DNA from: a bacterium
GTDB taxonomy: Bacteria > Bacteroidota > Ignavibacteria > Kapaibacteriales > UBA7675
Length of the DNA: 43,924 nucleotides
Assembly (NCBI GenBank): GCA_030430495.1
Contig: JAUIKM010000017.1
Coordinates: forward strand, 72,121 to 116,044
Direction: 5' to 3'
Shown here: positions 1-43,924 of the stretch, piece after piece
How positions within the stretch are numbered: position 1 is the stretch's first letter
Layout: every line of letters begins with the position of its first letter
Notes under the pieces: generated by a model
Seen by the model: only the letters and a program-made list of their open reading frames with translations
Told to the model about the DNA's origin: nothing
The model's database searches: none
Translations under genes and position numbers: made by a program

Positions 1-1
1 C

Positions 2-652
2 ATCGTCGCGGCGGTTGAGCAGTCGCGCAGCAATCCGGCGCTGCCGGCTGAAGTGTTGGATGCCGATCGGCTCTATCTCGCTCTGGGGTCATCGTGGCCG
101 GTGGAAGAGCAACTTCTCGCAGATGCCATTAAGTTGTTGGATGCTGAAGTTAAACAAACGATTGGTCTGATCATCGTCCCGCACGAACCCACGCCTGAGC
201 ACGTCAGGGTATTGCGGGAGCAGTATCCGCAGGCGCGACTCTACAGCGAGTTAAACAGTGCCACAGCCCGGAACTCAGCGTCGGATGCACCGGAACAATC
301 GCACGTCCCTGTCATCATAATCGACGCGGTCGGTTTGCTGCTGCGCGTGTACGCGCAGGCCGCGCTGGCCTTTGTCGGCGGCGGTTTCGGCGCGGGCGTC
401 CACAGCGTCACGGAACCGGCGGGCCACGCCCTGCCCATCTGCTGCGGCCCGGACATCGATCGCGCGCGCGCCGCCCAGGAGCTGCAGGCGGCGGGCGGAC
501 TGCAAGTCGTCGAGTCGGCGTCAAGTCTGGCCGAGTGGCTCAGTGAGATGTTGTTGAACAGTGAGAAGCGCGCACACCAGGGAGCAGTGGCGGAGAAGTA
601 TGTCAAAGAGCGCACGGGATTTAGTGAGGCGATTGGGGAGAGGGTGGGGTGA
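2..652 (+). CDS. waaA: 3-deoxy-D-manno-octulosonic acid (Kdo) transferase, C-terminal part
   Basis: This is the 3' end of a gene that enters from outside the window; the frame is open from base 2, so the GTG at 53 is not the start. About 216 residues are visible, roughly the C-terminal nucleotide-sugar-binding half of a protein usually near 420 residues. The diagnostic stretch is AFVGGGFGAGVHSVTEPA followed by a GP motif, which matches the conserved CMP-Kdo-binding loop and EPA motif of the WaaA/KdtA (GT30) family. The enzyme attaches Kdo to lipid A precursor at the inner membrane, so the organism should make LPS. The stop overlaps the start region of the next gene's leader. Family assignment rests on recalled motif similarity. 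Confidence 0.85.
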   Translation: MVAAVEQSRSNPALPAEVLDADRLYLALGSSWPVEEQLLADAIKLLDAEVKQTIGLIIVPHEPTPEHVRVLREQYPQARLYSELNSATARNSASDAPEQSHVPVIIIDAVGLLLRVYAQAALAFVGGGFGAGVHSVTEPAGHALPICCGPDIDRARAAQELQAAGGLQVVESASSLAEWLSEMLLNSEKRAHQGAVAEKYVKERTGFSEAIGERVG

Positions 653-696
653 GGTTCTTTCCGTATATTCCCCCATCACTCTCCCGGGGAACTCTC

Positions 697-2082
697 ATGC
701 GCGCGCTGCTGATCACGCTCTGCCTTGTAACCGCCCTTCTGCCTTCCGCCTGCGATTCGTCCGGCGACTCAACTTCCCAGGCTGGAGGCACCAACAATTC
801 ACTTCCGGAAACTCTGCGCCCACTGCCTGAACATCCGGACAGCGTTGGCCCCGGCCCCTTCTGCATTCACACCGTCGGCACCCGCAGCGACAACATCTTC
901 AACCCTCCCTCAACGCCCCAAAACACCTGGCCCTACAACGGAATGCCACAGTCCGAGCGCAAACGCAATTGGATGAAACGCAGGCCGCTCAACTTCGACA
1001 AAACCGCCACATTCGACTCCCTGCACTTTGCGTCCCTCGCCGAGTTCGCAGGCGCCGTGTTTAAAGACAGCGCTAGGTTTAACAAAGTGGTATTTGAACA
1101 ACGCGCCGACTTCCGTTATGCCTGGTTTAAAGGGCCGCTCAACTGCGTCGATGCCGAGTTCCACGACGTCGCCGACTTCGAAGCCGCTCAATTTGATGTC
1201 TCCGCAGCCTTTAACCACGCCGTGTTTCATGATAAACCCAACTTCGACTGGACAACCCTGCCGCCCGTCGTCGACTTTGAGCACGTCGAGTTTAAACAGG
1301 AGCTGGACCTGCGCCTCGCCGACTTTCAATATGTTGATACAATCTACCTCGAAGCCTTCGACATCGAAACCGGCAAACTGCTCGTTGAATGGGATCAACT
1401 CGGCCGGCGCGACGGCAGGTTCAGAATCCATGTTCGCGAGGATTCCGTTTACAACGAACTCGGCCCCGACAGCCGCGACAAATTCGACCGGCTGCAGAAT
1501 ATCTACCTCGGCATTCGCAACAACTTCCTCGCGCAGGACGACGGCAAGAGTGCCGCGGACGACGTCATGTACGAATTGGCGCTTCGCCAAAACGATCTGC
1601 TCGGCGGCTTTTGGTTAACACTCTACGGCGCATTTTTTGGCTACGGCTACCAGCCCTGGCGTTTCCTGCTCTACGTTGTGCTGCCGATCATCATGCTCTC
1701 CAGCATCTTCTGGTACAGCGCCTACTATCGCGAAATCGGCCCGAAAGTACTCGAAAACTTTAACGACCTCATAGCGGGCGATATTAACATCCCCGACACA
1801 ACCAGGCGTAAGTCCCGCTTAACAAATACTGTCTGGCAGATGCCGGACACCGTCGTTCGCGCTGCCGTACCAACACTGGCGCGCATCTGGCATGTGCTGT
1901 TCTTCAGCACCTCCGTCCTCCTCGGCGTTAAGTTCAGCCGCGACTGGCTCTCCGTCGACAACGACAAATTCAATTACTGGGTGACCTTTCAGTGGCTGCT
2001 GGGCGTGGGCCTCTACGTCTCTTTTGCGCTGCTCGTCAAAGGCTCCAAATTTGAATTTGTCAAAGACCTGCTCGGCTTTTAA
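697..2082 (+). CDS. Lipoprotein with pentapeptide-like repeats and C-terminal membrane segments
   Basis: The protein has 461 residues. I chose the ATG at 697 because it gives a clean lipoprotein signal (hydrophobic core, lipobox LPSAC, Cys19); an upstream GTG at 649 would bury it. Residues about 110-210 contain repeated A-[DN]-F-type pentapeptide units (for example AEFAGAVF, ADFRYAWF, ADFEAAQF), the right-handed quadrilateral helix pattern. The C-terminal third has hydrophobic segments (around WLTLYGAFFGYGY, LLYVVLPIIMLSSIFW and FQWLLGVGLYVSFALLV). The last two resemble the pore-helix/inner-helix layout of small ion-channel modules that are often fused to pentapeptide repeats, but no selectivity-filter signature is visible, so channel function is only a guess. 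A TATATT box lies at 664-669. A lipid anchor combined with later membrane helices is unusual. Confidence 0.75.
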   Translation: MRALLITLCLVTALLPSACDSSGDSTSQAGGTNNSLPETLRPLPEHPDSVGPGPFCIHTVGTRSDNIFNPPSTPQNTWPYNGMPQSERKRNWMKRRPLNFDKTATFDSLHFASLAEFAGAVFKDSARFNKVVFEQRADFRYAWFKGPLNCVDAEFHDVADFEAAQFDVSAAFNHAVFHDKPNFDWTTLPPVVDFEHVEFKQELDLRLADFQYVDTIYLEAFDIETGKLLVEWDQLGRRDGRFRIHVREDSVYNELGPDSRDKFDRLQNIYLGIRNNFLAQDDGKSAADDVMYELALRQNDLLGGFWLTLYGAFFGYGYQPWRFLLYVVLPIIMLSSIFWYSAYYREIGPKVLENFNDLIAGDINIPDTTRRKSRLTNTVWQMPDTVVRAAVPTLARIWHVLFFSTSVLLGVKFSRDWLSVDNDKFNYWVTFQWLLGVGLYVSFALLVKGSKFEFVKDLLGF

Positions 2083-2090
2083 CAAAAGCC
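2074..2090 (+). terminator. Small hairpin across the stop codon
   Basis: A perfect 7-bp stem (GGCTTTT / AAAAGCC) with an AAC loop spans the stop codon of the preceding gene. There is no U-run after it, so it is at best a weak terminator or 3'-end stabiliser. The rest of 2083-2289 holds nothing I can identify. Confidence 0.25.
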
Positions 2091-2289
2091 AATGCCAGAC
2101 CGCTTCGCCTCCTCACTCCATTCGGCGGCTTGCTCTTTCCTCTTGTTCGTCATTGAGATTTATACATCAGGCGATCGGATTTTGCAGTCTTCTTTTGCTT
2201 CAATCCGCCCAACTAAAACAACAACGGCGATGCCGTCGCATGGACAGCACCGCCGTTCAGTTTCAATTCGGCCGCCAGGCCTTGACGTT

Positions 2290-4659
2290 CTACTCGATAA
2301 TCAAGCGCGCCGACTGCGTCCCCGTCGCCGTGCTGAAACGCAGGAAATACACACCGCGCGCCGGCCGCTCGCTCAGCACCAGACTGTGCTCACCCGCCAG
2401 TGCGTTGTTTAACTCGCGCCGCAGAATCGGACGCCCGCTCATGTCGACACATTCCACCGTCAACCTCGGCAGCATTGCATCGCTGTTTAAACGGAATGTT
2501 ATTTCATTGCCGTTCCGACGCAAGCCCGTGATGTCCCACTCCGCATTCGCGGCCGCAATGTCCGCCACGCTGACAGATGTTTCGTCATAGGGTACAACGA
2601 TACTGCTGTTGACGTCCACGTTGTCAAGCGTGCGCCGTGCGCCGTTTGAATAGGTAATCTCAACTCCATCGATAAACTCCGTCTCGCCCAGACCAAAGTG
2701 AATGTCACTGGAGTTCTGCGTGGCCGTGGCGCCCGTGCCCGCGCCCTGCAGATCGCGATACCACTGTTTATCGCCCGACCGAACGACCACACGTGTTCCA
2801 TATGCGCCGCTGTTAACCGCGTTCTCCGGGCTGCCCTGCAGGCGCAGTTTGAGCCAGTTGCCGTGTTTTTCCACGTCATTGCGGAACAGTTTAACGCCGT
2901 CATTGCGCGCCGAAGCCGCGATGATATCCATATCCCCGTCGTTGTCGTAGTCGATGCGCGCGGCCGTCCATGCGCCGTGCACCAGACAGCCCAGTTCCCA
3001 GGTCTGATCGTCAAACGTATAGTCCGGTGCGCCGCTGTTTAAGTACATGCGCGAGTAACGCATCGGCTCGCCGCCCTCGCCGGAGTTGACATAGGCCAGT
3101 TGACAGTGAAACAGATCCTGGTTGCCGTCCAGGTCGAGGTCCAGCGTCAGCACGCCCGCGTTTAATTCAAAAAACTTGATGCCGGCCTCCTGATGCACTT
3201 CCTCAAACGTCGGGTTCGGGCCGCCACTGCTGCGGTACAGCAGCGAAGGGTTCGACACCTGGCCGCGCCAATCCGGATGCCCCAGGTTGCCGACAAACAA
3301 ATCAACCGCGCCGTCGTTGTTGTAGTCCGCCCATTCACATCCGATGCCGTGACCAAAGTAGCGCGAGTCCGCCGTCGGCAGACCGTGCAAACCATATTCG
3401 CGCGCCACTTCCGTAAATGTACCGTCGGCATTGTTGCGGTAGAGGAAGTCGGGCTCCAGACGATAGTTCGCAACAAAAATGTCCGTCCAGCCATCGTTGT
3501 TGAAGTCGCAGGCGGTGGCGCCCCAGCAGTCCACGCCGCTGGGCTCGCCCGATGCAATGCCGGCCGACTCTGTCACATTGACAAATGTGCCGTCACCCTC
3601 GTTGCGCCACAGACGATCCTGATAATACACTTCCTGATTGTTCTCGTTCGTGCGGCGGCCGTTGGCGATGTACAGATCCAGGTCGCCGTCGTTGTCCATG
3701 TCGAAGAAAATCGGCGTGACCGTCGGCGCTTCATTGCTGATGCCGCTTGCACTTAACACATCCGTAAACACGCCGCCGTCATTGCGATACAAAAAGTCTT
3801 CGTTCTGTCCCCCGCGCGCACCGTAAGCGTCCAGATCGCCGTCGTTGTCGTAATCAGCCCAAACAACCGCGCTCGCCGTGATGTTTAACTCGTCGCTCAC
3901 ATTGGCAAAAGTGCCGTCCTGGTTGTTGCGGAAAATACGCGATCCAAACGTCAGGTCGTCCCAGCCGTCGTTGTTAAAGTCGGCCACGCTTACGCGCGCC
4001 GAGCGCAGGTCCGCGTCGTCGGGAAGGACCAAACCCGCTTCGCGTGCGACATCCGTCAATGTTGAAGCAGGCGGATCGGCCGAGCCCTGGCCCTCGGGAT
4101 TGTCGTACTCAACGACCAACTCAACGATGTAATCGCCCGCGGCGAGTGCGTACACGCCGGGAAATCCGAGATTGTTATTTGTCGTTGGATCGTAAACGAA
4201 GGATCCCGCACGCGGTCCGGCCACCTGATTATTATCAACGCCGAACCACGGACCGTTTTGTTTAACATAGTGTTGCGCAATAAAACGCTCGTATCCGTCC
4301 AGATGTAGATTAAACTCGCGCAGGTCAATCACGTAGGTCGCCGGCGTGCCCTGGTAGTCGATTAAAAAGGGTCCGACAAGCGAATTGTAGGAATGCACAA
4401 ACAAGGTCGGCGGTATTGCGCCCTCGGAAGGATCGCCGACAATCCAGACCGTATCGAGCCCGGCTTGATTGCCGTCCATAAACATTCGCAACTCCAGCAC
4501 GCGGCAGGGTCCGTTGGGCTCAAACACCACGGACTCCTCGATCTGCGCGCGCGAGTGGTGTCCGCCATACTGCCCGTTGTGGCGCTGCAACGTAACTTCC
4601 TGGGCTTGCAGTGAAATCGCAAAAGCGCTTAAAACAACACAAAGAAGCGAAATTCGCAT
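2290..4659 (-). CDS. T9SS-exported VCBS/FG-GAP repeat protein with ASPIC/UnbV domain
   Basis: The protein has 789 residues. The ATG at 4659 gives a signal peptide (MRISLLCVVLSAFAISLQAQ) and has AGGAG just upstream. After an N-terminal beta region (about 21-190) come seven Asp-rich calcium-loop repeats of the VCBS/FG-GAP type (ADFNNDGWDD, ADYDNDGDLD, FDMDNDGDLD, CDFNNDGWTD, ADYNNDGAVD, LDLDLDGNQD, IDYDNDGDMD), forming an integrin-like propeller. An ASPIC/UnbV domain follows (around residues 610-700: NWLKLRLQG, VVVRSG, FGLG, IDGVEI). The last ~80 residues end in GVYFLRF...RLIIE, a type IX sorting domain, so export to the cell surface is expected. The architecture is that of CRTAC1-like proteins; ligand unknown. 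All five Leu-Asn pairs use TTA-AAC and all eight TTA codons precede A. Confidence 0.85.
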   Translation of the reverse strand: MRISLLCVVLSAFAISLQAQEVTLQRHNGQYGGHHSRAQIEESVVFEPNGPCRVLELRMFMDGNQAGLDTVWIVGDPSEGAIPPTLFVHSYNSLVGPFLIDYQGTPATYVIDLREFNLHLDGYERFIAQHYVKQNGPWFGVDNNQVAGPRAGSFVYDPTTNNNLGFPGVYALAAGDYIVELVVEYDNPEGQGSADPPASTLTDVAREAGLVLPDDADLRSARVSVADFNNDGWDDLTFGSRIFRNNQDGTFANVSDELNITASAVVWADYDNDGDLDAYGARGGQNEDFLYRNDGGVFTDVLSASGISNEAPTVTPIFFDMDNDGDLDLYIANGRRTNENNQEVYYQDRLWRNEGDGTFVNVTESAGIASGEPSGVDCWGATACDFNNDGWTDIFVANYRLEPDFLYRNNADGTFTEVAREYGLHGLPTADSRYFGHGIGCEWADYNNDGAVDLFVGNLGHPDWRGQVSNPSLLYRSSGGPNPTFEEVHQEAGIKFFELNAGVLTLDLDLDGNQDLFHCQLAYVNSGEGGEPMRYSRMYLNSGAPDYTFDDQTWELGCLVHGAWTAARIDYDNDGDMDIIAASARNDGVKLFRNDVEKHGNWLKLRLQGSPENAVNSGAYGTRVVVRSGDKQWYRDLQGAGTGATATQNSSDIHFGLGETEFIDGVEITYSNGARRTLDNVDVNSSIVVPYDETSVSVADIAAANAEWDITGLRRNGNEITFRLNSDAMLPRLTVECVDMSGRPILRRELNNALAGEHSLVLSERPARGVYFLRFSTATGTQSARLIIE

Positions 4660-4707
4660 AACAACTCCTGTATCTCGGTACGGGTTTGTGTACAGATTCA
4701 AACCCAT

Positions 4708-4735
4708 AATATAGTCAATAGAGGAATTCGGTCAA
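4708..4735 (-). promoter_or_regulatory. Sigma70-like promoter of the VCBS protein gene
   Basis: Read on the minus strand: TTGACC (4735-4730), 16-bp spacer, TATATT (4713-4708). The leader then contains a 7-bp inverted repeat (GGGTTTG / CAAACCC, 4682-4705) before the ATG at 4659. Prediction from sequence only. Confidence 0.45.
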
Positions 4736-4786
4736 GTTTTCAACTACATCCGGACAGGCAAACTTACAGCAGCAGCAAGCTTTTTG

Positions 4787-5620
4787 TCAGTTTTTCACAT
4801 AGCCGCCGTTTTCTTCCCCATATAAGAAACTTCGCCCGTAATCACTTAACAATTCATCCCAATCACTGATCGACACCTCAACAGCCACATCGCCGAGTGC
4901 ATCCAGCGCGCGCATGGCGTGGTTCGAACAGCGCGGCACCGTTATGCGGAACGAGTCCGACAACACCGCAAACTGCATTCCGGCGTAGTTAACGTATTCA
5001 GCCGCTCTCAAACATTCCTCGTACATCTCAAGGGCGAGCTCGTAGTTTTCCTGAGTCTCAAACTCGTCTGTCCGTTGTTCGGAGCTGAGCATTTCCAACC
5101 GGTTCAATTCCTGCTGTATCCTTTGTTGAACTTCGGCCTCCACCACTCTAAGCAGCCTGAAACTTCCATCGGACTTCAGGAAGGCCGGCGCCGGCAGCCA
5201 TTCGCCGGTCTCAAGCAGAAAGTTAAACGTCCGTTCCCAATACTCACAATACGCACCGCAACCTTCAGCTTCAATCGTTACGGACAGACCGAACTGGTCA
5301 AAGCGCTCAATTCGATAATTAACATTGGCCAGGGTGGGGACGGGAAAATCCTCGGTGGCACGCACTTTTTCAAACAGACTCTCCTCAACTTCATCCGGCT
5401 TGACGGACAAGACCGCTTCGGCGAGCTGTGAGTTAACAAACCTGGCGACCTCCGGATCTCCGCCGCGCAACGAAGGAAAACGATAAAAACTCTCCGCCTC
5501 GGTGGAATCGCCTTCAGTCACGGCTACGACACTGAAAGGCTCCGTTGTTGCACACGCCGCCGTACTTAACAGCAACAGCAGGACCGCACTGCGAGCCATA
5601 CTTCTCCAGTTTTCTCTCAT
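4787..5620 (-). CDS. Hypothetical lipoprotein
   Basis: The protein has 277 residues. A lipoprotein signal ends in STAAC (Cys23 from the ATG at 5620; the second Met at codon 8 could also serve, but AGGAAG lies 7-8 bases before 5620). The mature part opens with a conserved-looking segment (FPSLRGG.PEVARFVN) that faintly recalls DUF3298/RsiV-type secreted domains, in which a beta-sheet domain reports on dietary or lysozyme-like ligands; I cannot confirm that. Four Cys residues (CGAYC; ECL; CSN) may form disulphides. It lies 127 bp upstream, in the transcriptional sense, of the VCBS gene on the same strand, which has its own promoter. Function unknown; a periplasmic or outer-membrane location is inferred. 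Confidence 0.65.
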   Translation of the reverse strand: MRENWRSMARSAVLLLLLSTAACATTEPFSVVAVTEGDSTEAESFYRFPSLRGGDPEVARFVNSQLAEAVLSVKPDEVEESLFEKVRATEDFPVPTLANVNYRIERFDQFGLSVTIEAEGCGAYCEYWERTFNFLLETGEWLPAPAFLKSDGSFRLLRVVEAEVQQRIQQELNRLEMLSSEQRTDEFETQENYELALEMYEECLRAAEYVNYAGMQFAVLSDSFRITVPRCSNHAMRALDALGDVAVEVSISDWDELLSDYGRSFLYGEENGGYVKN

Positions 5621-5745
5621 CTCATCTTCCTGATTGACATAACTTCGATGCCGGGAAGGGCAAATGTTCGCGCCGATCTGATCAGAGCCCTGACGGTCTC
5701 TTCTTTCAATCCGCTTTTGTTAACCTTCGGGTTTGAAGTCTCAAA

Positions 5746-5798
5746 CCACCAAACCACAAGTCTTTTTGCCGCCGAGCCACAAACCGCCGAGTCACAAG
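5746..5798. repeat. Short degenerate 15-bp tandem repeat, intergenic
   Basis: Two adjacent 15-mers, CCGCCGAGCCACAAA (5769-5783) and CCGCCGAGTCACAAG (5784-5798), are preceded by a related CCACCAAACCACAAG (5746-5760). They lie between two minus-strand genes, upstream of the lipoprotein. No reading frame or hairpin explains them. Confidence 0.6.
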
Positions 5799-5806
5799 CC
5801 GGCCGC

Positions 5807-8011
5807 TCAGTGTTTAATCACCAGGCGCGAAGCCGGCGCGCCCTGCCCGCGAAGTGTCAGTACGTAAACGCCCGCCGCCAGTCGCGCCGTGCCCAGTTCA
5901 AAATCCGGAGCTCCGGCGCGCCACTGTGCGCGCGCAACAATGCGTCCGGGCAGGTCGCGCAGTTCCACGTCCAGAGTCCGCAGCGGGCCGCCCGGGATGT
6001 TAAAGCGCAGCGACGAGTTAAACGGGTTGGGTCCAAACGTCAACGAGGGGAATACATCCTCCAGTTTCACATCATCAATCACCGGCGGCCAGGTGAAAGG
6101 CTCCGAGCTTGAAGAACAACCAAATTCGTCGGCGATGGTTAACACGTACTCGCCGTTTTCGTCCGGCTTAATGTTCGGGGTCTGGCGGGCATCGGCATAC
6201 AGTTCATCGTTTAACAGCCAGAGCGCTATAGCGACGTCTGACTCGCGTATTCCGATCAAACTGTCGTTGCGCACTTCGATGCGCGGCTGCTCCGGCGGAT
6301 CAACCACCTGCACAAAAACGCTGTCGCGCACGCTGCAACCTTCGGAACTCGTGGCCGTGGCGTACAACATTCCACTTTCGGTCAATGCCACGCGGACCTG
6401 TGCGCCGATGGGGTTTTCAAATGCCGCCGTCGGCGACCAGACAACCTGCGCTTCGCCCGCCTGGGCCGTCAGCTCCAGCTCGCCGTCGCGACACAGCACC
6501 GTGTCGTTCGGCATTGTTAACTGCGGCGGCTGAGCTTCCGTCACCACTACGCTGCGCGTGCCGCTGCAACCGTTGTTTTCCGTGACGCTGACACTGTATT
6601 CGCCTGCGGCGTCAATTTCGATAAAAGCGGTGTTTTCTCCGGTGTTCCACAGGTAGCTGCTGAATTCGCCGTCGACGCTTAAGGTCAAGGTCTCGCCCAA
6701 ACACAACAGCGTGCCGCCGTCGATGGAAAACTGCGGCTCACGTTTAATGGTGATCGACTCCGGCAGCTCGTTGATCGACACCGGCAGCGAGCTGACAACG
6801 CGCAGTTTGTAGAGATTCGACGGCGCGAGTCCTTCCGGCAACTGCACAAGCACATCTTTGGCGCAACTGCCGGCAAAACTGTTTAACTGCGTCAGATTTG
6901 CAAAGTCGCCCGACGGGTCGGAGAGCTGGACAAAAAAACTGTTCTGCGGATCAAATTCACCGCGCGTGCCGAGCGGCAAGGTAAACTCCCCGCCGGCGCA
7001 GAAGTCAAAACGCTCCGGCCGACCGAGCAGCACGCGCTCGTCGGGATCGAGCAGCGCCACGCCGCCGTTAAACGCAACCCAGACCCGCCGCTGAGCGTCA
7101 AGCCTCAGGCCGAAGACCTGGCCGTCCGGGAGTCCCTCCGCCTGCGGGGCGAGCGTCTCCCATTCTTCGTCGTACAACATCGAGATTCCGGCGGCGCGCG
7201 TGGCCAGCCACAAGCCGCCGCAGCCGTTAAGTGTGATGTCGTTAATCCAGTTGTGAGCCAGACCGGAGTTTTCCGAGTTAAACAGAGCCCAGGCGCCGTT
7301 GTCGTAGTGCGCCAGCCCCGCGCCCCAGGCGCCGATGTACACTTCGTTGGCCGAAACGGGATGCAGCGCAAAAACAATGTTGGACGGCAACGACGAATTG
7401 GCCTCGTTTAAAACCAGCCATTCGCCATTGTTGTAGCGCGCCACGCCGCCGCCTTCGGTGCCGCACCAGACGACATTGTCGGAAACCCGTTCGACGGTCT
7501 GCACGTTGTCCGAAGGCAGATCGGAATTGGCGGTGTTAAACACGGCCCAGCCCTCGGGCCCCAGACGCGCCAGGCCGGCCGAGGTGGCCATCCAGACGCC
7601 GCCGTCGTGCGCCTGCGCCAGCGAGCGCACAAAATTGTGCGGCAAGTCGGAATTGGCGGTTGTCCAGACCTGCTGGTCGTCATTGCCCAGCTGTATCGCA
7701 AACAATCCTTTGGAGGTGGCGGCCCAGACCACGCCAAATGAGGCGTGCAGGTCGCGCACGTCGTTGGAGGGAATGTCGCTGTTGTCCGTATTCCATACGC
7801 GCCACTGCCCGGCGGCAAAGGACACAAGACCGGCATCGCTTGCGATCCAGGCGACGCCGTCTGCATCGATTGACACTTCTCGCGCCAGGCTGCCGGGGAA
7901 CTCCGAGTTGGCGGAATTGTAGATCGTCCATTCATCGGCTGCGGCAGCCGTCGAAAACAAAAAAATCAAGCCAAGGAAAATTGCGCCGAAGCGGAGGTTC
8001 GGAAGATACAT
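5807..8011 (-). CDS. T9SS-exported beta-propeller (Reg_prop-type) protein with Ig-like domains
   Basis: The protein has 734 residues, with a signal peptide at residues 1-25 (MYLPNLRFGAIFLGLIFLFS...). Residues about 27-330 contain seven ~43-residue repeats with the pattern W..YN..NS.LP.N.V...G.WW.AT..GL, like the two-component-regulator propeller (Reg_prop) blades of hybrid sensor kinases, but here without any kinase. Residues about 340-640 hold PKD/Ig-like modules of the Bacteroidota type (C.G......W.TG...GEYSVSVT..GC). The C-terminus (FGPNPFNSSLRFNIPGG ... GVYVLTLRG) is a type A T9SS sorting domain. It is probably a cell-surface or secreted protein with no catalytic motif. The start is only 19 bp after the lysC stop, so it may be read through from the lysC operon. 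Confidence 0.85.
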   Translation of the reverse strand: MYLPNLRFGAIFLGLIFLFSTAAAADEWTIYNSANSEFPGSLAREVSIDADGVAWIASDAGLVSFAAGQWRVWNTDNSDIPSNDVRDLHASFGVVWAATSKGLFAIQLGNDDQQVWTTANSDLPHNFVRSLAQAHDGGVWMATSAGLARLGPEGWAVFNTANSDLPSDNVQTVERVSDNVVWCGTEGGGVARYNNGEWLVLNEANSSLPSNIVFALHPVSANEVYIGAWGAGLAHYDNGAWALFNSENSGLAHNWINDITLNGCGGLWLATRAAGISMLYDEEWETLAPQAEGLPDGQVFGLRLDAQRRVWVAFNGGVALLDPDERVLLGRPERFDFCAGGEFTLPLGTRGEFDPQNSFFVQLSDPSGDFANLTQLNSFAGSCAKDVLVQLPEGLAPSNLYKLRVVSSLPVSINELPESITIKREPQFSIDGGTLLCLGETLTLSVDGEFSSYLWNTGENTAFIEIDAAGEYSVSVTENNGCSGTRSVVVTEAQPPQLTMPNDTVLCRDGELELTAQAGEAQVVWSPTAAFENPIGAQVRVALTESGMLYATATSSEGCSVRDSVFVQVVDPPEQPRIEVRNDSLIGIRESDVAIALWLLNDELYADARQTPNIKPDENGEYVLTIADEFGCSSSSEPFTWPPVIDDVKLEDVFPSLTFGPNPFNSSLRFNIPGGPLRTLDVELRDLPGRIVARAQWRAGAPDFELGTARLAAGVYVLTLRGQGAPASRLVIKH

Positions 8012-8030
8012 GCGGTAACCAGGCAGTTTT

Positions 8031-9389
8031 TCAGGAAATCAGATCGTGGGCGGCGCGCAGGGCCTCGTCCCCGCGCTCGGCCGGCACCGCGGCCAATATG
8101 GAAATATTTCCGACGTGATGCTGCACAAAAAGCGCCTCGAAGGGCTGGAGAACCTGCGCCAGACGCGCCACCACCGCGGCTCCGTCCGCCCCCGCCACAC
8201 GCGGACCAACGGCACAGAGCACGGCTGCTTCGGAGATGTCGACATCGGCAAATTCGCGGAATTCGCGCGCCAGGCTCGCAGCAGCGTCGGCGTCCTCCAG
8301 GCAGAGAACGTAGTGGTGCTCGCTGCCCTGCGCCGCCAGCGCTTCGATTCCGAGGTTGACCAGTGAATTGTAGACACCCGCCAGGAACCGCGAGGTGCGA
8401 TTGGCCGAGCGCATCGCAAAGCTCAATAAAATCACGCGTTTACGGATGGCAACCGCGCGAATGCCGTCGACGTCCGGCAGCGCATCGGGTACCAGCAGCG
8501 TCCCCTCGTGTTCGGCGTCAAAGGTGTTGCGCACGCGCACGGGAATGGCGTCGGCCACGGCCGGACGGATGGTATCCGGGTGCAGGACACGCGCGCCGAA
8601 GTAGGCCAGCTCCCCCACCTCGTCAAAGGTGATGCGCGCAATGGTCCGCGCATTCGGCGCCAGACGCGGGTCCGTTGTGTAGACGCCGCTGACGTCCGTC
8701 CAGATCTGGATTTCCGCGACGCCGAGGGCCGCGCCGAAAATGGCGGCCGAAAGATCGCCGCCGCCGCGTCCGTTGGTGGTCGTGACGTTTCTGGCGTCCG
8801 CGCCGATAAATCCCTGGGTGACGACCAGGCAACCGCTTTCGAGCAGCGGCTGAATCGCTTTTTTGCAGCGTTTGCGCGTTTCGGCCAAGTCCGCCGCGGC
8901 GTTGAGATAGACGCTGTCGGTCAGCATCAGCTCGCGCGCGTCGAGCAGTCGGCAGTCGCGACCGGCCGCGCGGAAACCGGCGGCAACGATGAGCGTCGAG
9001 AGGCGCTCGCCGAAAGAGAGAATGGCGGCGCGCGAACGCGGGGTGCACTCGCGAAGGAGCACGACGCCTTCGGCCAGTCGTTTCAACTCGGCGCTGAGTT
9101 CTTCGATCTGTGCGGCGGTTTCGCGGCGCAGCGGTTCGGCGGCGTTGAGCAGCAACTCGGCGGCGGCTTCCAGGTGACGCGCCCGCAGCGACTCGGTCAG
9201 TTGTCCAACCGTCGCCTCGTCGGCTTGCAGCGCGGCATCGGCGACTTCAATGAGTTTGTTGGTAACGCCGGCGCAGGCCGAGCAGACGACCAGCGGTTTG
9301 AGGTCGGCGTGACCCAGGACAATGTCGATAACTCTGCGCATTGCCGCGCCGTCGGCGACGCTTGTGCCGCCGAACTTCATCACGATCAT
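8031..9389 (-). CDS. lysC: Aspartate kinase
   Basis: The protein has 452 residues. It phosphorylates L-aspartate, the first step towards lysine, threonine, methionine and diaminopimelate. The start is the ATG at 9389, giving MIVMKFGGTSV, the hallmark KFGGTS ATP-binding motif; the frame stays open upstream but that part is only a shadow of the neighbouring gene. Further signatures are GRGGGDLSAAIFGAAL and WTDVSGVYTTDPR in the kinase domain and FGARVLHPDTI just before the regulatory region. The C-terminal ~140 residues form two ACT domains, as in monofunctional, allosterically controlled aspartokinase III-like enzymes. It overlaps the upstream gene by ATGA. No homoserine dehydrogenase domain is fused. 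Confidence 0.95.
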   Translation of the reverse strand: MIVMKFGGTSVADGAAMRRVIDIVLGHADLKPLVVCSACAGVTNKLIEVADAALQADEATVGQLTESLRARHLEAAAELLLNAAEPLRRETAAQIEELSAELKRLAEGVVLLRECTPRSRAAILSFGERLSTLIVAAGFRAAGRDCRLLDARELMLTDSVYLNAAADLAETRKRCKKAIQPLLESGCLVVTQGFIGADARNVTTTNGRGGGDLSAAIFGAALGVAEIQIWTDVSGVYTTDPRLAPNARTIARITFDEVGELAYFGARVLHPDTIRPAVADAIPVRVRNTFDAEHEGTLLVPDALPDVDGIRAVAIRKRVILLSFAMRSANRTSRFLAGVYNSLVNLGIEALAAQGSEHHYVLCLEDADAAASLAREFREFADVDISEAAVLCAVGPRVAGADGAAVVARLAQVLQPFEALFVQHHVGNISILAAVPAERGDEALRAAHDLIS

Positions 9390-10000
9390 TTTTCGGGTTC
9401 CAGGAATTCGGAGAGTTCGTCGCGGGTGGCGGAGTACTGCATGATGCCGCCCTCGACCAATTCGTAGATGACGCGTTTGACCTGACCGGGCGTCAGGTTG
9501 TAGCCGTAGGCAAAACGCCAGATATCGATGGGCGCGCGGCGCAGTTCCAGCACAAACGCCTCGGCGAAGGAAATCTGTTTGCCGTCGTCGAGCTTCTGGT
9601 TGAGCGCGTCGATGTACGGTTTGGCTTCTTCGTGCAGGATGTGTTTGTGCGTAAAATAGAAGTTGGGCTGCGTCTCCAGGTCGCAGATCGGGAAGCCGCG
9701 GTCGGTCACGACCTGATCGCGAAGCATGGCCATGCCCACCACATATGGCTCCAGATTCGGCGTGTTTTCGTCTTCTTCCGGGCCCCAGAGGTCCTGCCAG
9801 ACTTCGGGATCGACCTCGCGCAACCATTCAAAAAAGGCGATGTCGGCCGGCGGCAGGCGGTAGAAGGTCGATGCGCCCAGTTGTTGGGCCAGCATCTCAG
9901 CCTGTTCGGCGCTGATGGCCGCAATCTCGGCGTCGCTGAACTCGACGGGTCCGTCGCCGCGGCGCGCTTCAATCATACTGAGTAATTCTGCGTTTTCCAT
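9386..10000 (-). CDS. Conserved-looking hypothetical protein coupled to lysC
   Basis: The protein has 204 residues, is acidic and soluble, and has no signal peptide or membrane segment. I do not recognise the family. The N-terminus (about 1-45) is Ala/Glu-rich and helical; the middle contains a WLREVDPEVWQDLWGP segment and an aromatic FYFTHKHILHEE stretch; the C-terminus looks like a small helical domain. Its stop codon overlaps the lysC start (ATGA), so translation of the two is very likely coupled and their products are expected at similar levels. There are no catalytic motifs I can name. A role linked to aspartokinase or simply shared transcription are both possible. Confidence 0.75.
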   Translation of the reverse strand: MENAELLSMIEARRGDGPVEFSDAEIAAISAEQAEMLAQQLGASTFYRLPPADIAFFEWLREVDPEVWQDLWGPEEDENTPNLEPYVVGMAMLRDQVVTDRGFPICDLETQPNFYFTHKHILHEEAKPYIDALNQKLDDGKQISFAEAFVLELRRAPIDIWRFAYGYNLTPGQVKRVIYELVEGGIMQYSATRDELSEFLEPEK

Positions 10001-10184
10001 ACGCGCTGTTGACGAACGGCGCGGGGCTTTCGCGTAGGGCCTGCGGGGCGGGGCGCGTGGATTTGCGGCTGAAGGCAGATGCGGAGCGGCGTGGCGCGGG
10101 CGCGCAGGCGGCCAAAATGCGTTAAAATCGCTAAGTTTGGTGTTGGGGTTGAAGGCCGGGTTGAGGCTGGAGACCGGCGGACTA

Positions 10185-10243
10185 CGTCGAAATACCTGCG
10201 AGCTGTGAGTCCTGAGGACTCACAGCTCGCAGGTATTTCGACG
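10185..10243. repeat. Perfect 28-bp inverted repeat (hairpin) between divergent genes
   Basis: Arms 10185-10212 and 10216-10243 are perfectly complementary over 28 bp, with a TGA loop (10213-10215). The genes on both sides diverge, so it cannot be a terminator for either. The centre, CTGTGAGTCC-TGA-GGACTCACAG, is shared in modified form with a second hairpin at 37657-37685. Its right end is 2 bp from the -35 box of the next gene. The remainder of 10001-10184 is GC-rich and shows no gene. Confidence 0.9.
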
Positions 10244-10245
10244 CA

Positions 10246-10273
10246 TTGACTGTGGTGACAGAGTTTTTAATAC
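10246..10273 (+). promoter_or_regulatory. Sigma70-like promoter of the GT4 gene
   Basis: TTGACT (10246-10251), 16-bp spacer, TAATAC (10268-10273). The predicted transcript would start near 10280, about 36 bases before the ATG at 10316. The hairpin repeat abuts it upstream. Confidence 0.5.
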
Positions 10274-10315
10274 ACGGCATTCGCCGCGCTTTTTACTGGA
10301 AATACGACCTCAAAC

Positions 10316-11470
10316 ATGCGCAAAAGACTCGTTATCGTCGGCCCGGCATGGCCCTATCGCGGCGGCCCGCCGACCTACGTCGGATATCTCTACGAATCGC
10401 TGTCGCGCGACTACGACGTGAAGGTTGTTAACTTTTCGCGGCTGTATCCGGATTTTCTTTTTCCGGGCACGACGCAGTACGACGAAAGTCGCGATCTCAA
10501 AAAACACACGCCGAGCGAACGCGTGATCGACTCGATCAGTCCGCTGAGCTGGGCGCGTGCCGCAAAGGAGGTTCTGGATTTCAAGCCGGACCTGGTAATT
10601 GTGGACTGGTACAACCCCTTTTTCGGCCCCTGTCTTTACGACATCACGCGCCGCGTTAAACGGAGTTCAAACGCGCGGATTGTGTTTATCACCGAGAATG
10701 TCATTTCCCACGAAGCGCGGCTGGTGGATGCACTGTTAACACGCGTGGGACTGCGGCATGCGGACGCCTTCATTGCGCTGGCGGACAAGGTGGCGCAGGA
10801 GCTGGCGCGCTTTGCGGGCGGGCGCGGGGTTTACCGCTCGGAGCTCCCGATCTTTGATTTATTCGCCGCCAAACAGTTTAACAAAGATGACGAGCGGCGG
10901 CGGCTGGGCTACAGGGCCGACGACAAGGTTATCCTCTTTTTCGGCTACGTGCGCGAATACAAAGGGCTGGATGTTTTACTGCGCGCCATGCCGGCGATCC
11001 TGCAGGATGATCCGAATGTCAAACTGCTGGTTGCCGGTGAGTTCTATCAGAAAGAATCGATGTACCGCAATCTGATCTCCGAGCTGGACTTAAACAACGC
11101 GGTGCAGGTGTACAACAAGTTTATCCCGAACGAGGACGTGGGGCGTTTCTACGCGCTGAGCGACTTTGTGGCGCTGCCTTACAAGAGCGCAACACAGAGC
11201 GGCATCCTGACGGTGGCTTACTCTTTTAAAAGGCCGGTTCTGGTTACCGACGTGGGCGGACTCGCCGAGTTTGTAGAGAGCGGCAGGACGGGACTTGTGG
11301 TTCCGCCGAACGAACCGGCGGCGCTGGCACAGGGCGCGCTGGACATGTTTACCTTACTGGATCAGCAGCCGGTTGAGAAAAACATCGAAGACTGGATGGA
11401 GCGCTCGACGTTCGGCGACATCAACAATGTCATTGACGGGATACTTCAGGATTTTGACGCGGCGACCTGA
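10316..11470 (+). CDS. Glycosyltransferase, GT4/GT1-like (GT-B fold)
   Basis: The protein has 384 residues. The N-terminal Rossmann half begins RKRLVIVGPAWPYRGGPP, the acceptor-side glycine loop common in bacterial GT4 enzymes. The C-terminal half carries ILFFGYVREYKGLDVLLRA, LLVAGEF and the donor-site segment around LPYKSATQSGILTVAYSF...VTDVGGLAEFV..G.TG, with the usual E.....G.G features of retaining nucleotide-sugar transferases. No membrane segment. The likely role is transfer of a sugar onto an envelope glycan (LPS O-chain or exopolysaccharide); substrate unknown. Its 3' end overlaps by 25 bp the 3' end of the convergent glycosyltransferase gene, so the two share a termination zone. Confidence 0.85.
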   Translation: MRKRLVIVGPAWPYRGGPPTYVGYLYESLSRDYDVKVVNFSRLYPDFLFPGTTQYDESRDLKKHTPSERVIDSISPLSWARAAKEVLDFKPDLVIVDWYNPFFGPCLYDITRRVKRSSNARIVFITENVISHEARLVDALLTRVGLRHADAFIALADKVAQELARFAGGRGVYRSELPIFDLFAAKQFNKDDERRRLGYRADDKVILFFGYVREYKGLDVLLRAMPAILQDDPNVKLLVAGEFYQKESMYRNLISELDLNNAVQVYNKFIPNEDVGRFYALSDFVALPYKSATQSGILTVAYSFKRPVLVTDVGGLAEFVESGRTGLVVPPNEPAALAQGALDMFTLLDQQPVEKNIEDWMERSTFGDINNVIDGILQDFDAAT

Positions 11471-12774
11471 GCGCGGTCCAGGAGGCCGGCCAACTGGCGC
11501 GCGGATTCGCGGCGTTCATAGCGCGTTATTTCCGACTCGACGCCGTTGTACATGTTCTCTCCGGTTTGCCACTGCGTGTACAACTCCAGGAACATGTGTT
11601 TAATACCGGCATTATCGCTCTGGTGGGCGGAGCGGCCCGCGCGGGTTTCGTTTAACAACCGGGCGATCGCGCTGTTGTCGGGCGCGACGGCGAGCACGGG
11701 GCGGCGAACGCCGATGTACTCATAGACTTTGCCCGGCACGATGGCTTCGCTCTCTTTGGCTTCATCAACAACGAGCAGGAGCGCGTCACTCCGCATCAGG
11801 AATGCGATACTTTCGGCGTGCGGCACATAACCTATCTGCTCGATGCGCTCGCTGAAGGACGCGCTGTTAAACATCTCTTTTACTTCATCGCCGAAGCGGC
11901 CGACAAAACGCAGATGCAGGTCGTTCGGATCGACTTTGCCTTCGTCGATCAATTCCTGCAGAGCATCAAAGAGACTGCGCGGATTGCGGCGGCCGTACAT
12001 CGACCCGGTGTAGGTCAGGACAAAACGCTCCGAGCGGACGTAGGCTGCGTCGGGAAAGTCGGACGAGTCATAGCCGTTGGGCACGTGAATAAACTTGTCG
12101 GCGGGCAGATGCGGGTATTTGCGCAGGGCGTCCTGTTTAATTCCCTCCCAGGCGCATTCAACGAAGTCGGCATCGCGCAGCACGCGATGTTCCATCATGC
12201 GGTCGATTCTTGCGGGCAACCACCAGCGTTCGGGAGTCGTCAGAAAGTCGGTCCAGGGATCGCGCAAACCGGCGACCCAGGGCAGGCGGGCCGCGCGGTG
12301 CAGTCTGCGGCCAATAAGAGAAGCGGTGTAGGGCGGAGAGGAGCTGTACACGGCCTGAATGTTAAACTGTTTAATCAGTTTGCGGCCGGCGGGCACTGCC
12401 GTCCGCAACCAGGCTACACGGGCATCGGGTATAAAAAAGGTGGCGCGCACCCATTCAGCGATGCGCTCCTTCCAGGAGCGGCGCTGATCTTCTTTCTTGA
12501 TAACGTTAACGTCGATGGGCGTGGAAGCGTCGCGCCCCATAAAACGGCGGTAGGCCGCATAGGGCTCAAAAATCTGCACGCGTTCAACGTGAACGTCGGA
12601 GGGTATTTTGTTCAACAACGATTCGTCGCGAGCGGGAAAGTCGCCATTGCTCACCGTCAGTACAACCGGCATCCAGCCAAACTCACGCAGGTACTGGATG
12701 TGTTTGAGGACGCGTTGCACTCCCGGCCCGCCGGAGGGCGGAAAGTAATATGCAATGACGAGGACGTACTTCAT
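11446..12774 (-). CDS. Glycosyltransferase, GT4-like
   Basis: The protein has 442 residues. The N-terminus MKYVLVIAYYFPPSGGPGVQR is the canonical opening of a GT4-like group common in Bacteroidota, with the glycine loop that contacts the donor. The middle has SSPPYTASLIGRRL and GLRDPWTDF; the C-terminal domain has FVLTYTGSMYGRRNP, LHLRFVGRFG and an E..VPGKVYEYIG donor-site region. It is cytoplasmic, acting on an envelope glycan acceptor that I cannot specify. It is the second gene after the GT9 gene (21-bp gap), so the two form an operon read from a promoter near 14.15 kb. Confidence 0.85.
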   Translation of the reverse strand: MKYVLVIAYYFPPSGGPGVQRVLKHIQYLREFGWMPVVLTVSNGDFPARDESLLNKIPSDVHVERVQIFEPYAAYRRFMGRDASTPIDVNVIKKEDQRRSWKERIAEWVRATFFIPDARVAWLRTAVPAGRKLIKQFNIQAVYSSSPPYTASLIGRRLHRAARLPWVAGLRDPWTDFLTTPERWWLPARIDRMMEHRVLRDADFVECAWEGIKQDALRKYPHLPADKFIHVPNGYDSSDFPDAAYVRSERFVLTYTGSMYGRRNPRSLFDALQELIDEGKVDPNDLHLRFVGRFGDEVKEMFNSASFSERIEQIGYVPHAESIAFLMRSDALLLVVDEAKESEAIVPGKVYEYIGVRRPVLAVAPDNSAIARLLNETRAGRSAHQSDNAGIKHMFLELYTQWQTGENMYNGVESEITRYERRESARQLAGLLDRAQVAASKS

Positions 12775-12795
12775 ACAGATGCGGCGGGCGCACGA

Positions 12796-13890
12796 TTACT
12801 TCTCAACCGGCGCTTTCAACAGTCGGGCCACGGCGGAATGAACGTCGTCAACATCCAGGTGTTCCATGCAGCTGTACTCCGTATTTGAACAGGAGGGCTG
12901 GAAAAAACACTGGCACTTCTGACGCGGCATCAGGATTTCGCCGCGGTTGTAGAGCTCAAATTCGTGCGGATTAAAGATGTTGACAAACAGGACGAGCGGT
13001 TTCTTCAGGCCGATAGCCACGTGCATGGCCATGGTGACGCCCGTCACAACGGCGTCGCATTGATCGACGAGCGAGATGAATTCCTTGAGCGAATAGTGCC
13101 CGGGATACCAGGCCCCGGTGCGTTCGGCCAGACGCGTGTTTTTCTCGTGCTCCTGTTCACCGCCGAGAAGGAGCGGAAACACACCGTCATCCTGCAGGCG
13201 ATCGATCAGTTTTTCCCAGCGTTTTTCCGACCAGAGGCGCGAGATCCAACGCCCGCCGCAGCCGGTGTTCAAACCGACGATGGGTTTGCCGTTGGAGGGA
13301 ATGTGCCAATTGAAGGAGGAGTCGACGTCCAGAATATACTCTTCACCGCGGAAGTTCCAGCCGCAGATCTCAAAGATCTCGCGCGGATAGGACTTGGTGT
13401 TATTCTGGTTGACGTCGTCGAACAGGCCGGTGATAAACTTGTGACGCGCATTTTCATCCACGGGAGCGGGCTTGCCGTCCTTCAGGATAAATCCGCGTTT
13501 TTCACGGGAGCGCACGAGCGATGCGATGGCGCACGCTTCGGCGTCTTTGTCGAGATTGATGAGCATGTCGAAGTCGGTCGCCTGTGCCAGCAGGGTGGAT
13601 TCGAGGGTAAACGGCAGCGGACGATGAACGGCCGCGGGCAGGACTTCGGGATAGCGTGTCAGCCACCAGATGGCGGCTTGCGGGAATTGTTTGCGAATGC
13701 GCCGCACGAGGGGCGTTGTCCGAATGACATCGCCGATGGCGCCGAGTTTGACGATCAGGATTTTACGAGTCTGCGGGCTGTAGAAGGAGCAATCCCGGCA
13801 GTGCGCGCCGTGTTTTTTGTGAGGGACGCAGGGAACGTCTCCACGAAAATGCGCGCAGTCCGGATGCACGACAAACGAGTTATTCCGCAT
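12796..13890 (-). CDS. GT9 family heptosyltransferase-like protein with Cys-rich ends
   Basis: About 364 residues from the ATG at 13890; an in-frame ATG at 13929 would add 13 unlikely residues. The GT9 core begins KILIVKLGAIGDVIRTTPLVRRI, the ADP-heptose:LPS heptosyltransferase signature, and continues with GLNTGCGGRW and a GVTMAMHVAIGLKKP donor-site region. Unusually, the N-terminal extension carries a Cys/His cluster (CAHF.GD.PC.PHKKHG.HC.DC) and the C-terminus another (CQCFFQPSC...SC), which together look like a metal-binding zinc-ribbon or Fe-S-type module. Similar N-terminal cysteine motifs occur in a subset of FCB GT9 proteins as far as I recall. The role is probably LPS core assembly at the cytoplasmic face; the donor is unproven. 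Confidence 0.8.
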   Translation of the reverse strand: MRNNSFVVHPDCAHFRGDVPCVPHKKHGAHCRDCSFYSPQTRKILIVKLGAIGDVIRTTPLVRRIRKQFPQAAIWWLTRYPEVLPAAVHRPLPFTLESTLLAQATDFDMLINLDKDAEACAIASLVRSREKRGFILKDGKPAPVDENARHKFITGLFDDVNQNNTKSYPREIFEICGWNFRGEEYILDVDSSFNWHIPSNGKPIVGLNTGCGGRWISRLWSEKRWEKLIDRLQDDGVFPLLLGGEQEHEKNTRLAERTGAWYPGHYSLKEFISLVDQCDAVVTGVTMAMHVAIGLKKPLVLFVNIFNPHEFELYNRGEILMPRQKCQCFFQPSCSNTEYSCMEHLDVDDVHSAVARLLKAPVEK

Positions 13891-14325
13891 AGAGATGTAG
13901 TCAACCCTTAAATTGAATGAACAAGGCAAAAAACGCGTGCGTCAGGTGTGCAGGACGGAGAGTTGCCGTTCGGCAAAATCCGCACACCAGAACACATCGC
14001 AATGTGTAGCCTTGTTTTTCATACAGTTATCCCGCGTTGATGTAAGATTGCCAGACTTGTAGAAATGTAGCAAGTGTCGTAAGCGGGTTCCCGTGAGTTG
14101 TACGCAGTTAGAAGGTTGATTCGACGTGCAGGCGGAGTATACTACGCCTAAAGAAAGCAAGCAATATACAAATTTGTCCCCACTATGGACAAAACTTCAG
14201 ATGATCGGAGTTGCGCTTGCCCGGCCTTGCGGCGACTCGCCCGTTGTTTGTGCAGGCCGACAATCTATCAAGGCCGAAGCAATAATACAACAACCGGTCG
14301 CTAAAATGTCGGTTGAAACACGGCC
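13891..14325. other. Intergenic region with leader of the GT9 operon
   Basis: These 435 bp hold the GT9-operon promoter (14136-14164, minus) and its ~240-base leader. The leader contains a small hairpin (ACACAT / ATGTGT, 13992-14007) and a possible 26-codon upstream ORF on the minus strand (14022-13942, MKNKATHCDVFWCADF...), which has no convincing RBS and may be chance. A 6-bp stem at 14291-14315 just after the barrel gene's stop could be a weak terminator. Confidence 0.4.
14136..14164 (-). promoter_or_regulatory. Sigma70-like promoter with overlapping palindrome
   Basis: Minus strand: TTGCTT (14164-14159), 17-bp spacer, TATACT (14141-14136). The -10 box sits inside a 20-bp near-perfect palindrome (14130-14149: AGGCG-x-AGTATACT-x-CGCCT), a geometry expected of a repressor operator. 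It should drive the GT9/GT4 operon. Confidence 0.45.
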
Positions 14326-15096
14326 TCAGAGCTGGTACATCACGGTAATCGAGAACAGGATCGTACCGACGACCGTTTCTTTGGCGCCTGCCGTAAAATC
14401 TTCGTGCGTAAAGAGCGGACCGCGCGATTCCTCCAGGCCGAACATGTTGATGCCGGAATAAGCCAGGCTCACATCGACGTAAAATTCATCCTCAAACTGC
14501 CCGATAACCCCCAAGCGCAGGGCCGGTCCCATGCGCCAGACGTCGCCCTTGCCTTTTGATCCGCCGCCTGTCAGGGTATCGCGGTCGGTGGCGCTGACGA
14601 GCGCAAAACGATAGTCTTCGTTGATCAGAGTAGAGGCGCGGAATTCCACGCCGGCATAGGCGCGCGCAATGCGATTAAAATCAATGAATTCATATTGATA
14701 GCCGAGCGCCGCGGCAAAAATGTCGCGCTCGTGGTTGACGAGCAGGTTTGCGCTGGGAAAGGGAATGCGTTCGCGGCCGCGCAAAAAGTAATAATCCATG
14801 TTGACGACGGCGATATGCTCGTGGTTTTCCCCCAGGGCAAATCGCGCACGACCGCCGATACCGGGCTGCTGACCGTCGAATCCGGCGCCCAGCTGCGAGA
14901 CGTCTTCGCGCGTGGGACCGGCTCCGTTCACCCAGAACGTTGACAGCCCCAGCCCCACTTTCGTGTCGATGTCCAGCTGCGCATCCGCACCCGCCGGTAA
15001 ACAAAAGAAAAAAGCCAGTGCAAGAAGGGCCGTGGTTCGCGCCAGTCCGGAAACCGATACGCGAAATTCAGGCCGCCTGGTAAACAATCTCGTCAT
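14326..15096 (-). CDS. Outer-membrane beta-barrel protein (hypothetical)
   Basis: The protein has 256 residues. A signal peptide with an extended basic N-region ends near PAGADAQ (about residue 40). The mature protein shows alternating aromatic/hydrophobic strands (HIAVVNMDYYFLRG, ALGYQYEFIDFNRIARAYAGVEF, LRLGVIGQFEDEFYVDVSLAYSG) and ends in TILFSITVMYQL, a strand-like C-terminus consistent with an 8-12 strand barrel. No enzymatic motif. It follows the GT2 gene after a 50-bp gap on the same strand, so co-transcription is possible. Function unknown. Confidence 0.65.
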   Translation of the reverse strand: MTRLFTRRPEFRVSVSGLARTTALLALAFFFCLPAGADAQLDIDTKVGLGLSTFWVNGAGPTREDVSQLGAGFDGQQPGIGGRARFALGENHEHIAVVNMDYYFLRGRERIPFPSANLLVNHERDIFAAALGYQYEFIDFNRIARAYAGVEFRASTLINEDYRFALVSATDRDTLTGGGSKGKGDVWRMGPALRLGVIGQFEDEFYVDVSLAYSGINMFGLEESRGPLFTHEDFTAGAKETVVGTILFSITVMYQL

Positions 15097-15146
15097 CTGA
15101 CAGATCCTTGATGTTTTGGCGCAGGTCGGGGAACGATGTGCGCGGC

Positions 15147-16118
15147 TCAGGATTCATCCCTGATGGAATATTGATCGTTGTTGATCGAGTTGCGAACCAT
15201 GAGTTCGCTGATCAACCCCATGGAAACGAGCTGGATACCAACAATGATGAGCAGCACGCCGAGCAGGGCGAGCGGTCGATTGCTGAAGTACGTATTGCCC
15301 AGATACCATTCGATTGAAAGATAGAGGTTGATGCCGAAGCCGGCGAGCCCGAAGATAGACCCAACCGTGCCAAACAGATGTAACGGACGCTTAAGATAGC
15401 GCGTTGTCACCAACACGGTCATCAGATCCAGATAACCTTTTACAAGGCGGCTGAGCCCGAATTTTGAGACACCGAAACGGCGCGGATGATGCCGCACGGG
15501 CATTTCGGTCACGCGGAAACCCTGCCAATGCGCAAGGGCCGGCAGGTAGCGATGCATTTCTCCGTAGACCTTGAGTTCTTTCACGACTTCACGGCGGTAC
15601 ATTTTAAAACCGCAGTTAAAGTCGTGCAGGCGAATGCCGCTGGCGGCCGAGGTCACGGCGTTGAACAGGCGCGACGGCATTGTTTTGTGCCAGGGGTCGT
15701 GCCGTTTCTTTTTCCAGCCTGAAACGAGGTCGTAGCCTTCCTCCAGTTTTTCCAGCATGCGCGGAATTTCATCCGGGTCGTCCTGCAGATCGGCGTCCAT
15801 CGTCACCACGATAGGCGCGCGGACGCGCTCAAATCCAACGGAGAGCGCCGCCGATTTGCCGTAGTTGCGGCGGAAGCGGACGATGCGAATGCGCGGATCC
15901 TGCTGCTGGTGACTGCACAGAACATCGAATGAGCCGTCGTTGGAGCCGTCGTCGATAAAGATGAGTTCATAGGAGCCGTCGAACAACTCGGTCAGTTGTT
16001 TCTGCAGACGGCGAATGAGTTCCGGCAGGGACTCCGCTTCGTTCAGCAAGGGAATCACGAGCGACACGGCGGGCGTCGCTTGCTGTGTTTCGGATGACTG
16101 TTCTTGTTGATCTAGCAT
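15147..16118 (-). CDS. Polyisoprenyl-phosphate glycosyltransferase (GT2, DPM1/GtrB-like)
   Basis: The protein has 323 residues. The start at 16118 places VSLVIPLLNEAESLPELI near the N-terminus; the frame is open upstream but that part has no homology-like features. GT2 GT-A signatures: ELIFIDDGSNDGSFDVL, VTMDADLQDDPDEIPRMLE (DxD and DLQ.PPE-like motif), and DFNCGFKMYRREVV. Two C-terminal membrane helices (around FGTVGSIFGLAGFGINLYL and LALLGVLLIIVGIQLVSMGLI) match enzymes that load a sugar onto undecaprenyl phosphate for use at the periplasmic side. Head of a probable two-gene unit with the barrel gene. Donor sugar unknown. Confidence 0.88.
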   Translation of the reverse strand: MLDQQEQSSETQQATPAVSLVIPLLNEAESLPELIRRLQKQLTELFDGSYELIFIDDGSNDGSFDVLCSHQQQDPRIRIVRFRRNYGKSAALSVGFERVRAPIVVTMDADLQDDPDEIPRMLEKLEEGYDLVSGWKKKRHDPWHKTMPSRLFNAVTSAASGIRLHDFNCGFKMYRREVVKELKVYGEMHRYLPALAHWQGFRVTEMPVRHHPRRFGVSKFGLSRLVKGYLDLMTVLVTTRYLKRPLHLFGTVGSIFGLAGFGINLYLSIEWYLGNTYFSNRPLALLGVLLIIVGIQLVSMGLISELMVRNSINNDQYSIRDES

Positions 16119-16516
16119 GATTTGAAGCCGCTTCCGCCCTCTGGTTTCGCGGTGCGGAGCGCATTCCGCGGACCGTAATCGCATGTCCGGATAGAGGCGT
16201 TGGAACAACGCCGGAACATAATCGGCCCCAAATCTAGCGCCCGGGCCGCTCTTATGCAAAACAAGACACGCCAGAATGAATTTGACTACGAAATATCGCG
16301 CGTGCTTACACGTCAAAATTGGTTCCGGTTGATTCCGCCAGTGGGCACTTTGCCGCCGGCGGCGGAAACAAACACCCGTCCCGAGCTGGGCGCAGGCGAT
16401 GCGGCTTTTATCCACAGTGGTTTATCATTTGGAAAAGGCCGTATCTAGTAGTATATTTCGGGCTTTCCCTTTACATGGGTGGCAGCGCATTTTTCATCAA
16501 ATGAGGCGTACCTCAT
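16119..16516. other. Divergent intergenic region
   Basis: These 398 bp separate the GT2 gene from the S21 operon. The only element I can support is the plus-strand promoter at 16429-16457. No small gene is convincing. Confidence 0.5.
16429..16457 (+). promoter_or_regulatory. Sigma70-like promoter of the Tudor-like/rpsU operon
   Basis: TTGGAA (16429-16434), 17-bp spacer, TATATT (16452-16457), about 60 bases before the ATG at 16517. The downstream genes run without an internal terminator to the one at 17238-17270. Confidence 0.5.
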
Positions 16517-16930
16517 ATGGCCAAAAGACGTCGTCGTTCGCGCAAGAATAAGTATATCACGCTGTATTCGCCCTTCCTGATGCAGGAAACGAAACACGAG
16601 TTGATCGGCGAGCCGCTCGAAACGGAAAACGGCAAACACCAGTGGGCGCGGTGTACCAAGAGTCACCACTCACAGTTGGTGAATCTGGACGCTCTGGAGT
16701 CCAAGGAATCGGACGAAACGAAGGTGAACATTTCCCGCGAGGATGCCATCAAATACGATCCGAAGAAAGAATACAACATCGGCGACGTTGTGTTCCACGA
16801 GACCTGGGACGACGTCGGACTGGTGAAAGGCAAGGAAATTACAAGCGGCGGCGGTTTTGCCATCGTTGTCGACTTTGAGAAAAACAAGATGAAACGCCTG
16901 ATCGAGCGCATCGGCGCATCCGCGATCTAA
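16517..16930 (+). CDS. Small basic protein with CarD/Tudor-like C-terminal domain
   Basis: The protein has 137 residues. A very basic N-terminus (MAKRRRRSRKNK) suggests nucleic acid binding. The C-terminal ~60 residues (YDPKKEYNIGDVVFHETWDDVGLVKGKEITSGGGFAIVVDFEKNKMKRLIE) follow the pattern Y..GD.V.H..W..G.V........G...V.F...G.K.L, shared by CarD/RID and UvrD C-terminal Tudor-like SH3 barrels that contact RNA polymerase. A role in transcription or ribosome-linked regulation is an inference, supported by its position 68 bp before rpsU under one promoter. A Cys/His pair (CTKSHH) in the middle is too small for a zinc finger. Confidence 0.65.
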   Translation: MAKRRRRSRKNKYITLYSPFLMQETKHELIGEPLETENGKHQWARCTKSHHSQLVNLDALESKESDETKVNISREDAIKYDPKKEYNIGDVVFHETWDDVGLVKGKEITSGGGFAIVVDFEKNKMKRLIERIGASAI

Positions 16931-16998
16931 GCGGCGTTTTATCGTTCAGATTTTGGTCAATACACAATCCGTCATACAAAATTGAGGCTTGTTTCCAC

Positions 16999-17193
16999 GT
17001 GATCGGAGTAAACGTACACGATAACGAATCGATCGACCGCGCACTGCGTCGCTTCAAGAAGAAGTACGAGCGCAGCGGCGTGCTCAAAGAATTCAAAAAA
17101 CGCCGTAACTTCACCAAACCGTCGATCCAACGACGTCTGGCCCGTCTGAAAGCAGCGCGCCGCCAGCATCGTCTGTCGATGGAACAGCAGTAG
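16999..17193 (+). CDS. rpsU: 30S ribosomal protein S21
   Basis: The protein has 64 residues, the normal length. The sequence IGVNVHDNESIDRALRRFKKK and the C-terminal KPSIQRRLARLKAARRQ are textbook S21. The start codon is GTG (16999); there is no clear Shine-Dalgarno before it, which is common in this group. S21 sits on the small-subunit platform near the anti-Shine-Dalgarno end of 16S rRNA. It is followed by a strong intrinsic terminator. Confidence 0.96.
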   Translation: MIGVNVHDNESIDRALRRFKKKYERSGVLKEFKKRRNFTKPSIQRRLARLKAARRQHRLSMEQQ

Positions 17194-17237
17194 AATTCGG
17201 CGCGACCGGCGCGATCCGGTCAACAGATCGAAAATTA

Positions 17238-17270
17238 AAAAAGGCGACTTTGCAGCAAAGTCGCCTTTTT
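17238..17270 (+). terminator. Intrinsic terminator after rpsU
   Basis: Stem 17238-17252 / 17256-17270 (15 bp, perfect, including the A- and T-runs; core GGCGACTTTG / CAAAGTCGCC), loop CAG, T5 tail. It ends the Tudor-like/rpsU transcript. Confidence 0.92.
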
Positions 17271-18257
17271 GTGCTTGTGACCCCAACCACACTTACATAC
17301 GACCCGGCTTCCCCACTCTGTGCGCTGCTCATCTGCAAGGACGAAGCGACGAACATCGGCGCTGCGCTGGACTCGCTGGACGGCCTTACAGCGCAGATAG
17401 TCGTTGTCGACACGGGTTCGTCGGACGCCACGGCGCAGATCTGCGCGCGGCGCGGCGTCGAGCTGCATTTCCGCGAATGGACCGGCGATTTTGCAGCGGC
17501 GCGCAATTACGCGCTGCAGTTTGTGCGCCGTCCCTGGGTACTTGCGCTGGACGCCGACGAACGATTGGAAGAGCTGCCGCGGCAGGATCTGGATGCACTG
17601 TTCAGAGATGAGTCGATCGGAGCACTGCGCGTCAGGATCCGCAGTCAGTTAAAGGAGGCGGAGCAGTACCACGAGCACCGTTATCCTCGTTTGTTCCGGC
17701 GGCATCCGCAGATTCGCTACCGCGGCGCGGTACACGAACAGATAGGCGACGCGATCGAGCAACTCGGTCTGCGCATTGCGGACTGCGAAGTATTGATCCG
17801 CCATTGTGGTTATGCGGTGCACAACGAGCACAAAGCGGCGCGCAACCGCGAAATGCTGGAGCGCGAGCTACAGCGGCGACCGGACGACGCCTGGCTGCGC
17901 TATCACCTGGGGCAGACGGAGTTTGCGGACGGCAACAACGATAGAGCTGCGATGCATTTTGAACGGGCGCTTGCCGGCGGGGAGCTGTCGGACGAGCAGC
18001 GATCGTTTGCACGAATGCGCCTGGCGCAGATCGCGCTGGCGGCCAACAGCTATGACGAGGTGCTGCGGCTGACGGAGGAGCCCGGCGACGAACTGCATCT
18101 GGAAGGATTTCGTATGTTTATGCGCGGGCTGGCCTATGCGCTGCTGAACCGGCACGCCGAGGCGCTGCCTCTGCTGGAAACACCCGCAGCCGGCAGCTCT
18201 TCCCTCGTCGACCAGGCGCGGCGCCGGCAACTGCTCAACCTGTGCCGCGGGACCTGA
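17271..18257 (+). CDS. GT2 glycosyltransferase with TPR-like C-terminus
   Basis: About 328 residues. The start is uncertain: the frame is open from a TTG inside the terminator (17250), and the GTG codons at 17271 or 17277 directly after the T-run are the more sensible starts. GT2 motifs: LCALLICKDEATNIGAALDSL, IVVVDTGSSDATAQI, FAAARNYAL and LALDADERLEEL (DxD). The C-terminal ~130 residues are helical repeats (WLRYHLGQTEFADGNNDRAAMHFERAL), TPR-like. No membrane segment. Such GT2-TPR enzymes modify proteins or glycans in the cytoplasm; substrate unknown. It shares its whole layout with the first half of the next gene. A promoter of its own was not found. Confidence 0.8.
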   Translation: MLVTPTTLTYDPASPLCALLICKDEATNIGAALDSLDGLTAQIVVVDTGSSDATAQICARRGVELHFREWTGDFAAARNYALQFVRRPWVLALDADERLEELPRQDLDALFRDESIGALRVRIRSQLKEAEQYHEHRYPRLFRRHPQIRYRGAVHEQIGDAIEQLGLRIADCEVLIRHCGYAVHNEHKAARNREMLERELQRRPDDAWLRYHLGQTEFADGNNDRAAMHFERALAGGELSDEQRSFARMRLAQIALAANSYDEVLRLTEEPGDELHLEGFRMFMRGLAYALLNRHAEALPLLETPAAGSSSLVDQARRRQLLNLCRGT

Positions 18258-18347
18258 AACCGGCGAGACACTATCAACTGAAACTCACGCACAGTACAAG
18301 GACGGGACGCCCGCAAGCCGGCGGCCCGACTTGTTCCGGGGACGACT

Positions 18348-20498
18348 ATGAACACAAAAGCGAACTCGGCGACTTCTCTCCTGCTCAGCGCCTGCCTGAT
18401 CGTTAAAAACGAAGAACAACTGTTGCCCGACTGCCTGGAGTCGATCCGCCGCACGGTGGATGAGATTGTGGTGGTCGACACCGGATCGACGGACAACACA
18501 ATCGCCATTGCTGAAAAATTCGGTGCGCACGTACTGCGGCGCGGCTGGGCGGATGACTTCTCGGCTGCGCGCAACGCCGCACTGGAAGCGGCGCGCGGAC
18601 GCTGGATTCTGAGCATCGACGCCGACGAACGCCTGCAGACGCCGGAACTGCTGCTACAGGCGGTGCATCAGGCCGGCAACGACGTGGGCGCGCTGCTGGT
18701 TCGCGTGATTTCGGAGCGCAGCAACAAGGAGGGCCGGCGCGACCGCGTGGTAAACAGCCTGCCGCGCCTGTATCGCAACGACAAGCGCATTCGCTGGTCG
18801 GGCCGCATCCACGAGCAGATTTTCGAGTCGGTGGCCGCGGCGGAGCTGAAGATTGCCGACTCCGGCGTCGTCCTGCAGCACCTGGGCTACGACCTGGACG
18901 CGGCGGCGATGAACACGAAGATTGAACGCAACCTGAGGCTGATAGACCTCGACCTGCGCGACGAACAAGAGAATGCCTTTAAAGCGGCCTTCCTGTATTT
19001 TCAGAGGGGCAAAACCCTGCTGGGACTGGGGCGGCGGGACGAGGCGCTGCGCGATTTTGAGAAAGCGCTGGAGCAGAAAGAGGCCAGCACAATCCGCGTA
19101 CAGCTGCTGAACCAGACGGCGCTGATGTATCTGGAAGACGGGCGGCTGGAAGATGCGCGCGAGCTGACGGCGGAGTCGCTGGAACTGGCGCCGGGGCAGA
19201 CCTTTGCGCATTTTGTGCTGGGCGAAACGGCAGCGAAGAAGGGCGATCACCGCACGGCGCTGGATCACTTCCGGGCCATGCAGATGATAGGCGAGAATCC
19301 GGACGCGGCAAGCAGGCTGGCCGGCGATTTTCAGCTGCCGCCGGAGCAGATTCACTTCCGCCTGGGCCGCGAGTTCCTGGCGCTGAACCAAAGGGACGAA
19401 GCCGCGGCGGAATTTCGACACGCACTGGCGATCAACCCAGAGGAAAAAGGCAGCAAGGCGGGACTGGCTGCGATTGAAGCGCCCCTGCTGACGCTCAGCA
19501 TGATCGTGAAAAACGAGGAAAAACGGCTGCCGAGCTGCCTGAACAGCGTACGCGGCGTCGTGGACGAAATCGTGATCTACGACACGGGTTCGACGGACCA
19601 GACGATTGCCGTCGCGGAAGCCGCCGGCGCGCGCGTGATACGCGGCACGTGGAACAACGACTTTGCTGCGGCGCGCAATGAAGCGCTGAAACACGCACGC
19701 GGACGCTGGATTCTCTACCTGGACGCCGACGAACAACTGGAGGCGGGGCAGCGGAAAACGCTGCGCGAAATGGTCAATGCGGCGCCGGAGAATATCGGCG
19801 CGTTTGAGTGCACGCTGTTCAGCCCACACACTCAACTGGACGGCGGGCGCAAGATGCACACGGCGGGGTATCCGCGTCTGTTCCGCAACTACGGTTATCC
19901 GACGATCCAGTTTGTGCACCGCATTCACGAGCAGATTTCACCTTCGATCAAGGCGCTGGGCAAGGAGATCGCACCTTCGCCCATCCGCATTTTTCATTCG
20001 GGCTACGACGCGGAGGCGGACGTCATCAAAGGCAAAATGGAGCGCAACTACAAGCTGCTGCTGCAGCAATTGCGCGACGAACCGGAGAACGCCTACTGCT
20101 GGTTTCAGATGGGGCAGACGCTCAACCTGATGGGGCTCTCCGACCAGGCGGAACAGGCCTTCCAGATGGCGCTGAAGATCGGCACGCTGCCGGCGCACCT
20201 GAAGGCTTCGAGCCTGGCTTCGCTGTCGCACTTCAGCGGTCAGCGGCGCGCATTCGGGGCCGCGCTGGAGTTTGCGGATCGGAGTATCGCGGCACTGCCG
20301 GAGCAGGTATTTGCGTATCACCTGCGGGCCTATGCGCTGCTGTATCTGGAGCGCCACGCGGAGGCGGCGGCGGCTTTTGAGGAGACGTTGCGGCGGATGG
20401 ACGGCGGCGGCGGCGTGCGGCAGACGGCGTTTGAGATCGAGGTGGACCGCAAGTTGGTGGAAGACGGGCTGGCGAAAGCGCGCGCGGGAGTGAAGTAG
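18348..20498 (+). CDS. Tandem GT2-TPR / GT2-TPR glycosyltransferase
   Basis: The protein has 716 residues and two complete catalytic modules. Module 1 (residues about 14-200): LSACLIVKNEEQLLPDCLESI, VVVDTGSTDNTIAIAEKFGA, SIDADERL; followed by TPR helices (about 205-350: FLYFQRGKTLLGLGRRDEALRDFEKAL). Module 2 (about 383-575): LTLSMIVKNEEKRLPSCLNSV, VIYDTGSTDQTIAVAEAAGA, YLDADEQL; then more TPR (CWFQMGQTLNLMGLSDQAEQAF) to the end. Both modules keep the DxD pair, so both may be active. The tandem arrangement looks like an internal duplication of a gene like its upstream neighbour (90-bp gap). Probable cytoplasmic glycosyltransferase with protein or glycan acceptor; not assignable further. Confidence 0.85.
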   Translation: MNTKANSATSLLLSACLIVKNEEQLLPDCLESIRRTVDEIVVVDTGSTDNTIAIAEKFGAHVLRRGWADDFSAARNAALEAARGRWILSIDADERLQTPELLLQAVHQAGNDVGALLVRVISERSNKEGRRDRVVNSLPRLYRNDKRIRWSGRIHEQIFESVAAAELKIADSGVVLQHLGYDLDAAAMNTKIERNLRLIDLDLRDEQENAFKAAFLYFQRGKTLLGLGRRDEALRDFEKALEQKEASTIRVQLLNQTALMYLEDGRLEDARELTAESLELAPGQTFAHFVLGETAAKKGDHRTALDHFRAMQMIGENPDAASRLAGDFQLPPEQIHFRLGREFLALNQRDEAAAEFRHALAINPEEKGSKAGLAAIEAPLLTLSMIVKNEEKRLPSCLNSVRGVVDEIVIYDTGSTDQTIAVAEAAGARVIRGTWNNDFAAARNEALKHARGRWILYLDADEQLEAGQRKTLREMVNAAPENIGAFECTLFSPHTQLDGGRKMHTAGYPRLFRNYGYPTIQFVHRIHEQISPSIKALGKEIAPSPIRIFHSGYDAEADVIKGKMERNYKLLLQQLRDEPENAYCWFQMGQTLNLMGLSDQAEQAFQMALKIGTLPAHLKASSLASLSHFSGQRRAFGAALEFADRSIAALPEQVFAYHLRAYALLYLERHAEAAAAFEETLRRMDGGGGVRQTAFEIEVDRKLVEDGLAKARAGVK

Positions 20499-21213
20499 AG
20501 AGCGTTTAAGTGTCGAAACTGCGCGTTAACACACACTCCGACTCCGTTTAATCTTTTTGGATTGACACTGACTATTTGGCTTCACACCTTTGGGATGGGG
20601 GCCCGTGTGAGACCCTGGACTTGAAGACTTGATCCGCACCCTCTTTCTCACCGACGTTCAAACCGCATAACAAGGCGTTTGCTCCAGTACATGTGCCGTT
20701 TAACTTTTTGCTGTTGACCTGGACTCCGGACTTCGCGATCTTGTGGATGGGGGCCCAGACAAGACTCGCGTATTTGTTCCTTTTGCCCCGGCCACCGACC
20801 GCCGCTGAACTGTTTTGCTCCCTCACGATCCGCCAAACTCAAATATTTTCCCCTTCGAATGCAACCTGAGCAGCAGGTGCGACTCTTCTCTTCTACCCTC
20901 ATGCGCAACTCAGGCGTGCCCGCGCCTGGGTTAACAAAGATCATACACATGCACCTCGTGCTCGTCGAGCAGACGCACCTGGTGCTCGCAGCTCGACGGA
21001 ACGCGGCCGACCGTCCCCCGGCCGCAGTGATCCGGAACAACCCAGTTGCGGCAAATTGTCCAGTATACCCGTACCGCGACAGCTGCTGTTAAACAGTTTA
21101 GTTGTGTTCTCACAGGCAGCATTCCCCGCATTCCCATTTTTTTCGGAATGCGTCCGGATGGCGCAGCCGAATTCTCCCGTCCCATTGTTCGTTCAATCTT
21201 TCGGAGTTCGCTC
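20499..21213. other. Long intergenic region with diverged direct repeats and a leader hairpin
   Basis: No gene is convincing in these 715 bp. It contains two diverged ~70-bp direct repeats (20544-20613 and 20696-20770) and, 60 bases before the next ATG, an 8-bp perfect stem (CGCATTCC / GGAATGCG, 21127-21152) with a T-rich loop. Confidence 0.5.
20544..20770. repeat. Two diverged direct repeats, 152-bp period
   Basis: Copies at 20544-20613 and 20696-20770 both start CCGTTTAA, continue with a T-run and TTGAC, and reach an identical GGATGGGGGCCC exactly 49 bp after the first base. The intervening positions are roughly 60% identical. Confidence 0.6.
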
Positions 21214-21843
21214 ATGTTAACGTTGAGAATACCGAATGCCTCTGTCTGCCAGGCCGTTTTGCCAACCTTGTTTCTGTTTTGCTGTGCGTGGGTGAACGCC
21301 ATGGCAACAACGCCTCTGCCCGGCGACGCGCAGGAACAACTCGTTCCCGAAGAACGCAAGCTAATCAGACTGGCAATACACGGCATCCCGAGCCTGTCTT
21401 TTCCCTCGCCGGACATCGAACCATATTCCACGACGGACTTAAACATGTTCGCAGTGAGTGCGCAGTACAAACTGGACAACAAACATTCGGTCGGAATCGA
21501 GGTCGGCAGCGAAAACTACCCGCAGGAATTCGAGGTGAAATTCGGCCGAACAATTGTTCGCTATGAGCAAAACTGGACCGGATGGTACTATGCGCTTGTA
21601 TATGAAAACTTGTCCGATCCCTGGGAATCGATGACGGAAGTGCAGCACTTTTTCCGCGTTGCAATCGGCGGTAATAACACCGGCCCATTGATGCGCCTGA
21701 GCGGCGGCCTCAACTGGCAGGTAAATTCCACCCTGAGCTTTGGAGCAGGCGTGGACCTGTCAATGAGCATGTACAAGGCGGCAAGCCTGTGGAACAGCAC
21801 CCAAAAAGTCGGCATGCGTTTTGGTTTAAATGTCGACATTTAA
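21214..21843 (+). CDS. Outer-membrane beta-barrel protein (hypothetical)
   Basis: The protein has 209 residues. The ATG at 21214 gives a signal peptide (MLTLRIPNASVCQAVLPTLFLFCCAWVNAMA) with GGAG 8 bases upstream; the frame is open further up but without protein-like features. The mature part shows amphipathic strands (MFAVSAQYKLDNKHSVGIEVG, WTGWYYALVYEN, LMRLSGGLNWQVNSTLSFGAGVDLSMS) and ends in VGMRFGLNVDI. It fits an 8-stranded OmpA/OmpW-like barrel. Function unknown; possibly linked to the lipoprotein gene 201 bp downstream. Confidence 0.65.
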   Translation: MLTLRIPNASVCQAVLPTLFLFCCAWVNAMATTPLPGDAQEQLVPEERKLIRLAIHGIPSLSFPSPDIEPYSTTDLNMFAVSAQYKLDNKHSVGIEVGSENYPQEFEVKFGRTIVRYEQNWTGWYYALVYENLSDPWESMTEVQHFFRVAIGGNNTGPLMRLSGGLNWQVNSTLSFGAGVDLSMSMYKAASLWNSTQKVGMRFGLNVDI

Positions 21844-21908
21844 CATCAACTTTAACACCCCGAAATCTGCTCAACTACCGTCCACGTTAATCTCTGCGAC
21901 AAACAGGA

Positions 21909-21974
21909 CAATCAGAAAAGCCTGAGGGCCGAACAAGGTGAAGGCACTCAAAGCGATCATGATATTTCTGATTG
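21909..21974. repeat. Perfect 10-bp inverted repeat in leader
   Basis: CAATCAGAAA (21909-21918) and TTTCTGATTG (21965-21974) are exact complements separated by 46 bases, upstream of the lipoprotein gene at 22045. It could form a leader stem or be an operator pair. Confidence 0.4.
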
Positions 21975-22044
21975 ATCGTCCTCACGCCGTGATCGCACAT
22001 GAAGTCGCGAGACGGCAGCAACACTTAAACAGGAACCGACAAAC

Positions 22045-22824
22045 ATGCACAAACTGGCCATGTTAACATTGCTCACCGCTTTCATGGCGGTGGCCTGCGA
22101 CTCCCCAACGGATATAGAAGCCAACCGGCATCACGTGATTGAGAACATCCAGAATGACGAAGACTTTCACGTTAAGGCGGCAGCACTGCACAGGTGCCCC
22201 GGAACAAGAGACATTGCCATGATGGTGTTTGTTGTTCACGACGACATTGACGACCCCGACCAGGTTGACATTCGCGTTTTCCACGAAAGGTTTAACGTCC
22301 GCATTCTGGGGCAAATCGATTCGTACCCGGTGTTCATGGGCACAGGAAATGACGAGAAGTTGCTTTTCCCTGTCACGTTCAGCGCGGTCGTGGAAATTCC
22401 GGAAGGCACACCCGCGTCCGACTTAACAAAGATCGGGCTGGTAGTGGTCGTCAATGACAAATACAGCAAGAAAACAGAGCTCGACCTGACGGAACTGTCG
22501 GCCCGTTCGGGTGAGGGTGAGTTCCGGCACGACTTTGGCGATGTGGAAGTTTCAGATAGAGCCTATTACAACCTCGGATTCTGCCAGCATTGCCGCGGTC
22601 TGTGGACTTTTGAGTCGTACGAATTTGACAACCCCGACGATGCTTTCCATGTAGTGCTTCCCGCAAGCCCTCATAAACTGCCGGCACTGTCCGATTTTGA
22701 GGGACGCGTCGAGTATCGACCGAAAACGACCGGTGCACACACAGCAACGCTGCGACTGAAATTCAGCACCTCAAACGGAGCGCAATTCGAAACTGTTTAT
22801 CACTTCAGCGGGCGGGGTGTTTAA
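22045..22824 (+). CDS. Hypothetical lipoprotein with ASH/choice-of-anchor-like end
   Basis: The protein has 259 residues. Lipoprotein signal with lipobox AVAC (Cys18). The central part is beta-rich without a recognised motif; a short CQHCRG motif (CxxC) sits near residue 187. The last ~40 residues (FEGRVEYRPKTTGAHTATLRLKFST...FSGRGV) follow the F.P...G...A.L.......L.G.G pattern of ASH/HYDIN-like immunoglobulin domains found in Bacteroidota surface proteins. Two neighbouring genes on the other strand also encode an ASH-containing lipoprotein and a barrel, so this may belong to the same envelope theme. Function unknown. Confidence 0.6.
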   Translation: MHKLAMLTLLTAFMAVACDSPTDIEANRHHVIENIQNDEDFHVKAAALHRCPGTRDIAMMVFVVHDDIDDPDQVDIRVFHERFNVRILGQIDSYPVFMGTGNDEKLLFPVTFSAVVEIPEGTPASDLTKIGLVVVVNDKYSKKTELDLTELSARSGEGEFRHDFGDVEVSDRAYYNLGFCQHCRGLWTFESYEFDNPDDAFHVVLPASPHKLPALSDFEGRVEYRPKTTGAHTATLRLKFSTSNGAQFETVYHFSGRGV

Positions 22825-22898
22825 TACACAAGACTACCCTGCGGCAGAAAACTCAACAGTTTAACACGCAGAGAATTCAGGCAGCAACACAAAACAGG

Positions 22899-22943
22899 AA
22901 TCCCGGCTGCGGAACATTACCCTTGATTCCACCGCCGGGATTT
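22899..22943. terminator. Bidirectional terminator between convergent genes
   Basis: Arms 22899-22914 and 22927-22942 pair at 14 of 16 positions (AATCCCGGC... / ...GCCGGGATT) with a 12-base loop; A-rich on the left and T-rich on the right. It lies between convergent genes ending at 22824 and 22971 and can serve both. Confidence 0.6.
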
Positions 22944-22970
22944 CTATGTTACAACTGTATTTTTCATACG

Positions 22971-25085
22971 CTACTCTATGTGCGGAACGTCGGCAAGTTT
23001 GCAGGGACATGTACTTCCGAGCGAAACCGGCTCGGGCACCGGCACGCCGTTCCTGACCAGAGACTCCCTCACCGTAATATCGACCCGAACTGATCTGTGT
23101 CGGGCGTTTCTGATAGGCGGCGGACTTTCTTTGGTTGGCCGGTATGCATCCCCCTCCGCCAACAACCGAATCAACGGCTTCTCGCCCTGGCGGTGAATGC
23201 GATACAAGTCTATGCTGTCCTTTAACAGTGAGTCCAGCAGAATCGCAAAATGAATACCGCGCAGGTCACTTAACAGTTGATTGCCGTTCGCGTGATCCAC
23301 AAACGCTTCGCCCTCTCTGATAATCCCGTTATACGGTCTTCCGGGATTCTCCTTAAACCGCACGTGATAGGTTGATCCGCCTATTGATACGGAATTACCG
23401 CTGAACACAATCGGGGGGCCGACATACTTGCAGTGAGATTCATAGCCGGCTCTATCCGTGTAGCCGATTACGGAAATGTCGATAGTTTTCTTGTCTCTGA
23501 GCGCGCGCTGAACACAGGGCTCCATGAAGGCCTTGCGTATGTCCTCAACCAGAGCCGGTATTTGGCGATCCACATCCGCCGCGTATTTGCCCGCATTTTT
23601 TTCTGCGTCGATAAAGTCAATACAGTCCGTATTGTGTTCATGGTCTTCCTGGTTCTTGAACGCCTCGTCGTCGAAAACGGAAATACAGGGCCCCAGGTAG
23701 TCGCCGTACATCCTGGTGGTGGCGCACCAGTAGGCATTTACGTACATTCGCGTGTCGGCCAGAACATAACTTAACGCGCAGCTGTAGTATTCACATGTGT
23801 CCGGTTTAACAACGGCGACTTCGATTGAATCGTGATAGGAGCACCGGTCGTCAACGGTCAGATCCACCCGCGATGAAACAAAGTCGGGAGCGGCGGGCAC
23901 AGCCTGCACTCGGAAATGACGCGGAGGAGAAGCAAACAGCGTTGGTTTGCCGACGATATCCTCGTAGGAAATTTCAATTACGCCGCCGGCAGGTACGGCA
24001 AAGGTTTTTGTCGTGCCGCGGTCCACGTCCTCTATTTCTATGTTGCCTGACCAGGGAAGTTTGTAGTCGTCCACGCCGACCGCACGCTCATTTTTAACAA
24101 TTGTATTGCAGCCCATTTCATAACAACTGACTGTCAGATCTGGGCGTTCGTCATCAAGCACAACCTGAAACAGATCATAGGAGCCGTTTCTGTTTGACGA
24201 GAACAGACATATCCGGCCATCAGTTGAAAAGACCGGATGCCTTTCGTCGGAATCACTTTTGTTTACATCGTCAAACGACCACTCCTTCGGCTTCGACCCC
24301 GGCACAATTTCACCTTTGTCGGCATCGAACTGCACGCGCCAAATATCAAAAGTCCCGCCGTCGTTGGACGTGAAATATAGATAACCGTCGGGACCGACAA
24401 AGGGAGATTCCTGACTGCTGCTCACACTGTTAATGCCGTCCAGCGGCTGCGGCGGACTCCATTTCCCCGCCCGCCGATGGGAAATGTAAATGTCGGCCGT
24501 GCCGGAGTACGGGCGGGCGCGATCCGAGCTGAACAGCAGATATGTTCCATCCGTGCTGAGAAAAGGCGTGTCGTCCCAGTAAGGCGAACAAAGGTCGTCC
24601 AGGCGCGTGGACAGCCAGCCCGACCTTCCCGGATAACACTCATACAGATCATTTTCGTAAAACTTGCCCATGTGTTCCCGGTCCGAAACATAAACGCCAT
24701 AAGCAGTCTGCCCGCCAAATAGAGCCGAATCCAGACATACGCCGAATGAAGGACAGCCGTTAAGCGCCACCGTCTCATACAGGCTCGAATATGCGGTCGG
24801 CGCATGTTTAAACGACCCGCCGGATGTGATGATAGTACCGAACGAACCGTCCTTGTTCACCCGCACTTTGACCAGCTCCCGATTGCGTTCGCCGACGCCG
24901 CGTGTGAACCACAATTCCGTGGCCCCGGCGGTGGCCAACAAGGCCGGAGCGTATTCGTCCGCATTGCTGTTGCACGATGTTAATTCCGAAACTCCCTGCG
25001 CATGCACCTGCAACGCGGCGCACAGGCCGACAATCAAGGCCGCCGCAAACAGCCGGACATCTGGCTTGAGTGTTAATCGCTTCAT
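22971..25085 (-). CDS. PD40 (TolB-like) propeller protein with OmpA-like C-terminus
   Basis: The protein has 704 residues. Signal peptide to about residue 30 (VGLCAALQVHAQ). Residues about 170-330 carry PD40/WD40-like repeats (TPFLSTDGTYLLFSSDR...ADIYIS; SPFVGPDGYLYFTSNDGGTFDIWRV; HPVFSTDGRICLFSSNRNGSYDLFQV). A middle Cys-rich region (about 330-530) follows. The C-terminus (about 555-680) reads as a divergent OmpA peptidoglycan-binding domain: IDISVIGYTDRAG, then after ~50 extra residues NQLLSDLRGIHFAILLDSLL, LIRLLAEGDAYRPT and NARHRSVRVDI. The order propeller then OmpA recalls the T9SS component PorE, which here would lack the TPR part; this is an analogy only. Last gene of a three-gene minus-strand operon. 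Confidence 0.75.
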   Translation of the reverse strand: MKRLTLKPDVRLFAAALIVGLCAALQVHAQGVSELTSCNSNADEYAPALLATAGATELWFTRGVGERNRELVKVRVNKDGSFGTIITSGGSFKHAPTAYSSLYETVALNGCPSFGVCLDSALFGGQTAYGVYVSDREHMGKFYENDLYECYPGRSGWLSTRLDDLCSPYWDDTPFLSTDGTYLLFSSDRARPYSGTADIYISHRRAGKWSPPQPLDGINSVSSSQESPFVGPDGYLYFTSNDGGTFDIWRVQFDADKGEIVPGSKPKEWSFDDVNKSDSDERHPVFSTDGRICLFSSNRNGSYDLFQVVLDDERPDLTVSCYEMGCNTIVKNERAVGVDDYKLPWSGNIEIEDVDRGTTKTFAVPAGGVIEISYEDIVGKPTLFASPPRHFRVQAVPAAPDFVSSRVDLTVDDRCSYHDSIEVAVVKPDTCEYYSCALSYVLADTRMYVNAYWCATTRMYGDYLGPCISVFDDEAFKNQEDHEHNTDCIDFIDAEKNAGKYAADVDRQIPALVEDIRKAFMEPCVQRALRDKKTIDISVIGYTDRAGYESHCKYVGPPIVFSGNSVSIGGSTYHVRFKENPGRPYNGIIREGEAFVDHANGNQLLSDLRGIHFAILLDSLLKDSIDLYRIHRQGEKPLIRLLAEGDAYRPTKESPPPIRNARHRSVRVDITVRESLVRNGVPVPEPVSLGSTCPCKLADVPHIE

Positions 25086-25142
25086 AATCTGCTGTGTAAT
25101 ATCCGCCCGAAGCGGTTGTGAATTCGTGAAGATAGTTATGTC

Positions 25143-27146
25143 TTAAAAAACCAGAGGATAACAGATTTGAATACACACCTGCAACAGGTTGTCGGCATCG
25201 GTCCTGTCCGGTCCGATATTCTGGATGTAGATCAGGCCGCATTCTCCATCCTTGAAGAACATTACAACGTCGTTCACGCTGAGGCCCGGCAGGGTCGGCA
25301 CACCGCCCGCACTTATATCCGCACACTCAGTTTGTGTGTCTCCGTCAACCAGATTTGGAGGCTGCGGCAAGGTTTCACATATGTCGGATGATGAGGGCAC
25401 GTTGTGGTTCCGCGCAATCAGTCTGAACTCAACATTGCGGCCGGCCGCAGCGCTGAGCGTAACCTGCCCCGGCCCGTCCGATATGCTCGCGGCGATAATG
25501 TCGAAAGTCTCCCGGTTGATCGGATCGTTGACATATTCAATGGTATTGTTCTCGTTGATCCGGATACTCTCAAAGTAGGAACCGGTGATTCCCAGTTCGT
25601 GAATGCACACGTAGAGAATCGACTGGCAGGTCGTGTCGACATCGCCGATCAGATTGAACGTCGTGTCGCAGCCGCCGCCGCTAAGTCGTACAATATCGCC
25701 GAACCTCGTCAGGCCGGGAACGCCGCCGCGTCCATCCGGCCAGACATCGCGGTCGCCGGCGGCAAAGACGATGTCAAAATCCGCGGAGTCGTTCGGCTGG
25801 ATGGTTTGTCGCTCGGGATTCACGTTAAACTGCCCGCGGTTAAACAGCATCTCACTGTTGATTTCAACCTCGCACTCTCCGGTATTGCGTATGCGCAGGA
25901 ACTTGGTTTGCACCGAATTGAGGCATATCTGGAATGTACTGTCGGTGTTGACAAAGGACGTATTGCGCGGAGCAACAACTGCCAGTTCACATTCCGGTTG
26001 CAGCGCAAAACCCGAATAAATAACCGTCAGCGGTTCACATTCCACTTCTTCTCCCGTGGCGCTGTTGCGGCGCGTCACGCTGAACACCGTTGTGTCGCTG
26101 AACGGCCCCGGCTGATTCGGGCTGAAGTTGATGATGACCGACGGAATGAAGTTCCCGCCGGCGACGATCTGCGGCGCGCTGAGCACCTGAATTACACTCT
26201 GATTGCTGAACGCCTTGATCTGGTTAAACTGCAGCACACATTCCTGATCGCTGTTGTGGCGCACATTGCCCAAATCAAATTCCACCTCGAGCTCATCTGT
26301 CACACAAATCGAGTCCGGAACCTGCCGTATCACGACGGCCGGCAAATCATCGGGGCATTCGCAGTCGACGCAGTTGTCGTACTCGACTCTGATAAAAATG
26401 TGGCACTCGCCCGACACCTGGCCGCCCGCGCCCGAGGCTCTTAACACAATGCTTCCCTCCGCCACGAGCGGGCCGTCGGCCACGTCGTAGCTGTACAGGA
26501 TGCAAAATGGCTGACGCGGCGCCACGCTGTTGAGGGGCGCTCTTGTGGCGGGGTCTACGATGCGGATACCCAGGCCCGGAGCGGCCAGCCCGCTTCGGTC
26601 CAGTGTCAAAGTGACGCCGGCGCCGCAATCCGTAAAGAGCGAATTGCCGCAGCGTTCAATGACGGCGGAGTTGACATCGTCGAGGCATTCCTCCAGCAGA
26701 ATGGTGTCCTGTTTAATGCCGCTGCACGGAAACCTGCGCGGCACGTCAATGCGCAGGGTAAAAGTTGTATCGCGGCAGGGCACAAAAACAGTATCGTTGT
26801 CTGGCTGGATGCCGCTGTTGTTGTTAAGCCTGTAAGACAGCTCATAAAAACTGGGACCGCTGACGGGAACCGGCAAGTCGCGCACGATGTGCTCGCCAAG
26901 TTCGTTCGTCGGACCGCCGGGGAAAGGAATAGCCGGAAGATTGGATTCGTTAATTGGCCTTGCCTGGAATTCCACACCGGGCAAAGGCGTGTTGTTCGAA
27001 TCGCGAATCTGGAACAGGACGTCCGTCGGCAGCGTCAGATGCAACGGCTCTTCGGCCTCCTGACACTGAACCATCAGCAAACAGGCCAGAATTACACCGC
27101 CGGCGAACAAGACCGGACGAACTGAGCGTGATTTGGAATGCATCAT
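25143..27146 (-). CDS. Large lipoprotein with ASH/Ig-like domains
   Basis: The protein has 667 residues. A hydrophobic N-terminus has two candidate lipobox cysteines (ILAC, Cys22; MVQC, Cys28), the former fitting the consensus better. Residues about 40-130 resemble a carboxypeptidase-regulatory-like beta domain (DVLFQIRDSNNTPLPGVEFQ). Later parts contain ASH/HYDIN-like domains, clearest near residues 405-460 (KFLRIRNTGECEVEIN....FNVNPERQTIQPNDSADFDIVF). At least 20 cysteines, many in C-x-C or CDCEC pairs (NCVDCECPDD), imply disulphides. Spacing to the next gene on the same strand is 57 bp. Likely an outer-membrane-anchored structural or adhesive protein; no enzyme motif. Confidence 0.7.
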   Translation of the reverse strand: MMHSKSRSVRPVLFAGGVILACLLMVQCQEAEEPLHLTLPTDVLFQIRDSNNTPLPGVEFQARPINESNLPAIPFPGGPTNELGEHIVRDLPVPVSGPSFYELSYRLNNNSGIQPDNDTVFVPCRDTTFTLRIDVPRRFPCSGIKQDTILLEECLDDVNSAVIERCGNSLFTDCGAGVTLTLDRSGLAAPGLGIRIVDPATRAPLNSVAPRQPFCILYSYDVADGPLVAEGSIVLRASGAGGQVSGECHIFIRVEYDNCVDCECPDDLPAVVIRQVPDSICVTDELEVEFDLGNVRHNSDQECVLQFNQIKAFSNQSVIQVLSAPQIVAGGNFIPSVIINFSPNQPGPFSDTTVFSVTRRNSATGEEVECEPLTVIYSGFALQPECELAVVAPRNTSFVNTDSTFQICLNSVQTKFLRIRNTGECEVEINSEMLFNRGQFNVNPERQTIQPNDSADFDIVFAAGDRDVWPDGRGGVPGLTRFGDIVRLSGGGCDTTFNLIGDVDTTCQSILYVCIHELGITGSYFESIRINENNTIEYVNDPINRETFDIIAASISDGPGQVTLSAAAGRNVEFRLIARNHNVPSSSDICETLPQPPNLVDGDTQTECADISAGGVPTLPGLSVNDVVMFFKDGECGLIYIQNIGPDRTDADNLLQVCIQICYPLVF

Positions 27147-27194
27147 TGTATATTGCTCTAGTGATGAAATGTTAATGAACCTGTTCGGCCGGAT

Positions 27195-28289
27195 CTACCA
27201 GTCCAGATGCCAGCCAAGCCGCAACAAAGCCGCATTGACATTGTTTGTGTTAACAATGAACTCATTATCGCAGTTTTCACATGGCGTGCGCAGGTTGATG
27301 CGGCTGCGGCGATACGAGAGATTCACGGTGAACCAATCAAAAATGAATCCTATTCCGCCGCCGGCAAACCACTCATTGTAGTCTTCGGGATTGATTGCGG
27401 GCCTGTCGCCGCAGCCTTCAAAATTGCCGTCAAATATCAGCCCGCCTTCGGCGAAGAGGAAAATCTCCGGACTTGCCCCCGCCATCGTTGAGTCGTGCAA
27501 CATGTGCACGGTTGAATCCAGACGGCGATACGAATTGCTGTAGCGCCATCCCTCACCCGGTCGCGCCAACGGCGTCAGGTCGTCGACGCCTTCAAACTGG
27601 CAGGGCCCCGGCTCAAAGCGAACCTGTTGCCGGGCTTCTTCCGAGGTGAACCGCCAGCGCAGGTGTCCCATCGCTTCATAGCGATCGCGCCCGCCTTCCA
27701 GCATGATTCCCCCGCCGGCGGCAAACGCCAGGTTGGAAGTGAAATAGCGCCCAAGCAGCGCCTCGGCGCTGAAGTACATATTGTCGAAGCCGATCGCCTG
27801 CTGCGACTCATCCGCGCCGCCATACCCGAGTCCGCCCAGCAGTTCAAAAAAGTGCTGTGGTATATCCAACTCCGCAGTCCGCTGAAATTCCATCGCCGGG
27901 TAAATAGTCATGAGAATGGGCGGCCCCATTCCGATCCTGCCGATGCGCATCTGCAGGCTGTCCCTTATTTCAACAACCGTGTCGCGAATCTGACTGTCGT
28001 TAACAAAACTGAAACGCAGAAACTGCGGATCACCCGGCCGCCGTTCGTCGGCGGACAAACGCACGATCGAGATGCAATTGCGGAAGTAGCGTCCGTCCAC
28101 AAGTTTGACGTCAAAATACTTTTCATCCAGTCCAAAGATTTCACTCCAGTCGCATCGCGTCGCGCCGCCGTAATTCGGGCTTTCTTCCTCGCCTACAGGC
28201 TCGGGCGTCTGTGCGGACAGCGTGGAACACGAGATTATCATGAGAACTGCCAACAGACAATTCCTGGAAATCAAAGCAGAAAACGCCAT
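27195..28289 (-). CDS. Outer-membrane beta-barrel protein, first gene of envelope operon
   Basis: The protein has 364 residues. Signal peptide MAFSALISRNCLLAVLMIISCSTLSAQ. The mature protein begins with a soluble region containing LRFSFVNDSQIRDTVVEIRDSL and IGMGPPILMTIYPAMEFQRTAELDIPQHFFELLGGLGYG, then alternating strands (LAFAAGGGIMLEGGRDRYEAMGHLRWRF; EIFLFAEGGLIFDGNF; WFAGGGIGFIFDWFTVNLSYRRSRINL) and ends LLRLGWHLDW with the aromatic C-terminus typical for BAM-dependent barrels. It precedes the ASH lipoprotein by 48 bp. Function unknown; together the three genes look like a barrel, lipoprotein and peptidoglycan-binding subunit. Confidence 0.7.
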   Translation of the reverse strand: MAFSALISRNCLLAVLMIISCSTLSAQTPEPVGEEESPNYGGATRCDWSEIFGLDEKYFDVKLVDGRYFRNCISIVRLSADERRPGDPQFLRFSFVNDSQIRDTVVEIRDSLQMRIGRIGMGPPILMTIYPAMEFQRTAELDIPQHFFELLGGLGYGGADESQQAIGFDNMYFSAEALLGRYFTSNLAFAAGGGIMLEGGRDRYEAMGHLRWRFTSEEARQQVRFEPGPCQFEGVDDLTPLARPGEGWRYSNSYRRLDSTVHMLHDSTMAGASPEIFLFAEGGLIFDGNFEGCGDRPAINPEDYNEWFAGGGIGFIFDWFTVNLSYRRSRINLRTPCENCDNEFIVNTNNVNAALLRLGWHLDW

Positions 28290-28389
28290 AGCGCTATATC
28301 CGGGTTCAGGTGCACAAGTTTTGGCGGTTATTGCGGATTGTACCGCTCAGAATTCGGCAAGCCGGTTTAACAGCATCAGATATTCAATG

Positions 28390-28417
28390 TTGCCATACTT
28401 GCCAACTGCAATATAAT
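28390..28417 (+). promoter_or_regulatory. Promoter of the PLD-helicase/methyltransferase operon
   Basis: TTGCCA (28390-28395), 16-bp spacer, TATAAT (28412-28417, perfect consensus), in an AT-rich stretch unlike the surroundings. The leader is about 185 bases and has a 10-bp palindrome AATACGTATT (28448-28457) about 25-30 bp after the predicted start, a possible operator. The intergenic region 28290-28610 holds nothing else I can support. Confidence 0.55.
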
Positions 28418-28610
28418 TCATGATGCAATACAATGCATTACGTAGGCAATACGTATTTTCCCATGATTTGCCCTCTTCCGTCACTTGCCGAAATTCATTC
28501 TGCGGCCACTTTCGTGTATATTGCGCCTGCGCGTTTCCGGCCGCACGCGTATTCAGCCGAACTCCGTGGCCGCGCTCTGATGTATTGTTCCGCTCCGGTT
28601 GCGCCTGCCC

Positions 28611-31600
28611 ATGCCCCGCATTTTCGACAATATCAAACTCGACCTCGGCGACGCCTTGCGCGCGTCGTTTGCACAAGCCTACAGCGCCGATATCTGCGTG
28701 GGTTATTTCAATTTGAGAGGCTGGGATGTTCTGTCAGATCTGGTCGATCGCTTCGTCGGTGGAGAAAGCCTGCAATGTCGTTTGTTGGTGGGGCGCAACA
28801 TCACGCCGGCCGACGAAGTGCGCTGGGAATACGAAGCGGCTTCGGAACCCGCCGTGGACCGGCGCACCACCATTCTCGAGCGCAATGCGCTGCTCGAAAG
28901 TTACCACCAACAGTTGATCGTCGGCGGCCAGAGCGAACAACAACTGCGCTCCCTGCGCCTCCTGCGCAGGCACATGCGCGAAGGCAAGGTCAGGATTAAA
29001 ATGCACGCCCGCGGCGCGCTGCACGCCAAACTGTACATCCTGCACCGGCACGATCCGGACAACCCGCGCACGGCCTTTCTGGGCAGCTCGAACCTGACGT
29101 TGAGCGGCTTGCGCGGCAGCGGCGAACTCAATATCGATGTGCTGGATCACGATGCCACGGAGACCCTGCACCAGTGGTTTGAAGACCGCTGGAACGACCA
29201 GTTCTGCATTGATATTACTGAAGAACTTATCGGGCTCATCGACCGCAGCTGGGCCACCGCCGACACGATCCCGCCCTATCACATTTACCTGAAAATGGTG
29301 CATCACATCTCGCGTCAGGCGCGCGAAGGCATCAACTCCTTTTCCATCCCGCAGGTTTTTCGCGAGGTGTTGCTTGAATTCCAGCAGAAAGCCGTGCAAA
29401 TCGCCGCTCAGTATCTGCACGAACGCCGCGGCGTGCTGATAGGCGACGTCGTCGGCCTCGGCAAAACGCTCATGGCCTCCGCGCTCGTTAAAATCATGCG
29501 CGACGACTGCAACTTCCGCGCCCTGATTATTTGCCCGCCCAACCTGACCGACATGTGGCGCGAGTACGAGTCACGCTACGACCTCGGCGCTAGGGTCATG
29601 TCGATTTCCCGCGTCCAGAACGAATTGCACGAACTCCCCGGTTTGTATCAGGTAGTTCTCATCGACGAAAGTCACAATTTGCGCAATCGCGACGGCAAAC
29701 GTTATGCTGCTATCCGCGACTTTATAAACCAGAACGACAGCCGCTGCATCCTGATTTCCGCCACTCCCTACAACAAAACCTACCGCGATCTTTCGAATCA
29801 ACTGCGATTGTTCGTCGACGAAAAAGCCGATCTGGGAATCCGCCCGGAGGAATTCCTGCGTGAGTATGATGGCGGCGGCGAGAGGTTCGCCCTGGAAAAT
29901 CAAAAAGATCCGCGCACGCTCGAAGCCTTTGAACACAGCGAACACTCGGCCGACTGGCGACAATTGATCAGCCTCTTTATGGTTCGCCGTACGCGCAGTT
30001 TTATCAAAAAAAACTACGCCAAACGCGACCCGAACGGCGACTTCTTCCTTGAATTCAGCAATGGAGGACGGGCGCGCTTTCCCAATCGCCGGGCGCTGCG
30101 CGTGAACTTCAACAGCAATGCCGACGACCCCGACGACAGGTATGCCCGACTCTACAGCGAATCCGTCGTGGACGTCATTACCGACCTGCATCTGCCGCGC
30201 TACGGACTCGGCAACTACGTCGATGACGACGGTGCTTTGTTAAACAGGGAAGAACAGACAATAGTTAAAGACCTGACGACAGGCGGACGGCGACTGATAG
30301 GATTCAGCCGCACCAACCTTTTTAAACGCCTTGAAAGCTCCGGAACAGCCTTCCTGCTTTCCATCGAGCGGCACGTCGCACGCAATCGCGTCTTTCTCCA
30401 CGCCCTGGAAAATGATCTGCCCCTGCCTGTCGGCCCGCAGGACGCGTCCATGCTTTACGACACACGCATCGAAGATGCGGACCCGAATGCCGAAGACTAC
30501 AGCCCGGACGCCACGGTTCTGTACGATGAAGAGATTTCGGAGACGGGAGACCTTAAACAAACACCGGACAATCAAGACACAGGCGATTCGACGCGGCAAC
30601 ACAGGAACAAGGACAGAGACAAGTCTGAGCAACAGGACGATCCGCGGTCGAGAGCCGCGCGTACCTACGAATTTTACCGCTCCGTCATCGCGCACAAGTT
30701 TCGCTGGTTGCGCGCCGACGTGTTTACCCCCGAACTGGCGCTGCACCTGCGCAGAGACTGCGAAGCGCTTGAAGAGATCCTGATGGCGCACTCGCCCTGG
30801 CAGGCGCGGCACGACAATAAATTGCACGCCCTGCGCAGCCTTCTGCTGGAGCGGCATGCCGATCAAAAAGTCCTCGTGTTTTCGCAGTTCGCCGATACGA
30901 TCGAATACCTGGAACAGGAGCTGCGCAGCGATCTCCCGGAAGACGAAATGCAGGCCGTTAGCGGACGCAAAGGCGATCCCGGTTCACTGGCGCGGCGCTT
31001 CAGCCCGAAGTCCAACAGCACCAAACACAAGAACAAACAAAACAGCGACGAGAACGACAGTCAACAGCCGGTCAACAACGACGATCAAAACAGTGAAAAA
31101 CCGAGCGAACTGCGCGTTCTGCTCGCCACCGATATGTTAAGCGAAGGACAAAACCTGCAGGATGCGCACATCGTCGTTAACTACGACCTGCCATGGGCCA
31201 TCATCAGGTTGATCCAGCGCGCCGGACGCGTGGACCGCATCGGCCAGGAAGCGTCCAATATCCTCTGTTATACCTTCTGGCCGGCGGACGGAATCGAAAA
31301 AATTATCAGCTTGCGCAGCCGACTGAGCGCACGTCTCGATCAGAATGCGCAGGTGGTCGGCGCGGACGAACTCTTTTTCGACGATCAGAAACACGCACAG
31401 CCGCTGCACGACCTGTACAATGAGTCCACCGGCATTCTGGACGAAGAGGACGACGATGACAATGACCTTGTTTCCCAGGCCCTGGGCGTCTGGGATGCCG
31501 CCGTCAAAGACAATCCAAAACTTAAACAGACCATTGAGCGTCTGCCGGACAAAGTCTTTTCGGCCAAAGCCGTCCAGCCGCAGGATCCTCCCGCCGGACT

Positions 31601-32132
31601 GCTGGCTTATATCCAGATCGGCTCTTCCAGCTACGGTCTCGTTCGCCTGGACGCCGGCGGCAATATTATCACCGAAGCTTATGCCGACGTGCTGCGCGCC
31701 GCCGAATGCCTACCCGACGAACCCGCGGTGGAACGCGCCGTTAACCACTTCGACCTCGTCTCAATCGCCGAAAATTTATTGACAAACAAACAGGGTTTTC
31801 GCGAAGGACAGCTCGGGCCGCCGCGCGCCATCAGACGGCGCATCTACGAAAAAGTTAAATACATGATCGACGGCCGACAGGCAAACGACGCCGTTCGGAC
31901 CGACGACCGCCGCAGCGCCCTCGAAGCAGTGTTGCAGGCGCTCTACCGCGCCCCGCTGCGCGAACAGGCCCGCCAGAGCATCGCCCGGCAGCTGCGCGCT
32001 AAAATCGACGAAACGACGCTGGCGGACATGTTAATCGAGTTGCACGATAACGGCCGCCTGGTGCGCGACGCCGCTCCGCGACGGCAGATAGCGGGCCGCA
32101 TCATTTGTTCACTGGGGTTGAACAATGTTTGA
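28611..32132 (+). CDS. PLD-nuclease / SNF2-family helicase (defence type)
   Basis: The protein has 1173 residues. The N-terminal domain is a phospholipase D-type nuclease: H138-x-K140 (LHAKLYIL) then G158-S-S-N161 (GSSNLTLSG), a half-HKD that would dimerise to form one active site. The SF2/SNF2 motor follows: Walker A GDVVGLGKT (278-286), DESH (352-355), SATP (383-386), TDMLSEGQNLQDA, and QRAGRVDRIGQ (869-879). Two hydrophilic, low-complexity inserts (about residues 610-685 and 798-832) interrupt the motor. The C-terminal ~250 residues have no motif I recognise. This kind of helicase travels with large adenine methyltransferases in restriction-like systems; its closest named relative by content is DrmD (with DrmC's PLD domain fused). 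The ATG at 28611 is preferred over the TTG at 28599. Confidence 0.88.
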   Translation: MPRIFDNIKLDLGDALRASFAQAYSADICVGYFNLRGWDVLSDLVDRFVGGESLQCRLLVGRNITPADEVRWEYEAASEPAVDRRTTILERNALLESYHQQLIVGGQSEQQLRSLRLLRRHMREGKVRIKMHARGALHAKLYILHRHDPDNPRTAFLGSSNLTLSGLRGSGELNIDVLDHDATETLHQWFEDRWNDQFCIDITEELIGLIDRSWATADTIPPYHIYLKMVHHISRQAREGINSFSIPQVFREVLLEFQQKAVQIAAQYLHERRGVLIGDVVGLGKTLMASALVKIMRDDCNFRALIICPPNLTDMWREYESRYDLGARVMSISRVQNELHELPGLYQVVLIDESHNLRNRDGKRYAAIRDFINQNDSRCILISATPYNKTYRDLSNQLRLFVDEKADLGIRPEEFLREYDGGGERFALENQKDPRTLEAFEHSEHSADWRQLISLFMVRRTRSFIKKNYAKRDPNGDFFLEFSNGGRARFPNRRALRVNFNSNADDPDDRYARLYSESVVDVITDLHLPRYGLGNYVDDDGALLNREEQTIVKDLTTGGRRLIGFSRTNLFKRLESSGTAFLLSIERHVARNRVFLHALENDLPLPVGPQDASMLYDTRIEDADPNAEDYSPDATVLYDEEISETGDLKQTPDNQDTGDSTRQHRNKDRDKSEQQDDPRSRAARTYEFYRSVIAHKFRWLRADVFTPELALHLRRDCEALEEILMAHSPWQARHDNKLHALRSLLLERHADQKVLVFSQFADTIEYLEQELRSDLPEDEMQAVSGRKGDPGSLARRFSPKSNSTKHKNKQNSDENDSQQPVNNDDQNSEKPSELRVLLATDMLSEGQNLQDAHIVVNYDLPWAIIRLIQRAGRVDRIGQEASNILCYTFWPADGIEKIISLRSRLSARLDQNAQVVGADELFFDDQKHAQPLHDLYNESTGILDEEDDDDNDLVSQALGVWDAAVKDNPKLKQTIERLPDKVFSAKAVQPQDPPAGLLAYIQIGSSSYGLVRLDAGGNIITEAYADVLRAAECLPDEPAVERAVNHFDLVSIAENLLTNKQGFREGQLGPPRAIRRRIYEKVKYMIDGRQANDAVRTDDRRSALEAVLQALYRAPLREQARQSIARQLRAKIDETTLADMLIELHDNGRLVRDAAPRRQIAGRIICSLGLNNV

Positions 32133-32238
32133 CCGCGCATTGATCCGCCGCCTGCGCAACAACTGCCTCCCCGGCATTCTGGATGCCGGTTCCACGTGTT
32201 ATCCGCGATCATACTATACCGGAATGTGCCATGAGTGA
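32125..32238 (+). CDS. Possible 37-codon bridging ORF (remnant?)
   Basis: An ATG at 32125 overlaps the end of the helicase gene by 8 bp and the frame stops at 32238, overlapping the start of the methyltransferase gene by 8 bp. The peptide begins MFDRALIRRLRNNCLPG. The opening MFD..LI..LRN..P resembles, from memory, the N-terminus of short CHC2 (primase-type) zinc-finger proteins found beside mobile ATPases, but the zinc finger itself is absent, so this may be a decayed remnant, a coupling ORF, or chance. Confidence 0.25.
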   Translation: MFDRALIRRLRNNCLPGILDAGSTCYPRSYYTGMCHE

Positions 32239-35200
32239 TGTGTTTGACTTTCAGGGCGCGGGCAAAGCGCTACAGAGTTTTCAGCTCGACAAACTCTTCA
32301 TCGAGTATCTGGGTTGGGAAAACCCGCACGATTCTCAACAGAAAGAGTACCAGTGCGGCGAGAGCGGCGAGAGCGGCAACACATACCTTTACCGCGAAAT
32401 CGCCGCACTCGGTGAAATTCCCGCCTTTGAAATTCGCAGTGCAAACGGCAATCTTCCGCAGTCGGACAGCGACATACGCGAGGTGTACAAACACATCAAC
32501 TTCTCCAAGATCGAACTCCTGTTGATATTCACCAATGACGAGTCGCGCCACACGCGCGGCTCCATCTGGCTGTGGGTTAAACACTCGGAAGGAAACGGAG
32601 AGGTCTTCCGACGTCACAGTTTCTACAGCTACCAGAGCGGTCACGAACTGCTGAACAAACTTTCCAGGCTGTTTGTGTCGTATAAGGAACTCGACGCCTG
32701 GGACAGACCCGAGTCCAGCAAATCCGCCTTTGTGCATCGACTCAGGAAACTGAGCGACGCGTTCGACGTCGAAAAAGTCACGCGCGAGTTCTACGACAAA
32801 TTCAAGATGATCCACGATGCATTTGTCGACAACATCGAAGGCATCGACAATGAACACGACCGGCGCTGGTACGCTTCGGTCCTGCTCAACCGCATCATGT
32901 TCATCTACTTTCTGCAGCGCCGCCATTTTATGGGCAATGACGAACCCGACTATCTGCGGCAGCGCTTTGTACAACATTCGCGCAACAAGGATAAACAACA
33001 GTCATTCTATAAAACATTTCTGCGTCCCCTGTTTTTCATCGGACTGGCGCTTAAACAGGGCTACAAACAGCTCGACGGCGCGGTCTTTGGACAGGTCCCC
33101 TATCTCAACGGCGGCCTGTTCCTGCAACACGAAATCGAGGAACGCTACGGCGACAAGATCAACGTGGCCGACAGCCTCTTCGAAGAGTTGTTTAAAATTC
33201 TGGACACCTACGAGTGGACGCTGAACGATGACGCGGGCTCCGACGGCCGCACCATCAGCCCGGCCATCCTGGGTTACATCTTTGAAAAATACATCAACCA
33301 GAAACAGTTCGGCGCATACTACACGCGGCCGGAAATAACCACCTATTTATGTGAACAGTGCATCCACGCCGCCGTGATGGACAAGCTGCGCGCACTCGAC
33401 CTCAAGGATTGCGACGGGGAGCGCATCAATCTCGATCAACTGAGCATCAAATCCACACTGCCTGAGACGCTCATGCACATGAACGTCGAGACGGCCCTGC
33501 TGCTGGACAAAAAGGTCCTGCCGAATCTATCCGTGCTCGATCCGGCCTGCGGCTCCGGCGCTTTCCTCATTGCCGCAATGAAAACGCTGGAAGGCGTTTA
33601 CCGCGCCGCCTGGCGAACCATCTATGCCGCGGGAAGCGGTAAAAGCAATGATCCGCTGGCACACAAAGCCGTCAACTTCCTGAAAGATTTACTCATCGAG
33701 TTAAAAGTGAAAGGCAGCCTGCCGGAAGATGCGGTGGTTGAAAACATCAACAGCGACTACCTGATAAAAAAACGCATCATCATCGACAATCTCTACGGCG
33801 TCGACATCATGGACGAAGCCATTGAGATCGCGCGCCTGCGTTTGTTTCTCGATCTGATTGCCGTGGCCGCTCCCGGCACTGCGATCGAAGCCCTGCCGAA
33901 CGTCGACTTTAACATTCTTGCCGGCAACTCACTGATTGGCCTGTTAAACATACAGCCCGAAAAAATTCAGGAAAGGAACAGCTCCGGAAATGCGGAACTG
34001 GCCAACCTGGAGGAACCACTGCGAGAGTACCACCGCCTGCGCGATCAGTACAAACAATCGCTGGAAGATGAGTTTCCGCTGGTCGAATTGCGCAACAAAG
34101 CCCACGAATATCGCCGCACCGCCATGGAACTGCTCAACGGCGGCATGCTGCGGGAATTCGCCGACCTCAAAATTTCCTACGAACGGGAACAGTGGGACAC
34201 ACACAAAAACAAAGCCGGCAAACGACTTAAACGCCCGGTCAATGTGGCCGATCTGGACAACCTGCGCCCGCTGCACTGGGGCATCGACTTCCAGAAAATC
34301 ATGGAGTGCTCGCAGCCGGAAAGCGACAACTCCGACTTAAGACAATTGCCCACAGTCGAGGAGCGCGAGAAGATTCGCGCCGAAAGAAAACAGCGGCGTC
34401 TGGCGGCCTGCCGCAAGGAAGAGGGTTTTGACGTCATTCTGGCCAACCCGCCCTGGGAGGCGTTTAAACCGCAGGACAAGGAGTTTTTTGCCGCGCACTC
34501 CGAACTCGTTAAACAGGGTAAAAAAACCATGCGCATCGAGGATTTCCTCAAGCGCAAAAAAGACCTGTTAAAAGACGACGCCATCCGCACCGCCTACGAA
34601 GACTACATGAGCCAGTTCCCGTTCATGAGCAAGTACTTCCGCAGCGCGCACGACTATCAACACCAGAGCGTTGAAGTCAACGGCCGCAAAACCGGCAGCG
34701 ATATCAACCTCTACAAACTTTTTGTCGAACGCTGTTACAATCTGCTGCGCGAAGACGGCCACGCCGGTCTCGTGCTGCCCGGCGGCATTTACTCCGACCT
34801 GGGAGCTACCGGGCTGCGCCGCCTGCTGCTGCATCGGACGCGCATTAAGGGACTGTTTGGATTTGAGAACCGCAAGGGCATATTCGAAGGTGTGCACCGC
34901 AGCTTCAAGTTCATCGTGTTAACACTGCAAAAAGGCGGAGAGACCAAAGACTTTCCGGCGGCTTTCATGCGGCATGATGTGAAGGAGTTGGAGGCTAGCG
35001 ATTCCAGCTCATTTCCGAAGCTATCGCCTCAATTTGTTGAAATGTTCTCTCGTGGCACTTACTCATTTCCTGAAATAGACACTAATTCAGCTCCACCCAT
35101 TTTAATAAAAATGCACGATCACCCGAGGCTGGATAATGAGAAGGTTGTTAACAACCGCTTCGTTCTAACCTCTGAAATTCACATGACGAATGATAGCACA

Positions 35201-36391
35201 ATATTTGAGATCAAAGAATCAATTGACCATCTGCCGTTGGTGGAAGGAAAAATGATCCATCAATTTAGCTTCACAACATCAGAGCAGAGATACTGGATAC
35301 CAACTGATAAAGCTAAGACAAAGTTTTCCAAACGCTTTCTGGATAACAATTCTTATCCATTTGAACAGTTCAGAATTGCTATCAGAGATGTGGCGCGGAA
35401 TACCGATAGTCGAACGCTGATCGTGACAATAATACCAAAGGGAACACTGGCAGGGAACACCTTGAACGTATCCCAAAGTCTGGAGTCGTTCGGCCAACTC
35501 TACCTGACTGCGATATTAAACTCATTTGCGCTGGACTATGTAATCCGCCTCAAAGTCAATGCCCACTGCAACATGTTCTACATCTACCAACTCCCCGTCC
35601 CGCGCATCGACAAGAACCACTGGGCTTTTCGTCCGCTGGTGGAAGGCGCGGCGCGGCTGATCTGCACCAGCCCCGAGTACGACGAACTGGCGGCCGAAGT
35701 CGGGCTGGGCGATCACACACATGGCGCGCACGATCCGGCGGAACGGGCCGCCATCCGCGCCCGTCTGGACGGCATCGTTGCACATCTCTACAACCTGAAC
35801 AGCGAGGAATTCAGGTATATCCTGACGACCTTCCCGATCGTCGACCAGCAGATCAAAGACGACGCGCTGGCGGCCTTCGAAGCGCTGGCGGCCAATCCCG
35901 AAGTGCTGCTGTTAACGGATCGCGGCGAAGGGCCGGACCTCGAATTTAAACAAATGGCCTGGGCCGCCCCTGCGCGCAAAGGACAGTCCCCCAAAGCCGG
36001 CGGCCTGCTGGAAGCGATAGCGTCGTTTTTAAACAGTTATGGCGGCGGCACGATTCTGCTGGGCGTGGCCGACGACGGAACGGTCACCGGTTTGCAGGAA
36101 GAATACCGTGCCGCCAATCCACAGAAAAACAACGCCGACGGTTTGATGCTGAGCCTCAGCAACAGCATGAAGGACAGCTTAAGTCTGGCGCAACCCGACG
36201 ACTACGTCAAAGTTGAGATTCAGACCATCCACACGCATGAAGTCGCCGTAATAAGAGTCGCTCCCGGCCCGGAGCCCGTCTACGTCGGCAATTCCGATGC
36301 GTTTTATGTTCGCGGTCTGGCCGGCAAACAGGAACTGCGCGGCAAGGAACGCGATGAATTCACGCGCAGGCGATTCAACAGCGGAGCCTGA
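32231..36391 (+). CDS. Large adenine-specific DNA methyltransferase fused to Schlafen-type AlbA_2 domain
   Basis: The protein has 1386 residues from the ATG at 32231. Residues about 1-330 form the N-terminal region common to Eco57I/PglX/DrmMI-like enzymes (LFIEYLGWE; helical stretch WYASVLLNRIMFIYFLQRR). The catalytic domain carries AdoMet motif I DPACGSGAFL (from residue 437), GVDIMDEAIEIARLRL, and motif IV NPPW (from 739), so N6-adenine methylation is expected. The target-recognition part (about residues 915-1098) is strikingly AT-rich. The C-terminal ~150 residues form an AlbA_2/Schlafen domain: E1233 and E1238 (EGPDLEFK), FLNSYGGGTILLGVADDGTVTGL (D1281/D1282), and FYVRGLAGKQEL. No PD-(D/E)xK nuclease is obvious. 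It is translated right after the helicase and probably co-transcribed. Confidence 0.88.
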   Translation: MSDVFDFQGAGKALQSFQLDKLFIEYLGWENPHDSQQKEYQCGESGESGNTYLYREIAALGEIPAFEIRSANGNLPQSDSDIREVYKHINFSKIELLLIFTNDESRHTRGSIWLWVKHSEGNGEVFRRHSFYSYQSGHELLNKLSRLFVSYKELDAWDRPESSKSAFVHRLRKLSDAFDVEKVTREFYDKFKMIHDAFVDNIEGIDNEHDRRWYASVLLNRIMFIYFLQRRHFMGNDEPDYLRQRFVQHSRNKDKQQSFYKTFLRPLFFIGLALKQGYKQLDGAVFGQVPYLNGGLFLQHEIEERYGDKINVADSLFEELFKILDTYEWTLNDDAGSDGRTISPAILGYIFEKYINQKQFGAYYTRPEITTYLCEQCIHAAVMDKLRALDLKDCDGERINLDQLSIKSTLPETLMHMNVETALLLDKKVLPNLSVLDPACGSGAFLIAAMKTLEGVYRAAWRTIYAAGSGKSNDPLAHKAVNFLKDLLIELKVKGSLPEDAVVENINSDYLIKKRIIIDNLYGVDIMDEAIEIARLRLFLDLIAVAAPGTAIEALPNVDFNILAGNSLIGLLNIQPEKIQERNSSGNAELANLEEPLREYHRLRDQYKQSLEDEFPLVELRNKAHEYRRTAMELLNGGMLREFADLKISYEREQWDTHKNKAGKRLKRPVNVADLDNLRPLHWGIDFQKIMECSQPESDNSDLRQLPTVEEREKIRAERKQRRLAACRKEEGFDVILANPPWEAFKPQDKEFFAAHSELVKQGKKTMRIEDFLKRKKDLLKDDAIRTAYEDYMSQFPFMSKYFRSAHDYQHQSVEVNGRKTGSDINLYKLFVERCYNLLREDGHAGLVLPGGIYSDLGATGLRRLLLHRTRIKGLFGFENRKGIFEGVHRSFKFIVLTLQKGGETKDFPAAFMRHDVKELEASDSSSFPKLSPQFVEMFSRGTYSFPEIDTNSAPPILIKMHDHPRLDNEKVVNNRFVLTSEIHMTNDSTIFEIKESIDHLPLVEGKMIHQFSFTTSEQRYWIPTDKAKTKFSKRFLDNNSYPFEQFRIAIRDVARNTDSRTLIVTIIPKGTLAGNTLNVSQSLESFGQLYLTAILNSFALDYVIRLKVNAHCNMFYIYQLPVPRIDKNHWAFRPLVEGAARLICTSPEYDELAAEVGLGDHTHGAHDPAERAAIRARLDGIVAHLYNLNSEEFRYILTTFPIVDQQIKDDALAAFEALAANPEVLLLTDRGEGPDLEFKQMAWAAPARKGQSPKAGGLLEAIASFLNSYGGGTILLGVADDGTVTGLQEEYRAANPQKNNADGLMLSLSNSMKDSLSLAQPDDYVKVEIQTIHTHEVAVIRVAPGPEPVYVGNSDAFYVRGLAGKQELRGKERDEFTRRRFNSGA

Positions 36392-36491
36392 CCTTCCCGG
36401 CCGGCCCAGGTACAAACGCCCCGCCGCGGCGGATCTACACAGCCGTACATACAGGGCACAGGCCGCCACTGCGAATTTTTCGCGGGAATAC

Positions 36492-36520
36492 TTGACGCGC
36501 ACCACGAATTTGCCTACATT
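36492..36520 (+). promoter_or_regulatory. Strong-looking sigma70 promoter with long leader
   Basis: TTGACG (36492-36497), 17-bp spacer, TACATT (36515-36520). The next gene starts at 36829, leaving a ~300-base leader. That leader includes a TTGAC-ATCG-GTCAA palindrome (36772-36785) and a 17-codon ORF at 36549 of doubtful meaning. The region 36392-36828 has no other gene. Confidence 0.45.
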
Positions 36521-36828
36521 GGCCGGGGTTTTATAACAAGACATTACAATGTTTACTCTGCGGCAGCGCGGAATAGCCCTCTGTTGCGCCGCACCGACCT
36601 GATTCACACTCGGGTTGTTAAGTCATGCATTCACATGACCGGCTCCCGGTCCACTTTCGCTTTTGAACTGTTGTACCTGTACTAATTCAGGAGTCAAACA
36701 GATCAGAAAAAGACCTCCATTCTTGCACACAGGATTAACTTAACATAGCGGCTGCGCGCCGCCCGGTGTTATTGACATCGGTCAATGACCGCGTGTCAAG
36801 GTCTTTCCACATACTTAACGGAGTTTTC

Positions 36829-37359
36829 ATGAAGCGCTTTTATCGACCTTTTGCAGTTTTGACCGTAGCCGTCGCAGCCCTGGTGTTTATCGCCGCACCG
36901 GGCCGGACAATGGCAGGTGATGGCGGCATCGGCTTTTCGGCTTCGCTGCAAAGTCAACAAATGGCCGTCGGCGTGCCGATCTGGCTGGGCGACGCTTTGG
37001 TTCTGGACCCGTCGCTTGGATTCCAGATGGTCTCTGAAGGGCCGACCGATCTTAACATCGGAATAGGCCTGCGCATTTTCCCCACCGCGCCGGACAAGAG
37101 TGACGCAGCCTTTTTCTATATTGAGCCGATGCTCGAAATGTTTATGTTGACCCCGAATGAAGGCGACGGCGTGACGGACCTTGCCGCCGGCGCGGGTTTT
37201 GGCGGAGAGTACTTTTTTAACGACCGCCAGTTCAGCATTTCCGTTGAAGGCCAATTGAAAGCCCTGTTGCCCGACGAAGCCTCCAATCGCTTTAGCAGCG
37301 GCGGCGAGACCGTCATCAGAACCAGCGCCGAAATCACGGCCAGCGTTTACCTGGACTAG
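36829..37359 (+). CDS. Small outer-membrane beta-barrel protein
   Basis: The protein has 176 residues. The ATG at 36829 follows GGAG by 6 bases and gives a signal peptide (MKRFYRPFAVLTVAVAALVFIAAPGRTMA). The mature protein has strands such as IGFSASLQSQQMAVGVPIWLG, LNIGIGLRIF, AFFYIEPMLEMFM and RQFSISVEGQLKAL, ending VIRTSAEITASVYLD. It fits a porin-like 8-stranded barrel of the kind often called outer membrane beta-barrel domain protein. Monocistronic: own promoter and a clear terminator. Function unknown. Confidence 0.7.
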   Translation: MKRFYRPFAVLTVAVAALVFIAAPGRTMAGDGGIGFSASLQSQQMAVGVPIWLGDALVLDPSLGFQMVSEGPTDLNIGIGLRIFPTAPDKSDAAFFYIEPMLEMFMLTPNEGDGVTDLAAGAGFGGEYFFNDRQFSISVEGQLKALLPDEASNRFSSGGETVIRTSAEITASVYLD

Positions 37360-37385
37360 TCCTCAACGCTTTGATTTTCAACTGT

Positions 37386-37427
37386 ACGACAGCCCGCTTT
37401 GTTAACAGGCGGGCTGTCGTCGTTTTT
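37386..37427 (+). terminator. Intrinsic terminator
   Basis: Stem 37386-37397 / 37409-37420 (ACGACAGCCCGC / GCGGGCTGTCGT, 12 bp perfect), 11-base loop containing TTGTTAACA, then CG and T5. It ends the barrel gene. Confidence 0.88.
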
Positions 37428-37829
37428 CCAGCATTTGCCAATGCGCGGCGCTCCCCACCTTGTGTCCTTGAACTGTTCTGCGCCGGCGCACTCTCACTGC
37501 CCGGCATACCGACGCCCGCACACGGCGTTTTTTCTTGTTTGCCCCAGTCGAATTCTCAGCCTGCAACACCTGGCGTTCAAGGTCTTCGAGCGACCTTTTG
37601 ATTGACGGGATTCAGGCCGGATTTCAGTCCTGAGTACTTCGATCCCGAAACAACAAGATCTGTGCGCCCTGAGGGCACACAGATCCTCCGTAGGTTGATG
37701 TAATTTGGCTTTCCCACTTCCCGCACGGCCTGAAACACCACCCGTTCAGCAGCTGAGGCAGAACACCGCGGATTTTGTGGAAGCGTTTTCGTCCCGACGA
37801 GCATGGTTTGAGGCGGCCGCGGCGACCGA
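37428..37829. other. Intergenic region between convergent genes
   Basis: About 400 bp between the terminator and the end of lptB. It contains the hairpin repeat at 37657-37685; no gene, and no separate terminator for lptB, can be supported. Confidence 0.5.
37657..37685. repeat. Hairpin repeat, second copy of CC-TGA-GG family
   Basis: Arms 37657-37669 and 37673-37685 (13 bp, one C.A mismatch), TGA loop 37670-37672. Core CTGTGCGCCC-TGA-GGGCACACAG. Compared with the copy at 10185-10243, two stem positions differ with compensating changes on the other arm. Confidence 0.75.
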
Positions 37830-38639
37830 TCAATCCCGATAACGCTCCAGCGTAAAATGCTCGCCCAGGTAGCGCTTGCGCACCTCGGGATTCGCTGCGA
37901 TGGCTTCCGCCGTTCCGGAGTAATACACGTCGCCGTCGATGAGAATGTAAGCGCGGTCGGTGATGCTCAGCGTTTCGTGGACGTTGTGGTCCGTGATCAG
38001 GATACCCAGGCCGCGCGCGCGCAGGCTGCGCACGATGCGCATGATTTCCTCCACCGCAATCGGGTCGATGCCGGCGAAGGGTTCGTCGAGTAAAACAAAT
38101 TTGGGTTCGGTGGCCAGTGCACGGGCGATCTCCGTACGGCGGCGCTCACCGCCCGACAGCACATAACCGCGGCTCTTGCGGATGTGCGCGATGCCGAATT
38201 CCGTTAACAATTCTTCCAGGCGCTCGCGGCGCGCCTTGTTGCTCATGCGACGCAATTGCAGCACCGCCATGATGTTGTCTTCCACCGTCATCTTGCGGAA
38301 AACCGACGCCTCCTGCGGCAGATACCCCAGGCCGAGACGCGCGCGTTTGTACATCGCCAGGCGCGTGATGTCGCGGTCGTTGTAATACACTCGTCCGCCG
38401 TCGGGCCGGATCATTCCGACGATCATGTAAAACGAGGTGGTTTTACCGGCGCCGTTGGGACCGAGCAGACCGACGATTTCACCCTCGGAAACTTCCAGCG
38501 AGACGTTTTTAACAACGCGGCGTTTTTTGTAGATCTTGACCAGCCCTTCGGCGCGGATGGTGTTGGGCGACTCGATGGAAAGCGGCGCAACTTCGGGCTG
38601 CGCCGCTACCTGATCTACGATGTGTTCCGGGCTTGACAT
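37830..38639 (-). CDS. lptB: LPS export ABC transporter ATP-binding protein
   Basis: The protein has 269 residues from the ATG at 38639. Walker [10 protein letters not shown] (60-68), Q-loop [22 protein letters not shown] signature [15 protein letters not shown], Walker [20 protein letters not shown] and switch His [12 protein letters not shown] are all present and have the exact wording typical of LptB, down to the DHNV..TL and the YLGE.F end. It powers LPS transfer from the inner membrane through LptFGC. A ~28-residue N-terminal extension (Ala/Pro/Glu-rich) is longer than in E. coli. It lies 89 bp after the HtrA-like gene, probably in one transcript. Confidence 0.95.
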
Positions 38640-38728
38640 AGCGGGCTCTTTGGTTTGTTGTGCATTTCCGCCGCCGGTATTAACCAACGGCTAAACAGGC
38701 CGGGAGTGTTTCCGATTGTGCGTGCGGC

Positions 38729-40015
38729 TCAGCGGCGGCGCACCGGACGCAGTTCGAGCTTTTTGTTCAATTCCTTGCCGTCGCGCAGAATTGTCAGGCG
38801 CATTTCTTCTCCCGCAACGCCGTCGTTCAGGATCACCTGGACGTCTTCGGGACGCAGAATGCGCTCGTCGTCAATCTCGACAATAATATCGCCCGGCTCG
38901 AGCCCGGCGGCTTCCGCCGGCGAACGACGATAAATCTCGGAGATAAACACGCCGCGCTCGCGCTCCAGCTTGAGGGCGCGCGCCAGCTTTTTATCGACGG
39001 CGCCGACGTTAAGTCCCACGCTGTAGTTGCGGTCAATATTGCCGTCGCGTTTAAGTCTGTCAACCACGTTCATGACGCGATTGATCGGAATGGCAAATCC
39101 GATGCCGATACTGCCCGCGCCGCGCGAGGTCTGCGCCGTCGAAAAGATCGTGGCATTCATGCCGATCACTTTGCCGTCGCCGTTAACCAGCGGACCGCCG
39201 GAGTTGCCGGAGCTGATCGAAGCATCGGTCTGCAACATGCCGCGGTAGACTTTGTCGTCCTGCGTGAAGTTAAGTCCCGTATTGGAGATCACGCCGACGG
39301 TCACCGTCGGTTTGGCGTTGATGGCAAAGAGACCGAAGGGATTGCCGAAGGAAATCGCCCACTCGCCGATAATTGTTTTATCGGAGTTGGCCAGTTCCAG
39401 ATAGGGAAAGCGGATATCGCTGCGCTGAATTTTCAACAGAGCCACGTCGCTGACGGCGTCCGCGCCGATCAGTTTGGCGCTGTATTGTTCTCCGTTGGTC
39501 ATGGAGATGATGATCTCGCTGGCGCCGCCGGCCACGTGTTCATTCGTTAACACATATCCGTCGGAGGAAATAATGAACCCCGACCCGACGCCTTTGATTT
39601 CTTCCTCATACACGCGATCGCCGCGGCGGCCCATAAACAATTCCATCCAGGGATCGCGCACGGAATAGCGGCGCACCTCCGTGACATTGATGCCAACGAC
39701 GGCCGGGCTACAGGTCTCGACTGCGCGCGTGATGGCGTTGCGACGCGACACGGTTATATCGTTTTCGGGCATCGGTTCGGGCGTCGGCGGTGCGTTCAGC
39801 GCCCACTGCTCGTCAGTTGTCGCGCCGGGCTGCGCGTCGGAATCGGAAGCCATATGGCCGTTGTTTAATTCACCGGCGGAGAGCGCCTGCGGCGATCCGA
39901 TTTCGCGGTCGTCCTGCTGCGATTGGCAGGCCGTGGTAGCAAATGTAAAAAAACACAATATGAACGCGGCGCAAACGCCGTGTGTCCAGTGCGGTGTAAT
40001 CGATGGAAGTTTCAT
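38729..40015 (-). CDS. HtrA/DegP-family serine protease, lipoprotein, one PDZ domain
   Basis: The protein has 428 residues from the ATG at 40015. Lipoprotein signal with TTAC (Cys30), so membrane-anchored by lipid, unlike soluble DegP. The trypsin-like triad is complete: His in TNEHVAGG (about 160), Asp in SDVALLK (about 190), Ser in SSGNSGGPL (about 272). One C-terminal PDZ domain (about 335-420: GVFISEIYRRSPAEAAGLEPGDIIVEIDD). Envelope quality control of misfolded proteins is the expected role, fitting the neighbouring lptB and the many barrel genes. A single PDZ and a membrane anchor resemble DegS, but the anchor is different. Confidence 0.9.
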   Translation of the reverse strand: MKLPSITPHWTHGVCAAFILCFFTFATTACQSQQDDREIGSPQALSAGELNNGHMASDSDAQPGATTDEQWALNAPPTPEPMPENDITVSRRNAITRAVETCSPAVVGINVTEVRRYSVRDPWMELFMGRRGDRVYEEEIKGVGSGFIISSDGYVLTNEHVAGGASEIIISMTNGEQYSAKLIGADAVSDVALLKIQRSDIRFPYLELANSDKTIIGEWAISFGNPFGLFAINAKPTVTVGVISNTGLNFTQDDKVYRGMLQTDASISSGNSGGPLVNGDGKVIGMNATIFSTAQTSRGAGSIGIGFAIPINRVMNVVDRLKRDGNIDRNYSVGLNVGAVDKKLARALKLERERGVFISEIYRRSPAEAAGLEPGDIIVEIDDERILRPEDVQVILNDGVAGEEMRLTILRDGKELNKKLELRPVRRR

Positions 40016-40367
40016 AGCTGTCTCTATTGATCCCGCTGCTTTGTTGTACAATCTCGTCAATTCCGTTCCGGACGTTCAGCGCGAACCCGCGTACAAACGT
40101 ACGACTCGGCGCTGCGATTGTAGACGCGGTCCGGCCGGGCCGGAGCCGGGAATTTCATCCCGTCGTTCGAATCCGGAAACGGCGCTCTACTACGGCGGCG
40201 GCCCGCACAGGTTGCGCGACAACTTATCGACGCGACGCCGCCCGGGGGCTTGTGACCGCTCACGCGTTGGCGAACAAAAAAATCATGTCAAAGGCCGCGC
40301 CCGCAGGGACGAAGGGCAAGCGGCTGCGTCCGAACGGCGCTCCGGCAACCGCAACTGCAAGTACATC
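40016..40367. other. Divergent intergenic region
   Basis: These 352 bp lie between divergent genes. A TTGTACAA palindrome near 40044 overlaps a TACAAT box, but no well-spaced -35 is seen on either strand. No gene supported. Confidence 0.4.
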
Positions 40368-40844
40368 ATGGAAATACAAGCACCCGCGCTCAACCTGCCC
40401 GCCTATGATTTCCGCACGCGCGTGGTGGACGGGACGCCCTGTGTGTACGATCCGCTGCGCCAAAAATACGTGGCCGCCACGCCGGAAGAGTGGGTACGCC
40501 TGCACCTGATTCAGGCCCTGATCGAGTTCCGCGATTTTCCGCGCGGGCTGATAAAAATTGAACACAGCATCCGCGCCCACGGCCGCCCCCGCCGTTGCGA
40601 CGCCGTTATTTACGACCGCGACCTGCGGCCGCGCATGATCATCGAGTGCAAGGCGCCCGACGTGAAGATCGACCAGTCCACCTTTGACCAGATCGCCGTC
40701 TATAATGTCGCGCTGCGCACGGAGTTCCTGCTGGTCAGCAACGGACGCGAGCACTACTGCTGCCGCGTGGATTTTGACCGCAATGCCGTGGAATTTATCG
40801 GCGACCTGCCCTGGTACCACGAGCTGACACAAACCGCCGACTGA
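40368..40844 (+). CDS. Stand-alone HsdR N-terminal (HSDR_N_2-like) nuclease-fold protein
   Basis: The protein has 158 residues. I set the start at 40368 (MEIQAPALNLP), where the family normally begins; the frame is open far upstream without meaning. The sequence resembles the N-terminal nuclease domain of type I restriction HsdR subunits: W.RL.LIQ.LI, D78 in CDAVIYD, then IIECKAP with E93 and K95, giving the D...E-x-K of the PD-(D/E)xK fold, and an IAVYN....FLLVSNG end. Single-domain versions are widespread in Bacteroidota outside restriction loci, so a housekeeping DNA-processing role is possible. No HsdM or HsdS nearby; the defence operon is 4 kb away. Confidence 0.8.
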   Translation: MEIQAPALNLPAYDFRTRVVDGTPCVYDPLRQKYVAATPEEWVRLHLIQALIEFRDFPRGLIKIEHSIRAHGRPRRCDAVIYDRDLRPRMIIECKAPDVKIDQSTFDQIAVYNVALRTEFLLVSNGREHYCCRVDFDRNAVEFIGDLPWYHELTQTAD

Positions 40845-40976
40845 CGAATACCCCAGTTTTTACGCCGTTTCGGCCGTTTTTTGGTGCAATTACGCCGCCT
40901 TGTGCATCTCGCGGCCGGGCGACGCGCGGAGCGCCCTGTTGCGTTTGTCCTGGCCGGATGTAAAGCACCCGGCAAT

Positions 40977-41036
40977 CTTAGACATGCCGAATTTTATATT
41001 TAGACTCGTCGAATTTATTTTTTAGACATGTCTAAA
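40977..41036. promoter_or_regulatory. Array of three operators upstream of the TonB receptor
   Basis: Three 16-bp sites at exactly 22-bp spacing: CTTAGACATGCCGAAT (40977-40992), TTTAGACTCGTCGAAT (40999-41014) and the perfect palindrome TTTAGACATGTCTAAA (41021-41036). Sites 1 and 2 deviate in the same way in the right half. The dyad TTTAGAC-N2-GTCTAAA resembles DtxR/MntR-type metalloregulator boxes in form; the regulator is inferred. The rest of 40845-41192 contains no gene. Confidence 0.7.
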
Positions 41037-41192
41037 TTTTGCTAGTTTGCGCTCGCCTTTGATTCGGCGCATACCGCGAATGCGCCGCAAACCATACAAG
41101 TCCAATTACTCGTACAATCGGGGCATTCCGCTGCCGCGGGGAGGCCTTTTTGTTCGTCCTGCCGCTGCGCGGCGCAGAACGGGAAACGCACA

Positions 41193-43619
41193 ATGAACCA
41201 GTCCATCCGATTCCGCCTGTTGACGACAATACAACGTTGCACGCGGCTGATCTGCCTGCTCGCGCTTTTTCCCGCGGGCGCGGCGGCGCACGTGACGCTC
41301 GAATTCGAGGTAAAAGCCGAAGACGACAAATCGGCAGTTGTCGGCGCGACAATAAGTCTGCCGGCGGAAGGCGAAGGCGCGGTGAGCGACAGGGACGGAC
41401 GCGCGCGCGTGGACCTGCACGATATGAACGCGGGCGCGGTTGAGGTGCGGGCCACGCACATCGGCTTTAACACGCTGGAATTCACGCTGGAGCTGCCGGC
41501 GCGCCTGGCGGAAGGCCAGATTGTCAAACGAAAAATTCTGTTAACACGCGCGGACGTGCAGACGCCCGAGATTCAGGTGGTGGGCCGCAGACGCAAACGC
41601 CCGCGGGAGGAAAATCCGGTGCTCGTGGGCGAGACGGATTATCGCCTGTTTGAATCGATCCAGGCGGCCAGTCTGGCGGAAGGCCTGGCTTATCAACCAG
41701 GCTTGCGGCTCGAGAACAACTGTCAGAACTGCGGTTTTTCGCAGGTGCGTTTAAACGGACTGGACGGCGCGTATTCACAGATTCTGATCGACTCGCGTCC
41801 CGTATTCAGCGCGCTCAACGGCGTCTACGGTCTGGAGCAGATTCCGCCGGCGATGATCGAGCGCATCGACGTGATCCGCGGCGGCGGCTCGGCGGCGCAG
41901 GGCGCAAATGCCATCGCCGGAACGATTAACATTATCACGCGCGACCCGGTGGAAAACACGGCGCAGATAGCGACAAACACCGCCCTGCTCAACGGCGAAG
42001 CGCTCGACAACACGCTGAGCGTTAACGCAGCTTTGAGCAGCGACATCATGCCGGTGGGCGTGCACGTGTTTGGATTTAAACGCGAGCGCGACGACTGGGA
42101 CGCCAACGGCGACGGCTTTACGGAAATCACGCGGCTTTCAGGCAGTTCCTTCGGGCTGCGTTCCTTCTACAAGCCGTCGGACTTTTCGCGCGTTGACCTG
42201 GAGTTTCACAGCATCGAGGAATTCCGGCGCGGCGGCAATCTGCTCGAGCGCCCGGCGCACCAGACGGACATTGCCGAGCAGCTGGACCACCGCAGCTTCG
42301 GCGCTTCATTAAACGCGGAGACGTATGCGGCCGACGACCTGCTGCTGGCGGCGTATGTTTCGCTGCAATCGACACATCGCGAGAGTTACTACGGCGGCGG
42401 CGGCAACAGCGACGACCCGGCCGAGCGCGCACGGGCGGCCAATTTCTACGGCAATACGGACGACCTGAGCGTCGTGGGCGGCGCACAGGCCGGACGCGGC
42501 ATGCAGTGGTTCGGCCGGAGCGTCAACCTGGCGTTCGGGGTCGAGTGGCAGTTCGCCGCGGTGGAAGATCGCATGCCGGGATACGAGCGTTTAATTAAAC
42601 AGGACGTCGCCACGCTGGCGGCCTACACACAACTGGAGTGGCAGTTTTCACAGCAGACCACGCTGCAAACGGGGCTGCGCCACGACCGCATCGACCTGCA
42701 GGGCGCATATCTCTTCGGCGAGGACCTGCCTTTCAACACGGAGCGAGTGTTTAATGTCTGGTCGCCGCGCGTTAACATTCTGCAGCGCCTGGGCGAGGAA
42801 TGGAGCGTGCGCGCCGGTTACGCGCGCGGTTTCCGCGTGCCGCAGGCTTTTGACGAGGACCTGCACATCGAGACGGTCGGCGGCACGGCGCAGGTTGTCA
42901 TGTTCGGCGACGACCTGCGGCCCGAGCGTTCGGACAGCTTCACGGCCTCGTTCACCTTCCGGCGCGACGACCTGTCGCTGACGGAGTGGAACGCCACACT
43001 CGAAGGATTCGCGACCTTCCTGCACGATCCTTTTGTCAATGAATTTACCGGCCGCACGCTGCCGCGGAGCGGCGCGACGGTGACGGCCAAACGCAACGGC
43101 GCGGGTGCGACGGTGGCCGGTTTCAACTTCGACCTCGAACACGCGTTTAACACTTCGCTCGCGGCGCAGATCGGCGGCACGGTGCAGACAGCCGCATACG
43201 ATGCGGCGGGCGGCGAGGTCGTACTGGAGGAGCGCGACGACGATGGAGTGTTAATTCGCGAGATCACGAGCGGCGACATACTGCGCACGCCGCAGGTTTA
43301 CGGATTTCTGTCGATCATGTGGTCGCCCGACGCGCGGCAGGACGTGGCGGTAACGGGCGTTTTCACGGGGCCGATGTGGACGCCGAACGAGCGCCTGGCA
43401 GAACTGGTACGCACACCCGCGTTCATGGAGCTCAACATACGCGCGGCGCGGAGATTTCGCTTCAGCACGGACCTGACTCTGGAGCTGGCGCTGGGCGTAC
43501 AGAACGTCTTGAACAGTTTTCAGGACGACTTTGAAACGGGCCCGGAGCGCGACGCGGGCTACGTATACGGCCCGACGCGTCCGCGCAGTTTTTTCGGCGG
43601 TTTAAAGCTCTTGTGGTGA
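41193..43619 (+). CDS. TonB-dependent outer-membrane receptor
   Basis: The protein has 808 residues. Signal peptide to about residue 32 (...LALFPAGAAA). Residues about 34-115 form a carboxypeptidase-regulatory-like domain (VVGATISLPAEGEGAVSDRDGRARVDL). The plug (about 140-250) contains SQVRLNGLDGAYSQILIDSRPV, MIERIDVIRGGGSAAQGANAIAGTINIIT and a CxxC (Cys177, Cys180, in NCQNCGF). The remaining ~550 residues are barrel strands; the last ends RSFFGGLKLLW. It imports a metal chelate or other ligand with energy from TonB/ExbBD, none of which is in the window. Three metalloregulator-like operators lie in its promoter region, favouring iron, manganese or a similar metal. Five of five Leu TTA codons precede A. 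Confidence 0.9.
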   Translation: MNQSIRFRLLTTIQRCTRLICLLALFPAGAAAHVTLEFEVKAEDDKSAVVGATISLPAEGEGAVSDRDGRARVDLHDMNAGAVEVRATHIGFNTLEFTLELPARLAEGQIVKRKILLTRADVQTPEIQVVGRRRKRPREENPVLVGETDYRLFESIQAASLAEGLAYQPGLRLENNCQNCGFSQVRLNGLDGAYSQILIDSRPVFSALNGVYGLEQIPPAMIERIDVIRGGGSAAQGANAIAGTINIITRDPVENTAQIATNTALLNGEALDNTLSVNAALSSDIMPVGVHVFGFKRERDDWDANGDGFTEITRLSGSSFGLRSFYKPSDFSRVDLEFHSIEEFRRGGNLLERPAHQTDIAEQLDHRSFGASLNAETYAADDLLLAAYVSLQSTHRESYYGGGGNSDDPAERARAANFYGNTDDLSVVGGAQAGRGMQWFGRSVNLAFGVEWQFAAVEDRMPGYERLIKQDVATLAAYTQLEWQFSQQTTLQTGLRHDRIDLQGAYLFGEDLPFNTERVFNVWSPRVNILQRLGEEWSVRAGYARGFRVPQAFDEDLHIETVGGTAQVVMFGDDLRPERSDSFTASFTFRRDDLSLTEWNATLEGFATFLHDPFVNEFTGRTLPRSGATVTAKRNGAGATVAGFNFDLEHAFNTSLAAQIGGTVQTAAYDAAGGEVVLEERDDDGVLIREITSGDILRTPQVYGFLSIMWSPDARQDVAVTGVFTGPMWTPNERLAELVRTPAFMELNIRAARRFRFSTDLTLELALGVQNVLNSFQDDFETGPERDAGYVYGPTRPRSFFGGLKLLW

Positions 43620-43655
43620 GGACGGGTTTAACATTTGGCGTTCGCCGGCCGGCCT

Positions 43656-43924
43656 GACGTTGGGGACCTGCGCGTTGTATGCCTGCGGATTGACGTTGGG
43701 GACCTGCGCGTTTTATGCCTGTGGATTGACGTTGGGGACCTGCGCGTTTTATGCCTGCGGATTGACGTTGGGGACCTGCGCGTTGTATGCCTGCGGATTG
43801 ACGTTGGGGACCTGCGCGCTTTATGCCTGTGGATTGACGTTGGGGACCTGCGCGCTTTATGCCTGCGGATTGACGTTGGGGACCTGCGCGCTTTATGCCT
43901 GTGGATTGACGTTGGGGACCTGCG
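43656..43924. repeat. 36-bp tandem repeat, at least 7.5 units
   Basis: Units start at 43656, 43692, 43728, 43764, 43800, 43836, 43872 and 43908 (cut by the window end). Each begins GACGTTGGGGACCTGCGC; variation is confined to bases about 20-22 (TTG, TTT or CTT before TAT) and one C/T further on. The repeat abuts the TonB receptor gene (36 bp after its stop). One plus-strand frame is free of stops in all seven complete units, but no start or protein context is visible. Confidence 0.95.

What the first reader, a model, noticed from the sequence alone, without database searches (positions are those of the whole stretch)
28611..36391. Two-gene defence operon: PLD-SNF2 helicase plus methyltransferase-Schlafen fusion
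The pair combines a PLD nuclease, a SNF2 motor, an N6-adenine methyltransferase and a Schlafen-type AlbA_2 domain in two polypeptides. By content it resembles DISARM class 1 (DrmD, DrmMI, DrmC) but with PLD fused to the motor, no DrmA/DrmB and an added AlbA_2 domain. It could be a self-contained restriction-modification system in which methylation marks self, the helicase-PLD cuts foreign DNA, and AlbA_2 acts as an extra effector.
Basis: partly seen in the sequence, partly recalled or inferred. Interest (0 to 1): 0.85.

Follow-up and report, generated by a model that had tools for sequence, protein, structure and literature searches.

The report
Two-protein motor-nuclease restriction-modification system
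Two neighbouring genes, found side by side in bacteria of many phyla, look like a compact immune system in which one protein marks the cell's own DNA and the other is a DNA motor fused to a nuclease; in this copy and a few others the marking protein also carries a Schlafen-type domain.

Summary
Window 28611-32132 encodes a PLD nuclease fused to a SNF2 motor, and 32183-36391 an MmeI/DrdV-like N6-adenine methyltransferase with a C-terminal Schlafen AlbA_2 domain. It is not DISARM: DUF1998/MZB and DUF499 are absent from the whole genome, and the MTase resembles Type IIG/IIL enzymes more than DrmMI. The pair is a recurrent unit. Of 80 loci with enough downstream sequence, 73 carry a same-strand MTase of at least 900 aa within 3 kb; six more have a truncated, split, fragmented or remnant one, and one has it upstream. 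PLD His/Asn/Glu and the motor motifs are essentially invariant in 103 homologues; PLD Lys is lost once. The MTase's N-terminal region lacks conserved nuclease residues. Best reading: an ATP-dependent restriction-modification system, with marking and probably recognition in the MTase and cleavage by the PLD motor (like CglI/NgoAVII and Type III/ISP). AlbA_2 is an optional add-on: six C-terminal fusions (at least four gains or losses), plus one insertion inside the MTase where another homologue carries DUF559. That favours an effector role but does not prove it. No name for the pair was found in PADLOC 2023, NCBIfam 2026 or open-access papers. Defence activity is untested.

The parts
28390..28417 (+). 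sigma-70-like promoter match TTGCCA-16-TATAAT upstream of the pair
   Evidence: 11 of 12 consensus bases; weak evidence, 8 sites found versus 4.5 expected in shuffles
28611..32132 (+). P1: PLD nuclease - SNF2 motor protein (restriction subunit), 1173 aa
   Evidence: starts where most homologues start
28680..29192 (+). PLDc_2 / NgoFVII-type PLD nuclease domain
   Evidence: PLDc_2 E=2.6e-10, RE_NgoFVII 1.6e-5
29022..29126 (+). PLD active-site residues H138, K140, N161, E172 (P1 numbering from 28611)
   Evidence: H, N, E in 103/103 homologues; K in 102/103
29379..29786 (+). SNF2 motor, first RecA-like lobe (Walker A GLGKT, DESH box)
   Evidence: motif residues conserved in 97-103 of 103
30819..31244 (+). 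SNF2 motor, second lobe (Helicase_C, QRAGRVDR)
   Evidence: E=6.3e-16; model matches SNF2 ATPases Z about 17-19
31389..32129 (+). C-terminal alpha/beta region of P1 shared by full-length homologues; role unknown, possibly contact with the MTase
   Evidence: blastp of this region alone matches the full-length homologues
32183..36391 (+). P2: MmeI-like N6-adenine MTase with C-terminal AlbA_2; likely true start ATG 32231
32270..32710 (+). N-terminal region of P2 at the place of the MmeI/DrdV nuclease domain; no conserved (D/E)xK, probably inactive
   Evidence: model strand/helix order; MmeI and DrdV align only from residue about 195 on
33539..33559 (+). SAM-binding motif I, DPACGSG
   Evidence: read in sequence; aligned
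34445..34456 (+). catalytic motif IV NPPW (N6-adenine MTase)
   Evidence: read in sequence
34970..35857 (+). C-terminal part of the MTase, predicted target-recognition region (boundaries approximate)
   Evidence: structure matches to CamA, MmeI, DrdV and LlaBIII run to model residues 1186-1200
35927..36334 (+). SLFN_AlbA_2 domain with E, E and D of the Schlafen-type motif
   Evidence: motif acids conserved in 7 of 7 MTase-linked AlbA_2 domains

Best explanation
An ATP-dependent restriction-modification system of two proteins. P2 is the modification subunit, and probably the recognition subunit: an MmeI/DrdV-like N6-adenine MTase that should methylate one strand of an asymmetric site and whose own N-terminal nuclease domain appears to be dead. 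P1 is the restriction subunit: a SNF2 double-strand DNA motor carrying an N-terminal PLD nuclease. Unmodified sites on incoming DNA would start ATP-driven translocation by P1, possibly together with P2. The metal-independent PLD site would then cut, probably after two complexes meet or dimerise, as proposed for CglI. Methylation by P2 spares host DNA. AlbA_2 is an optional extra domain, most likely an additional nuclease or nucleic-acid-binding effector. Shown here: domains, intact motifs, near-constant pairing, repeated gain or loss of AlbA_2. Inferred: defence function, translocation, cleavage, complex formation, specificity, AlbA_2 activity.
For: Pairing: 73 of 80 helicase loci with enough room have an MTase of at least 900 aa on the same strand within 3 kb; the other seven have a truncated, split, fragmented or remnant MTase, or one upstream. 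PLD and motor residues near invariant in 103 homologues. MTase homology to MmeI (E 4.4e-41, profile search); structural matches to BrxX, CamA, MmeI, DrdV and Type ISP LlaBIII/LlaGI, Z about 22-26. The N-terminal region has no conserved (D/E)xK, so cleavage falls to the PLD. Some flanking genes of homologues belong to other PADLOC-listed defence families, none dominant. Plasmid-borne, also on viral contigs, patchy among relatives (6 of 41 genomes). Precedent: PLD plus SF2 ATPase plus MTase in CglI/NgoAVII, where mutating the HxK histidine abolishes cleavage (PMC4267653). AlbA_2: acidic motif conserved 7/7; L101 holds AlbA_2 and L128 a DUF559 domain at the same insertion slot.
Against: No experiment and no methylome. 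Both window proteins sit on unusually long branches and depart from conserved columns far more than other members (29 of 297 versus median 3.5; 22 of 187 versus 0-7), so this copy may be under relaxed or altered selection although catalytic motifs are intact. The pair is not in a defence island here and its GC matches the host. One full-length helicase keeps its PLD residues beside a 605-aa MTase followed by IS elements (L040).
Confidence: 0.75

Rival explanations
1. A reduced or variant DISARM class 1 system.
For: Same broad ingredients: SNF2 helicase, MTase, PLD; weak profile similarity of P1 to DrmD and of P2 to DrmMI.
Against: Scores far under DrmD cut-offs (119 of 610 bits); P2 nearer type IIG (303 versus 67 bits); DUF1998/MZB absent from the genome; no DISARM family among the commonest neighbours of homologues.
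Confidence: 0.03
2. A stripped-down BREX-related Type 2 (DUF499/DUF3780) system, whose helicase is also an HKD-Snf2 fusion.
For: PMC12839542 describes HKD-endoDNase fused to a Swi2/Snf2 helicase plus N6-MTase as an RM-like effector; best PADLOC hit of P1 is 'HKD+Snf2'.
Against: DUF499 is absent from the whole genome and not among the commonest neighbour families of homologues; P1 reaches 134 of the 1100 bits required by the NCBIfam PLD anti-phage model. Which system that model stands for was not checked.
Confidence: 0.08
3. AlbA_2 is not a nuclease but a nucleic-acid-binding or targeting module that helps the MTase or the complex engage DNA.
For: Many bacterial AlbA_2 proteins are annotated as regulators or ATP-binding proteins (general knowledge); the fusion is adjacent to the predicted target-recognition region; no solved structure matched by sequence.
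Against: All three acidic motif residues conserved in 7 of 7; in another homologue the equivalent insertion slot holds a DUF559 domain.
Confidence: 0.4
4. This copy is a modification or epigenetic locus whose restriction half is decaying.
For: Long branches and many private changes in both proteins; decayed relatives exist: L037 has PLD K to D plus a 285-aa MTase remnant, L051 has both genes broken.
Against: Two uninterrupted ORFs of 1173 and 1402 codons; all catalytic motifs intact in P1 and P2.
Confidence: 0.1

Closest known systems
CglI / NgoAVII restriction-modification systems (PMC4267653, PMC5737866)
   Same: PLD-superfamily HxK nuclease working with an SF2 ATPase plus a DNA MTase; ATP-dependent
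   Different: There the MTase makes 5-methylcytosine, nuclease and ATPase are separate proteins, and the nuclease carries its own B3 recognition domain; here PLD and SNF2 are fused and the MTase is an MmeI-like m6A enzyme
Type III (Mod/Res) and Type ISP (LlaGI, LlaBIII) RM enzymes
   Same: Motor-nuclease plus m6A MTase; P2 superposes on the coupler-MTase-recognition part of LlaBIII and LlaGI (Z about 23)
   Different: PLD instead of PD-(D/E)XK; two polypeptides unlike ISP; MmeI-like rather than Mod-like MTase
Type IIL/IIG enzymes MmeI and DrdV
   Same: P2 core is homologous to MmeI and superposes on MmeI and DrdV
   Different: N-terminal nuclease residues not conserved; cleavage apparently moved to a partner protein; extra AlbA_2
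BREX-related Type 2 systems (PMC12839542)
   Same: HKD nuclease fused to a Swi2/Snf2 helicase with an N6-MTase
   Different: No DUF499 ATPase in this genome and no DUF3780 found in the window; MTase is MmeI-like
DISARM class 1
   Same: Contains a SNF2 helicase, an MTase and a PLD protein
   Different: No DrmB-type DUF1998/MZB in this genome; profiles only remotely similar

Membership tests
DISARM class 1 | DUF1998/MZB protein (DrmB) present | tested here: not met
   PF09369 gives no match in the whole genome, 95.6% complete; search validated on control genomes
DISARM class 1 | SNF2 protein belongs to the DrmD family | tested here: not met
   NF038317 119 bits against cut-off 610; NF038318 76 against 950
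DISARM class 1 | DrmMI-type MTase | tested here: not met
   PADLOC DrmMI 67 bits versus IIG 303 bits
BREX | PglZ and BrxC in the locus | tested here: not met
   Window neighbours scanned; the only PglZ-domain gene of the genome lies on another contig; BrxC was not searched by itself
BREX-related (BR) systems | DUF499 ATPase | tested here: not met
   PF04465 no match in the genome
ATP-dependent restriction-modification (Type III/ISP-like, broad sense) | motor plus nuclease plus cognate m6A MTase encoded together | tested here: met
ATP-dependent restriction-modification (Type III/ISP-like, broad sense) | motif-specific methylation that protects from cleavage by the motor-nuclease | not testable with these tools
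   needs a methylome and restriction assays
Type IIL/IIG (MmeI) | homologous MTase core with helical connector and recognition domain | tested here: met
   E=4.4e-41; Z=22.4, rmsd 4.6, 620 residues aligned
Type IIL/IIG (MmeI) | active PD-(D/E)XK nuclease in the same chain | tested here: not met
   no conserved D...(D/E)xK in the N-terminal region of 30 homologues
CglI/NgoAVII | PLD nuclease with B3 recognition domain | tested here: not met
   no B3 match in P1
Schlafen AlbA_2 nucleases | two Glu and one Asp of the active site | tested here: met
   ExxxxE and GVxD conserved in all 7 MTase-linked domains; the residue assignment to Schlafen nucleases is from memory
Schlafen AlbA_2 nucleases | RNase activity | not testable with these tools
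   biochemistry needed

The most novel reading that the evidence does not exclude
The AlbA_2 domain is a switchable second effector built into a restriction-modification MTase. When the target site is engaged or restriction fails, the MTase-linked Schlafen nuclease attacks RNA or DNA and halts the infected cell. The repeated fusions, and the exchange with a DUF559 domain at one insertion slot, would mean that RM methylases serve as platforms for swappable effectors.
Probability: 0.2. Interest if true: 0.75.

Novelty: new variant of a known kind. Interest (0 to 1): 0.5.

Why it matters
A two-gene RM-like unit found in many bacterial phyla, on plasmids and on viral contigs is poorly captured by PADLOC 2.0.0 and NCBIfam and is annotated as 'helicase-related protein' plus 'DNA methyltransferase'. 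Naming it would improve defence-system annotation. It suggests how an MmeI-type enzyme can lose its own nuclease and rely on a motor-nuclease partner. The AlbA_2/DUF559 exchange makes the idea of plug-in effectors on an RM methylase directly testable.

Tried and rejected
DISARM and BREX membership. An AlbA_2 gene standing alone beside the pair: the 'ATP-binding protein' next to the Anabaena pair is an AAA_21 ATPase, not AlbA_2; weak AlbA_2 signals lie near L069 and L089 only. A solved structure for this AlbA_2: none by sequence. Coupled decay of PLD and MTase as proof of RM logic: only L037 fits cleanly and L040 argues against, so it is not used. Recent horizontal transfer: GC and GC3 equal those of the neighbours and no flanking direct repeat of 11 bases or more was found. 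Literature for the pair: searches gave no description; the library is open-access only. I recalled a methylation motif for the Synechocystis homologue's MTase, but no held paper names it, so it is not used. In the structure re-alignments the N-terminal region of P2 and the PLD domain of P1 were barely tested.
Full report
Observation. The window holds two adjacent intact ORFs at the stated coordinates. P1 (28611-32132) carries PLDc_2, SNF2-rel_dom and Helicase_C; P2 (32183-36391) carries Eco57I/MmeI_Mtase/N6_Mtase and, at its C-terminus, SLFN_AlbA_2. Homologues of P2 begin near ATG 32231. Neighbouring window genes with Pfam matches are glycosyltransferases, a TonB receptor, an ABC transporter, a trypsin-like protease and repeat proteins, so the pair is not in a defence island.

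Recurrence. It also finds plasmids of Synechocystis, Anabaena, Pelobacter, Rhodococcus and others. The 80 kept loci span many phyla, among them Chloroflexota, Acidobacteriota, Planctomycetota, Verrucomicrobiota, Cyanobacteriota and Pseudomonadota. Of 105 helicase loci, 80 had at least 3.3 kb downstream, and 73 of these have an MTase of at least 900 aa on the same strand within 3 kb. Of the seven exceptions, L096 (851 aa) and L040 (605 aa, followed by IS elements) have a shorter MTase, L115 and L116 a split one, L051 fragments (its helicase is broken too), L037 a 285-aa remnant, and L134 an MTase upstream. In the order of the window's organism the distribution is patchy: 6 of 41 relatives, and neither of two same-family genomes.

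Is it DISARM or BREX? P1 reaches 119 bits against 610 for DrmD, and 134 against 1100 for the NCBIfam PLD anti-phage model; its best PADLOC match is a model labelled 'HKD+Snf2', 162 bits. P2 is best matched by type IIG models (303 bits; DrmMI 67). DUF1998/MZB and DUF499 are absent from the whole genome; a single PglZ-domain gene lies on another contig. Among 85 large flanking genes from 36 homologous loci, no PADLOC family occurs more than four times, and none of the 25 commonest is a DISARM or BREX protein (the rest of the 165 families were not displayed).

Anatomy and mechanism. PLD residues H138, N161 and E172 are present in 103 of 103 homologues and K140 in 102. The Walker lysine, DE of the DESH box, ATP of motif III and motif VI arginines are in all 103. 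The classical D of HxK(x)4D is absent; from my knowledge, BfiI-type PLD endonucleases also do without it. The model of P1 (mean pLDDT 76) matches SNF2 ATPases at Z about 17-19. The model of P2 without AlbA_2 (mean pLDDT 78) matches CamA, BrxX, MmeI, DrdV and the Type ISP enzymes LlaBIII and LlaGI at Z about 22-26, and the MmeI relation is also seen by sequence. The first roughly 175 residues of P2 lie where MmeI and DrdV have their nuclease. The region has a strand and helix order compatible with that fold but no conserved (D/E)xK in 30 homologues, so it is probably inactive; this is inference. The simplest reading is a Res/Mod-like division of labour: P2 marks and probably recognises, P1 translocates and cuts. 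CglI and NgoAVII are the biochemical precedent for a PLD nuclease working with an SF2 ATPase, with HxK mutants inactive (PMC4267653); communication between complexes along the DNA is proposed for CglI (PMC5737866).

AlbA_2. In the loci examined, C-terminal fusions occur in the window, L088 (L174 is the same contig), L113, L126, L127 and L175, that is 6 of 18 relatives of this MTase subtype. The tree needs six changes of this label, at least four of them forced by well-supported branches, so the domain has been gained or lost repeatedly. L101 carries AlbA_2 inside the MTase, between motif I and the next conserved block (266 residues where nearly all others have about 50-106). L128 has an insertion in the same slot (221), where Pfam finds DUF559/MTES_1575, the REase-related Vsr-like family. 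The two Glu and one Asp of the Schlafen motif are conserved in all seven domains. This supports an effector role without proving it; a nucleic-acid-binding role remains possible.

Oddities of this copy. Both window proteins lie on the longest branch of their trees, and they depart from otherwise conserved columns much more than other members (29 of 297 and 22 of 187), yet not at catalytic motifs. Since both proteins are affected, co-evolution, altered constraint or beginning decay are all possible. Base composition equals that of the neighbours.

Accessory genes. In a minority of homologous loci a small module sits between helicase and MTase: PIN, HEPN with a nucleotidyltransferase, ParE-like toxin, zeta toxin, AbiEi/AbiEii on the opposite strand, AAA_21 ATPase or GIY-YIG. 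The window has none.

Known or new. The parts and the logic are known: HKD-Snf2 effectors with N6-MTases occur in BREX-related Type 2 systems (PMC12839542), and PLD plus ATPase in CglI. I found no description of the minimal PLD-SNF2 plus MmeI-like MTase pair, nor of the MTase-AlbA_2 fusion, in the PADLOC, NCBIfam and open-access literature available. That is weak evidence of novelty because subscription papers, REBASE and newer databases were not searchable. I classify it as a new variant of a known kind. Defence activity, methylation motif, cleavage and AlbA_2 function are all untested.

Noticed in passing
L128:12832-16662 and L101:11414-15382: Same insertion slot of the MTase, after motif I, holds a DUF559/MTES_1575 nuclease-family domain in a Prochloron genome and AlbA_2 in a Pirellulaceae genome.
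   Followed up: yes
L033, L060, L068, L086, L100, L109, L117, L118, L126 (gap between helicase and MTase): Toxin-antitoxin, HEPN-nucleotidyltransferase, zeta toxin, AbiE, AAA_21 or GIY-YIG genes lie between the two core genes.
   Followed up: partly
L037:9001-13209: Dolichospermum plasmid copy with PLD lysine changed to aspartate and only a 285-aa MTase remnant.
   Followed up: partly
window 28611-36391: Both proteins of this copy are unusually diverged from the rest of the family although catalytic motifs are intact.
   Followed up: partly
window 32126-32240: Short ORF near ATG 32125 (MFDRALIRRLRNNCLPGILDAG...) overlaps the helicase stop and runs into the gap; may be a remnant of an in-between gene.
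   Followed up: no
L181 (G000:C71:28899-29477), L182 (G000:C71:101448-101822), L002 (G000:C70:102715-103491): Same genome has a PglZ-domain protein, a second AlbA_2 gene and a second IIG-like MTase frame of 1281 aa elsewhere.
   Followed up: no
L038, L039 (Rhodococcus plasmids): PLD-SNF2 relatives there pair with a clearly different, shorter MTase (915-921 aa) that shares mainly the N-terminal connector region.
   Followed up: no
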